From NCBI RefSeq assembly GCF_000472285.1, contig NZ_KI421413.1, positions 243,167-307,166 of the forward strand: a stretch of DNA of 64,000 bases. Reading direction: 5' to 3'. The first letter of the stretch is position 1; each line of letters starts with the position of its first letter. The notes below the pieces were generated by a model. It was not told the DNA's origin and ran no database searches. It saw only the letters and a program-made list of their open reading frames with translations. This document shows positions 1-64,000 of this stretch, in pieces. A program made the translations under genes and the position numbers. The DNA comes from Desulfuromonas sp. TF (GTDB taxonomy: Bacteria > Desulfobacterota > Desulfuromonadia > Desulfuromonadales > ATBO01).

Positions 1-22
1 CAAAAGCTCCTCAAAGTAATGA

Positions 23-1003
23 TTACCAGCGAATAAGGGCTGAAGCCCAGGTGAAACCACCGCCAAAGGCATCAAAGAGAATGATGTCCCCTTCCTTGAT
101 CATGCCCTTGCGGTTGGCTTCGTCAAGAGCTATGGGGATGGAGGCTCCGGAAGTGTTCCCGAAACGGTCGACATTGATGTAGACCTGCTCATCGGAGAAA
201 CCCAGCCTTTTAGCCGTGGCCTCCAGTATGCGCCGGTTGGCCTGATGGGGAATGAACAGGTCGATGTCAGAAGTAGACATGCCGTTGGCTTCGATGGCTT
301 CAACCGCCACTTCATGCAAGGAGCGAACCGCCACCTTGAAAACTTCGTTGCCCTGCATTTTCAGAAAGGGAAGACGATCCTTTATGCCTCCATCGGAAGC
401 GGGAAATCGCGAGCCGAATCCAGGCTGGTGGAGAAGCTCCCAAAAGGAACCGTCGGCATGCAGATGTGTGGAAAGAACGCCGCTATCCCCCTCCTGCCCT
501 TCCAGAACCACCGCCCCGGCTCCGTCGCCGAAAAGAACACAGGTGTTGCGATCCTGCCAGTCGACGATCCGCGAGAGAATCTCGGCGCCGATAACCAGGG
601 CCTTCTTGCTCGCCCCCGTCTCGATACGCTTGACGGCGCAGTCGAGGGCATAGACGAACCCGCTGCAGGCAGCCGAAACGTCGAAAGCCGCACACCCTCT
701 GATACCAAGGTTATTCTGAACAAGGCAGGCTGTGGCAGGCCAGGGGAAATCTCCGGTGATCGTCCCGACGACGATGAGATCGATTTCCTGCGGGTCGACG
801 CCGGCCATGGCTAAAGCCTGGCGCGCCGCCGCGGTGGCCAGATCCGAGGTGAACTCGCCTTCGGCTGCCAGGTGACGCTCGCGAATGCCGGTCCGGGTGA
901 CTATCCATTCATCGGACGTATCGACCATCTCTTCCAGATCGGAATTGGTGAGGATTCTTTCAGGTATGCAGGATCCGGTCCCTATGATGCGTGCTCTTTT
1001 CAA
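23..1003 (-). CDS. fabH: Beta-ketoacyl-ACP synthase III
   Basis: Condenses acetyl-CoA with malonyl-ACP to start type II fatty acid synthesis in the cytosol. The 326-residue length is normal for FabH. The thiolase-fold catalytic triad is visible: Cys113 in AACSGF, His253 in IPHQANRRI and Asn283 in FGNTSGAS. The start is TTG at 1003, preceded by a GAGGAG ribosome site. It lies 10 bases downstream of plsX and is the last visible gene of yceD-rpmF-plsX-fabH, an order conserved widely in bacteria. The operon may continue to the left beyond the window. Confidence 0.97.
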   Translation of the reverse strand: MKRARIIGTGSCIPERILTNSDLEEMVDTSDEWIVTRTGIRERHLAAEGEFTSDLATAAARQALAMAGVDPQEIDLIVVGTITGDFPWPATACLVQNNLGIRGCAAFDVSAACSGFVYALDCAVKRIETGASKKALVIGAEILSRIVDWQDRNTCVLFGDGAGAVVLEGQEGDSGVLSTHLHADGSFWELLHQPGFGSRFPASDGGIKDRLPFLKMQGNEVFKVAVRSLHEVAVEAIEANGMSTSDIDLFIPHQANRRILEATAKRLGFSDEQVYINVDRFGNTSGASIPIALDEANRKGMIKEGDIILFDAFGGGFTWASALIRW

Positions 1004-1013
1004 AAGTACTCCT

Positions 1014-2084
1014 CTAAACGGGCATTTCGCCCTGCCGATTTCCGTCAGGCTTCTCGGGTAACGACTTCAAGGTCGGTTCACCGGTATCCTCCTGGAGCAG
1101 AACGGCAAGTTTTTCATTCACCTTTTTGGCAACGTTCTCGTGAGCCTGATGCACGGCATTCATAATGGCGCGAGAGTTGGAGCCACCGTGACAGATCATA
1201 GCGGTGCCTGCAATGCCGAGCAACGGAGCGCCGCCATATTCGGCGTAATCGACCTTTTTCTTGAAGGCTCGAAAGGCGGAACGAGCCAGGAAATACCCTA
1301 ATTTGGCCATGAACCGTTGGCTGATCTCCCTGCGCAGCATGGTTCCAATACCATCTGCGAGACCTTCGGCGACCTTGAGAACGACATTACCGACAAAACC
1401 GTCACAGACCACCACGTCGGCAGATCCATTAAATACGTCCCGACCTTCGATGTACCCGACGTAATTGAAAGACGAGCCCTTGAGGAGACGGTGGGCTTCC
1501 CGGGTCAGATCGTTCCCCTTGCTTTCTTCCTCGCCATTGGACAGAAGTCCGACCCTGGGGCTCTTCTTGCCGAGGACATGACGGGCATAGACTGAGCCCA
1601 TGAGTGCGAACTGAGCCAGATGGGAGGGTTTGCAATCCACATTGCCTCCCACATCGAGAACCAGCGTCTGATCCTTGAGGTTGGGCATGATGGTAGCAAT
1701 TGCCGGACGGTCGATCCCCCGTATACGCTTCAGAACCACCATGCCCGCAGCCATGGTCGCTCCGGAGTTTCCGGCACTGACTACTGCCTGGGCCTCCCCT
1801 TTTGCGGCCAGTTCGAAAGCCACCCGAATCGAGGAGTCTTTTTTCTTCCGAACGGCATCGGATGGCGAATCGTGCATCCCCACCACTTCACTGGCGTGAT
1901 GAATGGTGATCACCAATCCGTCGGTGCGGTGTTTGCAAAGCTCTTCTTCGATCCGTTTGCGGTCGCCGACCAGAATGACAGCAATGCCCCAACGCCGGGC
2001 TGCGGCCACCGCACCTTCTACTTCGACGGAAGGAGCATTATCTCCGCCCATAGCGTCGACGGCAACAGTAATGTACTGCTTCAA
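1014..2084 (-). CDS. plsX: Phosphate acyltransferase PlsX
   Basis: Makes acyl-phosphate from acyl-ACP, the donor used by PlsY to acylate glycerol-3-phosphate; peripheral to the inner membrane. The 356-residue protein opens with the family signature [13 protein letters not shown], followed by the conserved SAGNSGAT segment. The start is TTG at 2084 with AGAGGG about 8 bases upstream. The last 30 or so residues (rich in E, P and K) are a non-conserved tail. It sits 12 bases after rpmF and 10 bases before fabH, so it is co-transcribed with both. Confidence 0.96.
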
Positions 2085-2096
2085 CCGAGCGCCCTC

Positions 2097-2276
2097 TTAT
2101 TCTTCAGTTCCGACGACTTCCTTGCCCTTGTAGGTGCCGCAGCTGGCACAAACGCGGTGAGGCTGCTTGGGCTCCTGGCACTGGGGACAGACGGAAATGC
2201 CGGGCGTCGCCAGGGCGTCATGGGACCGGCGCATATCACGTTTGGATTTGGAAGTCTTTTTCTTGGGTACTGCCAT
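2097..2276 (-). CDS. rpmF: 50S ribosomal protein L32
   Basis: Small ribosomal protein of the large subunit, 59 residues starting [14 protein letters not shown], the family's hallmark N-terminus. It keeps a four-cysteine zinc ribbon (Cys30, Cys33, Cys43, Cys46), so it is the zinc-binding C+ form. The reading frame extends upstream, but the ATG at 2276 is preceded by an AAGGAG ribosome site and matches the universal L32 start. It lies between yceD and plsX. Confidence 0.96.
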
Positions 2277-2359
2277 GGTCTGGTTCTCCTTGGATCCGGC
2301 TGAGGGCCGGTTTTTTAGTGAAAAGCGGGCCGCATCCGGAGCCTCCCGGACGCCAGCCG

Positions 2360-2917
2360 TTACTTGTTTTTCTCCTTGTCCACCTTGAAACCTTTGAGTG
2401 CTGCAAATTTGATACTGAAGTCGGGAGGCCCGCAACCACATTCACTCTCATTGAGATTGGCTCCGCACTGGGGGCATAGTCCTTTGCACTCCGGGCCGCA
2501 CAGCGGCTGCAGCGGCAGGGCCATGATGACCTGCTCCTGAACCGCTTCCCTTAAATCGATCTCTTCCCCCTCAAAAAGGATAAGACCCATCTCTTCGGCG
2601 CTGATCTCGACCTCATCCCCGGAGTCTTCCTCCACCTCGGGCAACTCCCTGGTGTAGGTCAGCGCAAAAGACGCACTCAGAGTCTCTTCGTATTCCTCCA
2701 GGCAGCGGCCGCAGGACTGGCGAAGGGTGGTTTCCACCTGCCCCTCCACCTCGACCATGCCTCTAACCTGAAAGGCGCGCAGCCGCGTCTTCACGGGGGC
2801 GGGGAACTCACAGTCTCCAGCGGCAGAGACCTCGGCCAACTCCGGGAATGCCGTGGCGTCTTCGGCAAAATCCAGAGTCAGTCCTTCGTCCTTTATATCG
2901 TCGATGCGAATGCGCAT
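2360..2917 (-). CDS. YceD/DUF177 family protein
   Basis: DUF177 protein of 185 residues, the family linked to 23S rRNA accumulation in bacteria and plants, and routinely encoded just before rpmF. The central CGRCLEEY segment and the acidic [18 protein letters not shown] stretch fit the family. The C-terminal part carries [13 protein letters not shown], a possible zinc ribbon. It is the first gene of the minus-strand lipid/L32 operon, and its promoter should lie in the 215-base gap shared with the divergent mazG. The exact molecular role is not known from sequence. Confidence 0.88.
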
Positions 2918-3132
2918 GGGCGTCTCTGTGCCATCGGAAAGCGGTTAGTATAAAGACTGGCCCTTGTTTGTCAAGGGAAAACAACCCCGGGTTTCGGGAC
3001 CGGCATAACAGTTTTTATTAGCCCATCCTAGGTGAATTTGCAAGCCCTTAATTACCATGGGGGTGAGCAATCCTTGCAATCAGGAGTGTCATAAGATAAA
3101 AAGGAGCAACTCATTTTCTTTTTGGGGAAGAG

Positions 3133-3816
3133 ATGCCTGAAACCAGCAAAACGATCCAAGCCGTCGGCCGGCTCCTGGAAACGATGGCTCGATTGCGCTC
3201 TCCCGGCGGTTGTCCATGGGATGCCGAACAAACACCGCAGACCCTCAAGCCCTACCTTCTGGAGGAGGTCTACGAGGTGCTGGAAGCGATCGACCACGGT
3301 ATTCCTGAGGCTATCCTTGACGAACTCGGGGACCTCCTGCTTCAGGTGGTTTTTCAGGCGCGCATCTTTGAGGAGCGAGGAGCATTCGACTTCGGTGATG
3401 TCGCCGCCGCCATAGCCGACAAGTTGGTGCGACGCCATCCGCACGTTTTTGGAGATCTGGAAAACGGCGACCGCGCGTCGCGGGATCTCCTCTGGAATCA
3501 GATCAAGGACCGGGAGAAAGCGGCGAAAGGGGAGAGAACTCCGGATATGGGCGATATCCCCCGGAATATGCCTTCCCTTATTCGCGCCCGTAAACTCGCA
3601 GAGAAAACGAATCGGAAGGGAGAGGAAACGATCCTGCCGACAGTGCGCGAGGCGCTTAACGTTTTCGAAAATGCGATGGAGAAAGAGGACCGGAACAGTC
3701 TGGAAGATTCATTCGGTAATCTTCTTTTCGCGCTGGTCAACATGGGATGGGTGATGGACCTCGATGCCGAAGAGGCTCTTCGTATGACCCTCAACCGCTT
3801 CAAGGACTCTGAATAA
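3133..3816 (+). CDS. mazG: Nucleoside triphosphate pyrophosphohydrolase MazG
   Basis: Hydrolyses NTPs or dNTPs to NMP plus pyrophosphate, a nucleotide house-cleaning role. The 227-residue protein has the N-terminal signature LRSPGGCPWDAEQT, the metal-binding EEVYEVLEAID (EExxE) and LGDLLLQVVF segments, and the second MazG half with ENAMEKEDRNSLEDSFGNLLFALVNMG. The length is a little short of the E. coli enzyme (263 residues) but both halves are present. Monocistronic here; the next gene (fxsA) is 310 bases away. Confidence 0.94.
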   Translation: MPETSKTIQAVGRLLETMARLRSPGGCPWDAEQTPQTLKPYLLEEVYEVLEAIDHGIPEAILDELGDLLLQVVFQARIFEERGAFDFGDVAAAIADKLVRRHPHVFGDLENGDRASRDLLWNQIKDREKAAKGERTPDMGDIPRNMPSLIRARKLAEKTNRKGEETILPTVREALNVFENAMEKEDRNSLEDSFGNLLFALVNMGWVMDLDAEEALRMTLNRFKDSE

Positions 3817-4126
3817 TGTGCATCCGGCGGTCCAATAGTTCGGTCCGGTGGATCAGAAATCCCATGGTGTTCGGATCAAACAAAAACCCTGAGCAATCAA
3901 CCGCCTCGGCGTTTTTTCCACATGACCTGTGAGCAAGGTGTGGAAAACCTTGTGTATAGCCGATCCGGCCACGGCGCATTTCACCGCCACACCAAATTGC
4001 CTATTTTTTATTCACATCTATTTGTTGTTGTTTTTCAATATGTTACACACGGCTTAGCCCCTATCGGTCTTTTTGAAACGTCAACAAGGTTTTATTCCTT
4101 AACCCCTACCAATTAATGAGCGGAAT
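3817..4126. other. Intergenic region with DnaA-box-like words
   Basis: This 310-base gap has no convincing gene. It holds several 9-mers close to the DnaA box TTATNCACA: TTTTCCACA at 3914-3922, its inverted form TGTGGAAAA at 3939-3947, TGTGTATAG (reverse complement CTATACACA) at 3951-3959, and TTATTCACA at 4008-4016. TGTTACACA at 4041-4049 is weaker. A T-rich run follows at 4001-4040. It may be a DnaA-regulated promoter, a DnaA-titration site or, less likely, an origin. No dnaA, dnaN or gyrB is in view. Confidence 0.4.
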
Positions 4127-4519
4127 GTGTTTATAAGACTCCTTGCACTCTTCACCATCATCCCCCTGGTCGAACTCTATGTCCTCCTGAAGGTCGGAGG
4201 CCTCATCGGTATCGGACCCACGATAGCACTCATTCTCCTGACCGGTATCGCCGGTGCTTATCTGGCCCGCACCCAGGGTTTCGACCTGTTGCGCCGCATT
4301 CAGGCGGAGATGGCGGAGGGACGCCTTCCCGCTTCCGAACTGCTGGATGGCGCGATGGTCCTGGCGGGTGGTGTGCTGCTGCTGACCCCGGGTTTCTGTA
4401 CCGACCTTCTGGGATTCTCCCTCCTGGCCCCCTTCACCCGCGTGCACATCAAGCAGTTCGCCAGGTACTGGCTGCAGAGGATGATCGAGAGCGGACGCAT
4501 CGATATCCGTCGATTCTGA
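4127..4519 (+). CDS. fxsA: FxsA family membrane protein
   Basis: Small inner-membrane protein of the FxsA family (named from suppression of F-plasmid exclusion of phage T7); the cellular role is unclear. The 130 residues start with a hydrophobic segment (RLLALFTIIPLVELYVLLKVGG), followed by the family pattern IGIGPTIALILLTGIAGAYLARTQG and LLLTPGFCTDLLGFSLL. The start is GTG at 4127; the ribosome site is weak. The downstream stretch to 4870 is not obviously coding. Confidence 0.9.
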   Translation: MFIRLLALFTIIPLVELYVLLKVGGLIGIGPTIALILLTGIAGAYLARTQGFDLLRRIQAEMAEGRLPASELLDGAMVLAGGVLLLTPGFCTDLLGFSLLAPFTRVHIKQFARYWLQRMIESGRIDIRRF

Positions 4520-4850
4520 TTCGGCCGCACCATTTCAGCAGACGGAGTAATCCTCCCTTGCCAGCAGCCTGCAGAAATCATCCATTTCGGCGCGGGCATG
4601 CCTGAAGATGTCCTGAATCGGCCCATTGATCGGCGACGGCGATATCTTCCAAGCCTCGTATGCGGTTTCTGTTCGTCGGGCCGGGATTTTGCCTGCGGCT
4701 TCCTTCGGATTCCACCTCGCGATGGACACCCTCGCCGTCCGGCTAGCGGTTCCCGTCATCAGGGTCCCGAGGGGACTTGCACCCCCAAGTCACCAATCAG
4801 GCACCATACCTGATTGGATGGCGCTTGCGCGCCACGCGCCATGCCTGGCG
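4520..4850. other. Non-coding or degenerate stretch, possible mobile-element remnant
   Basis: No reading frame here resembles a real gene in length or codon use. Between about 4740 and 4855 the text runs through a short dyad around gacttgcacccccaagtc and then a string of GCGC words (gcgcttgcgcgcc, catgcctggcgcac). In my recollection similar tails occur as repeated sequence beside transposases in other proteobacteria, but I cannot confirm that. No terminal inverted repeats or transposase residues were found, so the remnant call is weak. Confidence 0.2.
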
Positions 4851-4854
4851 CACA

Positions 4855-4888
4855 ATAAAAGGCCCCGGCTATACAACCGGGGCCTTAT
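4855..4888 (-). terminator. Rho-independent terminator after the microprotein
   Basis: Perfect GC-rich stem aaggccccggc / gccggggcctt with a short loop, followed on the minus strand by TTTTATTG. It lies 25 bases after the stop of the 29-residue frame at 4913-5002 and supports that frame being a separately transcribed unit. Confidence 0.75.
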
Positions 4889-4912
4889 TCGTTATACGGA
4901 TGCCGGTTCGAC

Positions 4913-5002
4913 CTACATGAGGATGCCGGTCTGGGTATAGGCGAGGATGCCGGCTACAATGATCGCGAGGATCAGCAAGGCTATTGCGACGGGTTTGGAC
5001 AA
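4913..5002 (-). CDS. 29-residue single-pass membrane microprotein
   Basis: Reading the minus strand from TTG at 5002 gives a 29-residue peptide beginning [18 protein letters not shown] and ending TQTGILM before TAG. It is almost entirely one hydrophobic helix with a basic N-terminus, so it should insert in the inner membrane. GAAGGAGG sits just upstream of the TTG (about 4 bases spacing, slightly short). A strong terminator follows at 4855-4888. The N-terminus recalls small membrane proteins of the DUF3185 type, but the length is too short to assign. The function is unknown. Confidence rests on ribosome site, composition and terminator together. Confidence 0.6.
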
Positions 5003-5207
5003 CGTTCCTCCTTCGCTGGGATAAACTTTTGCTGTCAGGAAACTGGCCTCGCATGGTGCCTGCCCACAGGTTGTTTACGCCAGCATTTTTCCCCACCGAA
5101 CTTTTTTCCTAGAATCAGGACTACAAAAGCAAAATTCGGCCATTCCTGGGTTCAGGGTTTATCTTATTTCAGTTTATTCATCGGCTATTTAAACGCGAAA
5201 TATAAAA

Positions 5208-5245
5208 AAGGGAAGCCCGACCATTTACGGTCAGCACTTCCCTTC
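5208..5245 (-). terminator. Terminator of the phoH-lnt operon
   Basis: On the minus strand AAGGGAAG, a loop containing the small GACCGTAAATGGTC dyad, then CTTCCCTT running into TTTTTTATA. It is about 30 bases after the lnt stop and ends the long minus-strand operon. Confidence 0.8.
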
Positions 5246-5273
5246 TGTGGAGCAAGCGGGTTTTTCCTTGAGC

Positions 5274-6800
5274 CTATCCTTTCCCCAGCCTCCGCCGGGT
5301 CTGAACCAGCCACCAGGTTCCGAGGAAGAGAAAGATGATGGGAACCGCATCGCCGATGCGGGTGTACAGGGTGGTGTGCGCCCCCAGACCCACCTCACCT
5401 CTCAGGAAGAGGGTCTCGAAAATAGGGCTCTGTTCGGTAACGCGGCCGGAGGGTGCGATGAAGGCGCTGATACCGGTATTGGCGGCGCGGGCGATCCAGA
5501 TGCGGTTTTCTACGGCGCGGAAACGGGTCATCCCGAGATGCTGCCAGGGGGCGGAGGAGCGGCCGAACCAGGCGTCGTTGGTGATGTTCACCAGCAGATC
5601 GCTCCCCCGCCGGACCCATTCCCGGGCCAACTCGGGAAAGATGGCTTCGTAGCAGACCAGCACGCCGATCTCCGCCCCGTTCAGGGGGAGCGGGCTCACG
5701 GTTCCGGGGGTGAAGTCGCCGATGCCGGTCACCAGTTTATCAACGAAAGGGAGAAAGGGACCCAGCGGTACGTATTCGCCGAAGGGGACCAGGTGAATCT
5801 TGTCGCTGCGACCGAGCACCCGGCTCTGACCGGAGAGGAGAAAGGCGCTGTTCAGATAGCTGTAGCGCTTGTTCGCCAGTTCGTAGGCCGGGCTGCCGAA
5901 AAGCAGATGAGCTCCGGTTCTGCGGGGGATGGCCTCCACCAGCTCGCTCAAGGGACCGCCATCCTGGAAGTAGAAGGGGGTGGCGCTTTCCGGCCATATG
6001 ATCAGATCGACAGGACCCTGGCGCGCGGCCTTGAAGGAAAGATCAAGGTAGGTGTCGATGGTGGTGCGCTGATGGGCGGGATCCCATTTCACAGCCTGGT
6101 CGATATTGCCCTGGACCAGAACCGTCCGCAGGGTTTTTTCCCGCACATCGATCTCCGGGGAGAGCCGGAGGAATCCGTAACCCAGATTGGCGGCAAAGAG
6201 AACGAGAGCGACGGTCAGTGCCCATCGGGGAAGGGCATCGAAATCCCGGCGCCACAAGATCCGACAGGAGACAGCGAGAACGGCGTTGACGAGGATGAGC
6301 AGGAAGCTGAGGCCGTAGACGCCGAGAAGATCGGCGGACTGAATGAAGATCAGGAGACTCTGCTGAGAATAGCCGAGGCTGGCCCAGGGAAAGCCGGAAA
6401 GCAGAAAAGAGCGGAGAAACTCCAGGGCGACCCAGAGAACCGGCAGGGTCAGCAGGACGGAACGTCCCGATTTTTCCCGCAGGCGGCAGGCCGCCCAAGT
6501 CGCCGCCCCGAAGAAGAGGGCCAGGTAGCAGACAAGCATGAGATAGGCGGCCAGGGAGAAGAACGGATGCATCCTCCCATAGGTGGTCATGACGATGTTC
6601 AGCCAGTACAGAACCGGCGCGAAGAATCCAACACCGGCTGCGAAACCGCTGCGGAACGGGCGGCGGTGCATGACCAGGAAAAGGGGGATGAAGGCGAACC
6701 AGGCCGCGGCCGCCAAATCTAGCGGGTGAAAGGACAGCGACAGCAGCAGCCCAGAAAGCAGGGACCAGAGCGTGGTTCTTTGTGAAAGAAAGCGCCCCAT
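5274..6800 (-). CDS. lnt: Apolipoprotein N-acyltransferase
   Basis: Adds the third acyl chain to the N-terminal cysteine of lipoproteins at the periplasmic face of the inner membrane. From ATG at 6800 it is 508 residues: about six hydrophobic segments in residues 1-205, then a nitrilase-like domain. The catalytic triad matches E. coli closely in position: Glu271 (WPESATPF), Lys334 (RSDKIHLVPFGEY) and Cys383 (VCYEAIFPE). The frame is open upstream to 6845 with an arginine-rich leader; I prefer 6800, which begins next to the corC stop instead of overlapping it by 41 bases. Last gene of phoH-pgpH-ybeY-dgkA/PAP2-corC-lnt, matching the E. coli ybeZ-ybeY-ybeX-lnt order. Confidence 0.95.
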   Translation of the reverse strand: MGRFLSQRTTLWSLLSGLLLSLSFHPLDLAAAAWFAFIPLFLVMHRRPFRSGFAAGVGFFAPVLYWLNIVMTTYGRMHPFFSLAAYLMLVCYLALFFGAATWAACRLREKSGRSVLLTLPVLWVALEFLRSFLLSGFPWASLGYSQQSLLIFIQSADLLGVYGLSFLLILVNAVLAVSCRILWRRDFDALPRWALTVALVLFAANLGYGFLRLSPEIDVREKTLRTVLVQGNIDQAVKWDPAHQRTTIDTYLDLSFKAARQGPVDLIIWPESATPFYFQDGGPLSELVEAIPRRTGAHLLFGSPAYELANKRYSYLNSAFLLSGQSRVLGRSDKIHLVPFGEYVPLGPFLPFVDKLVTGIGDFTPGTVSPLPLNGAEIGVLVCYEAIFPELAREWVRRGSDLLVNITNDAWFGRSSAPWQHLGMTRFRAVENRIWIARAANTGISAFIAPSGRVTEQSPIFETLFLRGEVGLGAHTTLYTRIGDAVPIIFLFLGTWWLVQTRRRLGKG

Positions 6801-6804
6801 GGAA

Positions 6805-7689
6805 TCAGCCCCGCTCCTCCTGCGGCGCCTCGGACGGGTCGACACGGCGAACCCGCACCCGGCGGATCTTGCGTTCGTCGCATTCCACCACTGTCATGAC
6901 CAGATCCCTGTCGCGGATCTCCTCCCCCTCCAGGGGAACATGGCCCATCAAATGAAAGAGATAGCCCCCCACGGTATCGAATTTATCCCGGGGAATGACC
7001 ATCTTGAAATGCTCCTCCAGCTCCTCGATATTGAGACGGCCGTCCACCAGCACGCTGCCCCCCACCTCTTCCAGGAGCCAGACCTCCTCAAGATCGTATT
7101 CATCCTGGATGTCGCCGACGATCTCTTCGATCAGATCCTCGATGGTGATCAGGCCGGACGTGCCGCCGTATTCGTCAATGGAGATGGCCATGTGAACCCG
7201 TTTGGTCCGGAATTCCTGGAGAAGGTCCTCGATATTCTTGGTCTCGGGCACGAAATAGGGTGTGCGCATGACTCCCGTGACCTTCACTTCCTCCGTCTCG
7301 GCGCCCCAGAATTTGAGGAGGTCCTTGGCGTAAACCACACCGACGATCCGGTCGGTGGTCCCCTCATAGATGGGGATGCGGGAGTGCCCCGAATCGATGA
7401 TGGCCTTCAACAATTCGCCAAGAGTGGCGGTGGTCGAGCAGCAGACCATATCGGTGCGCGGGACCATGACTTCCCGGACAATGGTCTCGCCGAATTCGAA
7501 GATGGACTGGAGCATTTCTCCTTCCTCTTCGTTGATGATTCCCTCTTCCTCCGACTCGGTAATAACATCCTGAAGCTCTCTTTCCGTCAGGACGCGGCGT
7601 TTGCCGAGAAAAAGACGCTGAAGAACTTCCAGCCATGAAGGGGATCTGCCATTGGCAACCTGCCTGCCGTTGGTAACGTCGTCTTCCAA
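6805..7689 (-). CDS. corC: CorC/YbeX family CBS-pair protein
   Basis: Cytosolic CBS-domain protein of the CorC/YbeX type, historically tied to magnesium/cobalt efflux and in E. coli encoded between ybeY and lnt. The 294 residues lack the N-terminal DUF21 membrane domain of the larger HlyC relatives. Two CBS motifs span about residues 60-185 (VREVMVPRTDMV, then VTGVMRTPYFVPETKNIEDLL), followed by a CorC_HlyC transporter-associated domain (DGRLNIEELEEHF). I chose TTG at 7689 because AAGGAGAAGG lies directly upstream; the frame stays open to 7866 but that extension is low-complexity and overlaps the preceding gene. Confidence 0.92.
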   Translation of the reverse strand: MEDDVTNGRQVANGRSPSWLEVLQRLFLGKRRVLTERELQDVITESEEEGIINEEEGEMLQSIFEFGETIVREVMVPRTDMVCCSTTATLGELLKAIIDSGHSRIPIYEGTTDRIVGVVYAKDLLKFWGAETEEVKVTGVMRTPYFVPETKNIEDLLQEFRTKRVHMAISIDEYGGTSGLITIEDLIEEIVGDIQDEYDLEEVWLLEEVGGSVLVDGRLNIEELEEHFKMVIPRDKFDTVGGYLFHLMGHVPLEGEEIRDRDLVMTVVECDERKIRRVRVRRVDPSEAPQEERG

Positions 7690-7793
7690 AAACCTTCTCC
7701 TTGAGTTTGTCTGCCCCCGCGGCAAACGGGGGGCATCAGCAAGATAGTAGATACAGCCTTCGTCTTCTTTCATTCCTGCGAACGCATTTCCAT

Positions 7794-8507
7794 TCAGGCG
7801 AAAAGCATGAACAGCAACAGGGTGGTCCCCACTCCCAGCAGCGCTCCTGCCACCACCTCCCAGCAAGAATGAATTCCCAGCAGCAGACGACTGTGACTCA
7901 CCATGGCCGCCATGGCCAGGGCCAGAACGGAAAAAAGCGGTCCGGCCGACGAAATGGCGATCGAGGTTGCAATGGAGAAGGCAATGGCGGAGTGGCCGCT
8001 CGGCATGCCGCCGTGCAGCGGGGAGCCTTTTCCAAAGCGGGCTTTGAGGAGGACAACCAAAATGATAATAACCAGTATTGAAATGACCGCCAGTTCAACG
8101 GGAGGCTGACCGACACCGGCGGCCGCCGCGCCGGAGGGAGAAGAAATGTAGCGGCAAAGAGCGAGATAGCCGATGAGGATCGCACCGCAGCTGGTCACCA
8201 GAACGGCTCCGGCCGCCACATCCTTGGCCCGTTGCGCCAGGGGATGGTACTCGGGAGAGACCAGATCCACAAGCACTTCCAGCGCCGTGTTGACGAGTTC
8301 GGCGAAAAGGACCAGGGTCGCGGCGAGAGAAAGCAGGATCAGTTCAACAATGGAGACCTGGTAGAAGAGGGCAACCAAGAGGACGGCAATAGCTGCCGTA
8401 AAATGATAACGCATGTGGCGCTGTGTTTTTGCAGCCCACAAAACCCCTTCAACGGCACAGTTGACTTTTCCCAGCCAGGTGCCTGGTCTCCAGTCTTCCC
8501 TGTTCAC
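7794..8507 (-). CDS. Diacylglycerol/undecaprenol kinase fused to PAP2 phosphatase
   Basis: Two-domain membrane protein of 237 residues. Residues 1 to about 120 are a DgkA-type lipid kinase with the signature ELVNTALEVLVDLVSPEYHPLAQRAKDVAAGAV. Residues 125 to 237 are a PAP2 phosphatase with MPSGHSA and SRLLLGIHSCWE. The first PAP2 motif is eroded (KARFGKGSP instead of K-x6-RP) and the last acidic residue is Glu, not Asp. By family knowledge the pair could phosphorylate and dephosphorylate undecaprenol or diacylglycerol; that is inference. The start is GTG at 8507, overlapping the ybeY stop as GTGA. The frame continues upstream into ybeY but not plausibly. Confidence 0.88.
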   Translation of the reverse strand: MNREDWRPGTWLGKVNCAVEGVLWAAKTQRHMRYHFTAAIAVLLVALFYQVSIVELILLSLAATLVLFAELVNTALEVLVDLVSPEYHPLAQRAKDVAAGAVLVTSCGAILIGYLALCRYISSPSGAAAAGVGQPPVELAVISILVIIILVVLLKARFGKGSPLHGGMPSGHSAIAFSIATSIAISSAGPLFSVLALAMAAMVSHSRLLLGIHSCWEVVAGALLGVGTTLLLFMLFA

Positions 8508-8959
8508 GTCGCCAGAAACTCCCGTTGAAGCACGGCAAAGATTTCCCGCTCCTTCGCCTCCATGTGGAGAGCCTCGGCCTCTGTCCCCCGCTCGTGGTCG
8601 TATCCGCACAGATGCAGGATGCCGTGAAGAAGCAGGAAATAGAGTTCGCTCTCAAAGGGCAGTCCCGCCTCCTGCGCATCCCGGGCCGCCGTATCGGCGG
8701 AGATCACCACATCCCCAAGCACCGCCGGCTGAATCCCCGTCCCCTCTCCTTCCTGCATCGGAAAGGAGATGACATTGGTGGAACGGTCGCGCTGGAGGTA
8801 ATCCCGGTTCAGTGTCCGGATTTCCCCATCGTCGACAATGACCACGGAGAGCTCGCCGTCAGGACATCCCAAGGCGCTTAAGATCCTCTGTGCTACCTTT
8901 CTCAGGGTCGGCGTCTTTACCTTTTGACTCTTTTGCCGATTCTCGATGTGTATCTTCAC
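8504..8959 (-). CDS. ybeY: Endoribonuclease/rRNA maturation factor YbeY
   Basis: Zinc-dependent RNase-like protein needed for 16S rRNA 3'-end maturation and ribosome quality control. The 151 residues carry the metal site HGILHLCGYDHE with His112, His116 and His122, and the conserved RDRSTNVISFP segment. The start is GTG at 8959 with AGAAGGA upstream; the N-terminus KIHIENRQ fits the family. This start lies inside pgpH, so the two overlap by 101 bases, which is unusually long. The stop overlaps the next start by four bases (GTGA). Confidence 0.95.
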   Translation of the reverse strand: MKIHIENRQKSQKVKTPTLRKVAQRILSALGCPDGELSVVIVDDGEIRTLNRDYLQRDRSTNVISFPMQEGEGTGIQPAVLGDVVISADTAARDAQEAGLPFESELYFLLLHGILHLCGYDHERGTEAEALHMEAKEREIFAVLQREFLAT

Positions 8960-11240
8960 CGTTTTTCCTTCTGGCAGGCTCCTTTTCCCGCTCCTTATGA
9001 ACCGGTTCAGGATAATCGATCCTGTGATGGAAGATACCGGCCAGGATGCGATTGAAGCTCTTCGCTATGTTATGGAGGTCCTTGAGGGTCAGCTCGCATT
9101 CATCGAGCTGACCGTCAATAAAGATATTATTGATGATTTTCTGGACCATGCCCTGGATCCTGGCCGCCGTGGGATCGGTCAGTGTCCGGCTGGCCGCCTC
9201 GACGGCATCGGCGAGCATGATCAGGGCCGCCTCACGGGTCTGCGGCTTGGGACCGGGATAGCGGTAGTCGCGCTCGTCCACCGGGGACATGCCGGGGTCC
9301 TCCTTGGTTTTGGCCTTGTCGTAAAAAAACTTGATCAGGGCCGTGCCGTGGTGCTGGCGAAGGATATCCACCAGGGTCTCCCCCAGCTTGTTCTCCCGGG
9401 CAATTTCCACGCCGTCCTTGACGTGAGCCATGAGAATCAGCGCGCTCATCGAGGGAGCCAGTTTTTCGTGCCGATTATCCTGATTACCGAGGTTTTCAAC
9501 GAAATAAAGGGGTTTGCGGATTTTTCCGATGTCGTGGTAATAGGCCGCCACCCGGGTCAGCAGGGGGTTGGCGTTGATCGACTCGGCCGCCGCCTCCACC
9601 AGGTTGCCCACGATGATGGAATGATGATAGGTGCCCGGCGCCTGGATCATCAGCTCCCGCAGCACGGGGGTGTTCATGTTGGCCAGTTCCAGCAGTTTGA
9701 TATCGGTGGTGTATTTGAAGGCGGCTTCCACCAGGGGGATGGTGCCGGTAACGATCACAGCGCAGACAAATCCCCCGCCAAGACCGAAGGCGAATTTGTA
9801 CAGGAGTTGAAGGTCGAAGGGACGCCCCGCCATGAGGTGCATGCCGATGATCAGCAGAACATTCACCATGGAGAGGCGAAAACCCGCCCGGTAGAGGGTG
9901 GTGCGCTGCTTGCATTGCCGGACCCAGTGGGCTCCGGTGAGACTTCCGGCCAGGGCGTACAAGGCGATGAACAGGCTGTTGCCGAACAGAATACCGAGCA
10001 GGAGTGAAGAGAGAAGCGCAAAGACGAAGGCGATTTCGGAATTCAGAACGATGCGGACCAACATCGCTCCGACGGCAAAGGGGAAGATGTAATAATAACT
10101 GGCAGAGTCGATGTAGGGGAAAGCGCTTTCCAGTGCGGTGGATATGAAAATGGCCAGTTTGACCAGGGCCAATAGTCCGACGAAAGTGGTGGTCAGAAAG
10201 ATCAGATCCCGGTTCTGGATGCGGTATTTACGGATGTTTCGATTGGCGTAGCGATGCGTCGCCAGCAGAAGCAGGAGAATGACGATGAGCATCCCGGTAG
10301 CGGTGCGCAGGGTGCTGTAATCGTTTCTCAGGTCGCTCATGGCTTTGAGTTTTTTGACCTGATCCTCGGTGACCCGCTCCCCGACCCGGACAATCATCTC
10401 CCCCTTCTTGACCTGAAAAAGAACGGGTTTTACCGCCTCCCTGGCCTGCTGCTTCCGTGCCTCCGTCTCATTCGTGTTGAAGGTGAGGTTCGGCCGCACC
10501 AGCTTCTCGATGATGCCCAGCAGGATCTTTCTGGAATTCGGCGGAATTTCCTCCAGTTGTTTGAGCTGGTCTGCGACCCGCTTCTGTGCCGCCTCCAGAC
10601 CGATTACATCTGCCGGCTCCTTGACCTCGACTTCCTGCTGCGTGGCCAGATCACGGATGATGATTCCCCGCTCTCGGTCCGTCTTGAAAAGCGACAGATT
10701 ACCGACAATTTTTCCGTTCAGAGCCTGGAGAAGAGCGGCGCGCAGGACTCCGGGAAATGGATCGGCGGCCGGCAATCCGGCGAGGGCGGTCAAGTCTTCG
10801 TCAGAAACCGCGAAACCGAGCAGGCTTTCGACTTTCTCGCGCAAGTCCTTTGGAGAAGCTCCTTTCTTGCCTTCGGCGTCGAGCAGCTTGATCGCCTGCA
10901 CCAGGCGCTCCGCAAGGTCCTGACCGGCACGAGGTGCGAAATCATAGAGAGGAAGAATCGCCTCTTCTGCTTCCACCCGCTTCTTTTCGGTGAGGGGGAG
11001 GTCGGGAACCAGCAGATCCCTCGGGGCCTTGACATCTCCGGCGGCTATATCTCCGGGAGCATAGTAGTCGGGGACGAATCCACCTTTAGGAATGATGATC
11101 AGGGTCAGAAGAAGGGCCAACAGAAGGAGAATCAAGGGCCTGAAATACCGGTCGTCGGTCAGCACACGAGGCTGCATGGCGGTGGCCGGCCGTTTGTTTT
11201 TCTGGCTTCCGGCTTCTTGTTTGCGGTCGATTTTGGTCAT
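8859..11240 (-). CDS. pgpH: 7TM-HD family cyclic-di-AMP phosphodiesterase (PgpH type)
   Basis: Membrane HD-domain hydrolase; characterised members hydrolyse c-di-AMP to pApA. From ATG at 11240 it is 793 residues: one N-terminal membrane helix (LILLLLALLLTLIIIP), an extracytoplasmic 7TMR-HDED domain to about residue 310, seven membrane helices to about 520, then a cytosolic HD domain with HHSIIVGNLVEAAAES and YYHDIGKIRKP. The highly charged tail (about 35 residues, K/E/D-rich) is encoded in the segment shared with ybeY. It begins 4 bases after the phoH stop. No diadenylate cyclase gene is in this window. Confidence 0.9.
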   Translation of the reverse strand: MTKIDRKQEAGSQKNKRPATAMQPRVLTDDRYFRPLILLLLALLLTLIIIPKGGFVPDYYAPGDIAAGDVKAPRDLLVPDLPLTEKKRVEAEEAILPLYDFAPRAGQDLAERLVQAIKLLDAEGKKGASPKDLREKVESLLGFAVSDEDLTALAGLPAADPFPGVLRAALLQALNGKIVGNLSLFKTDRERGIIIRDLATQQEVEVKEPADVIGLEAAQKRVADQLKQLEEIPPNSRKILLGIIEKLVRPNLTFNTNETEARKQQAREAVKPVLFQVKKGEMIVRVGERVTEDQVKKLKAMSDLRNDYSTLRTATGMLIVILLLLLATHRYANRNIRKYRIQNRDLIFLTTTFVGLLALVKLAIFISTALESAFPYIDSASYYYIFPFAVGAMLVRIVLNSEIAFVFALLSSLLLGILFGNSLFIALYALAGSLTGAHWVRQCKQRTTLYRAGFRLSMVNVLLIIGMHLMAGRPFDLQLLYKFAFGLGGGFVCAVIVTGTIPLVEAAFKYTTDIKLLELANMNTPVLRELMIQAPGTYHHSIIVGNLVEAAAESINANPLLTRVAAYYHDIGKIRKPLYFVENLGNQDNRHEKLAPSMSALILMAHVKDGVEIARENKLGETLVDILRQHHGTALIKFFYDKAKTKEDPGMSPVDERDYRYPGPKPQTREAALIMLADAVEAASRTLTDPTAARIQGMVQKIINNIFIDGQLDECELTLKDLHNIAKSFNRILAGIFHHRIDYPEPVHKEREKEPARRKNGEDTHRESAKESKGKDADPEKGSTEDLKRLGMS

Positions 11241-11244
11241 GGAT

Positions 11245-12243
11245 TCAGGGTATCTCGTAAGGGGGAGGCTTGTGCGCGGAAAGGTCCCGTGACCGCTGAT
11301 AGGCTTGAACGATCGCCTGAACGATGGGATGGCGCACCACGTCGCGATCGGTAAAGGTGGTGAAATGAATGCTCTCGACTCCCTTGAGCACCTCGGAAGC
11401 CTGGACAAGTCCGGAAAGCCGGCCGGCAGGAAGATCGACCTGCGTCACGTCGCCGGTGACCACGGCGCGGCTGCCGAAGCCGAGGCGGGTCAGGAACATT
11501 TTCATCTGTTCGACCGTGGTGTTCTGGGCCTCATCGAGGATGACGAAGGCGTCGTTCAAGGTGCGGCCGCGCATGAAAGCCAGAGGCGCCACTTCGACCA
11601 CCCCCTTCTCGATCAGGGCCTGTCCCTTCTCGAAATCCATCATGTCGAAGAGGGCGTCATACAGGGGCCTCAGATAAGGATTGACCTTCTCGGCGATATC
11701 CCCGGGCAGGAATCCGAGTTTCTCCCCAGCCTCAACCGCGGGACGCACCAGAACGATGCGGCTCACCTCTTTTTTCATCAGAAAGGAAACCGCCATGGCC
11801 ATGGCCAGATAAGTCTTCCCGGTGCCGGCTGGACCTATGCCGAAAACGACGTCATTTCTCCGGATCGCATCGATATAGGTTTTCTGGGCCAGGCTCTTGG
11901 GGGAGATCACCTTCTTGCGGGCGGAGATGAAGATCGTGTCGAGGAAAATGTCTTTGAGGTGAGCCCGGGAGTCGGCGCTCAGAATGCGGACGGCATAATC
12001 GATATCAGTGGGATAAAGAGGATACCCCGCCTGAAGCAGGGTATAGAGTTCCTCCAACAGCCGATGGACAAGCGCCGCCTGAAGAGGGTCCCCTTCAATG
12101 GAAAGCTCAAGTCCCTTGGAGCCGATCCGTACCTTCAGGGTCCGCTCTATCTGCTTCAGGTTTTTATTCTGCTGGCCGAAAAGGAGATTTGCCAGCTGCT
12201 GGTCATCGGCGGCGAACCGCCTCCGAGCGCTGCTCTCGTTCAA
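11245..12243 (-). CDS. phoH: PhoH family ATPase
   Basis: Cytosolic P-loop ATPase of the PhoH/YbeZ family; partners functionally with YbeY in RNA metabolism in other bacteria. Walker A is GIGPAGTGKT, Walker B LNDAFVILDEAQN, with the conserved TGDVTQVDLP sensor. An N-terminal KH-like segment (LFGQQNKNLKQIERTLKVRIGSKGLELSIEGD) precedes it. The frame is open to a GTG at 12291; I chose TTG at 12243 (332 residues) because AAGGG lies 9 bases upstream and family members start near this point. First gene of the operon. Confidence 0.92.
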   Translation of the reverse strand: MNESSARRRFAADDQQLANLLFGQQNKNLKQIERTLKVRIGSKGLELSIEGDPLQAALVHRLLEELYTLLQAGYPLYPTDIDYAVRILSADSRAHLKDIFLDTIFISARKKVISPKSLAQKTYIDAIRRNDVVFGIGPAGTGKTYLAMAMAVSFLMKKEVSRIVLVRPAVEAGEKLGFLPGDIAEKVNPYLRPLYDALFDMMDFEKGQALIEKGVVEVAPLAFMRGRTLNDAFVILDEAQNTTVEQMKMFLTRLGFGSRAVVTGDVTQVDLPAGRLSGLVQASEVLKGVESIHFTTFTDRDVVRHPIVQAIVQAYQRSRDLSAHKPPPYEIP

Positions 12244-13830
<1,587 letters not shown>

Positions 13831-13851
13831 TCTCAGTGTGATTAGTTAGGC

Positions 13852-13886
13852 AAAAAGCCCCGCTTCGCATTGAAGCGGGGCTTTTT
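13852..13886 (+). terminator. Terminator of eno
   Basis: AAAAAGCCCCGCTTC, a short loop, then GAAGCGGGGCTTTTT: a perfect GC-rich stem with flanking A and T runs, 22 bases after the enolase stop. The symmetric A/T tails would let it work for either strand. Confidence 0.9.
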
Positions 13887-13917
13887 GCATGGTCAGAAAA
13901 CCGCGGGCGCTGCGCCC

Positions 13918-13994
13918 CGCACCCCGCCTTACTTACTTTTTATCCCGCCGAAAAGAAAGTAACCCGGCTGCCGGCCGGGACCGGCGAATTTGAT
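13918..13994 (-). repeat. Interspersed repeat, copy A
   Basis: On the minus strand this reads AATTCGCCGGTCCCGGCCGG, then CAGCCGGG, TTACTTTCTTTTCGGCGGG and AAAAAGTAAGTAA. The first 37 or so bases are nearly identical to the plus strand at 38236-38275. TTACTTTC can pair with the later AAAGTAA, so the unit ends in an imperfect hairpin. It lies between the convergent eno and ftsH genes. Confidence 0.7.
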
Positions 13995-14028
13995 TTAATA
14001 TTCCTCTTACATATTCGGCAGTTGCAAT

Positions 14029-15930
14029 TCAGCCCCCCGGCTGAGGAGCGGCTTTCGGGATTTTTTCGACCTCGATCCCGGCTTTCCGCAAAATTTCATT
14101 GACACGATCCTTCTCCAGAACCTCTTCCTCAAGCAGAGCGCGGGCCAGACTTTCAAGGGCTTCAGGATGCTCGGCAATGAGCTTATCAGCAACCTCCTCC
14201 CCCTTTTTGACGATCTTTTCGATTTCCTGATCGATCAGCCAGGCCATCTCTTCGCTGAAGGTTTTCTCCGTCGCAAGCCGGCGTCCCAGAAAGGGGTGCT
14301 CTTCGCCGCGGTTGAACGCGATGGGCCCGATCTTCTCGCTCATTCCCCACTGGCAGACCATTTTCTCAGCCAGATCGCTCACCTGCTTGAGGTCGTTCTG
14401 AGCTCCCGTCGAAACTTCTCCGAACACGGCCTTTTCAGCAGCCCGGCCTCCCAGGCTTACGGCAATCCTGGACATCAGATAGTTCCGGCCGTAATGATAG
14501 CGGTCGGTTTCCGGAAGCTGCTGGGTGGCGCCCAGAGCCTGCCCCCGGGGAATAATGGTCACCTTGTGGATGGGATCGGCTCCCGGTGTAAGTTTGGCCA
14601 CCAGGGTATGTCCCGATTCATGTATAGCGGTAATGCGCTTCTCTTCCTCGGAAAGAAAAAGCTTGCGCTCCGCCCCCATCAGGATCTTGTCTTTTGCTTT
14701 TTCCAGATGGGCCATGGCGACCTTGTCCAGATCTTCACGAGCCGCGATAAGGGCTGCCTCGTTGACCAGGTTTTCCAGGTCGGCTCCGCACATTCCCGGA
14801 GTGCCTCTGGCGATGACTTCCAGTTGGACATCGTCGGCCAGGGGGACCTTGCGGGTATGAACCTGGAGGATTCCCAGGCGAGCCCTCCAGTCCGGGCGAT
14901 CCAGAACGACCTGCCGGTCAAACCGGCCAGGGCGCAGAAGTGCAGAATCCAGGACATCCGGCCTATTGGTCGCCGACATGACCACGACTTCCGCGTGCGG
15001 ATCGAATCCGTCGAGCTCGGCCAGCAGCTGGTTCAGGGTCTGCTCACGCTCGTCATTGCCGCCGCCCAGGCCCGTTCCCCGGGCCCTGCCCACCGAATCG
15101 AGTTCGTCGATGAATATGATGCTGGGGGCGTTTTTCTTGGCATTTTCGAAGAGATCCCGGACCCGGCTCGCCCCGACACCGACGAACATCTCGATGAACT
15201 GGGATGCAGAGATGGAAAAGAAGGGAACCCCGGCCTCTCCGGCTACGGCCCGGGCCATGAGAGTCTTCCCCGTCCCCGGCGGACCCACCAGCAGGACCCC
15301 CCGCGGCACCTTTCCTCCGATTTTGGTGAATTTTTTGGGATTGCGCAGGAAATCGACGATTTCCATGAGCTCCTGCTTGGCCTCATCGAGCCCGGCGACT
15401 TCCTCGAAGGTGACCTGTGAATTTTCCCTTGAGTACAGGCGCGCCCCGGACTTGGAAAAACTGCCCATGAGCCCGCCCCCACCTCCGGACTTACCGCGCA
15501 TCCCTTTCAGAATGAACCACCAGACCCCTATGATCAGCACCCATGGCAGCAGGTAGATCAGGGCGGTGGTCCAGGCGGAAGGCTCCTTCTCGGGCTCCAC
15601 GTTCACTTCGACCTTGGCGACCTCGAGTTCCTCCATGAGTCTGGCATCCTCGAAAGGGGGCAGGTTGGTCCTGAACTGTTCGAAGTCGGCTCCAGACGGG
15701 AAATCCTCATTCTGGGCGAGTTCAATGCCTTCCTTGAACCTTCCCCGGATTTCCGTACCCTGGAAGGTGACTTCATTAATATTTCCCCGGCTCAGCTCCG
15801 CTTTAAAGCGGCTGTAGCTGAGGGGGGCGACGACAACCTGCTCCTTGGGCGAGATGGCCACATAAAAATAGTTGAATAGAATAATCAGCAGAATAATGAA
15901 AAACACCTGTTTCCACGCGCTTTTTGACAT
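14029..15930 (-). CDS. ftsH: ATP-dependent zinc metalloprotease FtsH
   Basis: Inner-membrane AAA+ protease. The 633 residues have two membrane helices (about 8-26 and 121-142) around a short periplasmic domain, Walker A GPPGTGKT at 216-223, Walker [13 protein letters not shown], arginine-finger region [10 protein letters not shown] and the zinc site HESGH near residue 435. Several normally invariant positions vary: [11 protein letters not shown] in place of DEIDAVGRxRG, and LAELDGF in place of LVEMDGF. That suggests a paralogue and not the main housekeeping copy. The start ATG 15930 has no strong ribosome site. Confidence 0.93.
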
Positions 15931-16109
15931 ATTGGCTCCGCAGGCAGGTTCTCGATGGAAATTCTAACTAACAGATTAGCATAGATTAGCAGGAGGAAGT
16001 CGAGGGGCAACCCCTTCCCTTAGGGAAGGAATGAATTTAGTCCGCGGAGAAAGGATAAGATGGTGCATGCGGCTCAGTGAAGGAAGTTTTTTATCACCGC
16101 CGGCAGAAA

Positions 16110-16409
16110 TCAGTCTTCTTCACCCTTGAACCACTTGTCAAACCAAGTGCGATGATCTTTCTCAGCAAGAATATGCAAATCATTCGGCCCGAGCCAGACC
16201 CCTCCGCAGGCGGGACATCTGTCCAATGGGACACCCCGAAAAGTCAAAGGCTCGATTGGCTCGCCGCACTTGGGACAGCGATTACGGCAACTTTCACGGA
16301 TTACCTGTTCCCGAGCGGCCGTCTTCATCTTCTCAAGTTTTTCCTTTTCCTGCTTGTAGATAAATTCATTCTCCAGGGCCTTCTTGCGTTTTTCCCAGAT
16401 ATCCGCCAT
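16110..16409 (-). CDS. Zinc-ribbon (TFIIB-type) small protein
   Basis: Soluble 99-residue protein. The first 50 residues are a charged helix (MADIWEKRKKALENEFIYKQEKEKLEKMK), possibly coiled coil; the second half is a TFIIB-like zinc ribbon with CPKCGEPI and CPACGGVWLG, the zf-TFIIB domain found in many small bacterial proteins. The function is not known. ATG at 16409 is preceded by AAGGAGGTGTT, a near-ideal ribosome site, so the upstream in-frame start at 16430 is rejected. Monocistronic. Confidence 0.82.
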   Translation of the reverse strand: MADIWEKRKKALENEFIYKQEKEKLEKMKTAAREQVIRESCRNRCPKCGEPIEPLTFRGVPLDRCPACGGVWLGPNDLHILAEKDHRTWFDKWFKGEED

Positions 16410-16482
16410 GTAACACCTCCTTGAAATCACTACCCTTTTTTAGTATAGCAATGGTCGGAGGCTTGGCAAGGAATTACCGTGA

Positions 16483-16516
16483 CGGGTTATCGGTAATCAG
16501 TTATCAGCTGCAAGCC
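16483..16516. repeat. Heptamer repeat 3' of the Cas6-like gene
   Basis: Tandem 7-mers ttatcgg, taatcag, ttatcag, ctgcaag. They use the same word as the larger array on the other side of the Cas6-like gene at 17490-17556. Confidence 0.55.
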
Positions 16517-16524
16517 GGACCTCA

Positions 16525-17484
16525 TCATCCCTCATCAGGGCATCGCAGCCGGTAACGCCCGGCCCCGAAGGCCGCGTTTTTCCCTATATTCAGCAGCGAT
16601 CCCATTTTCAGGATCCAGAATATTTCAGCCAGAGCGTCACCCTCAAGGCGAAGGAGGCCGCAGACTCCGCCCAGATCCTGATCCATTTTCTCTCCGGTCA
16701 AGGTTTTCCAGTCCTCCCAGCGCAGGTGATTCACCCGTGTTTCCACCTGTGCCGCGCTCCGCAACAGGGACTGCGCTTCCATGGTCATTTCCAGACCGCA
16801 ATGGTTATGCATCATGGACGTCACCCGCCGTAGAATGAACGGGAAAAGCTTGCCGAAGGAGGGACGGAAAAGCGGTTTCCCCTGGCTGAGAAGACGGGCA
16901 GGAGTAATGAATTCAAGGTCGATGCTGCTACCGCCCGGCTGATCTGATTCTGCCCACCAGCGGGCATTGCAGACAGACGGCGCCATATCTTTCAGGTTCT
17001 CGCCTTCACTCCAGATGCGGCTGCGGTTGCCGGCGGCATCTTCAGAGAAGACGGCCGCCAACTCGAACTGTCCTTCGCCGCGATGAAGCCCCAGACGCCC
17101 GAGGGCCCGAAGAGTCCGGGCAAAATCCCCGAGGGATTGGATCCCGGTGCCCCAGAAAGCAACTTGAAGTTCGAGGAGGTCCCCGGCCTCATACTCACCT
17201 GCGCCATCAGTTTCCGGCAATAGGGTGAAAGGCGCGCCGGGGCGCTGATGTCGGCGCAAGGCCACCGGATCTTCGGGAAGCGGAGGATCGAACAGGGAGG
17301 AAAAACGGCCGTAACCCTCTGCGGAGGTATTCGGGGACAGGACGAGGTGGGCGGCCTGCAGCAGGTCCCGCCGCAGACACAGCAGTACTTCCCTAGAGAC
17401 CCGAAAGGAGTCCTGAAATTCCAGTTGGAATCGGGTGAGGGCAAAGTCCACGCCCTGCAGTTCACGGGGAATGTCGGCGATCAT
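16525..17484 (-). CDS. Solitary Cas6-like RAMP endoribonuclease homologue
   Basis: The 319-residue protein resembles the CRISPR pre-crRNA-processing Cas6 family (PF10040 type). The C-terminal half follows the family pattern: LEFITPARLLSQGKPLFRPSF, FPFILRRV, LRWEDW, DLGGVCG, then the glycine-rich NIGKNAAFGAGRYRL at the extreme C-terminus. Where the family usually has LHVGK, this has LNIGK (about residues 298-302), so a histidine that is often conserved is Asn here. No CRISPR array or other cas gene is in the window. Heptamer repeats flank the gene on both sides. ATG at 17484 has no clear ribosome site, so the start is uncertain. It could be a domesticated RNA-binding or RNA-cleaving protein; that is inference. 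Confidence 0.8.
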   Translation of the reverse strand: MIADIPRELQGVDFALTRFQLEFQDSFRVSREVLLCLRRDLLQAAHLVLSPNTSAEGYGRFSSLFDPPLPEDPVALRRHQRPGAPFTLLPETDGAGEYEAGDLLELQVAFWGTGIQSLGDFARTLRALGRLGLHRGEGQFELAAVFSEDAAGNRSRIWSEGENLKDMAPSVCNARWWAESDQPGGSSIDLEFITPARLLSQGKPLFRPSFGKLFPFILRRVTSMMHNHCGLEMTMEAQSLLRSAAQVETRVNHLRWEDWKTLTGEKMDQDLGGVCGLLRLEGDALAEIFWILKMGSLLNIGKNAAFGAGRYRLRCPDEG

Positions 17485-17489
17485 ACAAG

Positions 17490-17556
17490 GACCGAGTTAT
17501 CAGTTATCAGTTATCAGCTGAAAACTGTAAGCTATAAGCTGAAAGCTGAAAGCTGC
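17490..17556. repeat. Heptamer repeat 5' of the Cas6-like gene
   Basis: Nine or so tandem 7-mers that drift in sequence: ttatcag three times, then ctgaaaa, ctgtaag, ctataag, ctgaaag, ctgaaag, ctgcaaa. The same words appear in the tgt-downstream array at 22556. The array ends directly at the frd operon terminator. Confidence 0.7.
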
Positions 17557-17589
17557 AAAAGGGCAGAGGATTGCTCCTCTGCCCTTTGC
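17555..17589 (-). terminator. Terminator of frdCAB
   Basis: Perfect 15-base stem GCAAAGGGCAGAGGA / TCCTCTGCCCTTTTGC with a four-base loop and a T-run on the minus strand, 42 bases after the frdB stop. Confidence 0.8.
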
Positions 17590-17630
17590 TGTTGCGCATC
17601 ATCCGTCGGCGATCGCCGCCGACTCTTGCC

Positions 17631-18373
17631 TTAGCCCTGGGGAAGGGCCTTGGCGAGCTCCCGATTCATCCGGGAGATGAAGGTGACCTTGATCCCTTTC
17701 GGGCAGGCGGCTTCGCACTCGTAGTGATTGGTGCAGTTGCCGAAGCCTTCCTTGTCCATCTGCTCAACCATGGCCTTGACACGGCGGGCCGCTTCGACTT
17801 CCCCCTGGGGGAGCAGGCCCAGGTGGGCAACCTTGGCTGCGGTAAAGAGCATCGCCGAAGCATTGGGACAGGCGGCGACACAGGCGCCGCAGCCGATGCA
17901 GGCGGCCGCATCCATGGACTTATCGGCCTTCACCTTGGAGACAGGGATGGCGTTGCCGTCGGGCACCCCGCCCGTATGGGCGGAGGTGAAGCCGTAGGTC
18001 TGAATGAGGCGGTCGAAGGCGCTGCGGTCGACCATCAGGTCCTTGATCAGCGGGAAAGCCTTGGCCCTCCAGGGCTCGATGAAAATGCTGTCGCCGTCTT
18101 TGAAGCGCCGCATGTGCAGCTGACAGACAGTGATCTCCTCCTCGGGGCCGTGAGCGACGCCGTTGATCATCTGCGAACACATCCCGCAGATCCCCTCGCG
18201 GCAGTCGTGGTCGAAGACGATCGGCTCCTTGCCGCTCTTGATCAGATTTTCATTGACCTCGTCGAGCATTTCAAGGAAGGACATGTCGGGGCTGACATTC
18301 TTCGCCTCGTACTGCTCCATCCTGCCCTTGTCCTTCGGGCTCTTTTGACGCCATACGTGTAATGTCAGGTTCA

Positions 18374-18374
<1 letters not shown>
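17631..18374 (-). CDS. frdB: Succinate dehydrogenase/fumarate reductase iron-sulfur subunit
   Basis: Electron-transfer subunit carrying [2Fe-2S], [4Fe-4S] and [3Fe-4S] centres between FrdA and the membrane cytochrome. The 247 residues show CREGICGMC with a distal cysteine for the plant-type centre, then [12 protein letters not shown] and [14 protein letters not shown] for the cubane and [3Fe-4S] sites. The frdB start codon overlaps the frdA stop by one base (18374), so translation is coupled. The epsilon-/deltaproteobacterial FrdCAB set can work as both fumarate reductase and succinate dehydrogenase in Geobacter; which direction applies here cannot be told. Confidence 0.95.
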
Positions 18375-20290
<1,916 letters not shown>

Positions 20291-20294
20291 AGTA

Positions 20295-20963
20295 TTAACC
20301 CCCTATGACGTTGAAAAAGATTAAGATGGGTGTGAAGAGGAACCCGATAGCCACCAAACCGGCGACCCAGCGGCCGCCCGTGGTCAGTTTGGGGAGGGTG
20401 GCGTCATTAGTCAGACCCAGGGACTGGAAGAAGCTCTGAATGCCATGGCGCAGATGAAGCAGCAGCACGATCATGGCGGCCACGTACACGACGGTGACGA
20501 CAAGGCCGTCAAAGCTCGTAGTCATCATCCGGAACACGTCGAAGCGGCCGATCTCGTCAGCCATCTGATTGAACTCGGGGTTAAAGGCGTGAATCGTGAA
20601 ATGCAGGAGGTGATATATGACAAAGACCCCCAGAATGACACCGGTCCAGATCATCGTCTCGGCCGAGAAGGTTGTGCGCTCGTTCTTCTTCATGGCGTAC
20701 TGCTCGGGCCGTGCCGACTTGTTTTCCAGGTAAAGAGTGATCCCCATCCAGATGTGCAGAATGAAAAACACCAGCATCGCTCCGCGGAAGGCCCACAGCA
20801 GCGGCGGGAAAGCCCGCAGATGCTCCGCATAGCTGTTTATCCCTTCGGCGCCGCCGAAGATCGACAGATTGCCCAGCATGTGAGCAACGACAAAGCCGAC
20901 CATTGCCAGCCCCGTGAGCCCCATGATGTACTTTTTACCTAATGACGTCTTGTACCATCGCAT
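20295..20963 (-). CDS. frdC: Succinate dehydrogenase/fumarate reductase cytochrome b subunit
   Basis: Single large membrane anchor of a type B complex, 222 residues with about five transmembrane helices. Several in-membrane histidines ([35 protein letters not shown]) are candidate haem ligands, consistent with a diheme cytochrome b558-like subunit that passes electrons to or from the quinone pool. First gene of frdCAB. About 480 bases separate it from the divergent tgt, so its regulation is likely encoded there. Confidence 0.93.
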
Positions 20964-21445
20964 GGCAACATCCCATCCCTGTGAAAGATTTATTGCCTAC
21001 CGGCAAAGGAACCGCAGGAAGTTTTAGCCTCCCTGTCCGAACGGACACCATCTCCCGTCAAGGAAAATGGCGGTCCGCGCCAACTGCTGAAAATATCCAT
21101 GCCAATCAACCTCCCGTTGAAGACTGCGAAATCTGCGACAATCTTCCTCTCATCCCCGGTCAAAAACCGTAACATGAATTCATGCAAATCCTGATTTAAG
21201 TAACATTCGATGCGTATACATGTCAACCGAAAACTGCACACTGTATACACATTTGAAACACCGTTACAGGATGAATTTATCCTTCCAGGACCTCCGGATT
21301 CATCTTAAAATATAGCCCTCCCCTTATAGTTTCAATAAAAAATCCCCTCAGTTGCTTTCAACGCCATTTTCTGTTAGTTTTGCGGCTGATTAACTCTTGT
21401 GAGAATCACCCATTTATTCTTCCGGTCCGGGAAAGTATACGAAAT
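20964..21445. promoter_or_regulatory. frdC-tgt divergent control region with paired GTATAC sites
   Basis: The 480-base gap shows no credible gene. GTATACA at 21214-21220 and TGTATAC at 21242-21248 are an inverted pair of the six-base palindrome GTATAC, 28 bases centre to centre, close to three helical turns. GntR/FadR-type regulators often bind GTATAC-containing palindromes, so this could be an operator for frdCAB, but that is inference. The stretch 21300-21370 is AT-rich. Confidence 0.35.
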
Positions 21446-22555
21446 ATGTTCACATTCGATTTGCTCGCCGTCGATCCATGCTCCGCCGCCCGTCGCGGAC
21501 GCGTAACCACGCCGCACGGGGTGATCGAGACCCCCATCTTCATGCCGGTCGGAACCCACGCTGCCCTCAAGGCCATGACTCCTGCCCAGGTGGAGGAAAC
21601 GGGGGCCCAGATCATCCTCTCCAACACCTACCACCTGCACCTCAAGCCCGGAGAGGGGCTGGTTCAGAAGGCCGGGGGGCTGCACCGGTTCATGAACTGG
21701 TCGAAGCCCATCCTGACCGACAGCGGCGGCTTCCAGGTCTTCTCCCTTCCCAAAAAGAAGATCACCGAGACGGGGGTCTACTTTCGCCATGAGGTCACCG
21801 GCGAAGAGATTTTTCTCGGCCCCAAGGAAGCCACCGGTATCCAGAACGCACTAGGCGCAGACATCATCATGGCCTTTGATGAGTGCATCCCCTATCCGGC
21901 CACCCATGAATACGCCGCGGCTTCCATCAAAAAGACTCTGCGCTGGGCCGAGCTCTGCCTGGCGAGCCAAAACCGGCCGGAGCAGGCCCTCTTCGGCATC
22001 GTTCAGGGGAGCGTCTATGAAGATCTGCGCAGGGAGTGCGCCCGGGAGCTGACCGCCATGGGCTTTCCCGGTTACGCCATCGGCGGGGTGAGCGTCGGCG
22101 AGGGGCTCGATCTGCTCAAGAAGGTGGTCGATTATACCGCCCCCTTTCTGCCGGAGGATAAACCGCGCTACCTCATGGGGGTGGGGCTGCCCGAGGACAT
22201 TCTGGAGAGCGTCCAGCGGGGAATGGACATGTTCGACTGCGTCATTCCCACCCGCTATGCCCGGAGCGCCACCCTGTTCACCAGTCGCGGCAAGATCCGC
22301 CTCACCCACCGCCGCTACCGCCGCGACTTCTTCCCTGTCGACGCCGCCTGCGACTGCTACTGCTGCCGGAACTTCACCCGCGCCTACCTGCACCACCTGT
22401 ACAACGCCAACGAGATCCTCTCGGCGACCCTGGCCGCCATTCACAACGTCCATTTCTATCTGGAGATGATGCAGGGCGCCCGGAAAGCCATCGAGCAGGG
22501 CGTGTTCGTGGATTTCAAGGAAGATTTTCTGGGACGGTACGGGAGCGAAACGTAG
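21446..22555 (+). CDS. tgt: tRNA-guanine transglycosylase
   Basis: Exchanges guanine-34 for preQ1 in tRNAs with GUN anticodons on the way to queuosine. The 369 residues from MFTFDLL include catalytic Asp92 in LTDSGGFQVFSL, DCVIPTR near residue 265, and the zinc site CDCYCCRNFTRAYLHH. The frame is open upstream to 21380, but the protein family starts at MFTFDLLA, so ATG 21446 is chosen. No queA, yajC or secDF neighbour is present; the gene stands alone, divergent from frdC. Confidence 0.96.
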   Translation: MFTFDLLAVDPCSAARRGRVTTPHGVIETPIFMPVGTHAALKAMTPAQVEETGAQIILSNTYHLHLKPGEGLVQKAGGLHRFMNWSKPILTDSGGFQVFSLPKKKITETGVYFRHEVTGEEIFLGPKEATGIQNALGADIIMAFDECIPYPATHEYAAASIKKTLRWAELCLASQNRPEQALFGIVQGSVYEDLRRECARELTAMGFPGYAIGGVSVGEGLDLLKKVVDYTAPFLPEDKPRYLMGVGLPEDILESVQRGMDMFDCVIPTRYARSATLFTSRGKIRLTHRRYRRDFFPVDAACDCYCCRNFTRAYLHHLYNANEILSATLAAIHNVHFYLEMMQGARKAIEQGVFVDFKEDFLGRYGSET

Positions 22556-22708
22556 CTATCAGCTGCAAGCTGCAAGCTGCAAGCTGCAAGCTGTCAGCTG
22601 TCAGCTGTAAGCTGTAAGCTGAACCTTTCGTGATTTTGGACTTTGGATTTACTTACAGCTTATAGCTTATAGCTGAACTTCTAGCTTGAAGCTGATAACT
22701 GACAGCTA
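22556..22708. repeat. AAGCTGC heptamer array with inverted half
   Basis: It begins right after the tgt stop and fills the whole gap to the next gene. The first half is eight or so tandem 7-mers: agctgca four times, agctgtc twice, agctgta twice. After a roughly 35-base spacer the second half carries the inverted words tacagct, tatagct, tatagct, tgaagct, gacagct. The halves can fold on each other into a long imperfect stem. Confidence 0.85.
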
Positions 22709-23497
22709 ATGAGCGAAGCGAATTCTACAGAGCGGCTTGATCCGGGTCTGGCCCGGCGGCTGCACGGGGCTCTTACCGCCGGCCCGGATGAGCTCTTTCA
22801 GCTGGTTCAGGACCCGTCTCACGAGGTCCTGCGGGCTCTGCTGAAGAATCCCCGGCTGGGGGAAGATCACCTTCTGTCCCTGCTCAAACGCCGCGATTTG
22901 TCCGAGGACCTGCTCAAAGCCGTCTTCCGCCTGGAAAAGGTCGACGCCAGCCACCGTCTCAAGGTCGCCCTGGTCTTCAATCCCGGCACCCCCGGAGCGG
23001 TGGTCCAGACCCTCCTCCCCCAGCTCTACCTCTTCGAGCTGGCCAATCTCTGCCATCTCCCCGGAGTCACCCCCGATCAGAAGGTCGCCGCCGAGCGGGT
23101 GATCATTCAGCGCCTCCCCACCACTGCTCTGGGGAACAAGCTCACCCTGGCGCGGCGGGGAACGGGCGCCGTGGTCGCTGAACTGTTCAAGGAAGGAGAT
23201 GCGCGGCTGATCGAGGCGTGCCTGCTCAATTCCAGACTCAAGGAGGCCGCCATTCTTCAGTTTCTAGGCAGCAGCCGAGCCACGGCGGAAACCATTTCCG
23301 CCGTCGCCCGCCACCCGAGATGGAAAAGCCGCCCCAATATCAGGCTCGCCATCCTCAAGACCCCCCACACTCCAGCGGTCTGGTTCACCCTCTTCCTCCC
23401 CGCTCTCCGGATCCCCGAGCTCAACAACCTTCTAACCTCCCGAAGGCTCACCCCCAGACAGAAGATGCTGGTGGAGGAGGAGCTGAAAAAGCGGTGA
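22709..23497 (+). CDS. Hypothetical alpha-helical protein
   Basis: Soluble 262-residue protein, not recognised. It is leucine- and alanine-rich with repeating amphipathic helices of about 30-35 residues (for example HEVLRALLKNPRLGEDHLLSLLKRRDLSEDLLKAVFRLEKV), which suggests a HEAT- or LRV-like solenoid. No catalytic motif, signal peptide or membrane segment was seen. The ATG at 22709 abuts the heptamer array and lacks a ribosome site, so a later start such as TTG 22738 is possible. Codon usage matches the neighbours. Solenoids of this type usually act in protein-protein contacts. Confidence 0.75.
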   Translation: MSEANSTERLDPGLARRLHGALTAGPDELFQLVQDPSHEVLRALLKNPRLGEDHLLSLLKRRDLSEDLLKAVFRLEKVDASHRLKVALVFNPGTPGAVVQTLLPQLYLFELANLCHLPGVTPDQKVAAERVIIQRLPTTALGNKLTLARRGTGAVVAELFKEGDARLIEACLLNSRLKEAAILQFLGSSRATAETISAVARHPRWKSRPNIRLAILKTPHTPAVWFTLFLPALRIPELNNLLTSRRLTPRQKMLVEEELKKR

Positions 23498-23644
23498 GGG
23501 ACGCCCCGTCCCCCTTCCCTTAGATATCTTCCTAACTGGAGCAGAAGGTGTTGGGATGAAACTCTCTGATACATTGAAATTTCCCGACAATCATGTTTAA
23601 TAAGTCAAAGCCTGCAATCCCATCCCCTTAACCGGAGTACCTTA

Positions 23645-24040
23645 ATGACGAAAGAGACGGAACGCAAGGTCCTGATTGTTGAGGATGATCCCGTCGTTTG
23701 CAGGCTGACGGCAAATCTGCTCGAAAAAGAGAGGAACCTTAAAGCCCAATGCGCGACCAGCGGTGAAGATGCCGTCCGGGCATGGCGAGATGGAAAATTT
23801 GATGTGATCCTGATGGACATCCGGATGGAAGGGATGGACGGCATTGAAACGGCAAAACTGATCCGGGAACTGGAGAGGACATACGGCAGAAAGCGGGCTA
23901 AAATAATCGCTTACAGTGCCATCGCGGATCAGAACACCATCGAAAGCAGCTTCGAAGCAGAATTCGACGATTTCATATCCAAGCCAAGCACCCTGGCCAA
24001 AATCATGGACAAAATAGACCACTCCCTCTCCACCCATTAG
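23645..24040 (+). CDS. Stand-alone response-regulator receiver
   Basis: Single CheY-like receiver domain of 131 residues with no output domain. The acidic pocket is VEDDP, the phospho-acceptor Asp is in DVILMDIRMEGMDG, and the conserved Lys is in FDDFISKPSTL. The usual Thr/Ser after beta-4 is Ser in IIAYSAIAD. It must act by protein contact or as a phosphorelay shuttle. No kinase gene is adjacent; the nearest in this window is the receiver-kinase hybrid at 34231. Confidence 0.88.
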   Translation: MTKETERKVLIVEDDPVVCRLTANLLEKERNLKAQCATSGEDAVRAWRDGKFDVILMDIRMEGMDGIETAKLIRELERTYGRKRAKIIAYSAIADQNTIESSFEAEFDDFISKPSTLAKIMDKIDHSLSTH

Positions 24041-24150
24041 CGACCCCTCGCCTCCTACGCCATTGGGGCAGGCTCCCCTTGAACCGACGAGCTCGATCCC
24101 GAATCATTCCGCCATTGTCGTAATTAAGCCTTTGTGAGCGGATGCGGGTA

Positions 24151-25134
24151 TTATATCGTACACCCGCTCTGAGTTGCTACGGGTCCGATCCCAAGAGTCA
24201 GTGCCGCCGCCCCGAGGATCCCGGCGTCATCACCCAATTCTCCGTTGACGACCTTCATGCGCTGAGCGGGGATCTCAAACGCCCGCCGTGAAAGCTCCCC
24301 TTCCAGAGCCGGGCGAAAGAGATCGAGGCTTTCACTGGCTCCGCCGCTGATCACGGCGCCTTCCAGGTTGAGCAGATTCGCGATCCCTGCCAGGACCTGT
24401 CCCAATCGGCGTCCCGCCTCATCCAGCGCAGCCAGGGCCACTCGATCACCCCGGAGGGCCGCTACGGCAACCTGGTGGCTGGTAAGCTCTTCCCGGGCTA
24501 GACCCCTCAAACTGCTCATTCCGCCGGCATTGAGGAATTCCTGAACGGATCTGACAATCCCTGTTGCCGAGGCATACTGTTCGAGACAGCCGCGGGAGCC
24601 GCAGACGCAGAGGCGCCCCTCCGGCTCGACGGTCATGTGACCCACTTCTCCCGCCGCACCGTCCGCCCCTTCCCATAGCCGCCTTTCGAGTACAAGTCCT
24701 CCACCCACGCCGGTCCCCAGGGTGAGGGTGATGAACGATCTGAAATTTCTTCCTGCCCCGAACAGCGCCTCACCAAGCGCGATGATATTGGCATCGTTAC
24801 CGAGGGTGATGGGAAGACCCAGCCGCTCCTGCAGAAGTGCCGCGAGAGGCGCATTGTTCAGGGAGGGCAGATTGGGGCTGACTCGGACGATGCCTTCAGG
24901 GGCTATGATTCCCGGCACTCCCATCCCCAGGGCTTCCGCCTTGAGACCCTGCTTTTCGGCAACGACGCAGAGTTCGCGGCAGAAAGCAATCAGACGATCC
25001 AGAAATTGCTCCAGACCTTCCTCCATCCGGGTGGGCATACGAAAAACGGAGGACAGCACTCCCTCGGAGGTGACCAGCGCGCCGCGGCAATTGGTTCCGC
25101 CCAAATCAATGCCGATCACCGCCTTTTGACTCAT
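24151..25134 (-). CDS. ROK family sugar kinase (glucokinase-like)
   Basis: Cytosolic ATP-dependent hexose kinase of the ROK family, 327 residues. It shows the phosphate-binding VIGIDLGGTNCRGALV near the N-terminus, the sugar-contact region LGNDANIIALGEALFGAG, GTGVGGGLV, and the ROK zinc motif EGRLCVCGSRGCLEQYASA. Glucose is the most likely substrate, but the specificity is inferred. Its ATG overlaps the exbD stop by four bases (ATGA), so it is co-transcribed with exbB-exbD although no functional link is obvious. Confidence 0.9.
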   Translation of the reverse strand: MSQKAVIGIDLGGTNCRGALVTSEGVLSSVFRMPTRMEEGLEQFLDRLIAFCRELCVVAEKQGLKAEALGMGVPGIIAPEGIVRVSPNLPSLNNAPLAALLQERLGLPITLGNDANIIALGEALFGAGRNFRSFITLTLGTGVGGGLVLERRLWEGADGAAGEVGHMTVEPEGRLCVCGSRGCLEQYASATGIVRSVQEFLNAGGMSSLRGLAREELTSHQVAVAALRGDRVALAALDEAGRRLGQVLAGIANLLNLEGAVISGGASESLDLFRPALEGELSRRAFEIPAQRMKVVNGELGDDAGILGAAALTLGIGPVATQSGCTI

Positions 25135-25544
25135 GGCTTCTCCCCCCGACTTTCGGTGGCAATGGCAAGTTTTCCGAAACCGGCCTCGCGAGCTGCATCC
25201 ATCAACTGCACCACCTTTCCATGCCTCGCCTCTTCGTCTGCCAGAAGGAGGAAGGTCATGGTCCGTGCCTTTTCACCGTAGCCACTGAGGCGGCGGCGCA
25301 GTTCTTCCAGCTCAACGCGTTCTTCATTAAAGGTAATCTCGCCACTCCTGGAGAAATATACCTTGATTTCCTCCTGTGGCTTTTCAGCCATTTGAGAGGA
25401 GGATTCGGGAAGCTTGATTGAAATCCCAGGGGTTTCCACAAAGGTGGTGGATATCATGAAGAAGATGAGCAGGAGAAAGACCACGTCCACCATAGGGGTC
25501 AGTTCGACCCTGGGATCTTCTCGCCTCTTGCGAATAAAGGCCAT
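25131..25544 (-). CDS. exbD: ExbD/TolR family biopolymer transport protein
   Basis: 137-residue single-pass protein with a short cytoplasmic N-terminus and one membrane helix (LTPMVDVVFLLLIFFMISTTF). The Asp within that helix is the family's proton-relay residue. The periplasmic domain covers the remainder. With ExbB it forms the proton-driven motor that energises TonB- or Tol-type outer-membrane processes. No tonB or tolB/pal gene is next to it, so the partner is unknown. Confidence 0.92.
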   Translation of the reverse strand: MAFIRKRREDPRVELTPMVDVVFLLLIFFMISTTFVETPGISIKLPESSSQMAEKPQEEIKVYFSRSGEITFNEERVELEELRRRLSGYGEKARTMTFLLLADEEARHGKVVQLMDAAREAGFGKLAIATESRGEKP

Positions 25545-25547
25545 TCG

Positions 25548-26147
25548 TCACTCCCCCAGCAGATCGACCATGTGCAGGGAATATTCCTCCATCTCCAGAA
25601 CCATTCGATCCACCCGGCTGGTGAGATATTTATGAAGCAGAATGGTGGGAATCGCCACGGTGAGGCCGGCGGCCGTGGTAATGAGGGCCTTGGAAATTCC
25701 ACCGCCCAGAGTAGCCGGAGTGCCTCCCCCCTGAGCGGAGATTATCGTGAAAGCCTCGATCATGCCCAGCACGGTCCCCAGCAATCCGAGCAGAGGAGAA
25801 ATGGTTGCGATTGTCCCGAGAAGGCCCAGATAGCGTTCCAGGGGAGCGGCTTCCCGTCCGCCAACTTCTTCCACAATCGTCTTGATCTGCTCCCGGGGCC
25901 GCCCCGCACTGCGAAGGGCTGAAACCAGAATGCGGGCCAGGGGAGTGCCGGTCCTCTGACAGACGATAACCGCCTCCTCGATCCGGTTCTTCCTTACCAA
26001 ACTTTCCACCTCCCTGACCATCGCTATGGTCCCCCTGCCCAGGCGGAACAACGTCCATACCCTCTCGAAAAAAATGGCCAAGGCCAAAACGGAGCAGAGC
26101 AGGATGGGATACATGAGTGGCCCGCCCTTTTGGAATATCTCCAGCAT
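25548..26147 (-). CDS. exbB: MotA/TolQ/ExbB proton-channel family protein
   Basis: 199-residue inner-membrane protein with three transmembrane segments: about residues 12-32, and the MotA_ExbB block LGLLGTIATISPLLGLLGTVLGMIEAF followed by AAGLTVAIPTILLHKYL. It is the partner of the exbD product, three bases downstream, and forms the stator channel. The start is ATG at 26147. First gene of exbB-exbD-ROK kinase. Confidence 0.92.
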   Translation of the reverse strand: MLEIFQKGGPLMYPILLCSVLALAIFFERVWTLFRLGRGTIAMVREVESLVRKNRIEEAVIVCQRTGTPLARILVSALRSAGRPREQIKTIVEEVGGREAAPLERYLGLLGTIATISPLLGLLGTVLGMIEAFTIISAQGGGTPATLGGGISKALITTAAGLTVAIPTILLHKYLTSRVDRMVLEMEEYSLHMVDLLGE

Positions 26148-26224
26148 GTTACGAATCCGCCTTTCTTAAAGCATCACTGAATCGCCATAGAGTAACATAA
26201 AACCGATTGGAACAAAAAGATGAA

Positions 26225-26515
26225 CTATTTAGAGGGATGGAGGGTTTCGACAGGTCTCTTGGAATCATCCTTCGTGGCCTCCATCTCTCGGCGCAGCCTG
26301 TTGAGCTGGCGATTCAACTGGGTAATCTTCATGGCGCTGAACAGGGCTGCCAAGATGAACCCGAGAAAAAAGATAAAGATGAGGATCAAAAAAAGAGGCA
26401 TTGGAGGCGTTCGATAGCTGAAGAAGATGATCTGCACAGATTGGGCATTGTTGATGCTGAAAATAAAGAGCACCAGAAGAATAACAGAGGCAAGAAGGAT
26501 ACGAAGAGTTTTCAT
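26225..26515 (-). CDS. lapA: LapA (DUF1049) family membrane protein
   Basis: 96-residue protein with two membrane helices (LLASVILLVLFIFSINNAQSV and LFLILIFIFFLGFILAALF) and a charged coiled-coil tail (LNRQLNRLRREMEATKDD). It matches the LapA/DUF1049 family, which in E. coli acts with LapB in controlling LpxC and lipopolysaccharide level. No lapB homologue is next to it. Its ATG overlaps the HIT gene stop by four bases (ATGA). Confidence 0.85.
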   Translation of the reverse strand: MKTLRILLASVILLVLFIFSINNAQSVQIIFFSYRTPPMPLFLILIFIFFLGFILAALFSAMKITQLNRQLNRLRREMEATKDDSKRPVETLHPSK

Positions 26516-27009
26516 GGGCGTCTCTCGTCAAAGGCGTGTGCAAGAAGTTCGTAGGTTGCCTCGATGTGCTGGGGAATGACCCGTACATCGGAAAAGACCG
26601 GCATGAAGTTGGTGTCGCCGCTCCAGCGCGGCACAATGTGCATGTGGAGATGATCAGCCACCCCCGCTCCGGACTCCCGACCAAGATTCATACCGACATT
26701 AAACCCGTGGGGCGCAACTTTCTCTTGCAGCACGTTGCGGCAGAGAACCAGAAAACGGTGCATCTCCAACGCTTCATTCTCGGTGAGGTCATTAAGATCG
26801 GCGATGTGCCGATAGGGAGCGATCAGGAGATGGCCGTTAGAATACGGATACTTGTTCATGATGATGAAGGCATGCTCTCCGCGTCGAAGGACATGGCGCT
26901 TCCGATCCTCACCCCGGATCTCCCGAATGCAGAAGATGCAGCCTTCTTCCGGCGAGTTTTCGTCTCCGGCGATATAAGCCATCCGCCAAGGGGCCCAAAG
27001 CTGTTTCAT
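26512..27009 (-). CDS. HIT family nucleotide hydrolase
   Basis: 165-residue HIT protein with the triad HLHMHIVPRW and an N-terminal CIFC motif that probably binds zinc with later ligands. Members hydrolyse AP4A-like dinucleotides or AMP conjugates. The start MKQLWAPWRMAYI at ATG 27009 is typical of a bacterial/archaeal HIT subgroup; the ribosome site is GGGAGA. The frame extends a further eight codons upstream to 27033. Translationally coupled to lapA. Confidence 0.92.
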   Translation of the reverse strand: MKQLWAPWRMAYIAGDENSPEEGCIFCIREIRGEDRKRHVLRRGEHAFIIMNKYPYSNGHLLIAPYRHIADLNDLTENEALEMHRFLVLCRNVLQEKVAPHGFNVGMNLGRESGAGVADHLHMHIVPRWSGDTNFMPVFSDVRVIPQHIEATYELLAHAFDERRP

Positions 27010-27077
27010 GGTTTGTCTCCCTGGGAACTTCAAGAGATCCCTGGCTCCCGATTACGGTGCTCTGCATATTAAATGAA

Positions 27078-27569
27078 TTATTCCAATGGAATAATCCGTC
27101 CCTCTATCCGATCGTTCACCTCAAGGATGCCGACGGAATGGTATGGCGCCCGTCTGCAGTCAGTGGGGCTTCCGGGATTGAAGAAGAGTATTCCATCCCT
27201 GCGATGACAAACGGGCTGGTGACTGTGGCCATAAACAATACAATCGAGGCGCTCCCCATGAAACTCCCTGAGAATGCGATCCTCAATTCTGTCGGGGCAG
27301 CCCCAACCGTGGATCAGTCCAATGCGAAAAGTGCCTGCCTCAATGATCTTGCTGATGGGGAGGCCTCGAACCGGAGGATCCATGTTACCCCGCACGACAT
27401 GAACGGTTCGGCCGGTAAAAGCGGCCAGCACATCCGGATTAATTATATCGCCGGCATGAAGGATCATATCGACTTCCCGGAAACAGCCGTTCAGCAGGTC
27501 CTGAAGAAAGGAAATACCCTGACCGGGATCCTGGATATGCGTATCGGAAAGTACGCCGATTTTAAACAT
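27078..27569 (-). CDS. YfcE/MJ0936 family metallophosphoesterase
   Basis: 163-residue calcineurin-like phosphodiesterase. The metal-binding set is complete: GVLSDTH, HAGDI, RGNMD, HG (IHGWG), YGHSH. Characterised relatives cleave phosphodiesters in vitro; the physiological substrate is not known. ATG 27569 starts at MFKIGVLSDTH; the longer open frame to 27746 adds a leader with no family similarity. Confidence 0.9.
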   Translation of the reverse strand: MFKIGVLSDTHIQDPGQGISFLQDLLNGCFREVDMILHAGDIINPDVLAAFTGRTVHVVRGNMDPPVRGLPISKIIEAGTFRIGLIHGWGCPDRIEDRILREFHGERLDCIVYGHSHQPVCHRRDGILFFNPGSPTDCRRAPYHSVGILEVNDRIEGRIIPLE

Positions 27570-28092
27570 GAAAACTCCAATTGTGAAATTTCGATAGAGC
27601 ATCCAAGTATAACAAAAGATGTCCGGGAAAAAAATGCTGTATTCCTGGATCAGTTCAGGTGTTTCCCTGCTTCCTGATTCACTATGGCTAAAAACAGCCA
27701 ACAAGACGGGCATCTGCCACCCTCTCAGAGCCTCATTTGATTTCATTTATCAGAAGTTTGCCTTGACGGCCCTGAATCTAAAGGTATCCTCAGAAGGGTT
27801 ATGCAATAATCCACTCTTGGCACCTACGTTGCTTAAGCAAGTAATCTGTTCCCGGCGGGTATACCAAACAGAGTTTCTTCCAGATGCGGTTCTCGAGAGA
27901 TTCTGCTTGACAGGCCATCACAGGTGCGAGTATTTTTATATTTAATATTACTAAATTTTTTTCTAGACATACTTCAGAACTTTTCCCAAGCACACAATGA
28001 AAATAACGTTGTATCTGATGTGGAACCATTTCGCACATAGGGTATCCTTTAAGGCAAATTAAAAAATCAATTACAAGGGAGGATGTTGAATC
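27570..28092. promoter_or_regulatory. Upstream region of maeB with a candidate promoter
   Basis: No credible gene is seen in these 520 bases. A possible sigma-70 promoter for maeB is TTGACA at 27907-27912, 18 bases, then TATTTT at 27931-27936. The following 27940-28060 is AT-rich and would be a leader of about 150 bases. The minus-strand promoter of the phosphoesterase gene should be near 27600-27760. Confidence 0.3.
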
Positions 28093-30354
28093 ATGTCCAA
28101 ACGTCAAGACGCCCTGGATTATCACAGCTCAGGCCGTAAAGGAAAAATCGAAGTCGTTACCACAAAGCCCTGCGCCACCAGCCGGGACCTGTCCCTCGCC
28201 TACAGCCCCGGAGTCGCCGAGCCTTGTCTGGAGATCGAAAAAAACCCCAATACCGCCTACGAGTATACCGCCAAGGGAAACCTCGTGGCCGTCGTCTCCA
28301 ACGGAACCGCGGTTCTCGGGTTGGGAGATATAGGCGCCTTGGCTGGGAAACCGGTCATGGAAGGCAAAGGAGTCCTGTTCAAGCGTTTCGCCGATGTCGA
28401 CGTTTTCGATATCGAACTCGACACCAAGGATTCCGACGAGATCATCCGCACCGTCAAACTCCTCGAGCCGACCTTCGGCGGCATCAACCTGGAAGATATC
28501 AAGGGTCCCGAGTGCTTCTACATCGAGGAAGAGCTCAAAAAGATCATGAACATCCCCGTCTTCCACGATGACCAGCACGGCACGGCCATTATCGCCGCCG
28601 CCGGGATGCTCAATGCCCTCGAGATCGTCGGCAAGAAGATCGAGGACGTTAAAATGGTGGTCAACGGGGCTGGTGCCGCCGGAATCGCCTGCGCCAACCT
28701 CGCTATATCCCTCGGCATCAAGAAAGACAATGTCATCCTCTGTGATACCAAAGGGGTTATCTACAAGGGACGCACCGCCGGGATGAACGACTACAAGGAG
28801 CGCCTGGCCGCCGAAACCGACGCCCGCACCCTGGAGGAGGCGATGGTCGGCGCCGACATATTCTTCGGCGTTTCGGCCAAAGGAGCCGTCACCACCGAGA
28901 TGTTGCGCTCCATGGCCAAGGACCCGGTCGTCTTCGCCATGGCCAATCCGGACCCTGAAATCACTCCGCCCGAGGCCAAGGAAGTGCGCGACGACGTCAT
29001 CATCGGCACCGGACGCAGCGACTACAACAACCAGGTCAATAACGTCCTGTGTTTCCCCTTCCTCTTCCGCGGAGCCCTGGACACCCATGCCAGCGCCATC
29101 AATGAGGAAATGAAGCTGGCGGCGGTCAAGGCCCTGGCCGACCTCGCCAAGGAGGACGTCCCCGATTCGGTGCGCAAGGCCTACGGCAACGTCGAGATCA
29201 GCTTCGGTCGTGAATATCTCATTCCCAAACCCTTCGATCCACGCGTCCTTCTCCATGTCGCCCCAGCCGTTGCCCAGGCGGCCATGGACAGCGGAGTTGC
29301 CCGCCGTCCGATTTCCGATATGGAAAAGTACGTGGAGCAGCTCGAAGCTCTGCAGGGCCGCTCCAAGGAGATTATGCGGACGCTGATCAACAAGGCCAAG
29401 TCCGACCCCAAGCGGGTGGTCCTTCCTGAGGGGGAAGAAGACAAAATCCTTCGTGCCGCCCAGATCCTCATCGACGAGAAGATCGCCATTCCTATCCTGC
29501 TCGGCGACAAGGAGGAAATCTACAACCGGATCGAGGAACTCGGTCTCGACCTCAACGGCGTCCAGATCATCGACCCGATGACCGATTCCAGACGGGGCGA
29601 ATACATCGACGCTTTTTTCGAGCTTCGCCAGCGCAAAGGGGTAACCCGTGCCGAAGCCAAGCGCCTTATCAAGAAGAACCGCAACTTTTACGGGGCGATG
29701 ATGGTCGAGAAGGGCGATGCGGATGCCCTCCTCTCGGGAATCGCGCACCATTACCCCGATACCATTCGTCCGGCCCTTGAAATCATCGGAAAACAGGATG
29801 GTCTCTCCAAGGTTCACGGGATGTACATGCTGGTCTTCAAAAAGGATGTCGTCTTCTGCGCCGATGCCACGGTGACCATAGAGCCGACCGCCGAGGAGTT
29901 GGCCGAAACCGCCATTCTCTCGGCACAGAAAGCCAGGCATTTCGAGGTTGAGCCTAAAGTGGCCATGCTCTCCTTCTCAAACTTCGGCAGCACCGAGCAC
30001 CCCTTGACCCTTAAGGTCAAGCGTGCCACTGCCCTGGTCAAGGAGCAGGCCCCCGACCTCATCGTGGACGGCGAGATGCAGGCTAACGTTGCTCTCGACC
30101 CGGAACTGGTAGCCAACCAGTATCCCTTCTCCGCGCTCAAGGGAGACGCCAACGTTCTGGTCTTCCCCGACCTGCAGTCGGGCAACATCTGCTACAAGCT
30201 GCTCATCAAGCTCGGCGGCGCCGAATCGGTGGGGCCGATCCTTATGGGGATGAAGAAGCCGGTGCACGTCCTGCAGCGGGGGGACGACGTGGCCGACATC
30301 ATCAATATGGCCGCGGTCGCCGTGGTCGACGCCCAGGAAGCGGCCAGGGCATAA
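28093..30354 (+). CDS. maeB: NADP-dependent malic enzyme with phosphotransacetylase-like domain
   Basis: Oxidative decarboxylation of malate to pyruvate and CO2. The 753 residues are the MaeB fusion: a malic-enzyme half (1 to about 430) with [10 protein letters not shown]-type [38 protein letters not shown], the NADP fold [15 protein letters not shown] and FHDDQHGTA, then a phosphotransacetylase-like half (about 430-753) containing [15 protein letters not shown] and [12 protein letters not shown]. In studied fusions the PTA half is regulatory (acetyl-CoA binding) and lacks PTA activity. GGGAGG lies 8 bases before the start. Confidence 0.96.
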
Positions 30355-30380
30355 ATTACCGAACAGCAGCAGAGAAAAAG

Positions 30381-30410
30381 AGGGGGGGAGCCGGCGGCTC
30401 CCCCCTTTTC
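30381..30410 (+). terminator. Terminator of maeB
   Basis: AGGGGGGGAGCCG, then CGGCTCCCCCCTTTTC: a strong G/C stem with a tiny loop and a short T tail, 27 bases after the stop. Confidence 0.75.
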
Positions 30411-30502
30411 CATCTTTTCCTTTCCATGTCCGTTCAATCCTGCTAAACTTCCGCGACAAAAAATCCAGTTTTTATATTTTCGCAAAATATCAGAGGTTTT
30501 CC

Positions 30503-31900
30503 ATGCGCTACATGAGTACCCGCGGCCAGGTCCGTGGCATACCTTTCAAGGACGCTGTCATGATGGGCCTTGCCGACGACGGCGGACTTCTGCTGCCGGA
30601 ATCGATTCCTGCCCTATCTCCCGGCGACATCGAGGCGCTGGAGAAGCTGGCCTACCCGGAACTGGCCTTTCAGATCATTTCCCTTTTCGCCTCCGACATT
30701 CCCTCTGCGGACCTCAAAGGTCTCATCGAGCGTTCCTACAGCACCTTCACCCATCCCGAGGTCACTCCCGTCAGCCATCAGGACGGAGTGTACATCCTCG
30801 AACTCTTCCACGGCCCCACCCTGGCTTTCAAAGACGTTGCGCTGCAGTTTCTCGGGAATCTTTTCGAATATCTTCTCAATGAGCGCGGCGAGAAGATGAA
30901 TATCGTCGGAGCCACCTCAGGGGATACGGGCAGCGCCGCCATCTACGGTGTCCGGGGAAAAGAGAACATCAACATCTTCATTCTACATCCTCACCAACGG
31001 GTTTCACCGGTTCAGGAAATGCAGATGACCACGGTTCTCGACCCCAATGTCCATAATCTGGCAATTCAAGGATCCTTTGATGATGGCCAACGCATCGTCA
31101 AGGAAATCTTTGGCGATCTCGAGTTCAAGTCACGCCTTTCGCTTGGCGCGGTCAATTCCATCAATTGGGCCCGCGTTCTTGCGCAGATCGTCTATTATTT
31201 CTACGCTTGGGGCCGGGTGCGTCGCCAGACCGGCTGCAACAGTCTCTATTTTTCCGTTCCGACCGGCAATTTCGGTGACATATTCGCCGGCTACATCGCC
31301 AAGCGCATGGGGCTGCCGATCCGCCGTCTGGTGCTGGCCACCAACGAGAACAATATCCTGTCCCGATTCGTCCGCAACGGCGATTATTCCACCGGCAATG
31401 TTGTGGAGACTCTCTCCCCATCCATGGATATCCAGGTAGCCAGCAATTTCGAACGCTATCTCTTCTATCTCTACGGCGGCAACTCCGAAAGAGTTGCGGC
31501 GGCAATGGAATCCTTCAGCCGCGACGGAAGACTGAGCTTTTCTAAAGAGGAAATGGCCGAAGTGGGGAACGATTTTCTTTCCCAGACGGTGGACAGGGAC
31601 CAGACCATCGATACCATCCGGAGTTTCCACGCCCTCACCGGCTATATCCTCGACCCCCATACCGCAGTCGGAATCAAGGCTGGTCGGGATCTTTCGGGTG
31701 GCGAAGCTCCGGTGGTCTGCCTGGCCACTGCGCATCCGGCCAAATTCGGAGAAGCCGTACGCTCGGCCATCGGCCGTGAGCCTGAAATCCCACCTTCGCT
31801 GGCAGGCATCGAGGCGCTGGAGAGGCGCTGCGAGATCATCGACGCCGATACCGAGGCAGTCAAAAAGTATGTGGAAAGGAAAACCGTCATTGGTCATTAG
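30503..31900 (+). CDS. thrC: Threonine synthase
   Basis: PLP enzyme converting O-phosphohomoserine to threonine. The 465 residues belong to the longer E. coli/yeast-like class. N-terminal MRYMSTRG; the PLP lysine is in HGPTLAFKDVALQFLG; then GATSGDTGSAAIYG, the phosphate-binding PTGNFGDIFAGY, and a C-terminal AHPAKF. It stands alone between maeB and the convergent glnA; no hom or thrB neighbour is present. The final codons run into a tandem gtcattg/gtcatta repeat. Confidence 0.95.
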   Translation: MRYMSTRGQVRGIPFKDAVMMGLADDGGLLLPESIPALSPGDIEALEKLAYPELAFQIISLFASDIPSADLKGLIERSYSTFTHPEVTPVSHQDGVYILELFHGPTLAFKDVALQFLGNLFEYLLNERGEKMNIVGATSGDTGSAAIYGVRGKENINIFILHPHQRVSPVQEMQMTTVLDPNVHNLAIQGSFDDGQRIVKEIFGDLEFKSRLSLGAVNSINWARVLAQIVYYFYAWGRVRRQTGCNSLYFSVPTGNFGDIFAGYIAKRMGLPIRRLVLATNENNILSRFVRNGDYSTGNVVETLSPSMDIQVASNFERYLFYLYGGNSERVAAAMESFSRDGRLSFSKEEMAEVGNDFLSQTVDRDQTIDTIRSFHALTGYILDPHTAVGIKAGRDLSGGEAPVVCLATAHPAKFGEAVRSAIGREPEIPPSLAGIEALERRCEIIDADTEAVKKYVERKTVIGH

Positions 31901-31950
31901 TTAAACCGTCATTGGTCAATGGTTGTAACAAATGACAAATTACAAATGAC
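31889..31950. repeat. GTCATTG/ACAAATG heptamer repeats
   Basis: It starts in the last codons of thrC: gtcattg gtcatta, then cgtcatt ggtcaat, followed by inverted words acaaatg acaaatt acaaatg. It lies directly before the thrC/glnA terminator and could form a stem with itself. Confidence 0.7.
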
Positions 31951-32000
31951 GCCATAAACGAAAAAGCCCCCGATTTCTCGGGGGCTTTTTCGTTTATGGC
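31951..32000. terminator. Perfect 50-base bidirectional terminator between thrC and glnA
   Basis: Two exactly complementary 23-base arms (31951-31973 and 31978-32000) around the loop TTTC. The core is AAAAAGCCCCCGA / TCGGGGGCTTTTT with further pairing GCCATAAACG / CGTTTATGGC outside it. It sits between convergent genes and has A- and T-runs on both sides, so it can serve thrC and glnA. Confidence 0.92.
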
Positions 32001-32011
32001 TTGACGATTAT

Positions 32012-33421
<1,410 letters not shown>

Positions 33422-33502
33422 TGCGATCTCCTTTGACAAATTGTATGAAACGGCTCCTTGAAAGGCGCCGGGTTAGGGTTATAAATCAATCGGGATTTAA
33501 TC

Positions 33503-34230
<728 letters not shown>

Positions 34231-35898
34231 ATGGGTAGCAGTAAATTCACCATCCTTGTCGTAGACGACAGCCCGACCCAACTGGCCATGGTGCAGGATA
34301 CCCTGGAAAAAGAGGGGTTCAATGTCGAAACGGCGCAGGATGGCGTCGAGGCCATCAACAAGGTTTATCACTCTCCCCCCAGCCTGATCCTCTCGGATGT
34401 CATGATGCCCGAGCTTAACGGGTATCACCTCTGCCGCCTGCTGAAGAACGACCCGCGTACAGCCCATATCCCGATCATTCTCCTCACAAACCTGACCGAA
34501 CGCCACGACCGGTTCTGGGGAGAGAACGCCGGGGCAGACCTTTACCTGGAAAAAAGCGGTGATCTGACTCCCATTCTGGAAGCAATGGACTCCATGCTGC
34601 CGGCGAGGCATCCGAGGACGGACGATGTTACCGCTTCCGGACAGGATGTTAACGGCGCCGACATCCGCTCCCGGATTACAGACATCCTGGACCGCCTGCT
34701 CTATGAATCGACCATCTCCAATGAGATCCTAAAACTCACGGGTCTGGCGCATGATACCGATCTTCTGGCCGCGGAATTTCTCACTTTCCTCTCCGTCATC
34801 AGTCCTCACAGCACCGCCGGGCTTCTTCTAAAAGACGGACGCGACAAATTCGTTCTGTGCATAAGGACCAATGATCCGATTCCGGAGGCGTTAATTGCCC
34901 AGGCCAAGGCTCAGATCCTCAGACAGGCCGGGTTGGAGGAGAACGGTCCCCACTTGATCCGCTACCTGCTGCCGGAACATCTTGAGACGCCCCGCCAGGA
35001 AGAACCGGGTCATGAATTTCATACTCTCAGGGTCCTTCCGATCGTGGACGGTGGTGAATTTCTTGCCTCGATAACACTTTTCGACCGAAGAAAAAAACAT
35101 CTTTCCAGCGGCACCCTGCACGCGCTGAACGTCGCCGCCGACCGTTTTCTCATCGTCTGCCGATATCTACGTAAATTCAAGGAGACAGAGGACGTCAAGG
35201 CGGATTTCGTATCGATGCTGGTCCATGACATGCGCTCCCCTCTCACCAGCATCAGAGGATATAACGACGTCCTTGCCGAGGGAATTCTCGGCAGCATCAC
35301 CGAAGAGCAGAGAGGCGCCTTTAAAAATATCAAAAACGGATGCGATCAATTGCTGTTTCTGATCGAGGATATTCTCGATCTTTCAAAACTGGAAGCGGGG
35401 AAAATGCAGCTGCACCCGTGTCCTCTCTCCATCCTCCCAATAGTGGAACGGGCGGCCGCGGGCCTGTCCATGCAACTCAAGGATAAAAATCTCTTCGTCT
35501 GCCTCGATATCCCCAGAGATCTTCCCTATGTCATGGCCGACGGAAAACAGCTCTCACGTGTTCTGACCAATCTGCTGACCAACGCAGTCAAATTTTCTCC
35601 TCAGGCCGGAAGGATTACCCTGAGCGCCCGCCATGAAACCAACTGCAGGGGGCAGAAGGACTGCCTCGTGATCAGCGTCTCCGACGAGGGTCCCGGCATT
35701 CCCCTCAATCAGCAGAAAAAGCTCTTTATCCGATATCAGCAGATCAACACCGGCAACATATTCCGCAAAGGTACCGGCCTGGGGCTCGCCATCTGCAAAG
35801 AAATCATCCACCTGCACGGCGGAGATGTCTGGGTGGAAAGCCCGATCAAGAATAACAAAGGCAGCCGATTTTCCTTCTCCCTTCCTCTCGCTCCCTGA
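34231..35898 (+). CDS. Receiver-histidine kinase hybrid
   Basis: Soluble 555-residue signalling protein. Residues 5-120 are a receiver with Asp56 (LILSDVMMPELNG) and a conserved Thr/Lys set. Residues about 140-300 are a GAF-like sensory linker with no membrane helix. The HisKA domain has His332 in LVHDMRSPLTSIRGY, followed by a HATPase_c domain with LLTNAVKFSPQAG (N box), SDEGPGIPL (G1) and GTGLGLAICKEIIHLHGG (G2). An N-terminal receiver suggests it is itself a target in a phosphorelay. No cognate response regulator is adjacent; the output is unknown. Confidence 0.92.
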   Translation: MGSSKFTILVVDDSPTQLAMVQDTLEKEGFNVETAQDGVEAINKVYHSPPSLILSDVMMPELNGYHLCRLLKNDPRTAHIPIILLTNLTERHDRFWGENAGADLYLEKSGDLTPILEAMDSMLPARHPRTDDVTASGQDVNGADIRSRITDILDRLLYESTISNEILKLTGLAHDTDLLAAEFLTFLSVISPHSTAGLLLKDGRDKFVLCIRTNDPIPEALIAQAKAQILRQAGLEENGPHLIRYLLPEHLETPRQEEPGHEFHTLRVLPIVDGGEFLASITLFDRRKKHLSSGTLHALNVAADRFLIVCRYLRKFKETEDVKADFVSMLVHDMRSPLTSIRGYNDVLAEGILGSITEEQRGAFKNIKNGCDQLLFLIEDILDLSKLEAGKMQLHPCPLSILPIVERAAAGLSMQLKDKNLFVCLDIPRDLPYVMADGKQLSRVLTNLLTNAVKFSPQAGRITLSARHETNCRGQKDCLVISVSDEGPGIPLNQQKKLFIRYQQINTGNIFRKGTGLGLAICKEIIHLHGGDVWVESPIKNNKGSRFSFSLPLAP

Positions 35899-35931
35899 CC
35901 CTGCTCCTCACTCCTCACTCCTCACGATCCT
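35899..35931. repeat. CTCCTCA heptamers at the 3' end of the carbamate kinase gene
   Basis: ctcctca three times in tandem. It overlaps the last codons and stop of the carbamate kinase gene, so the repeat supplies the C-terminal Ser-Glu-Glu and the stop. Confidence 0.7.
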
Positions 35932-36867
35932 CGTTCCCGTCTTCCCTTCCAGGGCCTCGCCGAGGCGCTCGGGAAGCGTGATCAGCACCTCTTCCCCGCC
36001 CGCTTCAAGAAATTCGATGGCAGCCTCAATCTTGGGGCCCATGCTGCCGGGAGGAAATTCGCCGGCGGTCAGCAGTTCCCGGGCGGTCGCAACTCTCATG
36101 AATGACAGAGGCTTTTCGTCCGGTTGTCGGAAATCGGCATATACGTATTCCACGGCCGTCAGGATGATCAACCGGCGGGCCCCTAGAGTTTTCGCCAGCA
36201 GGGCGGAGGCAAGATCCTTATCGATGACCGCCTCGATCCCGCGCGTGGCGCCATTCTCCTGCCGAATCACAGGTATTCCTCCGCCGCCCGCAGCAATCAC
36301 CACGACTCCATGTTCCAACAGAATGCGGATCGCTTCCAATTCCATCACTTCCACCGGTCGGGGTGAAGCCACGACCCGCCGATAGCCGCGACCGGCATCC
36401 TCGATCAAGAACCATTCCTTTTCCCGGCGCAATTTTTCCGCTTCAGCGCCTGAATAAAAGGGCCCGATTGGTTTGGAGGGTGTAATGAAACCCGGATCTT
36501 CGGGATCGACCAGGACCTGAGTCACCAGGCTCACGACCTGGCGGTTCACCCCATGACGGCGCAGTTCATTGGCAAGAGTCTGCTGGATAAGATATCCGAC
36601 GCCCCCTTCCGAATCGGCGTCACAGACATCCAGCGGCATGGGAGGGACCATGTCTCCCGCCGCCTCGTTCTGCAGCAGCAGATGACCGACGATCGGACCG
36701 TTGCCGTGGGTGATCAGCAGAGACCAGCCCTGATTCAGCAGGAGAGGAAGGAAAGCGACCGATTCGCGGATGTGTCGCTGCTGTTCCCCGACATCTCCTC
36801 GTTCCCCTTGGCGGATCAGAGAATTCCCCCCCAGTGCCACCACGGCAATCGGTGCTTTTTCAGCCAT
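35908..36867 (-). CDS. arcC: Carbamate kinase
   Basis: Amino-acid-kinase family enzyme, carbamoyl phosphate + ADP to carbamate + ATP (or the reverse). 319 residues from ATG 36867, preceded by AAGGAGGGTGG. Motifs: VVALGGNSLIR, LLITHGNGPIVGHLL, AAGGGGIPVI and a lysine-rich IDKDLASALLA region. No arginine deiminase or ornithine carbamoyltransferase gene is present, so this is not an arginine-fermentation operon. It overlaps the upstream GTPase-like gene by 8 bases. The last residues are encoded by a heptamer repeat. Confidence 0.93.
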   Translation of the reverse strand: MAEKAPIAVVALGGNSLIRQGERGDVGEQQRHIRESVAFLPLLLNQGWSLLITHGNGPIVGHLLLQNEAAGDMVPPMPLDVCDADSEGGVGYLIQQTLANELRRHGVNRQVVSLVTQVLVDPEDPGFITPSKPIGPFYSGAEAEKLRREKEWFLIEDAGRGYRRVVASPRPVEVMELEAIRILLEHGVVVIAAGGGGIPVIRQENGATRGIEAVIDKDLASALLAKTLGARRLIILTAVEYVYADFRQPDEKPLSFMRVATARELLTAGEFPPGSMGPKIEAAIEFLEAGGEEVLITLPERLGEALEGKTGTRIVRSEE

Positions 36868-38215
36868 CCACCCTCCTTGGCTTTTCCCATCGGGAGAGGA
36901 ATTTTCGAACCGCCTCCTTAATGGGCTCACCCTCCTTCTCCCGGAATTCATAGGTTACCCTTACGACGGGCCGGGAGAGTTTCAGGATGGATGCCAGATC
37001 CACGGGACTGGCCGAAAGGACAAGATCGCAGGGCACGGCCTCCAGAGTCTTGCGCAGATCTTCCAGCTGGGCTTCGCTGTACCCCATGGCCGGAACCACC
37101 AGCTTGAGATGAGGATATTCCTCATAGGTTTCCAGCAGGCTCCCTGCGGCAAAGGGTCGCGGTTCGATTATCTTCGCAGAAAACCGGCGCGCCGCGACAA
37201 TCCCGGCGCCAAATTCCATTCCGCCGTGGGTAAGAGTCGGGCCATCCTCGACCACGACTACTTTTTTTCCCTTGATGAGCGGCGGATCGTCCACATCTAT
37301 GTCTAGATCCCCCTGCACGATCAGGGCTTCGGGGTTGAATCGGGCAACGTTTTCCCGCACCGCGTACAGATCCTTTTCGTCCGCTTCACCGGTCTTGGAG
37401 AGGACGATGATCCCGGCCCGCAGAAGATTGACAAGGCCGGGGTAGTACGAAGATTCGTGCCCGGAACGACAGGGGTCGACCAGAACGAATTCCAGGCCGG
37501 GCCGGATGAAGGGCAAATCGTTGTTGCCCCCGTCCCAGATGAGAACATCTCCTTCTTCTTCGGCCATGGCCAGGATCCGCTGATAATCGATTCCTGAAAA
37601 AAGGGGTACACCCATGCGGATGAGGGACTCGAATTCCTCTCTCTCTTCGATGGTGGACTCGTATCTGTCCAGGTCGTCGAGGTCGAGAAACCGCTGAGCG
37701 CTCCGGATGTCGAGACGGCCATATGCCATGGGATGCCTGATGACCGCGGGGCGTCGGCCCATCTTCTGCAGGGTCCGGCAGAGATATCGCGTAAGCGGAC
37801 TTTTACCGCAGCCGGTCCGGACCGCGCAGACGGAGATGACCGGAAGCGATGAATCGAGCATCGTCAGGGCGGAGCCCACGAGCCGAAAGTCCGGTCCGAG
37901 GGCGAGAACGAGGGACGCGGTCTCCATAACCCTTTGATGAGAAAGGTCGCTGTAGGCGAGGATCACTTCGTCCACTGCGCCCCGGCGGATCAGCTCAGGC
38001 ATCTCCTTTTCGGGAACGATCGGAATACCACCGGGGTAAAGGGGGCCCGCCAGCGATTCTGGATAGCGGCGCCCGTTCTGAAAGGGAATCTGCGCCACGG
38101 TGAAGGCAATCACCCGGGTTCCTGGTTCGTCGCGGAACAGGACGTTGAAATTATGGAAATCCCGTCCCCCGGCGCCCATGATGATGATCCGCTTGCGGTG
38201 TTCCGTTTTGCTCAT
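36860..38215 (-). CDS. Cyclic 2,3-diphosphoglycerate synthetase-like GTPase
   Basis: 451-residue P-loop protein resembling the COG2403 family that includes the archaeal cyclic 2,3-diphosphoglycerate synthetase. The N-terminal Rossmann-like part starts RIIIMGAGGRDFHNFNVLFR. A P-loop-like segment, VCAVRTGCGKSPLTRYL, is at about residue 130, with LIWDGGNNDLPF and GPTLTHGGM later. Genes of this family are repeatedly seen beside carbamate kinase. Bacterial members have no settled function, so the archaeal name is only a similarity. It overlaps arcC by 8 bases, so the two are translationally coupled. Confidence 0.8.
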   Translation of the reverse strand: MSKTEHRKRIIIMGAGGRDFHNFNVLFRDEPGTRVIAFTVAQIPFQNGRRYPESLAGPLYPGGIPIVPEKEMPELIRRGAVDEVILAYSDLSHQRVMETASLVLALGPDFRLVGSALTMLDSSLPVISVCAVRTGCGKSPLTRYLCRTLQKMGRRPAVIRHPMAYGRLDIRSAQRFLDLDDLDRYESTIEEREEFESLIRMGVPLFSGIDYQRILAMAEEEGDVLIWDGGNNDLPFIRPGLEFVLVDPCRSGHESSYYPGLVNLLRAGIIVLSKTGEADEKDLYAVRENVARFNPEALIVQGDLDIDVDDPPLIKGKKVVVVEDGPTLTHGGMEFGAGIVAARRFSAKIIEPRPFAAGSLLETYEEYPHLKLVVPAMGYSEAQLEDLRKTLEAVPCDLVLSASPVDLASILKLSRPVVRVTYEFREKEGEPIKEAVRKFLSRWEKPRRVDG

Positions 38216-38235
38216 GACGGGGCTGTCGAAACCTT

Positions 38236-38296
38236 AAATTCGCCGGTCCCGGCCGGCAGCCGGGATACTTTCTTTACCGGTCTAAAGAAAGTATCC
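38236..38296 (+). repeat. Interspersed repeat, copy B
   Basis: It starts AATTCGCCGGTCCCGGCCGG, then CAGCCGGGATACTTTCTTT, nearly identical to copy A at 13918-13994 (inverted). Here the end forms a perfect 14-base stem, GGATACTTTCTTTA / TAAAGAAAGTATCC, with loop CCGGTC (38263-38296). It lies upstream of the GTPase-like gene. The AAAGAAAGG that follows is a motif I associate with a widespread bacterial intergenic repeat. Confidence 0.75.
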
Positions 38297-38473
38297 AAAG
38301 AAAGGACACTGCGCTGCGCTGGGCATTACTGTCGCCGTCGGCTGTGACTCTTTTCACTTATTGTAATCGGATAAATCATAGAACACTACGTCTCCGTTGA
38401 TCCTCCATCTGCCAACGAGGGGTGTTACATAACCGTTTTCCTGGCTATTGCAAAAGAAGGCTGTTCTTGATTT

Positions 38474-38512
38474 GAACCTTGAACCTTGAACCTCACGGAA
38501 CCTCAATCTGCG
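38474..38512. repeat. TGAACCT heptamers at the 3' end of the aldehyde dehydrogenase gene
   Basis: tgaacct occurs three times in tandem at 38473-38493, followed by a degenerate cacggaacct copy inside the last codons of the dehydrogenase gene. Confidence 0.6.
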
Positions 38513-39986
38513 CCTTCTGCAACCGCCCGCTGTAGTCGCGGTAGATGGTTTTGATTCGGGAAAAGAAATCGATCGCCCCCATACGGCCGCCGACCTCCGG
38601 ATGTCCGGACCCGGAATGCTTGAAACCTCCGAAGGGGAGCTGGATCTCGGCGCCGATGGTGCTGGCGTTAATGTAGACCAGCCCTGTTTCGATCTCCCGC
38701 TCGGCTTTCGCCGCCAGATTCGCGTTGCCCGTGTAGATGGAAGCGGACAGTCCGAAACGGGTTCCGTTGACGAGACGGACCCCCTCCTCGAAAGAGCAGC
38801 AGCGGATGACCGACACCACCGGGCCGAAAATCTCCTCCTGGGCGATGCGCATCTCCGGAGAAACCCGAGAGAAGATCGTCGGCTCGACAAAGTACCCTTC
38901 CGCGAGCGTCCCTTCGGCCGCCCTGCCGCCTCCGATCTGCAGATAAGCTCCTTCCTCCCGGCCGATGCGGATATAGTCGAGAACCTTCTTCAGACCCCGT
39001 TCGTTGATCAGCGGTCCGACATCGGTCTCTTTTTTCAGCCCGTCGCCGAGGCTGAGCCGCCTCGCAGCATTGACCAGCATCTCCAGGAAACGATCGTGGA
39101 CCCCTTCGTGGACAACGATCCGGCTCGCAGCCGTGCAGCGTTGCCCTGCGGTGCCGAATCCTCCCCAGAGCACACCTTCGAGGGCCAGATCGAGGTCGGC
39201 GTCGTCCATGATCATAATAGCATTCTTGCCTCCCATCTCGACAGCTATGGGCCGGTGCCGCCGCGCCGCCAGGGATTCCAGCTTCTCACCCACAGCGCAG
39301 GAACCGGTGAAGGAGATGCCGTCGATCCCGTCATGCTGCACCAGTGACTCTCCGACCAGTTCCCCCTCCCCGGCCACCAGATTGAGAACCCCGGGGGGCA
39401 GTCCGGCCTCCTCCAGGATTTCCACCAAGCGAACGGCGCACAGGGGCGCATCGGACGAAGGCTTGAATACGGCGGTGTTGCCACAGATCAGGGCTGAAAA
39501 GATCTTCCAGGAAGGGATGGCGATGGGAAAATTCCACGGGGTGATCAGGGCGAAGACCCCATGAGGAACGCGGATCGATTTGCAGTCCTTGTCAGGCAGC
39601 TCCGAAGGGGTCGTCTCTCCGATCAGGCGCCTCCCCTCTCCGGCCATGTAATAGGCCAGATCCACCGCCTCCTGCACATCCCCCAGCCCTTCGGGAAGCA
39701 CTTTCCCCATCTCCCGGGTCACCAGTTTCCCGAGTTCATCCTTGCGTCCAAGAAGCATTTCAGCAGCCCGGAAGAGAATCTCACCGCGCCGGGGAGCCGG
39801 TGTCAGGCGCCATCCGGCATAGGCCTTCCTCGACGCCTCCACCGCCCGGTCGACATCCTCCCGCCCGGAAAGGGGATAGCGGGCAACAACGTCGGTCGTA
39901 CAGGCAGGGTTGAGGCTTTCCCCGTATTTCCCGGAAGCAGGCTTGACCCACTTTCCGCCGATAAAATTACCGATTTCCACCGTCAT
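38493..39986 (-). CDS. NAD(P)-dependent aldehyde dehydrogenase
   Basis: 497-residue ALDH-superfamily enzyme oxidising an aldehyde to its acid. It has the coenzyme-binding ITPWNFPIAIPSWK and FTGSCAVGEKL, the general base in VEMGGKNAIMI, catalytic Cys in FGTAGQRCTAASRIVV, and EEIFGPVVSV. The FGTAGQRCTA context is shared with ALDH7-like and semialdehyde dehydrogenases, but the substrate cannot be fixed. The ATG has GAGGAGG at 8 bases. It lies upstream of the GTPase-arcC pair in the same direction, but a 277-base gap with a repeat hairpin separates them. Confidence 0.93.
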   Translation of the reverse strand: MTVEIGNFIGGKWVKPASGKYGESLNPACTTDVVARYPLSGREDVDRAVEASRKAYAGWRLTPAPRRGEILFRAAEMLLGRKDELGKLVTREMGKVLPEGLGDVQEAVDLAYYMAGEGRRLIGETTPSELPDKDCKSIRVPHGVFALITPWNFPIAIPSWKIFSALICGNTAVFKPSSDAPLCAVRLVEILEEAGLPPGVLNLVAGEGELVGESLVQHDGIDGISFTGSCAVGEKLESLAARRHRPIAVEMGGKNAIMIMDDADLDLALEGVLWGGFGTAGQRCTAASRIVVHEGVHDRFLEMLVNAARRLSLGDGLKKETDVGPLINERGLKKVLDYIRIGREEGAYLQIGGGRAAEGTLAEGYFVEPTIFSRVSPEMRIAQEEIFGPVVSVIRCCSFEEGVRLVNGTRFGLSASIYTGNANLAAKAEREIETGLVYINASTIGAEIQLPFGGFKHSGSGHPEVGGRMGAIDFFSRIKTIYRDYSGRLQKAQIEVP

Positions 39987-40013
39987 GGCTACCTCCTCGG
40001 AAAACCCTGATTT

Positions 40014-40092
40014 ACTACAGAGCCAGAGATAACATAGAGATAAGATGTTGATTCCAAATCTTTTCTCTGTGACTCTGTATCTCTGTGGTGAG
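40014..40092. repeat. Imperfect hairpin built of ACAGAG/CTCTGT words
   Basis: Left half ctacagagccagagataa and catagagataag; right half tctctgtgactctgtatctctgtgg. The short word CTCTGT recurs every 8 bases in the right half and its complement in the left. It lies between divergent aldehyde dehydrogenase and lpxA genes. Confidence 0.65.
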
Positions 40093-40263
40093 AATGGCTT
40101 TTTGCGATTCCATTTCCTTCAGGATATCAAATGGGGAAGCTGTTTCAACGGGTTGAGCCCTTGCAGAAAACCTTGCAGAAAACCCTTGAACGGAGATTGA
40201 GGATGAGGCAATATGTGCGGGCCCTGATGATCCTGATCTGCGTGCATCCGCCAAGGAGAACCC

Positions 40264-41055
40264 ATGCCCGAGATTCATCCCACCGCTTTCGTTCACCCCA
40301 CGGCTCAACTTGCCGAAGGAGTAGAGGTCGGACCCCAAGCCTTTATCGACGCCGATGTCGTCATCGGGCCAGGAAGCCGCATTCAGCACGGCGCCCATAT
40401 CGCCCGCTGGACCACCTTGGGCGCCGATAATGTCGTCTATCCCGGCGCCGTCATCGGCCACGACCCCCAGGACATAGGGTACCATGGTGAAAAGGCCTAT
40501 ACCGTCATCGGCGACGGGAATGTCATGCGAGAGGGGTTTACCGTCAACCGCGGCAATCGCGAAGGAACCTCAACCGTCATCGGCAGCCGCAACTACTTCA
40601 TGATCAACAGCCATGTCGCGCACAACTGCATCATCGGCGACAATGTCATCCTGGTCAACGGGGCCCTTCTAGCCGGTCATGTCGAGGTGGGAGACCGGGC
40701 CATCATCTCGGGCAACTGTCAGGTTCACCAGTTCGTGCGCATCGGATCCTTCGCCATGATGCGCGGCGGCTCCGGCGCGGTCAAGGACATCCCTCCCTTC
40801 TGCGTCAACGACGGGCTCAGCTGGATTCGCGCCATCAATGCCATCGGTCTGAAACGCAACGGTTTCGACCATCAGCGGATCCGCGCCGTCAAGGAGGCCT
40901 TCAAGGTGATTTTCCGCTCTGAACTGGGTCTGGAAAAAGCTCTGGAAAAAGTGGAGAGAGATCTGGAAGTGACAGCTGACGTGCGCCGGATGATCGAATT
41001 CATCCGCTCCAGCAAAAGAGGGATCGGCAGCGGACGGGGTTCGAGCCGGGAGTGA
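40264..41055 (+). CDS. lpxA: UDP-N-acetylglucosamine acyltransferase
   Basis: First acylation step of lipid A synthesis in the cytosol. 263 residues of left-handed beta-helix hexapeptide repeats (for example IHPTAFVHPTAQLAEGVEVG, VIGPGSRIQHGAHI), the catalytic His in INSHVAHNCIIGDN, and a helical C-terminal domain with SELGLEKALEKVERDL. AAGGAG lies 6 bases before ATG 40264. It is normally found in lpxD-fabZ-lpxA-lpxB; here it is alone, so it may be a relocated or second copy. The Arg/Ser/Gly-rich tail is atypical. Confidence 0.93.
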   Translation: MPEIHPTAFVHPTAQLAEGVEVGPQAFIDADVVIGPGSRIQHGAHIARWTTLGADNVVYPGAVIGHDPQDIGYHGEKAYTVIGDGNVMREGFTVNRGNREGTSTVIGSRNYFMINSHVAHNCIIGDNVILVNGALLAGHVEVGDRAIISGNCQVHQFVRIGSFAMMRGGSGAVKDIPPFCVNDGLSWIRAINAIGLKRNGFDHQRIRAVKEAFKVIFRSELGLEKALEKVERDLEVTADVRRMIEFIRSSKRGIGSGRGSSRE

Positions 41056-41063
41056 TGGGGCAA

Positions 41064-41098
41064 GGTTAAAGGTTAAAGGTTCAAGGTTTTAAAATCAA
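41064..41098. repeat. AAGGTTA heptamers after lpxA
   Basis: Tandem aaggtta aaggtta aaggttc aaggttt starting 8 bases after the lpxA stop. A single further copy of the same word lies near 41153. Confidence 0.7.
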
Positions 41099-41153
41099 GA
41101 GAAGCTTTCGTTCGCAATAGCCGGCCTGGACAGGCGAATTTAAAGATCCCGGT

Positions 41154-41624
41154 TCAAGGTGTTTGACGGGATGTAACAATTCGGCATAGTACCGCGCTAC
41201 TCCCCTCCCCTTCCTTCCCCTCATCCCCTGCAAAAACAAACCGCCGATAAGTCAAAAAATTCCAGACCATGCTGACGGCCGTCGCACCGGCCTTGGCCCC
41301 ATTGGCCCAGAGGACCGGAGAAGACATACCTTCAAGAGGAAATGCCGTCAGCAGGTAGAGAACCCCGCTGTTGATTGCCAGACCGCCCGTTGAAAATGCG
41401 AGAAAAAGAGCATACTGGCCGGGCGAGCCCTTCGATTCATCCTCGAATGTCCACCCCTTATTCATGAGATAACTGTTCAGGCTGGCGAGTACGAAGGCGC
41501 CGGCATTGAAAAGTACCAGACCAATGCCGCCTGTGATGCCCGTTATCCACATCAGCAGATTCAGTATTCCGAAATCGAGCAGGGTATTGACCCCGCCGAC
41601 CGCACCAAAACGAATTGCCTTCAT
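41154..41624 (-). CDS. GtrA family membrane protein
   Basis: 156-residue protein with four hydrophobic helices, fitting the GtrA family whose studied members help flip or use polyprenyl-linked sugars in surface-polysaccharide modification. The start region MKAIRFGAVGGVNTLLDFGI and the loop NSYLMNKGWTFEDESKG are typical. ATG 41624 has AAGGAT at 8 bases. The frame is open to 41741 but the extra residues do not match the family. No neighbouring glycosyltransferase is at hand; the nearest is at 56 kb. Confidence 0.85.
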   Translation of the reverse strand: MKAIRFGAVGGVNTLLDFGILNLLMWITGITGGIGLVLFNAGAFVLASLNSYLMNKGWTFEDESKGSPGQYALFLAFSTGGLAINSGVLYLLTAFPLEGMSSPVLWANGAKAGATAVSMVWNFLTYRRFVFAGDEGKEGEGSSAVLCRIVTSRQTP

Positions 41625-42169
41625 GACGATATCCTTTAGTTTCAGTTTTATAGCTAAAGGATACCATCTTTGGACGGATATGCACCGGTCGCACACTACT
41701 TCTCCCAGCTTAGGAAAATTTTCATGGAACCCTTGACACACCCTAAACGAGGTCTAAAGTAAAGACATATAGAATGAATTTTTGAAGTTTCAAACAGATT
41801 TGCAAGGCGCGCCGACGGGAAATGCAATGGCGGAATCCAGATCATACTTAAGGATAGGAGGCCTCTCCTTAAAACATCGCGACACCTCGCCTTCGATCTT
41901 ACTCACCTCCTCCGTCCATCCTTTCCTGTCCGCACTGAGAGTTAACTATCGGAAAGTCTTTTCAGAATCCTCTTTATTCGGACTTCCCCCTCCCAGTCAG
42001 TTCATGACGAGGTAGTAATCGATTTGATCGGGGTCCCTATTTATTATTTCAACAACTTAGAAACAAATAAAAAAAACAATTTAAGTCATATTCTTGACAG
42101 TGTCCAAAAAGGGGTTAGCTTTTAAACAAATAGATCAAGCAACACCCATCAAAACAAGGAGGTAACATC
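41625..42169. promoter_or_regulatory. Upstream region of the Tad pilus locus
   Basis: 545 bases before flp with no credible gene. An imperfect 25-base dyad, TTAAGGATAGG and CCTCTCCTTAA around GG, occurs at 41848-41872. The best promoter-like element is TTGACA at 42094-42099 with TAGCTT 16 bases later; the stretch 42040-42090 is strongly AT-rich, as an UP element would be. I did not see a c-di-GMP riboswitch signature. Confidence 0.3.
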
Positions 42170-42355
42170 ATGCAAGAACTGTGGACCGGAATTAAAAGGT
42201 TTTTAGTGGAAGAAGAGGGAGCGACCGCCACCGAATATGCCGTCATGCTCGCGCTGATCATCCTTATCGCTCTCGGGGCAATCGTTTTCCTGGGCCAAAG
42301 GGTCACCAGCGGTTTCAGCACCGTCGCAAGTGCCATCAGCACCGCGGGATCGTGA
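42170..42355 (+). CDS. flp: Flp-type pilin
   Basis: Major pilin of the Tad (type IVc) pilus, 61 residues. The prepilin site is EEEG/ATATEY: cleavage after Gly17, Glu at +5 and Tyr at +6 of the mature chain, followed by a hydrophobic stretch (AVMLALIILIALGAIVFLG) that forms the filament core. A strong AAGGAGG precedes the ATG by 8 bases. First gene of the locus; the 61-base gap to the peptidase gene has no obvious terminator. Confidence 0.95.
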   Translation: MQELWTGIKRFLVEEEGATATEYAVMLALIILIALGAIVFLGQRVTSGFSTVASAISTAGS

Positions 42356-42416
42356 TTCAGAGGATGGTTCTGTAAACCCCCTGTATTGAAGCAGAATATG
42401 CACATGAGGCGGCAAG

Positions 42417-43025
42417 ATGGCGATGTTCAACCTGAAAAATTTACCCCGGTACACATCCGGCGCTCTTGCAGTGATTCTTTCTCTCCATTTCATCTATGAA
42501 AAAGGAGAGGATATCGCCATTCTTGCTGCCTCGATTTTTTTTCTTCTGATCTGCATTACCGACACTCTCGTTTCGCGGATACCCAACCTCGCCATCCTTG
42601 CGGCCGCGTCGGCCGGGCTGGGATACCACACATGGACGACAGGGGCATCGGGGCTCCTGTTTTCCTTTCTGGGACTATTGACCGGATTGGCACTTCTCCT
42701 CATTCCCTACCTTATGGGGGGGATGGGAGCGGGCGACGTTAAGGCGCTGGCCGCTCTTGGCTCTCTGCTTGGCTCCGGAGCCGTATTACAAGTCTTCCTC
42801 TATGCCGCCCTGGCCGGAGGATTACTGGCGATATTCCATTACGCACTCGCTCATAATCTGAAAGAAAAATGCCTGAATGGAGCAAAAACTCTTCGTGCAT
42901 TCGCATATACGCATGACGTGAACCTTTTCAGACCTCCCGCCACTACAGAGCGGCTGAGGTTCCCTTATGCCGCCGCAATCGCATTCGGCTTCTATGCCTT
43001 CGTAAACTGGGGAGACCTTGTATGA
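42417..43025 (+). CDS. cpaA: Prepilin peptidase TadV/CpaA
   Basis: Inner-membrane aspartate protease that cleaves Flp and the TadE/F pseudopilins. 202 residues with about six helices; the two catalytic aspartates are Asp49 (CITDTLVSRIPN) and Asp107 in the GxGD motif GGMGAGDVKAL. The N-terminal methyltransferase domain of PilD is absent, as usual for TadV. The stop overlaps the next start (ATGA). Confidence 0.94.
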   Translation: MAMFNLKNLPRYTSGALAVILSLHFIYEKGEDIAILAASIFFLLICITDTLVSRIPNLAILAAASAGLGYHTWTTGASGLLFSFLGLLTGLALLLIPYLMGGMGAGDVKALAALGSLLGSGAVLQVFLYAALAGGLLAIFHYALAHNLKEKCLNGAKTLRAFAYTHDVNLFRPPATTERLRFPYAAAIAFGFYAFVNWGDLV

Positions 43026-43507
43026 AGATAAGGAATTCCCAAGAGGGCGCCGCCGTCGTTGAATTCACACTCCTGGCTCTGCTTCTCTTGATATTCGTAT
43101 TCGGCATTATAGAGTTCGGGTTTATCTGGCTTCAGTCCCATTATATTGCCAATGCCTCACGCGAAGGGGCCAGGGTGGCTTCGAAACTCGAAGATCCCAC
43201 GAGCGGCGATGATTTGCTGACCGTTCAGAACGCTGTCAAGGATTACCTTCGGGGCTCCATCCTATACAGCGACGACATGATAAATGATCCGGGAAAATGT
43301 TGCGAAGAGGGAAAGTTCATTTACATCGAGACTCCGATCCTTGAAACAATCTCCGACACCCCGGCAGTGAGAATCAACCTTACAGTGCAAACGGCCGATA
43401 TCTGGGAGCCGGTGCTTTGGGATCTGTTGAACCTCGTACCCGGTGCGGATCTGGGCGAAGTCAGGCAGATAAGGGAGACGGCTGTCTTCCCAGTGCTGAA
43501 TAACTGA
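43022..43507 (+). CDS. tadE: TadE-like pseudopilin (first copy)
   Basis: 161-residue minor pilin. The N-terminal RNSQEGAAVVEFTLLALLLLIFVFGIIEFGF is the TadE signature (Gly, five residues, Glu at +5, hydrophobic helix), and QSHYIANASREGARVAS follows. The rest is a soluble extracellular domain. Translationally coupled to cpaA. Confidence 0.92.
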   Translation: MKIRNSQEGAAVVEFTLLALLLLIFVFGIIEFGFIWLQSHYIANASREGARVASKLEDPTSGDDLLTVQNAVKDYLRGSILYSDDMINDPGKCCEEGKFIYIETPILETISDTPAVRINLTVQTADIWEPVLWDLLNLVPGADLGEVRQIRETAVFPVLNN

Positions 43508-43566
43508 TGGTTTGCGTTGAATGTGCATGCTGACTGTAATTGAATCGATTGGATGATTGACATCGT

Positions 43567-44076
43567 ATGCTGAATTCATTCAAAAAAACAAAATATCCGA
43601 CCCTTAATCAATACGGCGCAGCGGCCGTGGAATTCGCCGTCATCGCCTCTATTCTGTTCATCATTCTCTTCGCCATCCTCGAATTCGGCCTTCTTTTTCT
43701 TCAGGAGCACTTCGTCGCCAATGCAGCCCGGGAGGGAGTGAGAATCGGCGTTCGGGCAAACAACTATAACTGCTTCGACAATGAAGGGGGCTGTCCTCCA
43801 CCCGCTGTCCGAGTGAACAGAAAGGCCGTCGTTGACCAGGAGGTCAGAAATTACCTGAGTTCTTTTTACAACACGTCGCCAGCCGACATTGTAAATATTC
43901 CTGCCCCAGTCGTATCGGGCGATTCAAAAACATTGTCCGTGGAAGTCTCGGTACCCAACTTCTATCCGCCAATCCTTTCCGCCCTGATGAATCTTCTTCC
44001 CGGGTCCGGCTTCACCCTGCCGACGACCATTTCTCAAACAGCGACAGGAGAATATGAAGATCCTGAAGAACCATAG
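43567..44076 (+). CDS. TadE-like pseudopilin (second copy)
   Basis: 169 residues with the same plan as the preceding gene: QYGAAAVEFAVIASILFIILFAILEFGLLFLQEHFVANAAREGVRIG. The two copies share the N-terminal helix but differ in the C-terminal domain. In other Tad loci the pair is called TadE and TadF; here both look TadE-type. It begins 59 bases after the first copy. Confidence 0.9.
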   Translation: MLNSFKKTKYPTLNQYGAAAVEFAVIASILFIILFAILEFGLLFLQEHFVANAAREGVRIGVRANNYNCFDNEGGCPPPAVRVNRKAVVDQEVRNYLSSFYNTSPADIVNIPAPVVSGDSKTLSVEVSVPNFYPPILSALMNLLPGSGFTLPTTISQTATGEYEDPEEP

Positions 44077-44152
44077 AAATTACTAAATAAGAAGTTCACA
44101 AGTCAAACGCCGGCGAACCGGCGCTATACAGACAGGCTAAAGGAGGATGATG

Positions 44153-44986
44153 ATGAAAAAGTACGGCACTGTGATCGCACTCGGACTAGCCGTGGTATTC
44201 GGAGCTTTAGCCGTTTGGCTCACCAATCAATGGCTGACGACCAGAACGACGGAAGAACAGGTCGTCGTTAAGGAAACGGTCCCCATGACCAAAATCGTTG
44301 TTGCCGGGCGGGATCTCGGCATCGGAACGCCGCTGTCCGCGGACAATCTCATTCTGGCCCAGTGGCCCAAGGCGAACGCACCCAAAGGCGCCTTCGAAAA
44401 CGTCAATGAAGTCGAGGGCCGGGTGGCAATTACACGGCTGAGAGCCGGATCACCGGTGCTGGCCGCCGAACTGGCGGCGCCCGGATCCGGGGCAGGCCTG
44501 GTTGCCGTCATCCCCGATGGCAAGCGGGCCATGTCCATCCGCGTCGATGAAGTCATCGGGGTTTCGGGCTTCATCCTTCCCAACACCTATGTCGATGTGA
44601 TCGCCGTCGGAAATCCCGAGCAGAATCGTCCGCGCGAGGTCAAAACCATTCTGAAGAAGATACAGGTTCTCGCCATCGCCCAGGAAACCACCACCGAAGA
44701 AGGCCAGGCCAAGGTGGTGCGCACGGTAACGATGGAAGTGGACCCGGCCGAGGCCGAAAAACTTGCCCTGCAGACCCATCAGGGAAGCATTCACCTGATT
44801 TTGCGAAATCCGCTGGAGGAGGAGAAACCGGAGCCGGTCGTGAAAAAGGTCGCCCGGAAGGTCGTCCCCCAGATTAAGCCGAGAGTCTACACTCCCAAGC
44901 CGGTCCCTTACGATATTGAAGTCATCCGGGGAACGAACAGGGAAAACGTTCAGTTCAAGACGGCTGAATCAGAGGAAAGACTATAA
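44153..44986 (+). CDS. cpaB: Flp pilus assembly protein CpaB/RcpC
   Basis: Periplasmic protein with an N-terminal membrane anchor (VIALGLAVVFGALAVWL) and a SAF/RcpC domain: VAGRDLGIGTPLSADNLILAQWP, GRVAITRLRAGSPVL, VIPDGKRAMSIRVDEVIGVSGFILPNTYVDVIA. 277 residues. Three ATGs occur in a row; the third (44153) has a suitable 6-base distance from AGGAGG and is chosen. Works with the secretin encoded next. Confidence 0.93.
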   Translation: MKKYGTVIALGLAVVFGALAVWLTNQWLTTRTTEEQVVVKETVPMTKIVVAGRDLGIGTPLSADNLILAQWPKANAPKGAFENVNEVEGRVAITRLRAGSPVLAAELAAPGSGAGLVAVIPDGKRAMSIRVDEVIGVSGFILPNTYVDVIAVGNPEQNRPREVKTILKKIQVLAIAQETTTEEGQAKVVRTVTMEVDPAEAEKLALQTHQGSIHLILRNPLEEEKPEPVVKKVARKVVPQIKPRVYTPKPVPYDIEVIRGTNRENVQFKTAESEERL

Positions 44987-45004
44987 ATTGAAATGGAGGC
45001 TTCA

Positions 45005-46570
45005 ATGAAAAACTTCCTGGCAGCATCCTGGGTCGGCAAGGCAACACTGCTGCTGACGCTGTTCTGGCTCTTCTGTAATCTCTCCTTCGCGGCCGAGGCC
45101 GAGCGCCGTACCCTGGAGCTCAAGCTGGGAGGTTCCGAGCTGATCAAGACCAGCCACCCCTTCCGAAGGGTCTCTCTCGCGGATCCGACCATTGCCGACG
45201 TGGTGGTTCTTTCACCCACGGAAATTTACATCTTCGGCAAAAAGGTCGGATATACGAGCATGATCCTGTGGGAGGCGGATAAGGGGAAAACCCTCCTCGA
45301 CGTCACCGTCTCTCTCGATCTGACCGCACTGAAAGGGAAACTGCATGATCTTTACCCCGATCAGCAGATTCAGGTCTACGGCACCGAAACGGGAGTCGTC
45401 CTCTCCGGAACGGTCTCCGGTCCCGAAGTGGTCGAGCAGGTACTGCGCCTGACGCAGACCTATCTCCCCAAGGAGTCGACGGGCAAAAAGGGCGGTGAGG
45501 GAACCGGACGCTCCGGAACCGGAATCACCAATCTGCTCAAAGTCGGCAGCATCCAGCAGGTGATGCTGGAGGTCAAGTTCGCCGAGGTGCGGCGCGACTC
45601 CAACCGGGACTGGCAGGCTGCCCTGGGCCTCGGCGGGCTTGGGAGCGATTTCACCGGCGCGGCCGGGGTCGGCAGCGTACTTCAACCCTTCGACATCATC
45701 AGCGGTCCCGGCCTGCTGCCGGGCGGCTTTCCAGTTACCGTGCAGAACGGAGTCATAGACGGCCTTGCGCAGAACACGGGCTCTCTCCTGCTGAATTTTG
45801 CGGACAACCCCGCGAACATCTTTGTCAACATTGACAATTTCACCGCTGCCTTCCGTTTCCTCGAAGGCGAAGGGCTCGCGAGGCTTCTGGCCGAACCGCG
45901 GCTGGTGACGCAGAGCGGTCAGGAAGCCAGTTTTCTGGCCGGCGGGGAATTTCCCATCCCCGTTTCCCAGGATGAGGATACGATCACTATCGAATACAAG
46001 GAGTTCGGCGTTGGCCTGGTCTTCACACCGATCGTCCTAAGCGACGGGAAGATCAGCCTTCGAGTCGCTCCTAGCGTGAGCGCAATTACCAGCACCAGTG
46101 TCATACCAACGGGCATACAGGGTGCCGACTTCATCGTTCCCAGTCTCTCCACCCGCAAGCTCGAATCGACGGTACAGCTCTACGACGGGCAGACCCTGGC
46201 CCTGGCCGGTCTGCTGCAGGACAATATCAATGAAGCCGTCAGAAAGGTTCCAGGCCTTGGGGATATTCCCATCCTTGGCTCCCTCTTCCGCAGCTCCAGC
46301 TTCCAGCAGGAAAAAACGGATCTTCTTATCACCGTCACCCCTCACTTGATCAAACCCGACAGAGAGAACTCCATCAGTTATCCGGGTGAATATTTCCAGA
46401 TCCCCAATCGTTTCGAATTCTATCTGGAAGGGCGTCTTGAGGGGAGAAGGTCGCCAAATGACCCCTCGGCCTTCGGAAGGCACAGCTTCGCCCAACAGAT
46501 GGTGCCGGTGAGCGATCAGGGTGGTCTGGAAGGGGAATTCGGAAATCAACCGGTCACGGTAGAGCAATAA
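45005..46570 (+). CDS. cpaC: Tad secretin CpaC/RcpA
   Basis: Outer-membrane channel subunit. 521 residues with a signal peptide (LLLTLFWLFCNLSFAAEA), an N-terminal BON/N0-like domain (LIKTSHPFRRVSLADPTIADVVVLSP), and the C-terminal secretin domain with VMLEVKFAEVRRDSNRDW and VPGLGDIPILGSLFRS. ATG 45005 is 5 bases after ATGGAGG; the frame opens four codons earlier. 18 bases separate cpaB and cpaC. Confidence 0.95.
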   Translation: MKNFLAASWVGKATLLLTLFWLFCNLSFAAEAERRTLELKLGGSELIKTSHPFRRVSLADPTIADVVVLSPTEIYIFGKKVGYTSMILWEADKGKTLLDVTVSLDLTALKGKLHDLYPDQQIQVYGTETGVVLSGTVSGPEVVEQVLRLTQTYLPKESTGKKGGEGTGRSGTGITNLLKVGSIQQVMLEVKFAEVRRDSNRDWQAALGLGGLGSDFTGAAGVGSVLQPFDIISGPGLLPGGFPVTVQNGVIDGLAQNTGSLLLNFADNPANIFVNIDNFTAAFRFLEGEGLARLLAEPRLVTQSGQEASFLAGGEFPIPVSQDEDTITIEYKEFGVGLVFTPIVLSDGKISLRVAPSVSAITSTSVIPTGIQGADFIVPSLSTRKLESTVQLYDGQTLALAGLLQDNINEAVRKVPGLGDIPILGSLFRSSSFQQEKTDLLITVTPHLIKPDRENSISYPGEYFQIPNRFEFYLEGRLEGRRSPNDPSAFGRHSFAQQMVPVSDQGGLEGEFGNQPVTVEQ

Positions 46571-46583
46571 AGGAGGAGCAAAC

Positions 46584-46853
46584 ATGAAACGTCTAGTCCT
46601 GATTGTCGCATGCATGACCCTGCTGGGGGGATGCGCCTCCTTTAAGGAAGCCTATTATCTGGACCGGGAATACGGCATGGCCAGCCAGGCGGCCTGGGAC
46701 AAGCAGGTCGCCTACCCCGATTACCGCTACGCGGCTAAAGTCCCTGAGACGACTGAAGGGATCACCGCCGAAGAAGTCATGGATGTTTACAATGGAACCT
46801 TCGGCGATGTACCGGAAGAGGTCAACATATTTCAAATGGGTATTGAACAGTAA
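46584..46853 (+). CDS. Small Tad-locus lipoprotein
   Basis: 89-residue protein with a lipobox: MKRLVLIVACMTLLGGC, lipidated at Cys17, leaving about 73 residues. It is rich in Tyr and charged residues (YYLDREYGMASQAAWDKQVAYPDYRY). I do not recognise the family. Its place between the secretin and TadG-like genes suggests a pilotin-like or secretin-stabilising role, by analogy only. AAGGAGG lies before the ATG. Confidence 0.8.
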   Translation: MKRLVLIVACMTLLGGCASFKEAYYLDREYGMASQAAWDKQVAYPDYRYAAKVPETTEGITAEEVMDVYNGTFGDVPEEVNIFQMGIEQ

Positions 46854-46933
46854 ACCTGATCTTTACCGTGCATAATCGTGGATCGTCAAGCAGGCCTGGC
46901 TTTCCCCAAGACCTGCCCCAAAAGGGGAAGAGC

Positions 46934-48769
46934 ATGAAATCATACGGATACCTGAACAACGCGAAAGGCGCAGTGGCCCCCCTGGTGGCCATCATGCTGG
47001 TGGTTATCATCGTCTGCGTTGCGGTGGTGGTCGACCTGGGGCACATTCATAACGTCAAGATCCAGCTGCAGAGGGCCGTCGATGCGGCGGCCCTTGCCGG
47101 CGCCAACCAACTCGACGGATCGGCCGGAGCAGTCCAGGCGGCAAAAGATGAGGCTGAAGCGGTGGCTGCAGCCAACCAGGTTGACCAGGAAAGCGTCGCC
47201 ATCGTGGCGGGCGATCTTGTGGACCCAAGCGACCCCGACAGCACACATTATGTGGAAGTGGGGCGCTGGGACAGTGAGGCTCTGGGATCGCTGGCTTCCG
47301 ACCGCTTCGACCCTGCGGGAACGCCGCCGAACGCCGTGAAGGTAACCGCGACCCGCTCCGTCAGCCATGTCTTCTTCTTCTTCGTGCCGGCCACCGATGT
47401 CATCGCCGACGCCATTGCGGTGGCAAAACCCCAGGTACCTATTCTGCCCTTGGCTGTCGTCACCTGCGTTCCGGCTGAAAGAATGCTTGAAAACCCGGGC
47501 GGTCTCCCAGACCTAAACGTCTGCGGCATCACCAGCTACAAATTTACCAATGATCAGAACGATACGGCAGCCTGGACGTCGTTGACCTTCGGAGCAAATG
47601 CAAACGATATCATAGATTTCATGAGCACCGAGGATGGAGCAATCAAATTCAACAAAATAATCTTCGGCAAGGGACTTGAGAATGTAAACCAGTCCAAAGG
47701 AATCGAGAATGAGATTGTGGATTCCGGAGCCACTCTCCCTTTCAACTCCGGTTATCTGGGCTGTCCGGATAACACCGGCTCTTTCCCCAATGGTTTCAAC
47801 ATTACCTGCGGCCTTGGGCAGATCGAGGGTGAAGACCTCGCCGCACCGAGCGAATATGACATAAATCCCCCGCCACTGAATCCGGACGCCAACGGCATTT
47901 ATGGGCCCGTGGCAGGATTCGACCCGCTGACTGACTACGGCAAATACGCCCTGCCCCGCTGGTACAACCTCCACAATGACGATCCGCCCACTTTCGAAAG
48001 TGCTGATCACTTCACACGCCTCTGGTCCCAGGACGGCATCCTGCTACCCGGAAGCGGTGAATCGGATCCAGATTATGTCGCACGCTTGGGCACCTACGCC
48101 ACCTGCCCCGACTCCGATCCAAGCTGCAAGCCCTATGGCGACGACCGTTTCAGGATCATCGGCAACACTGAAAACTTCATCGTGGAACCCAGCGGCCAGT
48201 TTGCCCACAACCTGAACGCCGCGCTTGGCTTCACACCCGACTACTGGCCGGATTTCGGCAAAATCCTCAAACATGCCGGATACCCGAAAGTCGGCGTTAT
48301 CAACGGCAACACTGTGAATGTCCTGAGTGCCTTCATAAATAATGAGAATGTTTCCGACGGGACAGACCTGAGATGCAGGGACAACGAACCATTTCCCGAG
48401 GGAGAAAAGACTCTCAGGGTCAACGCCCCCGTCATTTTTGCCGGTGCATGCGAGGACTGGCAGGCCGTCAGCAATGCCTCGAATCATGACCTCCGCTATA
48501 TTGGGCTCTCCAAGCTCCTCCTGACCAGGGTCTGGACCAACCAGGGCGCATTCGACTGCGGAGAAGACAGTGAGGTCGTACAACTCCATGGCGGGGAAAC
48601 CTGCAGCGCTACGGATTTCGACCCGACCCTGCGAAGCGGCACCTATTTCAGCGTGGATGGAGTCACTGTTCCCGCAAGTTTGCTTGCACTTGAAGGCCTG
48701 ACTCTGGAACCGGTGGCTGATGATGAAGATGATCAAGGCAGCCTTCTAAAAGTATTTTTAGTTGAGTAA
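46934..48769 (+). CDS. tadG: TadG-like pilus-associated protein
   Basis: 611 residues. The N-terminal NAKGAVAPLVAIMLVVIIVCVAVVVDLGHIHNVKIQLQRAVDAAALAGANQL is the TadE/TadG-type helix plus the flp-associated Tad-N motif, followed by a long extracellular region with about ten cysteines and many Asp/Asn. No von Willebrand MIDAS motif (DxSxS) was seen, unlike canonical TadG. ATG 46934 has GGGGAAG upstream; the frame opens at 46868. A 100-base gap precedes tadZ. Confidence 0.85.
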   Translation: MKSYGYLNNAKGAVAPLVAIMLVVIIVCVAVVVDLGHIHNVKIQLQRAVDAAALAGANQLDGSAGAVQAAKDEAEAVAAANQVDQESVAIVAGDLVDPSDPDSTHYVEVGRWDSEALGSLASDRFDPAGTPPNAVKVTATRSVSHVFFFFVPATDVIADAIAVAKPQVPILPLAVVTCVPAERMLENPGGLPDLNVCGITSYKFTNDQNDTAAWTSLTFGANANDIIDFMSTEDGAIKFNKIIFGKGLENVNQSKGIENEIVDSGATLPFNSGYLGCPDNTGSFPNGFNITCGLGQIEGEDLAAPSEYDINPPPLNPDANGIYGPVAGFDPLTDYGKYALPRWYNLHNDDPPTFESADHFTRLWSQDGILLPGSGESDPDYVARLGTYATCPDSDPSCKPYGDDRFRIIGNTENFIVEPSGQFAHNLNAALGFTPDYWPDFGKILKHAGYPKVGVINGNTVNVLSAFINNENVSDGTDLRCRDNEPFPEGEKTLRVNAPVIFAGACEDWQAVSNASNHDLRYIGLSKLLLTRVWTNQGAFDCGEDSEVVQLHGGETCSATDFDPTLRSGTYFSVDGVTVPASLLALEGLTLEPVADDEDDQGSLLKVFLVE

Positions 48770-48877
48770 TTCAGATAAAACAGGTTGAGATTTATTTTAT
48801 TTCTATCTATTAAACTTGCTCATCAACATATGTGATATAGAATTTAAGTAAATCATGATCATACAAAGGACGGACTA

Positions 48878-50056
48878 ATGGCAAAAGATCTCATACTATC
48901 TATCAAAATCGATGATGTCAGGATTAAGGAATCGATATCGGAAGAATTGAAGAGAATTTCTGACATCCAGGTGGTTCAATGGCACGATTCACCGGGTGAA
49001 CGGGGCCTCACTTCCGTAAAATCGAATCCGAATATCATCATCGTGAATGATGTGCCGGAATCGACCGAGATTTTCGCCAGACTCTCCGACCTCTCCCAGG
49101 ATTTCCCCCAAGCGGCCATTTTCGTCGTTTCCACGGACAAACGTCCCAAGCATATCGTCGAGGTCATGAAAGCGGGCGTATCCGAATATTTGCTTGCTCC
49201 TGTCGATCCGGAACTACTGACCAAAGCGATTGAAGAGGTCCGCACCAAGCTTGCAACCAACGGCAAGATGGCCAAAGGGAAGATCTACAGCTTCATCAGC
49301 AGCAAGGGGGGGCTCGGTTCCACGGTCATCGCCGTGAACGCCGCCGCGGCTCTCGTGAAGAGCAAGGGAGGTTCCGTGGCACTGTGCGACATGAGCTTCC
49401 AGTCCGGAGACAGTTCCGTGCTTCTGGACATGGTTCCTCCAACCTCCTTTATCGATATCTGCAAGAACTATCATCGCCTGGATGTCGCTCTGCTCAGAGG
49501 CTGCATGACCAGGCATAGAAGCGGCGTGGATTTTCTTGCCGCCCCTCCGAACCCCGAGCAAAGTGAAGATATTCGTGCCGATCACATTGAAAAGACGTTC
49601 GATCTGGTCAAAAAGCTCTACGATCATATCGTTGTGGATTGCACTTCCATGTACATCGACGAGTGTACGGTCGAAGCGTTCAACGCCTCGCACAAGGTTT
49701 TCATCGTCACGGACATGTCGGTGCCGGCGATTCGAAATGCCGCACGGCTTTTCCGTTCAATCCAAAAGCATGGCCTCAATCCGCAAAAAATGGAATTCGT
49801 CGTCAACCGATATACAAAAGGCGGCACCCTGTCTATCGAGGAGGTGGAAAAAACTCTGGGGAAAAAGATTTACTGGCTTTTCCCGAACGATTTTGACGAT
49901 ATCGTATCTTCGATCAACCGGGGAGCGCCACTTGTCGGATTCAATCCTCAGGCTCCTTTTTCAAAAAACGTTTTCGACTTTTCCAGACATCTGCTGAACC
50001 CTCAAGCATCTGAGGCTTATCGGGGAATCAGGGGAGCTTTCGGAAAAGCGATTTAG
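48878..50056 (+). CDS. cpaE: Pilus localisation ATPase TadZ/CpaE
   Basis: 392 residues: an atypical receiver-like N-terminal domain (about 5-125) and a ParA/MinD-like ATPase domain. The P-loop is SKGGLGST (about residues 142-149), with Ser in place of the usual Lys of KGGxGKT, as in the deviant class of TadZ proteins. VALCDMSFQSGD and IVVDCTS supply the other nucleotide-contact segments. TadZ proteins place the Tad apparatus at a pole. Confidence 0.93.
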   Translation: MAKDLILSIKIDDVRIKESISEELKRISDIQVVQWHDSPGERGLTSVKSNPNIIIVNDVPESTEIFARLSDLSQDFPQAAIFVVSTDKRPKHIVEVMKAGVSEYLLAPVDPELLTKAIEEVRTKLATNGKMAKGKIYSFISSKGGLGSTVIAVNAAAALVKSKGGSVALCDMSFQSGDSSVLLDMVPPTSFIDICKNYHRLDVALLRGCMTRHRSGVDFLAAPPNPEQSEDIRADHIEKTFDLVKKLYDHIVVDCTSMYIDECTVEAFNASHKVFIVTDMSVPAIRNAARLFRSIQKHGLNPQKMEFVVNRYTKGGTLSIEEVEKTLGKKIYWLFPNDFDDIVSSINRGAPLVGFNPQAPFSKNVFDFSRHLLNPQASEAYRGIRGAFGKAI

Positions 50057-50065
50057 GAGGAAACC

Positions 50066-51436
50066 GTGGCACTTAAAGACCTTCTCGGCAGAAGCGGCAA
50101 AGGCGGCGAAGCTCTGAATATTCAACCTCTCGAAGAGACGGTACGGGCGATATCCGAAAGAGAAAACTTCTTTTATGAGGTAAAGCAGAAAATTCATAGC
50201 CGCCTTATCGAGGAAGCCAATCTTTCAGCTCTGGACACCCTGAATGCCTCCGAGATCAGACCCGAAATCGCCAGCCTGGTCGATTATTTCCTGAGCGAAG
50301 AGAAAGTTCTGCTTAATGAGGAGGAGCGAAACTCCCTGGTTCTCGAGATCCTCGATGAACTGATGGGGCTGGGGCCGATCGAGCCGTTTTTCAAAGACCC
50401 GACCGTTTCTGATATCCTCTGCAATACCTATAAAAACATCTACGTTGAACGTCATGGCCTGCTCGAAAAAACGAATGCCCGTTTCATCGATAACGGCCAC
50501 CTGATGAACATCATCGACCGGATCATCTCCCGGGTCGGGCGCCGCATCGACGAATCTTCCCCGATGGTCGATGCCAGACTTCCGGACGGTTCCCGCGTCA
50601 ATGCCATCATCCCTCCCCTGGCGATCGACGGCCCGACGCTCTCCATCCGCCGCTTTGCAGTCAAACCGCTGAAAATGGAAGATCTGATCAGGAACAAAAC
50701 CCTCACTCCCGACGTGGCGATATTTTTTGCGGGCTGCATCAAGGCCAAACTCAACATCATGATCTCCGGCGGAACAGGCGCGGGTAAAACGACACTGCTC
50801 AACATCCTTTCGGCGTCTATCCCCGCCAACGAACGGATCGTCACCATCGAGGATTCCGCGGAACTCCAGCTGCAGCAGGAGCATGTTGTCCGCCTCGAAA
50901 CCCGGCCGCCCAGCATTGAGGGGACCGGAACGGTCACTCAGCGGGACCTGGTGCGCAACAGCCTTCGGATGCGTCCCGACAGGATCATCATCGGCGAGGT
51001 CCGCGGCGCCGAATCATTTGACATGCTGCAGGCGATGAATACCGGTCACGAGGGCTCCCTGACCACTGTTCATGCCAATACTCCCCGGGATTCCCTGACG
51101 CGTCTCGAGTCGATGATCCTGATGTCCGGCGTCGATCTTCCCGAAAAAACCATGCGCTTCATGGCTTCTTCCGCCCTTGATTTGATTATTCAGGTTTCCC
51201 GCATGACCGACGGCACCAGGAAGATCACCTCCGTCAGCGAAGTGGTCGGGATGGAAGGCGAGGTGATCACCCTTCAGGAGATCTTCGTATTTGAGAAAAA
51301 GGGGATCGATAGGAACGGAAAGGTGCTCGGCCGCTTCACGGCGACGGGCATTCGCCCCAAGTTCGCCGAAAAACTTGAACTCGCCGGCATCGACATTCCC
51401 GACGATCTCTTCTCCACAAGCAAGTATTACGAGTAG
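50066..51436 (+). CDS. cpaF: Tad secretion ATPase TadA/CpaF
   Basis: 456-residue hexameric ATPase that drives pilus assembly and retraction. Walker [13 protein letters not shown], Asp box [10 protein letters not shown], Walker B-like [14 protein letters not shown], His box [19 protein letters not shown]. The start is GTG at 50066, 5 bases after AGGAGG and 9 bases after tadZ. Acts at the inner membrane with TadB and TadC. Confidence 0.96.
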
Positions 51437-51446
51437 CGGAGGCATT

Positions 51447-52424
51447 ATGGATCTGCTGACAGTCTTTTTATTAGGTGCCGTCTTTCTATTTACATTTACC
51501 ATCGTCGAATTGCTTTATCTCTTCTGGGCGGAAAGCAAATTTGCCGAAAAACGCACGGTAAAGAAACGTCTCCTTTACATATCGGCGGGCGGCAAGCATG
51601 GTCAGGAGAAATTGACGCTGTATCGGGACCGGGCACTGAAGGATGCCGGATTTTTCGAGAGGCTCGTCTTCAAGCTCCCGCGAATCCCCAGCCTGGACCG
51701 CATGCTGCTGAAGGCGAAAATCCCCCTCAATGCCACGACCTTTATCGTCGGCAGCATCGCCCTCGGGGGGATTGGTCTTCTCCTCGGTCTCAGATACTTC
51801 ACCCAGACCCTGCCAGCCCTGGGGTTGGGTGTGCTGCTCCTGGCGCTTCCGTATTTCCTTCTAAAAATCGCGGAAAAAACTTATTACGCCAAGTTCCAGG
51901 AACAACTACCCGAAGCTCTCGACCTTCTGGCACGGGCGGTACGATCAGGATACGCCCTGACTGCGGGACTTGAGGTTATCGCCGAGGAAATGGCCGAACC
52001 GATCAAGTCGGAGTTTGCCGCGGTTGTCGACGAGGTAAATCTGGGACTCACTCTGAAGGAAGCACTTTACAATTTGTGCGAGCGGGTACCGGGAATGGAC
52101 ATGCGTTTCTTCACCATCGCCGTGCTGGTTCAGAAGGAGACTGGAGGCAACATCGCCGAGATTCTCGACAACATAAGTCGCCTTATAAGGGAAAGAGTTC
52201 AGTTCGCGCGTCAGGTAAAAGCACTGACCGCTGAAGGAAGATATTCGGCAGGCATTCTCATCGCCCTTCCCATTCTTATGTTCATCTACGTGTATTTCGT
52301 TAACTATGACTACATATCCTCCCTGTGGCAACACGAAGCCGGACTTTACATGATGTACGGTGCGGTGATTTTACAGATCACAGGAGCCTATTTCATCAAG
52401 AAGATTGTCTCGATCGAGATATAG
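51447..52424 (+). CDS. tadB: Inner-membrane platform protein TadB
   Basis: 325 residues with membrane segments near the N-terminus, at about 90-135 and at the C-terminus, and the T2SSF domain (QEQLPEALDLLARAVRSGYALTAGLEVIAEEMAEP, then VLVQKETGGNIAEILDNIS). Together with TadC it forms the platform for TadA. ATG 51447, 10 bases after the tadA stop, has GGAGG 6 bases upstream; the longer frame overlapping tadA is not used. Confidence 0.93.
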   Translation: MDLLTVFLLGAVFLFTFTIVELLYLFWAESKFAEKRTVKKRLLYISAGGKHGQEKLTLYRDRALKDAGFFERLVFKLPRIPSLDRMLLKAKIPLNATTFIVGSIALGGIGLLLGLRYFTQTLPALGLGVLLLALPYFLLKIAEKTYYAKFQEQLPEALDLLARAVRSGYALTAGLEVIAEEMAEPIKSEFAAVVDEVNLGLTLKEALYNLCERVPGMDMRFFTIAVLVQKETGGNIAEILDNISRLIRERVQFARQVKALTAEGRYSAGILIALPILMFIYVYFVNYDYISSLWQHEAGLYMMYGAVILQITGAYFIKKIVSIEI

Positions 52425-52432
52425 AGGTATCT

Positions 52433-53422
52433 ATGAATACGCTATTGAATTATTTTTACGTCCTCCTGGATAATCTCGATTACTATGGAATCCTGACATT
52501 GACCTTTCTGACGGTCGCTACTGCCATCCTAGCGATTTTTTTCATCTTCAACCGAAGGAGTGCCCTTAGTCAGAGACTTGCACGTCTTTCGCCTTCCGGC
52601 AGCAAAACCGCCATTTTGCAGAAACCAAAACTGTTGGAAGATGAGGGAAACGGACTGGTCGCCAAAATTTCCAGGCCCCTCCATGAAGTTGTCGCGCCCA
52701 GGAAAGGAGCCACAAAGAAAAAGCTTCGCCTTAAGCTGATTCGGGCCGGTTTCAGATCGGAAAAAGCGTTTAGAACCTTCCTGACTGCCAAAGTTGTGCT
52801 AGGAGTCCTTTTCCCTGCCGCATATCTGGTGACGAAGCTGTTTTACCGCTTTACCCCCGACATGTTCCTGATATGCATCGCTCTTGCGGGTCTCGGTTTT
52901 TTACTCCCGAATATCTACATCTGGCTGGTCGCCCGAGGGCGCCAAAGTGCCATGGAAAAAGCTCTTCCCGATGCTCTCGACCTGATGGTCGTGTGCGTCG
53001 AATCCGGTCTCGGTCTCGATATGACCTTCAAGCGGGTGGGTGATGAAATCCGCCCCATCGACTCCAACCTGAGTGATGAATTCCATCTGACCAACCTTGA
53101 AATCAGGGCGGGGAGACCCAGGGATGAAAGTTTCAAGGACCTTTCCGTCCGCACCGGCCTTTCCGAGGTTCACAACCTGATGACCATCCTCGTTCAGACC
53201 AGCCGCTTCGGCACCAGCGTTGCAAAAGCGCTTCGCGTTCATGCGGATGCCATGCGAGTTAAACGGCGGCAGATTGCCGAGGAGAAAGCGGCGAAATCGA
53301 CAGTGAAGTTGATTTTCCCCCTGATCTTTTTCATTTTCCCGGCTATCTTTGTCGTCCTTGTCGGGCCGGCGGCCATTCAGATCGCCACGGTTCTTTTCCC
53401 GGTTCTTGGGGGAGGGAAATAG
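52433..53422 (+). CDS. tadC: Inner-membrane platform protein TadC
   Basis: 329 residues; the T2SSF domain is at about 190-310 with EKALPDALDLMVVCVESGLGLDMTFKRVGDE and VHNLMTILVQTSRFGTSVAKALRVHADAMRVKRRQ, followed by a hydrophobic C-terminus (LIFPLIFFIFPAIFVVLVGPAAI). It starts 8 bases after tadB with AGAGGT upstream. Confidence 0.93.
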   Translation: MNTLLNYFYVLLDNLDYYGILTLTFLTVATAILAIFFIFNRRSALSQRLARLSPSGSKTAILQKPKLLEDEGNGLVAKISRPLHEVVAPRKGATKKKLRLKLIRAGFRSEKAFRTFLTAKVVLGVLFPAAYLVTKLFYRFTPDMFLICIALAGLGFLLPNIYIWLVARGRQSAMEKALPDALDLMVVCVESGLGLDMTFKRVGDEIRPIDSNLSDEFHLTNLEIRAGRPRDESFKDLSVRTGLSEVHNLMTILVQTSRFGTSVAKALRVHADAMRVKRRQIAEEKAAKSTVKLIFPLIFFIFPAIFVVLVGPAAIQIATVLFPVLGGGK

Positions 53423-53501
53423 GTACGTTTTCAGGCGTGAGACGCTTGTCCGACTAGCCTCGGCGAAGGCGGATAAGGCGAATATTACAGGAGGTGTCAT
53501 C

Positions 53502-54473
53502 TTGTTCAAATTCAATCTCCACTCTAATTCAGGGAACAGATTTTTCACCCCCGTCGCTCTCGTTAGAAAGACGACCTTACTCGTTCTCTTTTCTTTCCTT
53601 TGCGCCTGCAGCACCACGGTCCACCAGAAACCCGCGGATCCGATTTCCCTCAAGAATTTCGACGATCAAGTGGACAAGGAAAAGGCGCTCTCCAACCTCG
53701 GTGAGGAGGAATTGGTCCACAAAGGGAATGCTTACCTTAAGAAGGGAAATCTCCAACTGGCCACCCTGCACTTCTCCGTAGCCCTTGCAAAGAATCCGAA
53801 ATCCGCACCGGCCTGCACGGGTATCGGTCAGGTTCTGCTTGCTAAAGGAGAATTCTCCAAAGCGCGGGATGCTTTCGCCAAAGGCTTGGAACATGATGAA
53901 AACTACCGTCCCGCCCTGCTTGGAATGGCCATGGCTTATCGAAAACAGGGTGACCCCGAAGCAGCTGTCGTGCACCTGGAAAAAGCGCGTGCAGCCGGGC
54001 CGGACGATATTGAAGTCCTGACCGAGATGGCCGTGACCTATGATGCTCTTGGTCAAGAGCTTTTGGCCGAACCTCTGTATACCAGGGTGATTGAACTGAA
54101 GCCTCACAAAGCATCCGGATACAACAACCTGGGCTTCAATTATCTACTCCAGGGCCGCTATTCGGAAGCGATTGCCACCTTCTCCAAGGCCATGAGTCTT
54201 GAGACACCGAGCATCATGATGCGGAATAATCTTGCCGCAGCCTATGTGTTGAATGGACAGGACGAAAATGCCCTCCGGCTCTTCGAGAAGACCGTAGGCA
54301 AGGCATCGGCCTACAACAACATCGGGTATATACACATGACTCAAGGGAACTGGGATCTGGCAGAGAAAGCTTTTATACAGGCCTTGGAACTGAATCCCAC
54401 ATATTATGCACGGGCCCAGGACAATCTGGATCGTCTGTACCGGTACCGGATGAGCATGAGGTCAGGGGAATAA
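53502..54473 (+). CDS. tadD: TPR lipoprotein TadD-like
   Basis: 323 residues with a long positively charged n-region, then LLVLFSFLCAC as lipobox (Cys36). Five to six TPR units follow (for example GNAYLKKGNLQLATLHFSVALAKNPKSA and NNLGFNYLLQGRYSEAIATFSKAMSLE). In other Tad systems TadD is needed for secretin assembly. The start is TTG at 53502, 7 bases after AGGAGG. Last gene of the locus. Confidence 0.88.
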   Translation: MFKFNLHSNSGNRFFTPVALVRKTTLLVLFSFLCACSTTVHQKPADPISLKNFDDQVDKEKALSNLGEEELVHKGNAYLKKGNLQLATLHFSVALAKNPKSAPACTGIGQVLLAKGEFSKARDAFAKGLEHDENYRPALLGMAMAYRKQGDPEAAVVHLEKARAAGPDDIEVLTEMAVTYDALGQELLAEPLYTRVIELKPHKASGYNNLGFNYLLQGRYSEAIATFSKAMSLETPSIMMRNNLAAAYVLNGQDENALRLFEKTVGKASAYNNIGYIHMTQGNWDLAEKAFIQALELNPTYYARAQDNLDRLYRYRMSMRSGE

Positions 54474-54667
54474 AAGGCATATTTGGCCGCAGATGAATGC
54501 AGATGGCCACAGATCAGGGCAAAAGCAGAATTTCGGACCTGATTTCATCTGCGTTAATCTGCGTGTATCTGCGGTTAAAATAGATTTTTGAGATGAGGCA
54601 CCGCTTTTAAATCCGCCTTTATCAGATTTGATCCGCGTCCAATGATTGAAGTCTCTGAGGTAATCTC
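54474..54667. repeat. ATCTGCG 10-mer inverted repeat after the Tad locus
   Basis: The left part has gcagatgaat gcagatggcc acagat; the right part at 54545-54580 has atctgcgtta atctgcgtgt atctgcggtt. The 10-base words in the two halves are complementary and can form a stem, 54483-54580. No gene is present. Confidence 0.7.
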
Positions 54668-56143
54668 TTGAAATTACGGTTTCTTCCAGATATCGGCGGA
54701 GCTTATTGCTTCGTCATTTTTATTATCATGGTGCTCTTCGCCGGCCAAAGAGCACTTCGTGACGGCGATACCTTATGGCACATCAAATTTGGCACTCTCA
54801 TACTGGAACAGAAGGAACTGGTCACCAAGGACTTCTATTCTCATACGGTCTACGGGCAATCCTGGACATCGCATGAATGGCTTGCGGAAGTCATCATGGG
54901 AGCCATCCACAACGTCGGCGGTATTCCCGGAGTAGTCATTTTTTATTTTCTGATAGCGGCGCTGAGTTATTGGATGCTGTTCCAGATCGCAGCCCAGGTA
55001 GGCGCCAAAGAGTGGCTTTCCATTTTGGTCGTATCCATTGCCGTTACTCTCACCATATCCCACCTTCTGGCGCGACCTCATATATTCACCTGGCTGTTGG
55101 GGTTGATTACGCTCTACATCCTGCATAAAGGCGGGCGACGGCTTTTTCTTCTGCCGCTGTTGATGATTCCATGGGCCAATCTGCACGGAGGCTTTGCACT
55201 TGGCTTGACCCTTCAGGGACTCTTTATCGTCGGCAATATAGCGGAGGACCTTTCAGCGACCGGGATTTACGAATGGAGAAGAGCCATCGCCAGACAGAAA
55301 ACACCGGCTATCGTTCTTTTCTTGAGCCTGGCTGCAGCATGCATCAATCCTTTCGGCTATAAACTGCTGTTATTTCCTTTCCAGGTATCCAGCGGTTCAT
55401 TCAGTCATTTGATCAGTGAGTGGATGTCACCGAATCTTCAAGCTTTTTGGGAGTTTCGGCTCTATCTGCTTCTTATTGTTTTTCTTCTTTTTTTCGGAGC
55501 CTCGTCCGTAAGCTGGACCTATCGTTTTCTTCTTCTTTTTTTAATCAATGCTGCCCTGGTCCATTCAAGACATATGAGTATAGCTGGAATCTTTCTTACC
55601 CCTTTCCTGGTGCAGGCCCTTCTCCCTTTTCAACAAAGACTGGCCTCTTTCAGGAAGCATGAGATCATTAAACAACTGACGCTCTCCAAAGTTTCCGGCC
55701 CGCTATCAACAACACTTCTCTGTATTTTCCTGGTTCTGGGCATCAACCAATGGCCGGACTTGAAGAAGGCGGCCAATGCTCTCATCGCCCTTCCGGATAA
55801 ATTCTCCAGAGAAGCAGTCGAGTACCTTTCGAAGGATACTCCCGCCGGCAATATGTTCAACTATGATGAAATGGGGGATTACCTGATTTATGCCATGGAT
55901 CCGCCGCCGAAGCTATTTGCTGACGGGCGGCTCGATATGTATGGGCAAAAGATCGTGGAGGATTACGCAAAAATCGTAACCCTTGAGGAAGAAGCGGATG
56001 AACTGCTCGCGTCCTACGAAATCGATTGGGTGCTCTACCCTCCCGGTCCGCTCATCCGCTATCTGGAAGCCAGAGGATGGCGTGAAACCTATCGGGATGA
56101 TCAAGCGGTCATTCTACTGCGGACCTCCGAGGTCGCACCATAG
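54668..56143 (+). CDS. Polytopic membrane protein of an unassigned family (paralogue 1)
   Basis: 491 residues with about ten hydrophobic segments and a soluble C-terminal domain (from about residue 390). Not recognised. It is clearly related to the protein starting at 63030: shared DGDxxWHIKxG, SHEWLxEVxM, ARPHxFxW, WANxHGGFxxGLxLQ, INPFGxxLLxFPxQV, EWxSPxL, and INAALxHxR. An Asp pair in the first extracytoplasmic loop resembles GT-C transferases, but this is an inference. The start TTG at 54668 follows a weak GAGGTAATC. Its 3' end overlaps the convergent glycosyltransferase gene by 43 bases. Confidence 0.85.
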   Translation: MKLRFLPDIGGAYCFVIFIIMVLFAGQRALRDGDTLWHIKFGTLILEQKELVTKDFYSHTVYGQSWTSHEWLAEVIMGAIHNVGGIPGVVIFYFLIAALSYWMLFQIAAQVGAKEWLSILVVSIAVTLTISHLLARPHIFTWLLGLITLYILHKGGRRLFLLPLLMIPWANLHGGFALGLTLQGLFIVGNIAEDLSATGIYEWRRAIARQKTPAIVLFLSLAAACINPFGYKLLLFPFQVSSGSFSHLISEWMSPNLQAFWEFRLYLLLIVFLLFFGASSVSWTYRFLLLFLINAALVHSRHMSIAGIFLTPFLVQALLPFQQRLASFRKHEIIKQLTLSKVSGPLSTTLLCIFLVLGINQWPDLKKAANALIALPDKFSREAVEYLSKDTPAGNMFNYDEMGDYLIYAMDPPPKLFADGRLDMYGQKIVEDYAKIVTLEEEADELLASYEIDWVLYPPGPLIRYLEARGWRETYRDDQAVILLRTSEVAP

Positions 56144-56871
56144 CTACCCGTCACGCCGAATAATCGGATGATAAAGAGATCCCGCAGCATCTGCATGGAA
56201 TGAAACACGGGGTTTACCTTGCTTAGCGGATTATTCCGCCACAGAACGCCAATTTCCGCTATATCGAACCCCTTGTGTCGGGCGACAAAGAGCGCCTCCA
56301 CATCGAAACTGAAACCGTCGATTCTACAGCAACCGAAAATCTCCCGTGCCGCATTTCTTTTGAAACATTTGAAGCCGCACTGGGTGTCGCTGATGCCGCT
56401 GACCGTAAAGAGTTGCACCAGTTTGTTGAAGGATTTCCCCAGCAGGACACGATAGAAAGGCTGATATTTGACGATTCGTGCTTCACGGGTTGCTCTTGAA
56501 CCGATGGCAACGTCATATCCTTCGGATAATGCTTTCAGCAACTTCCTGATTTCTCTGACAGGAGTGGAAAGGTCGGCATCGCTGAACAGGACGTAAGAAC
56601 CCGAAGCGGCAAGGACCCCTGTTCTGACCGCATAACCTTTTCCCCGGTTGTTTTCGTAGCGTATCAATCTAACTTCCGAATGTCCCTTGGAAAATCTCTT
56701 GACAAGTTCCGAAGTTCCGTCTGTGCTGCCGTCATCGACAACAATTATTTCAAATTTATTAAATCTCCGCTTGAGAGATCGCCATAGATGAGGAAGAGTC
56801 GAATATAATCTTTCTTCTTCATTGTAAGCCGGAACAACAACGGATATTTCGATTTCATCAAATTTTCTCAT
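56101..56871 (-). CDS. GT2 glycosyltransferase (DPM1/polyprenyl-P-glucose synthase-like)
   Basis: 256-residue family 2 enzyme transferring a sugar from a nucleotide donor, probably to a polyprenyl phosphate. Motifs: ISVVVPAYNEEERL, VVDDGSTDGT (DDG), FSDADLSTPV (DxD), and IGSRA. No C-terminal membrane helices were seen. The start codon ATG 56871 has AGGAGG 7 bases before. A polyprenyl-P-sugar would be a suitable donor for the GT-C-like membrane proteins nearby. 43 bases of its 3' end are shared with the gene on the other strand. Confidence 0.92.
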   Translation of the reverse strand: MRKFDEIEISVVVPAYNEEERLYSTLPHLWRSLKRRFNKFEIIVVDDGSTDGTSELVKRFSKGHSEVRLIRYENNRGKGYAVRTGVLAASGSYVLFSDADLSTPVREIRKLLKALSEGYDVAIGSRATREARIVKYQPFYRVLLGKSFNKLVQLFTVSGISDTQCGFKCFKRNAAREIFGCCRIDGFSFDVEALFVARHKGFDIAEIGVLWRNNPLSKVNPVFHSMQMLRDLFIIRLFGVTGSYGATSEVRSRMTA

Positions 56872-56959
56872 TGGAATTCCTCCTGCGAATTGAAAAATTT
56901 CTGTCTTTAGTTATAGTTTAACCAAAGATCATCGGAATTCTAGTTTAGAGGGAGGAAAA

Positions 56960-57397
56960 ATGATGAGATATCTGCTGGGCGCATTACTACCTTTCTTTAT
57001 ATGCGGAATATGTCATGCTGAAATTGTAACAGTCACCGCACATACATCAGAGATATTTAGCGATACTTCTCCGACAATATCACAAACCATACTGCAGGCT
57101 CCCCGCTACTATCCTTTGTCCGTTCAGGGAGAGAAAAACGGATATTTCCGTGTGAGGGATTACGAGGGACGAGTGGGTTGGATCCAAAAATCTCAGGTCG
57201 GGAATACCAAGGGGGTCGTTGTTGAAGTGGCAAGGGTGAATATCCGAAAGGGTCCGGGTACAAACCATCCCGTCGTATTCAAAGCCTACAGGGGTGTGAC
57301 CTTTCAGGTCTTGGACGAGAAGGAAGGATGGCTGGAAGTCAAGCATGAAAGCGGACAACGGGGCTGGGTCTCAAAACCCCTTACCTGGGGCAGGTAA
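56960..57397 (+). CDS. Secreted protein with two SH3-like domains
   Basis: 145 residues with a signal peptide (RYLLGALLPFFICGICHA) and two bacterial SH3 units: about 25-75 (SEIFSDTSPT to GRVGWIQKSQV) and about 82-140 (RVNIRKGPGTNHPVVFKAYRG to RGWVSKPL). Such proteins usually contact peptidoglycan or other cell-wall components. AGGGAGG lies before ATG 56960. It sits alone between two minus-strand genes. Confidence 0.88.
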   Translation: MMRYLLGALLPFFICGICHAEIVTVTAHTSEIFSDTSPTISQTILQAPRYYPLSVQGEKNGYFRVRDYEGRVGWIQKSQVGNTKGVVVEVARVNIRKGPGTNHPVVFKAYRGVTFQVLDEKEGWLEVKHESGQRGWVSKPLTWGR

Positions 57398-57409
57398 ACG
57401 CAAATCCTG

Positions 57410-58150
57410 TTATAGGGTTTCGGTTGGACGCGCAACTGCGATCAGCGATACTCCGAATGGCACCTGAATTTTGCCGATCCAATTTTTTTCAGAGGAAAAC
57501 GTCTTGTACAGCACGTCGTTTAATCTTCTTGGTGGCACCTTCAGATCTATCGCATCTTCGATAGAGAACATCCTGTTCATTATCCTTTTGACGGCAATCG
57601 CTGGATATAGGAGCGAATTGAAATAGCTCAGGTATTCGACCTTCAGTCCTGCTCCTGTCAGGATTCCTTTCAATTGATCTTTCAAATAACGCCTTTTATG
57701 GTGGTGAGCGACATCATGACCACTCCAGAGATGGGGGAATGCAGGCACGGTAATCAGCATCATCCCGTCAGATTTCAACTTCTCTGCCAGGCAGAAAAGG
57801 GTTTCGGAATCGTTCTCAATGTGTTCAATCACATCGAATATTGTAATGATGTCGAAGGTTTTCTTTTTAAAAGGGATTTTATCGGGGAATTTTGCCCTGA
57901 CCACGCATCCGGGCGCTTCTCCAACGGCGATGGAGGCCGCATATTCATCGAGTTCAAGACCGACAACATGCCCGAATTCGGAAAGCCACTTCAAGTTTCC
58001 TCCTGTACCGCATCCGGCATCAAGAATAAGCTTTCCCTCCCGTCTATCCACTTTTTGTCTCATAAGATTTTGCAGAATATCTCGTCTTCCCCTGAACCAG
58101 AAATGCTGAGATTCGATATCCGCCATCAGAGGATAAATAAATTTTTCCAC
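57410..58150 (-). CDS. Class I SAM-dependent methyltransferase
   Basis: 246 residues. Motif I is LILDAGCGTGGNLKWLSEFG, then LELDEYAASIA and the post-I acidic segment, with FDIITIFDVIEHIEND as motif II/III. The N-terminal WFRGRRDIL and a His-rich AHHHKRRYLKDQL stretch match methyltransferases seen in glycan or lipid gene clusters. The start is GTG at 58150, 9 bases after AAAGGAG. The substrate is not known. Confidence 0.88.
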   Translation of the reverse strand: MEKFIYPLMADIESQHFWFRGRRDILQNLMRQKVDRREGKLILDAGCGTGGNLKWLSEFGHVVGLELDEYAASIAVGEAPGCVVRAKFPDKIPFKKKTFDIITIFDVIEHIENDSETLFCLAEKLKSDGMMLITVPAFPHLWSGHDVAHHHKRRYLKDQLKGILTGAGLKVEYLSYFNSLLYPAIAVKRIMNRMFSIEDAIDLKVPPRRLNDVLYKTFSSEKNWIGKIQVPFGVSLIAVARPTETL

Positions 58151-58224
58151 GGGTTTTTCTCCTTTGCGGAGATGAATCCAGATTTTAATTCGTTTCAGAT
58201 AGACAATTTCTATTGATGTAAAGT

Positions 58225-59931
58225 ATGCCAGATAAATCTAAAAATGCTTATCGTCATTACATCCTCATAATAGTTGCCGGGGCTGTTTTTACGATTCCTG
58301 CTTTTCTTTCGGACTTCTATTCCGGTCACAATGTTTTGACCCATCTTCTTTGGTCCAGGCATTTTGCTGAACAGTTCTGGTCGGGAGACCCCTATCCGCG
58401 CTGGTTGATGAACATGAATTCCGGGTTGGGCAGTCCGGCATTTTTCTTTTACTTTCCTGTCCCTTACCTCTTTACAAACCTGTTTCATCTTCCCCTTCTC
58501 GGCCTTGACCATTCCGGTTGGCTTCAATTGGGGTTATCCTCTGCTTCGGCATTGGCTCTGTCCGGCATCGGAGCTTATCTCTGGCTGGAGAAACTGGTCG
58601 ACAGAAATTCAGCTGCCATCGGGGCGGCCCTTTACATGATCATGCCGTACCATCTTCTCATAGATCTTTACCTGCGTTTTGCATTTACTGAATTCTGGGC
58701 TTTTGCCTGGATGCCTCTGATCCTGTACTGCTCTCATCTGGTTGTCGAAGGTAAGAGGTCGGCAATTCTGAGTTATGCCGTTGTTTACTCCCTTTTAATC
58801 ATGACCCATCTACCAACGACTCTCCTGTTTTCTCCCGTTGCTATTTTATATAATTTATTCTTATGCAAAAGCAATTTTAACCTTAAATTAATTTCAAGAA
58901 TTATTTTTGCAAATATTTTGTCTTTTGGTCTTTCTGCTTTTTATCTCATTCCTGCACTGACAACCCAATCAAATATAAGTATGAATATCATGAACAATGG
59001 TTTATACAATTATTCCAAAAACTTCTTATTTTCATCATTAAATGAACAACCTCCCGATTCACATTATTTTTTGAGCAGTTTAAATTTTGTCACTGTATCT
59101 GTATTTTTAATAGCTGTTCTCTGCTTTTATCTGATAGGCAATAATAATGAAAACAATTCCAAACAAAAAAGATTCTGGATGACCATAAGTATTTTTTCAG
59201 TCTTCATGATGTTGCAGGCTAGTTCTTTTGCATGGAAGGCTCTTCCCCTCTTACAACGAATTCAGTTTCCGTATAGAATGAATACCGTGCTGACAGTCGC
59301 GGTTACGGCCCTGGCAGCCATTGCCCTGTCAACCATTTTTGACTCCCGACCGAAAAAGAAGCTGACGCTGAATCAAAGATTTGCCCTCGTTCTCTTTTCT
59401 TCTTTTTTCCTGAGTCAGATGATTATGACTGCGGCAACGGTTTACGCCCGGGCGACGGGTGAGTGGGATCCGGAAAAACAGAGGGTGATCAAACAGGAGC
59501 TGTATACCAGTCCGGAAGTTCCCGAATACAGACCGCGCTGGGCAGCCCCCTCTCTGCTCTATGGCGAACAGCAAAAACGTCCGGCAGCCGTAATTGAGGG
59601 GGGAAATGCCAAGGTCACCCTCTGGCAACCGCGGCGGATCGTCGTCGCGACGGCTGCAGAGAAGCCTTCCGATCTGGAGATTCGGCACCTTTTTTATCCC
59701 GGATGGTCTGCAGCGCTTGATGGCCTTAAAGAAAGCGATCTCTCGGTCCGGCCTTCACCGGAAGGTCTCGTGAGCGTTTCCGTACCGCCGGGACATCATG
59801 AGATTGAGCTGACCCTTCAGCGACAATCTGGTGAAAAGGCCGGCATGTCAATAAGTGTGCTCAGTGCTTTTATCGGATTTCTGAGTCTTTCGAGACTCTT
59901 CAATGCGGGGAACAGGATTCATGACACCTGA
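58225..59931 (+). CDS. PTPS-related GT-C-like membrane protein
   Basis: 568 residues with about ten membrane helices and a C-terminal soluble domain of about 130 residues. It resembles the '6-pyruvoyl-tetrahydropterin synthase-related' membrane family, which despite its name looks like the GT-C/O-mannosyltransferase fold: FLSDFYSGHNVLTHLLWSRHFAEQFWSGDPYPRW near the N-terminus and MNSGLGSPAFFFYFPVPYL. The codons in the middle third (about residues 210-310) are extraordinarily AT-rich. It overlaps the next gene by 11 bases. Confidence 0.85.
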   Translation: MPDKSKNAYRHYILIIVAGAVFTIPAFLSDFYSGHNVLTHLLWSRHFAEQFWSGDPYPRWLMNMNSGLGSPAFFFYFPVPYLFTNLFHLPLLGLDHSGWLQLGLSSASALALSGIGAYLWLEKLVDRNSAAIGAALYMIMPYHLLIDLYLRFAFTEFWAFAWMPLILYCSHLVVEGKRSAILSYAVVYSLLIMTHLPTTLLFSPVAILYNLFLCKSNFNLKLISRIIFANILSFGLSAFYLIPALTTQSNISMNIMNNGLYNYSKNFLFSSLNEQPPDSHYFLSSLNFVTVSVFLIAVLCFYLIGNNNENNSKQKRFWMTISIFSVFMMLQASSFAWKALPLLQRIQFPYRMNTVLTVAVTALAAIALSTIFDSRPKKKLTLNQRFALVLFSSFFLSQMIMTAATVYARATGEWDPEKQRVIKQELYTSPEVPEYRPRWAAPSLLYGEQQKRPAAVIEGGNAKVTLWQPRRIVVATAAEKPSDLEIRHLFYPGWSAALDGLKESDLSVRPSPEGLVSVSVPPGHHEIELTLQRQSGEKAGMSISVLSAFIGFLSLSRLFNAGNRIHDT

Positions 59932-61078
59932 GACATCACCCTCCGGAAACAGTCTAAAAGAAGCATGGAAAACAACTATTCTCGCCTTTCTCGCTTCGCG
60001 CGTTTTGAGCGGTCTTTTTGTTTATCTGGGCCATATTCATCGCAGTCGGATATCTGATCCCGGTGCCTGGGAAGGTGTTTCCCATCCATGGCTTAACCCC
60101 TGGACGACGTATGATTCTGTTTATTACCTTGTTATCGCCCGAAGCGGATACATTTTCGAGAATATCACGACAGCCTTCTTCCCCTTTTATCCCTGGCTTT
60201 TAAAGCTTGGAGGAAGTCAACAGACAGGCATGGCCGCGGCTGGAGTCATTATCTCGAATCTCAGCTTTCTTTTCGCCTTGTTCCTTCTCTATCGTCTTAC
60301 AGAAATCGATTTCGGCCCAAGCGTTTCAAAAAAAACCGTCTGGCTCCTTGCTTTTTTCCCGACCACCTCCTTTTTCAGCGCCGTTTACGCCGAGTCGATC
60401 TTTCTGCTCCTGGTCCTCGGCAGCTTTTTCTCTGCAAGGAAGGGTAAATGGGAGTTTGCCGGCATCTGCGGACTGCTGGCGTCGCTGACCCGCAATCCCG
60501 GCGCGCTGATCTTCGTCGGTTTGGCTCTCGAATATTTCCGGTCGGTAGATTACGACTTTAGACGATTGCGCTTCCCTCCTCTTTTCTTTATTTCACAGCC
60601 CCTGATCGGTTTCATAGGGATGCAGTTCTATCTATGGCATAAGCTCGGGATTCCCATGGCCGGGGTGGCGAGCCAGCAATCCTTTTATCGCTCGCCCGGA
60701 TGGCCATGGGAGGCCGTCTGGAAAGATTTCGTCGGATTTTTTACTTACCTTCACTTCGATCTGGTCACTTTCATCAACCTCCTGGTTATTTTTGCAACCG
60801 TCTTTCTCCTTGTCCGATTCGGCCGGATACTTCGCCCGTCGTATGGGGTATTCCTGATCGGCCTGATCTTGATGAATCTGATTTATTACATAAAGATCCC
60901 ACCGCACACCACCGGAACTGCAAGATATATACTGACTGCTTTCCCTTTTTTTCAGCTGCTAGCCTTATTGGTCGAGAAGAATGGATTCAGGGCTCTTGCA
61001 CGTCCGATGGCAGGGACGTACGCCTATACATGTTTTCTTTTCAGTTTCCTGTTCGGGCTGAAGTCTTTTTTAGGATAA
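59921..61078 (+). CDS. PIG-V-like mannosyltransferase family membrane protein
   Basis: 385-residue polytopic protein with about nine helices, similar to PIG-V-type GT-C transferases: WTTYDSVYYLVIARSGYIFEN, TAFFPFYPWLLKL, and FFPTTSFFSAVYAESIFLLLVL. The Asp in TTYDS fits the catalytic loop position. It should use a polyprenyl-phosphate sugar as donor, matching the GT2 enzyme at 56101. ATG 59921 is chosen over the open frame beginning six codons earlier. 3-base gap to the next gene. Confidence 0.86.
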   Translation: MTPETSPSGNSLKEAWKTTILAFLASRVLSGLFVYLGHIHRSRISDPGAWEGVSHPWLNPWTTYDSVYYLVIARSGYIFENITTAFFPFYPWLLKLGGSQQTGMAAAGVIISNLSFLFALFLLYRLTEIDFGPSVSKKTVWLLAFFPTTSFFSAVYAESIFLLLVLGSFFSARKGKWEFAGICGLLASLTRNPGALIFVGLALEYFRSVDYDFRRLRFPPLFFISQPLIGFIGMQFYLWHKLGIPMAGVASQQSFYRSPGWPWEAVWKDFVGFFTYLHFDLVTFINLLVIFATVFLLVRFGRILRPSYGVFLIGLILMNLIYYIKIPPHTTGTARYILTAFPFFQLLALLVEKNGFRALARPMAGTYAYTCFLFSFLFGLKSFLG

Positions 61079-61081
61079 ACG

Positions 61082-61972
61082 ATGGATCCTGCTATCCTGA
61101 AAATCCTGACCGAGTTGAACCAGCGCTCGCTTTCCGGGGGCGGATTCGAGGAGTTCCCGGGCAAAGGATACCGACCCGATTCGACGGCTTGGGCTGTCAT
61201 GGCTTTTTCCGCGGTCGATTTAAACCATGCTTCGATAGCCCCGGCTCTTCGTTCCCTGACCCGGAGCCAGTCGGGTGACGGCGGGGTTGCCCTTTTGCCC
61301 GAATATCCCCAGGCCTGCTGGCCCACTCCACTCGCGATCCTTGCCTGGATGAACTTCCAGGAGTGCGCGGAGCCCCTCCAGCGAGCCATTTCATTTCTTC
61401 TGCATTTCACAGGTGTGCATGGAGACAATCCGGTGGGCAGTCCGCTTGCTCACAACACGGCCCTGAAGGGGTGGCCCTGGATTGCCGATACGCACTCGTG
61501 GGTCGAACCTACGGCCCTTTCCGTAATCGCCCTGCGGTCGGCGGGACATCGAGGCCACTCGCGAATTGCCGAAGCCGTCGAAATGCTCATGGACAGACAG
61601 CTGCACGACGGCGGTTGGAATTACGGCAACACCGAGGTTTACGGCCAGCAGCTCAGCCCCATGCCCGACTCTACAGGACTGGCCCTTTGCGCTCTTTCCG
61701 GTCTGATCACGGAAAAAGAGGTTATCGGAAGCATCGCCTATCTCAACGAAACGGTTCCGGAAATCAGGACCCCTTTTTCTCTATCCTGGGGACTGTTGGG
61801 ACTGAATGCCTGGAATCGCCCTCATGAAACTGCCGGAGAGTTCATTGATCGGTGCATGAATCGTCGTTTTCTCTATGGCGGTTTTTCGACTACCCATCTC
61901 TGCCTTCTGCTGCTGGCGCATCCGGATATGGCCCAATCGTCGATTTTTCAGATGCAAGGGAGTAAAACTTGA
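61082..61972 (+). CDS. Prenyltransferase/squalene-cyclase-repeat protein
   Basis: 296 residues built of alpha-alpha repeats: RPDSTAWAVMAFSAV, SGDGGVALLPEYPQACWPTPLAILAW, SWVEPTALSVIALRSAG, DRQLHDGGWNYGN, PDSTGLALCALSGL. It is about half the size of squalene-hopene cyclase, so it forms one barrel, not two, and lacks the DxDD protonation motif. It might bind an isoprenoid or lipid rather than cyclise it. No signal peptide. The stop overlaps the next start (TTGA). The same pair (cyclase-repeat plus DUF362) suggests joint function. Confidence 0.85.
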   Translation: MDPAILKILTELNQRSLSGGGFEEFPGKGYRPDSTAWAVMAFSAVDLNHASIAPALRSLTRSQSGDGGVALLPEYPQACWPTPLAILAWMNFQECAEPLQRAISFLLHFTGVHGDNPVGSPLAHNTALKGWPWIADTHSWVEPTALSVIALRSAGHRGHSRIAEAVEMLMDRQLHDGGWNYGNTEVYGQQLSPMPDSTGLALCALSGLITEKEVIGSIAYLNETVPEIRTPFSLSWGLLGLNAWNRPHETAGEFIDRCMNRRFLYGGFSTTHLCLLLLAHPDMAQSSIFQMQGSKT

Positions 61973-62970
61973 ATCACGAAAAGGACGGAATAACCCGTCG
62001 CGAATTCATCCTCGAGGCCGGAGTTCTGGTGGCAGGGGTTTCCGGTGTCTCCTGGATGTTCGGCCACGAGCGGCCGAAGGCGGAAACCTTCATCGCCAAA
62101 GTGGACTCCTACGGCGCGGATATCGCCTCGGTTGTCCGCCGGGGGCTTGCAGAGATCGGTGTGCATCCGGAGGAAGTCCGGGGGAAGAGGATTCTACTCA
62201 AGCCCAACATGGTGGAGGTCCGTCGCGGAGCGGAACACATCAATACCCATCCGGCGGTCATCCGGGGAGCGGCGGAAGCCTTTCTCTCCCTGGGCGCAAA
62301 AGGAGTCATGGTCGGCGAAGGAGCGGGACATTCAAGGGATTCCATCTACGTTCTCGAAGAATCGGGGCTGGCGGAAACGCTTCGGGAGGATCGCATCCCG
62401 TTCGTCGATCTGAACAATGATTCGTTATTCATACTGCCGAACAGAACCGGTCTGACCCGGCTGAAGTCGCTCATTCTTCCCGTTTCACTCAAGGAGGTGG
62501 ACTGGATCGTCTCGGTCGCCAAGATGAAAACCCACCACTGGGCAGGGGTGACACTGAGCATGAAGAATCTCTTCGGAGTCATGCCGGGCGCCGTCTACGG
62601 ATGGCCCAAGAATGTACTCCATCAGAATGGGATCGAACGCTCCATACTGGACATCAACGCCGCCGTCAAGCCGCATTTCGCCATCGTCGACGGGATCATC
62701 GGCATGGAAGGGGACGGGCCGATAATGGGTGATCCAAAACATGCTGGGGTACTGGTGATGGGACGAAATCTGCCGTCCGTGGACGCCACCAGTGCCCGAA
62801 TCATGGGGATCGAACCTCAAAGGGTGCACTATCTTCATGTCGCATCAAAATGGCTGGGACCGGTTGCTGAGAACGCCATCATCCAAAAAGGAGAAAACAT
62901 AGCCGCCGTGCGACAGAATTTCGCCCTCATGGATAATATCGCGGCGCAGAAGGGTCTGCGTATAACTTGA
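61969..62970 (+). CDS. Tat-exported DUF362 protein
   Basis: 333 residues with a twin-arginine signal (TRREFILEAGVLVAGVSGVSW) and the DUF362 domain: GKRILLKPNMVEV, NTHPAVIRGAAEAFLSLGAKGVMVGEGAGH, AKMKTHHWAGVTLSMKNLFGVMPG, VDGIIGMEGDGPIMG. The ferredoxin-like CxxC clusters that some DUF362 proteins carry are absent. The function of the family is unknown. TTG at 61969 overlaps the previous TGA, with AGGGAG 6 bases upstream. It acts outside the cytosol if the signal is functional. Confidence 0.88.
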   Translation: MNHEKDGITRREFILEAGVLVAGVSGVSWMFGHERPKAETFIAKVDSYGADIASVVRRGLAEIGVHPEEVRGKRILLKPNMVEVRRGAEHINTHPAVIRGAAEAFLSLGAKGVMVGEGAGHSRDSIYVLEESGLAETLREDRIPFVDLNNDSLFILPNRTGLTRLKSLILPVSLKEVDWIVSVAKMKTHHWAGVTLSMKNLFGVMPGAVYGWPKNVLHQNGIERSILDINAAVKPHFAIVDGIIGMEGDGPIMGDPKHAGVLVMGRNLPSVDATSARIMGIEPQRVHYLHVASKWLGPVAENAIIQKGENIAAVRQNFALMDNIAAQKGLRIT

Positions 62971-63029
62971 GACAATGAGTGCTGCAATCATTCTCTTGGG
63001 CATCGAATAGTGCGCTTGGAGAGTTCAAC

Positions 63030-64000
63030 ATGCCAAAATTCCTGCCGGATATTGCCGGCCTTTTCTGCCTCACCACTTTTCTCGTCAAATCATTTCTCCG
63101 CAATGACACCCTGCTGGAGGACGGCGATCCTTTTTGGCATATCAAGGCCGGTTCTGTGATGGTTGACAACAATGCTCTTTTGACCAGCGATATATTTTCC
63201 CATACCGCAAACGGAACCCGTTGGATTTCCCATGAATGGCTGTCGGAAGTCCTCATGGCCCTGCTGCACCGGGCCGCAGGTCTGGGAGGTGTGGTGTGCG
63301 GTGCTCTGCTGCTGGTTTCGCTCTCCTTCTGGATATTGTTCAGGGTCACCCGGCAATTTGCCGGTAAATGGGTCTCCCTCTTGTGCGTCTCGCTGGCTTA
63401 TTACCTGTGCGGCACGCACCTTGCGGCGCGTCCTCACCTGTTCTCCTGGTTTTTCATCACGGTCACCCTGGCCATCCTCCTCAAGGGTGGACGCTGGCTT
63501 TATGGGCTCCCTTTCATCACGGTGATCTGGGCAAACATGCATGGCGGCTTCATTTTCGGGCTGCTGCTCCAGGCCTTCTTCATATCGGGATCCCTGCTCG
63601 ATGGGCTGGCCGACAAAAAACTGCCATGGACATCCCGGTTCATTCATCTCAAATCCCCCCTCATTGTTCTGGCGATAAGCATTGCCGCAAGCGGCATCAA
63701 TCCGTTCGGGTTCGAACTCCTGTTGTTCCCCCTCCAGGTGACGAAGGAGATTTTCGTAACGAGCATTCCCGAATGGCAATCCCCGGATCTTCGGCTTCTC
63801 TGGCAGTTCCGCTATTTCCTGATCTTTCTGTTTCTTGTAATGTCGTTCAGAGGATCTTCACTTTCATGGACCGAGCGCCTGCTTTTCGTTTTTTTTATCA
63901 ATGCGGCTCTCATGCATGCACGCAACATCAGCGTGATGGTGATCATTCTCACTCCCTTCCTGGCCAGGGTATGCAACCAGATGGTCCAGAAAAGTTCAAT
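63030..64000 (+). CDS. Polytopic membrane protein, paralogue 2 (partial)
   Basis: The first 323 residues, cut by the window edge. It shares the whole plan of the gene at 54668, including DGDPFWHIK at 31-39, SHEWLSEVLM, AARPHLFSW, WANMHGGFIFGLLLQ, INPFGFELLLFPLQV and INAALMHARN. About ten membrane segments are expected, followed by the soluble C-terminal domain that lies beyond the window. ATG 63030 has a weak GGAGAG site. It follows the DUF362 gene by 59 bases in the same direction. Confidence 0.85.
   Translation, partial: MPKFLPDIAGLFCLTTFLVKSFLRNDTLLEDGDPFWHIKAGSVMVDNNALLTSDIFSHTANGTRWISHEWLSEVLMALLHRAAGLGGVVCGALLLVSLSFWILFRVTRQFAGKWVSLLCVSLAYYLCGTHLAARPHLFSWFFITVTLAILLKGGRWLYGLPFITVIWANMHGGFIFGLLLQAFFISGSLLDGLADKKLPWTSRFIHLKSPLIVLAISIAASGINPFGFELLLFPLQVTKEIFVTSIPEWQSPDLRLLWQFRYFLIFLFLVMSFRGSSLSWTERLLFVFFINAALMHARNISVMVIILTPFLARVCNQMVQKSS

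Follow-up and report, generated by a model that had tools for sequence, protein, structure and literature searches.

The closest described relatives of the gene studied here belong to CRISPR systems. The type III Cas6 proteins of the same phylum (alignment A3) are in several cases encoded beside Cas10, Csx1 or Csm genes and in two cases near arrays. The closest fold is that of the Cas6 domain in the Marinomonas MMB-1 Cas6-RT-Cas1 protein (6dd5), which is fused to RT and Cas1 and belongs to a type III-B system. Solo-Cas genes are also already known, in the form of solo-Cas4 (PMC5704561). The gene analyzed here is a solitary cas6-like gene at 16525..17484 on the minus strand of the window, a 64,000-nt stretch of DNA from Desulfuromonas sp. 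TF. It has an ATG start, encodes a protein of 319 aa and is very probably a CRISPR-independent solo-Cas6.

The ORF is a true Cas6-fold protein. The PADLOC Cas6 model (PDLC01477) matches it over its full length (residues 13-314, E 6.9e-64) and also matches 65 of the 65 members of alignment A2, while a search of the protein against NCBIfam gave no match. An earlier note, made from the letters alone, held that the C-terminal half fits PF10040 end to end and named a profile search as the check, with an insignificant score as the outcome that would speak against it. That outcome did not occur; the score is 47.8 bits with a cut-off of 25 bits (E 2.5e-12), and the match runs over residues 190-311 and takes in profile positions 1-89 of 89, as had been described. 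The AlphaFold model, built from 65 sequences, has a pLDDT of 95.3 and a pTM of 0.92, and the predicted structure contains the two RRM-type domains of Cas6. Its best match in the PDB is the MMB-1 Cas6 (Z 20.6, rmsd 3.6 over 255 residues, 16% identity), followed by Streptococcus thermophilus Cas6 (Z 18.4), archaeal Cas6 (about 17; 16.9) and Thermus Cas6 (15-17). The top matches are Cas6 without exception, and the Cas6 fold covers nearly the whole protein in the alignment.

The gene has neither an array nor other cas genes near it. The genome of the window is 4.40 Mb and 100% complete by a tool estimate, and the cas6-like gene is its only PF10040 match. Genome-wide searches found no Cas1 and no type III RAMP (Cas7-III). 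The genome-wide search for Cas3 gave nothing above the cut-off and only helicases below it, in a test where all 14 control genomes also gave matches, 8 of these only below the cut-off. No CRISPR array was detected by the array finder in the 64 kb of the window or in any locus of the solitary clade; this search covered the window and the homologous loci, and the same script detects arrays beside the Cas1 loci of relatives. The rest of the genome was probed with one common repeat end, GTNGATTGAAAY, which matched at no more than three scattered places. The single PF10040 match, the lack of Cas1 and RAMP, the Cas3 matches below the cut-off and the array-free window confirm what the earlier note had observed, namely that the 64 kb contain no array and that the gene has no cas companions.

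Within the order, 53 of 58 genomes and 36 of 39 genera have a homologue, almost always as a single copy. The five genomes of the order that lack it all belong to one family (f4). No cas6-like gene was found in any genome searched from this family (G003, G023, G035, G044, G052, G098, G102, G153, G165 and G197). A profile search matched 175 of the 194 genomes of the class Desulfuromonadia, a count that is slightly too high for the solitary form since some of the Geobacterales matches are CRISPR-type copies (e.g. L158), and 114 of 297 genomes across the phylum. The gene occurs in 73 of 80 Cas1-positive and in 102 of 114 Cas1-negative genomes of the class (Fisher p 0.81). By this comparison, it lies outside of CRISPR loci and is independent of the presence of CRISPR. 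Some of the Cas1 matches lie within frames of 560-606 aa that are likely Cas1 fusions (G050:C67, G026:C8, G019:C1, G013:C1 and G084:C105). There are also short partial PF01867 matches in proteins of about 310 aa (G003, G004, G022, G024, G052 and others), which are possibly divergent type I-F-like Cas1.

Matches at the level of the phylum have a different company. Of their 10 neighbors that were checked, 8 are Cas10, Csx1/CARF or Csm-type proteins, and CRISPR arrays are present in two loci of CRISPR-type relatives (L174 and L175). Two genomes with type III genes were checked for their Cas6 copies. In G050, a separate CRISPR-type copy (L202) with Cas10 and Csx1 as neighbors exists in addition to the solitary gene. 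Three copies are present in G079, of which L203 and L204 are CRISPR-type, whereas L205 has a solitary-type sequence and follows ORFs with the lengths of sdhB and sdhA. The CRISPR-type copies of both genomes adjoin Cas10/Csx1 or Csm genes. Since each genome has its own separate CRISPR-type Cas6, the solitary protein is not a stand-in for a missing CRISPR Cas6 there.

The solitary gene has a conserved location. Upstream of it in the window and on the same minus strand are sdhC/frdC (20295..20963), sdhA/frdA (18374..20290) and sdhB/frdB (17631..18374), and tgt, which encodes queuine tRNA-ribosyltransferase, is the divergent neighbor on the plus strand (21380..22555, likely ATG near 21449). The ancestral upstream neighbor sdhB has Fer2_3 and Fer4 domains. 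The ORFs of sdhA and tgt were named from their sequence, and that of sdhC was named by its position and length; an ORF of similar length is likewise placed in Geobacterales loci. A perfect 13-bp inverted repeat followed by T's lies after sdhB (17558..17587, unstranded). This terminator-like repeat suggests that sdhCAB ends before the cas6-like gene, which makes co-transcription doubtful in the window. The conserved downstream neighbor encodes a TFIIB-type zinc ribbon (PF13453, E 5.1e-15) at 16110..16430 on the minus strand, with a likely ATG near 16409. A promoter-like sequence, TTGCCA-16-TATACT with TG, precedes the zinc-ribbon gene at 16469-16442 on the minus strand, and this gene may have its own promoter.

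The arrangement was compared across 71 loci, which comprise the window and 70 loci from named contigs, nearly all of them from Desulfuromonadales. The tgt gene is upstream and divergent in 60 of these, typically about 100 bp from the cas6-like gene, and the zinc-ribbon gene follows the cas6-like gene on its strand in 57. A sdhB gene within 150 bp upstream is found in 8, the window among them. Twenty Geobacterales loci were also fetched, with the order of the G genomes inferred from named relatives; sdhB is directly upstream in 10 and one ORF away in an eleventh. Most of these sdhB-bearing loci have the order sdhC-sdhA-sdhB-cas6-like with tgt divergent, which is the arrangement of the window. 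The sdhB-cas6-like junction is therefore common to the sister orders Desulfuromonadales and Geobacterales, and the simplest reading is a single ancestral tgt-sdhCAB-cas6-like locus that would have been inherited vertically in both. The zinc-ribbon gene is present in 46 of the 58 genomes of the order and in none of the five genomes without the cas6-like gene, which are one family (f4) and may represent one event.

Pairwise dN/dS values of the cas6-like gene are mostly 0.1-0.25; therefore, the protein is under purifying selection. The tree has three separate groups, which are the solitary Desulfuromonadales proteins, the solitary Geobacterales proteins and the CRISPR type III Cas6. It places two sequences that were first counted as Desulfuromonadales (L105 and L107) with the solitary Geobacterales proteins and L158 with the CRISPR type. 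The 19 CRISPR-type relatives have an invariant or nearly invariant N-terminal PxYKGST(L/F)RG, four cysteines, RYSxRQ, the PHPF His and the LHVGK His, the last of these in 19 of 19. These features are no longer conserved in the 70 solitary Desulfuromonadales proteins, in which the arginine of the RG motif is retained in 59. The LHVGK His position is occupied by N in 40 of the 70, G in 22, Q in 4 and H in 2. The earlier note had pointed to an Asn in place of this His, and the window protein does have Asn there (LLNIGKN) as part of a lineage-wide change.

Other positions are kept in all or nearly all of the 70 proteins, including the TPxR Arg, the Arg-Arg pair, WxDW, GG and GK...GxG; the set L040-L109 was found with RR-helix and G-loop patterns, which biases the conservation at these sites, and the independently found set A1 agrees. 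The 21 solitary Geobacterales proteins are intermediate, with the G-loop His in 13 and cysteines 2-4 in 14-19. The loss of the YKGST/RG motif, the four cysteines, RYSxRQ and the G-loop His in Desulfuromonadales suggests that the protein probably does not carry out crRNA maturation.

The catalytic histidine varies among Cas6 proteins, and we know of no experiment that establishes the catalytic residues of this branch. Residual or altered cleavage would be consistent with this variation and with the Geobacterales members, most of which keep the cysteines along with the 13 that keep the G-loop His. In another reading, the protein has been re-tasked without losing endoribonuclease activity and uses other residues to cleave a cellular RNA (an mRNA 5' region, a tRNA-like or a small RNA). 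The preserved Cas6 fold and G-loop, the strong purifying selection and the residues kept in most Geobacterales members speak for such an enzyme; however, no His column is invariant in the Desulfuromonadales proteins, where the best one, at the end of the RR helix, reaches 45 of 70 and the LHVGK position only 2 of 70. We therefore regard an active nuclease as possible but rather unlikely. Action in trans on arrays elsewhere in the genome, which the earlier note had also raised, is improbable and did not find support. Although Cas6 models are matched above their cut-offs and Cas1 is present in some carriers, 32 of the 35 Cas1-negative genomes of the order carry the gene and some Cas1-positive ones do not. 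The genome of the window also lacks Cas1, type III RAMP and any Cas3 above the cut-off, the repeat end has no more than its scattered matches, and the type III genomes that were checked have a Cas6 of their own. The loss of the CRISPR-type signature residues would fit the decay of a gene left behind by a lost CRISPR locus, but hardly any weight can be given to this in a gene that has intact ORFs, low dN/dS (about 0.1-0.25), clade-specific invariant residues and one locus conserved across the order and its sister order.

Just as little credence is given to the flanking heptamer repeat RNA as the ligand. As the earlier note stated, heptamer words are seen on both flanks of the gene in the window; the element on the sdhB side (17495..17555, unstranded) is taken to be incidental and has a fragmentary counterpart on the other flank at 16496-16510. 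The heptamers, (AGYTNNN)n, are a dispersed intergenic repeat family. They also follow tgt at 22559-22709 (22559-22622 and 22682-22709) and are scattered over the genome at about 20 sites, but none was found in 109 homologous loci (1.44 Mb), and the proposed heptamer stem is therefore rejected as a general rule. Near the locus, Rfam gave only sub-threshold microRNA matches, which are caused by the heptamers. Two other candidates were considered and rejected as RNA ligands. In many Desulfuromonadales, the cas6-like gene is preceded at a distance of 40-60 nt by a conserved element, CTAGACGTATAACAGAA-N12-GCGCAAT, that could have been part of a 5'-UTR. Most likely, this element serves the divergent tgt as its promoter, since similar elements stay with tgt where sdhCAB intervenes, as in the window and in Geobacterales; elsewhere it precedes the cas6-like gene because tgt is divergent there. 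The promoter-like element of tgt in the window (TTGC-N-TTCTGTTAG or TTGC...TTCTGTTA) is at 21351..21378 on the plus strand, is recognizable across two orders and is unusually well kept for a promoter. The other candidate, a possible small hairpin before the start codon, occurs in one subgroup only and is absent from the window and the other groups.

The reading that we favor, with some reservation, is an ancient solitary Cas6 paralogue that binds RNA and has a mechanism unrelated to crRNA. The common ancestor of Desulfuromonadales and Geobacterales probably already had the gene at the tgt-sdhCAB-cas6-like locus, and the gene would have been passed on vertically and independently of CRISPR. The two-RRM fold, as predicted, is retained in the protein, and so are the Arg-Arg helix, the G-rich loop GKxAxxGAG and the C-terminal WxDW/GGxxG hairpin. 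Since these parts are retained, it probably still binds RNA, although some of the conserved residues behind this assignment may be structural. The earlier suggestion of a domesticated RNA-binding protein fits well as far as domestication goes, given the class-wide vertical inheritance, the independence from CRISPR, the purifying selection and the lost signature residues, and its second half is a prediction from fold and residues. Its ligand is most likely a single cellular RNA or a small number of them, and the protein would act as a regulator, a chaperone or a much-altered processing factor, possibly with the adjacent zinc-ribbon protein as a partner. It is about an even call whether a single exaptation in the ancestor of Desulfuromonadia gave rise to a near-core RNA-binding factor that works without CRISPR on a defined RNA of the cell, possibly with a link to tgt/sdhCAB and with the zinc-ribbon protein as its partner.

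The class Desulfuromonadia, to which the Geobacter-type metal reducers belong, is well studied. Profile annotation, which for PADLOC and Pfam gave the label Cas6 here, would label this protein as Cas6 in about 90% of the genomes of the class, where it is actually a CRISPR-independent near-core gene. If the favored reading is correct, a crRNA-processing enzyme would here have taken on a role in cellular RNA biology, which is rarely seen in nature, and the gene would be a lineage-wide domesticated Cas6 that works with no CRISPR system. No account of a class-wide solo-Cas6 with vertical inheritance turned up in a search of the open-access full-text literature. The solo protein and the type III Cas6 of alignment A3 have in common the full-length PADLOC Cas6 match, the PF10040-type C-terminal domain, the RR helix, WxDW, GGxxG and the G-loop. 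Unlike the type III proteins, the solo clade lacks the YKGST/RG motif, the four cysteines, RYSxRQ and the LHVGK His, and it is found at a vertically inherited tgt/sdh locus and not in CRISPR loci. The solo protein also stands alone, in contrast to the MMB-1 Cas6 with its fusion partners. Compared with solo-Cas4, whose family is a DNA nuclease, the present case is a Cas6-fold RRM protein that is maintained class-wide at one locus.
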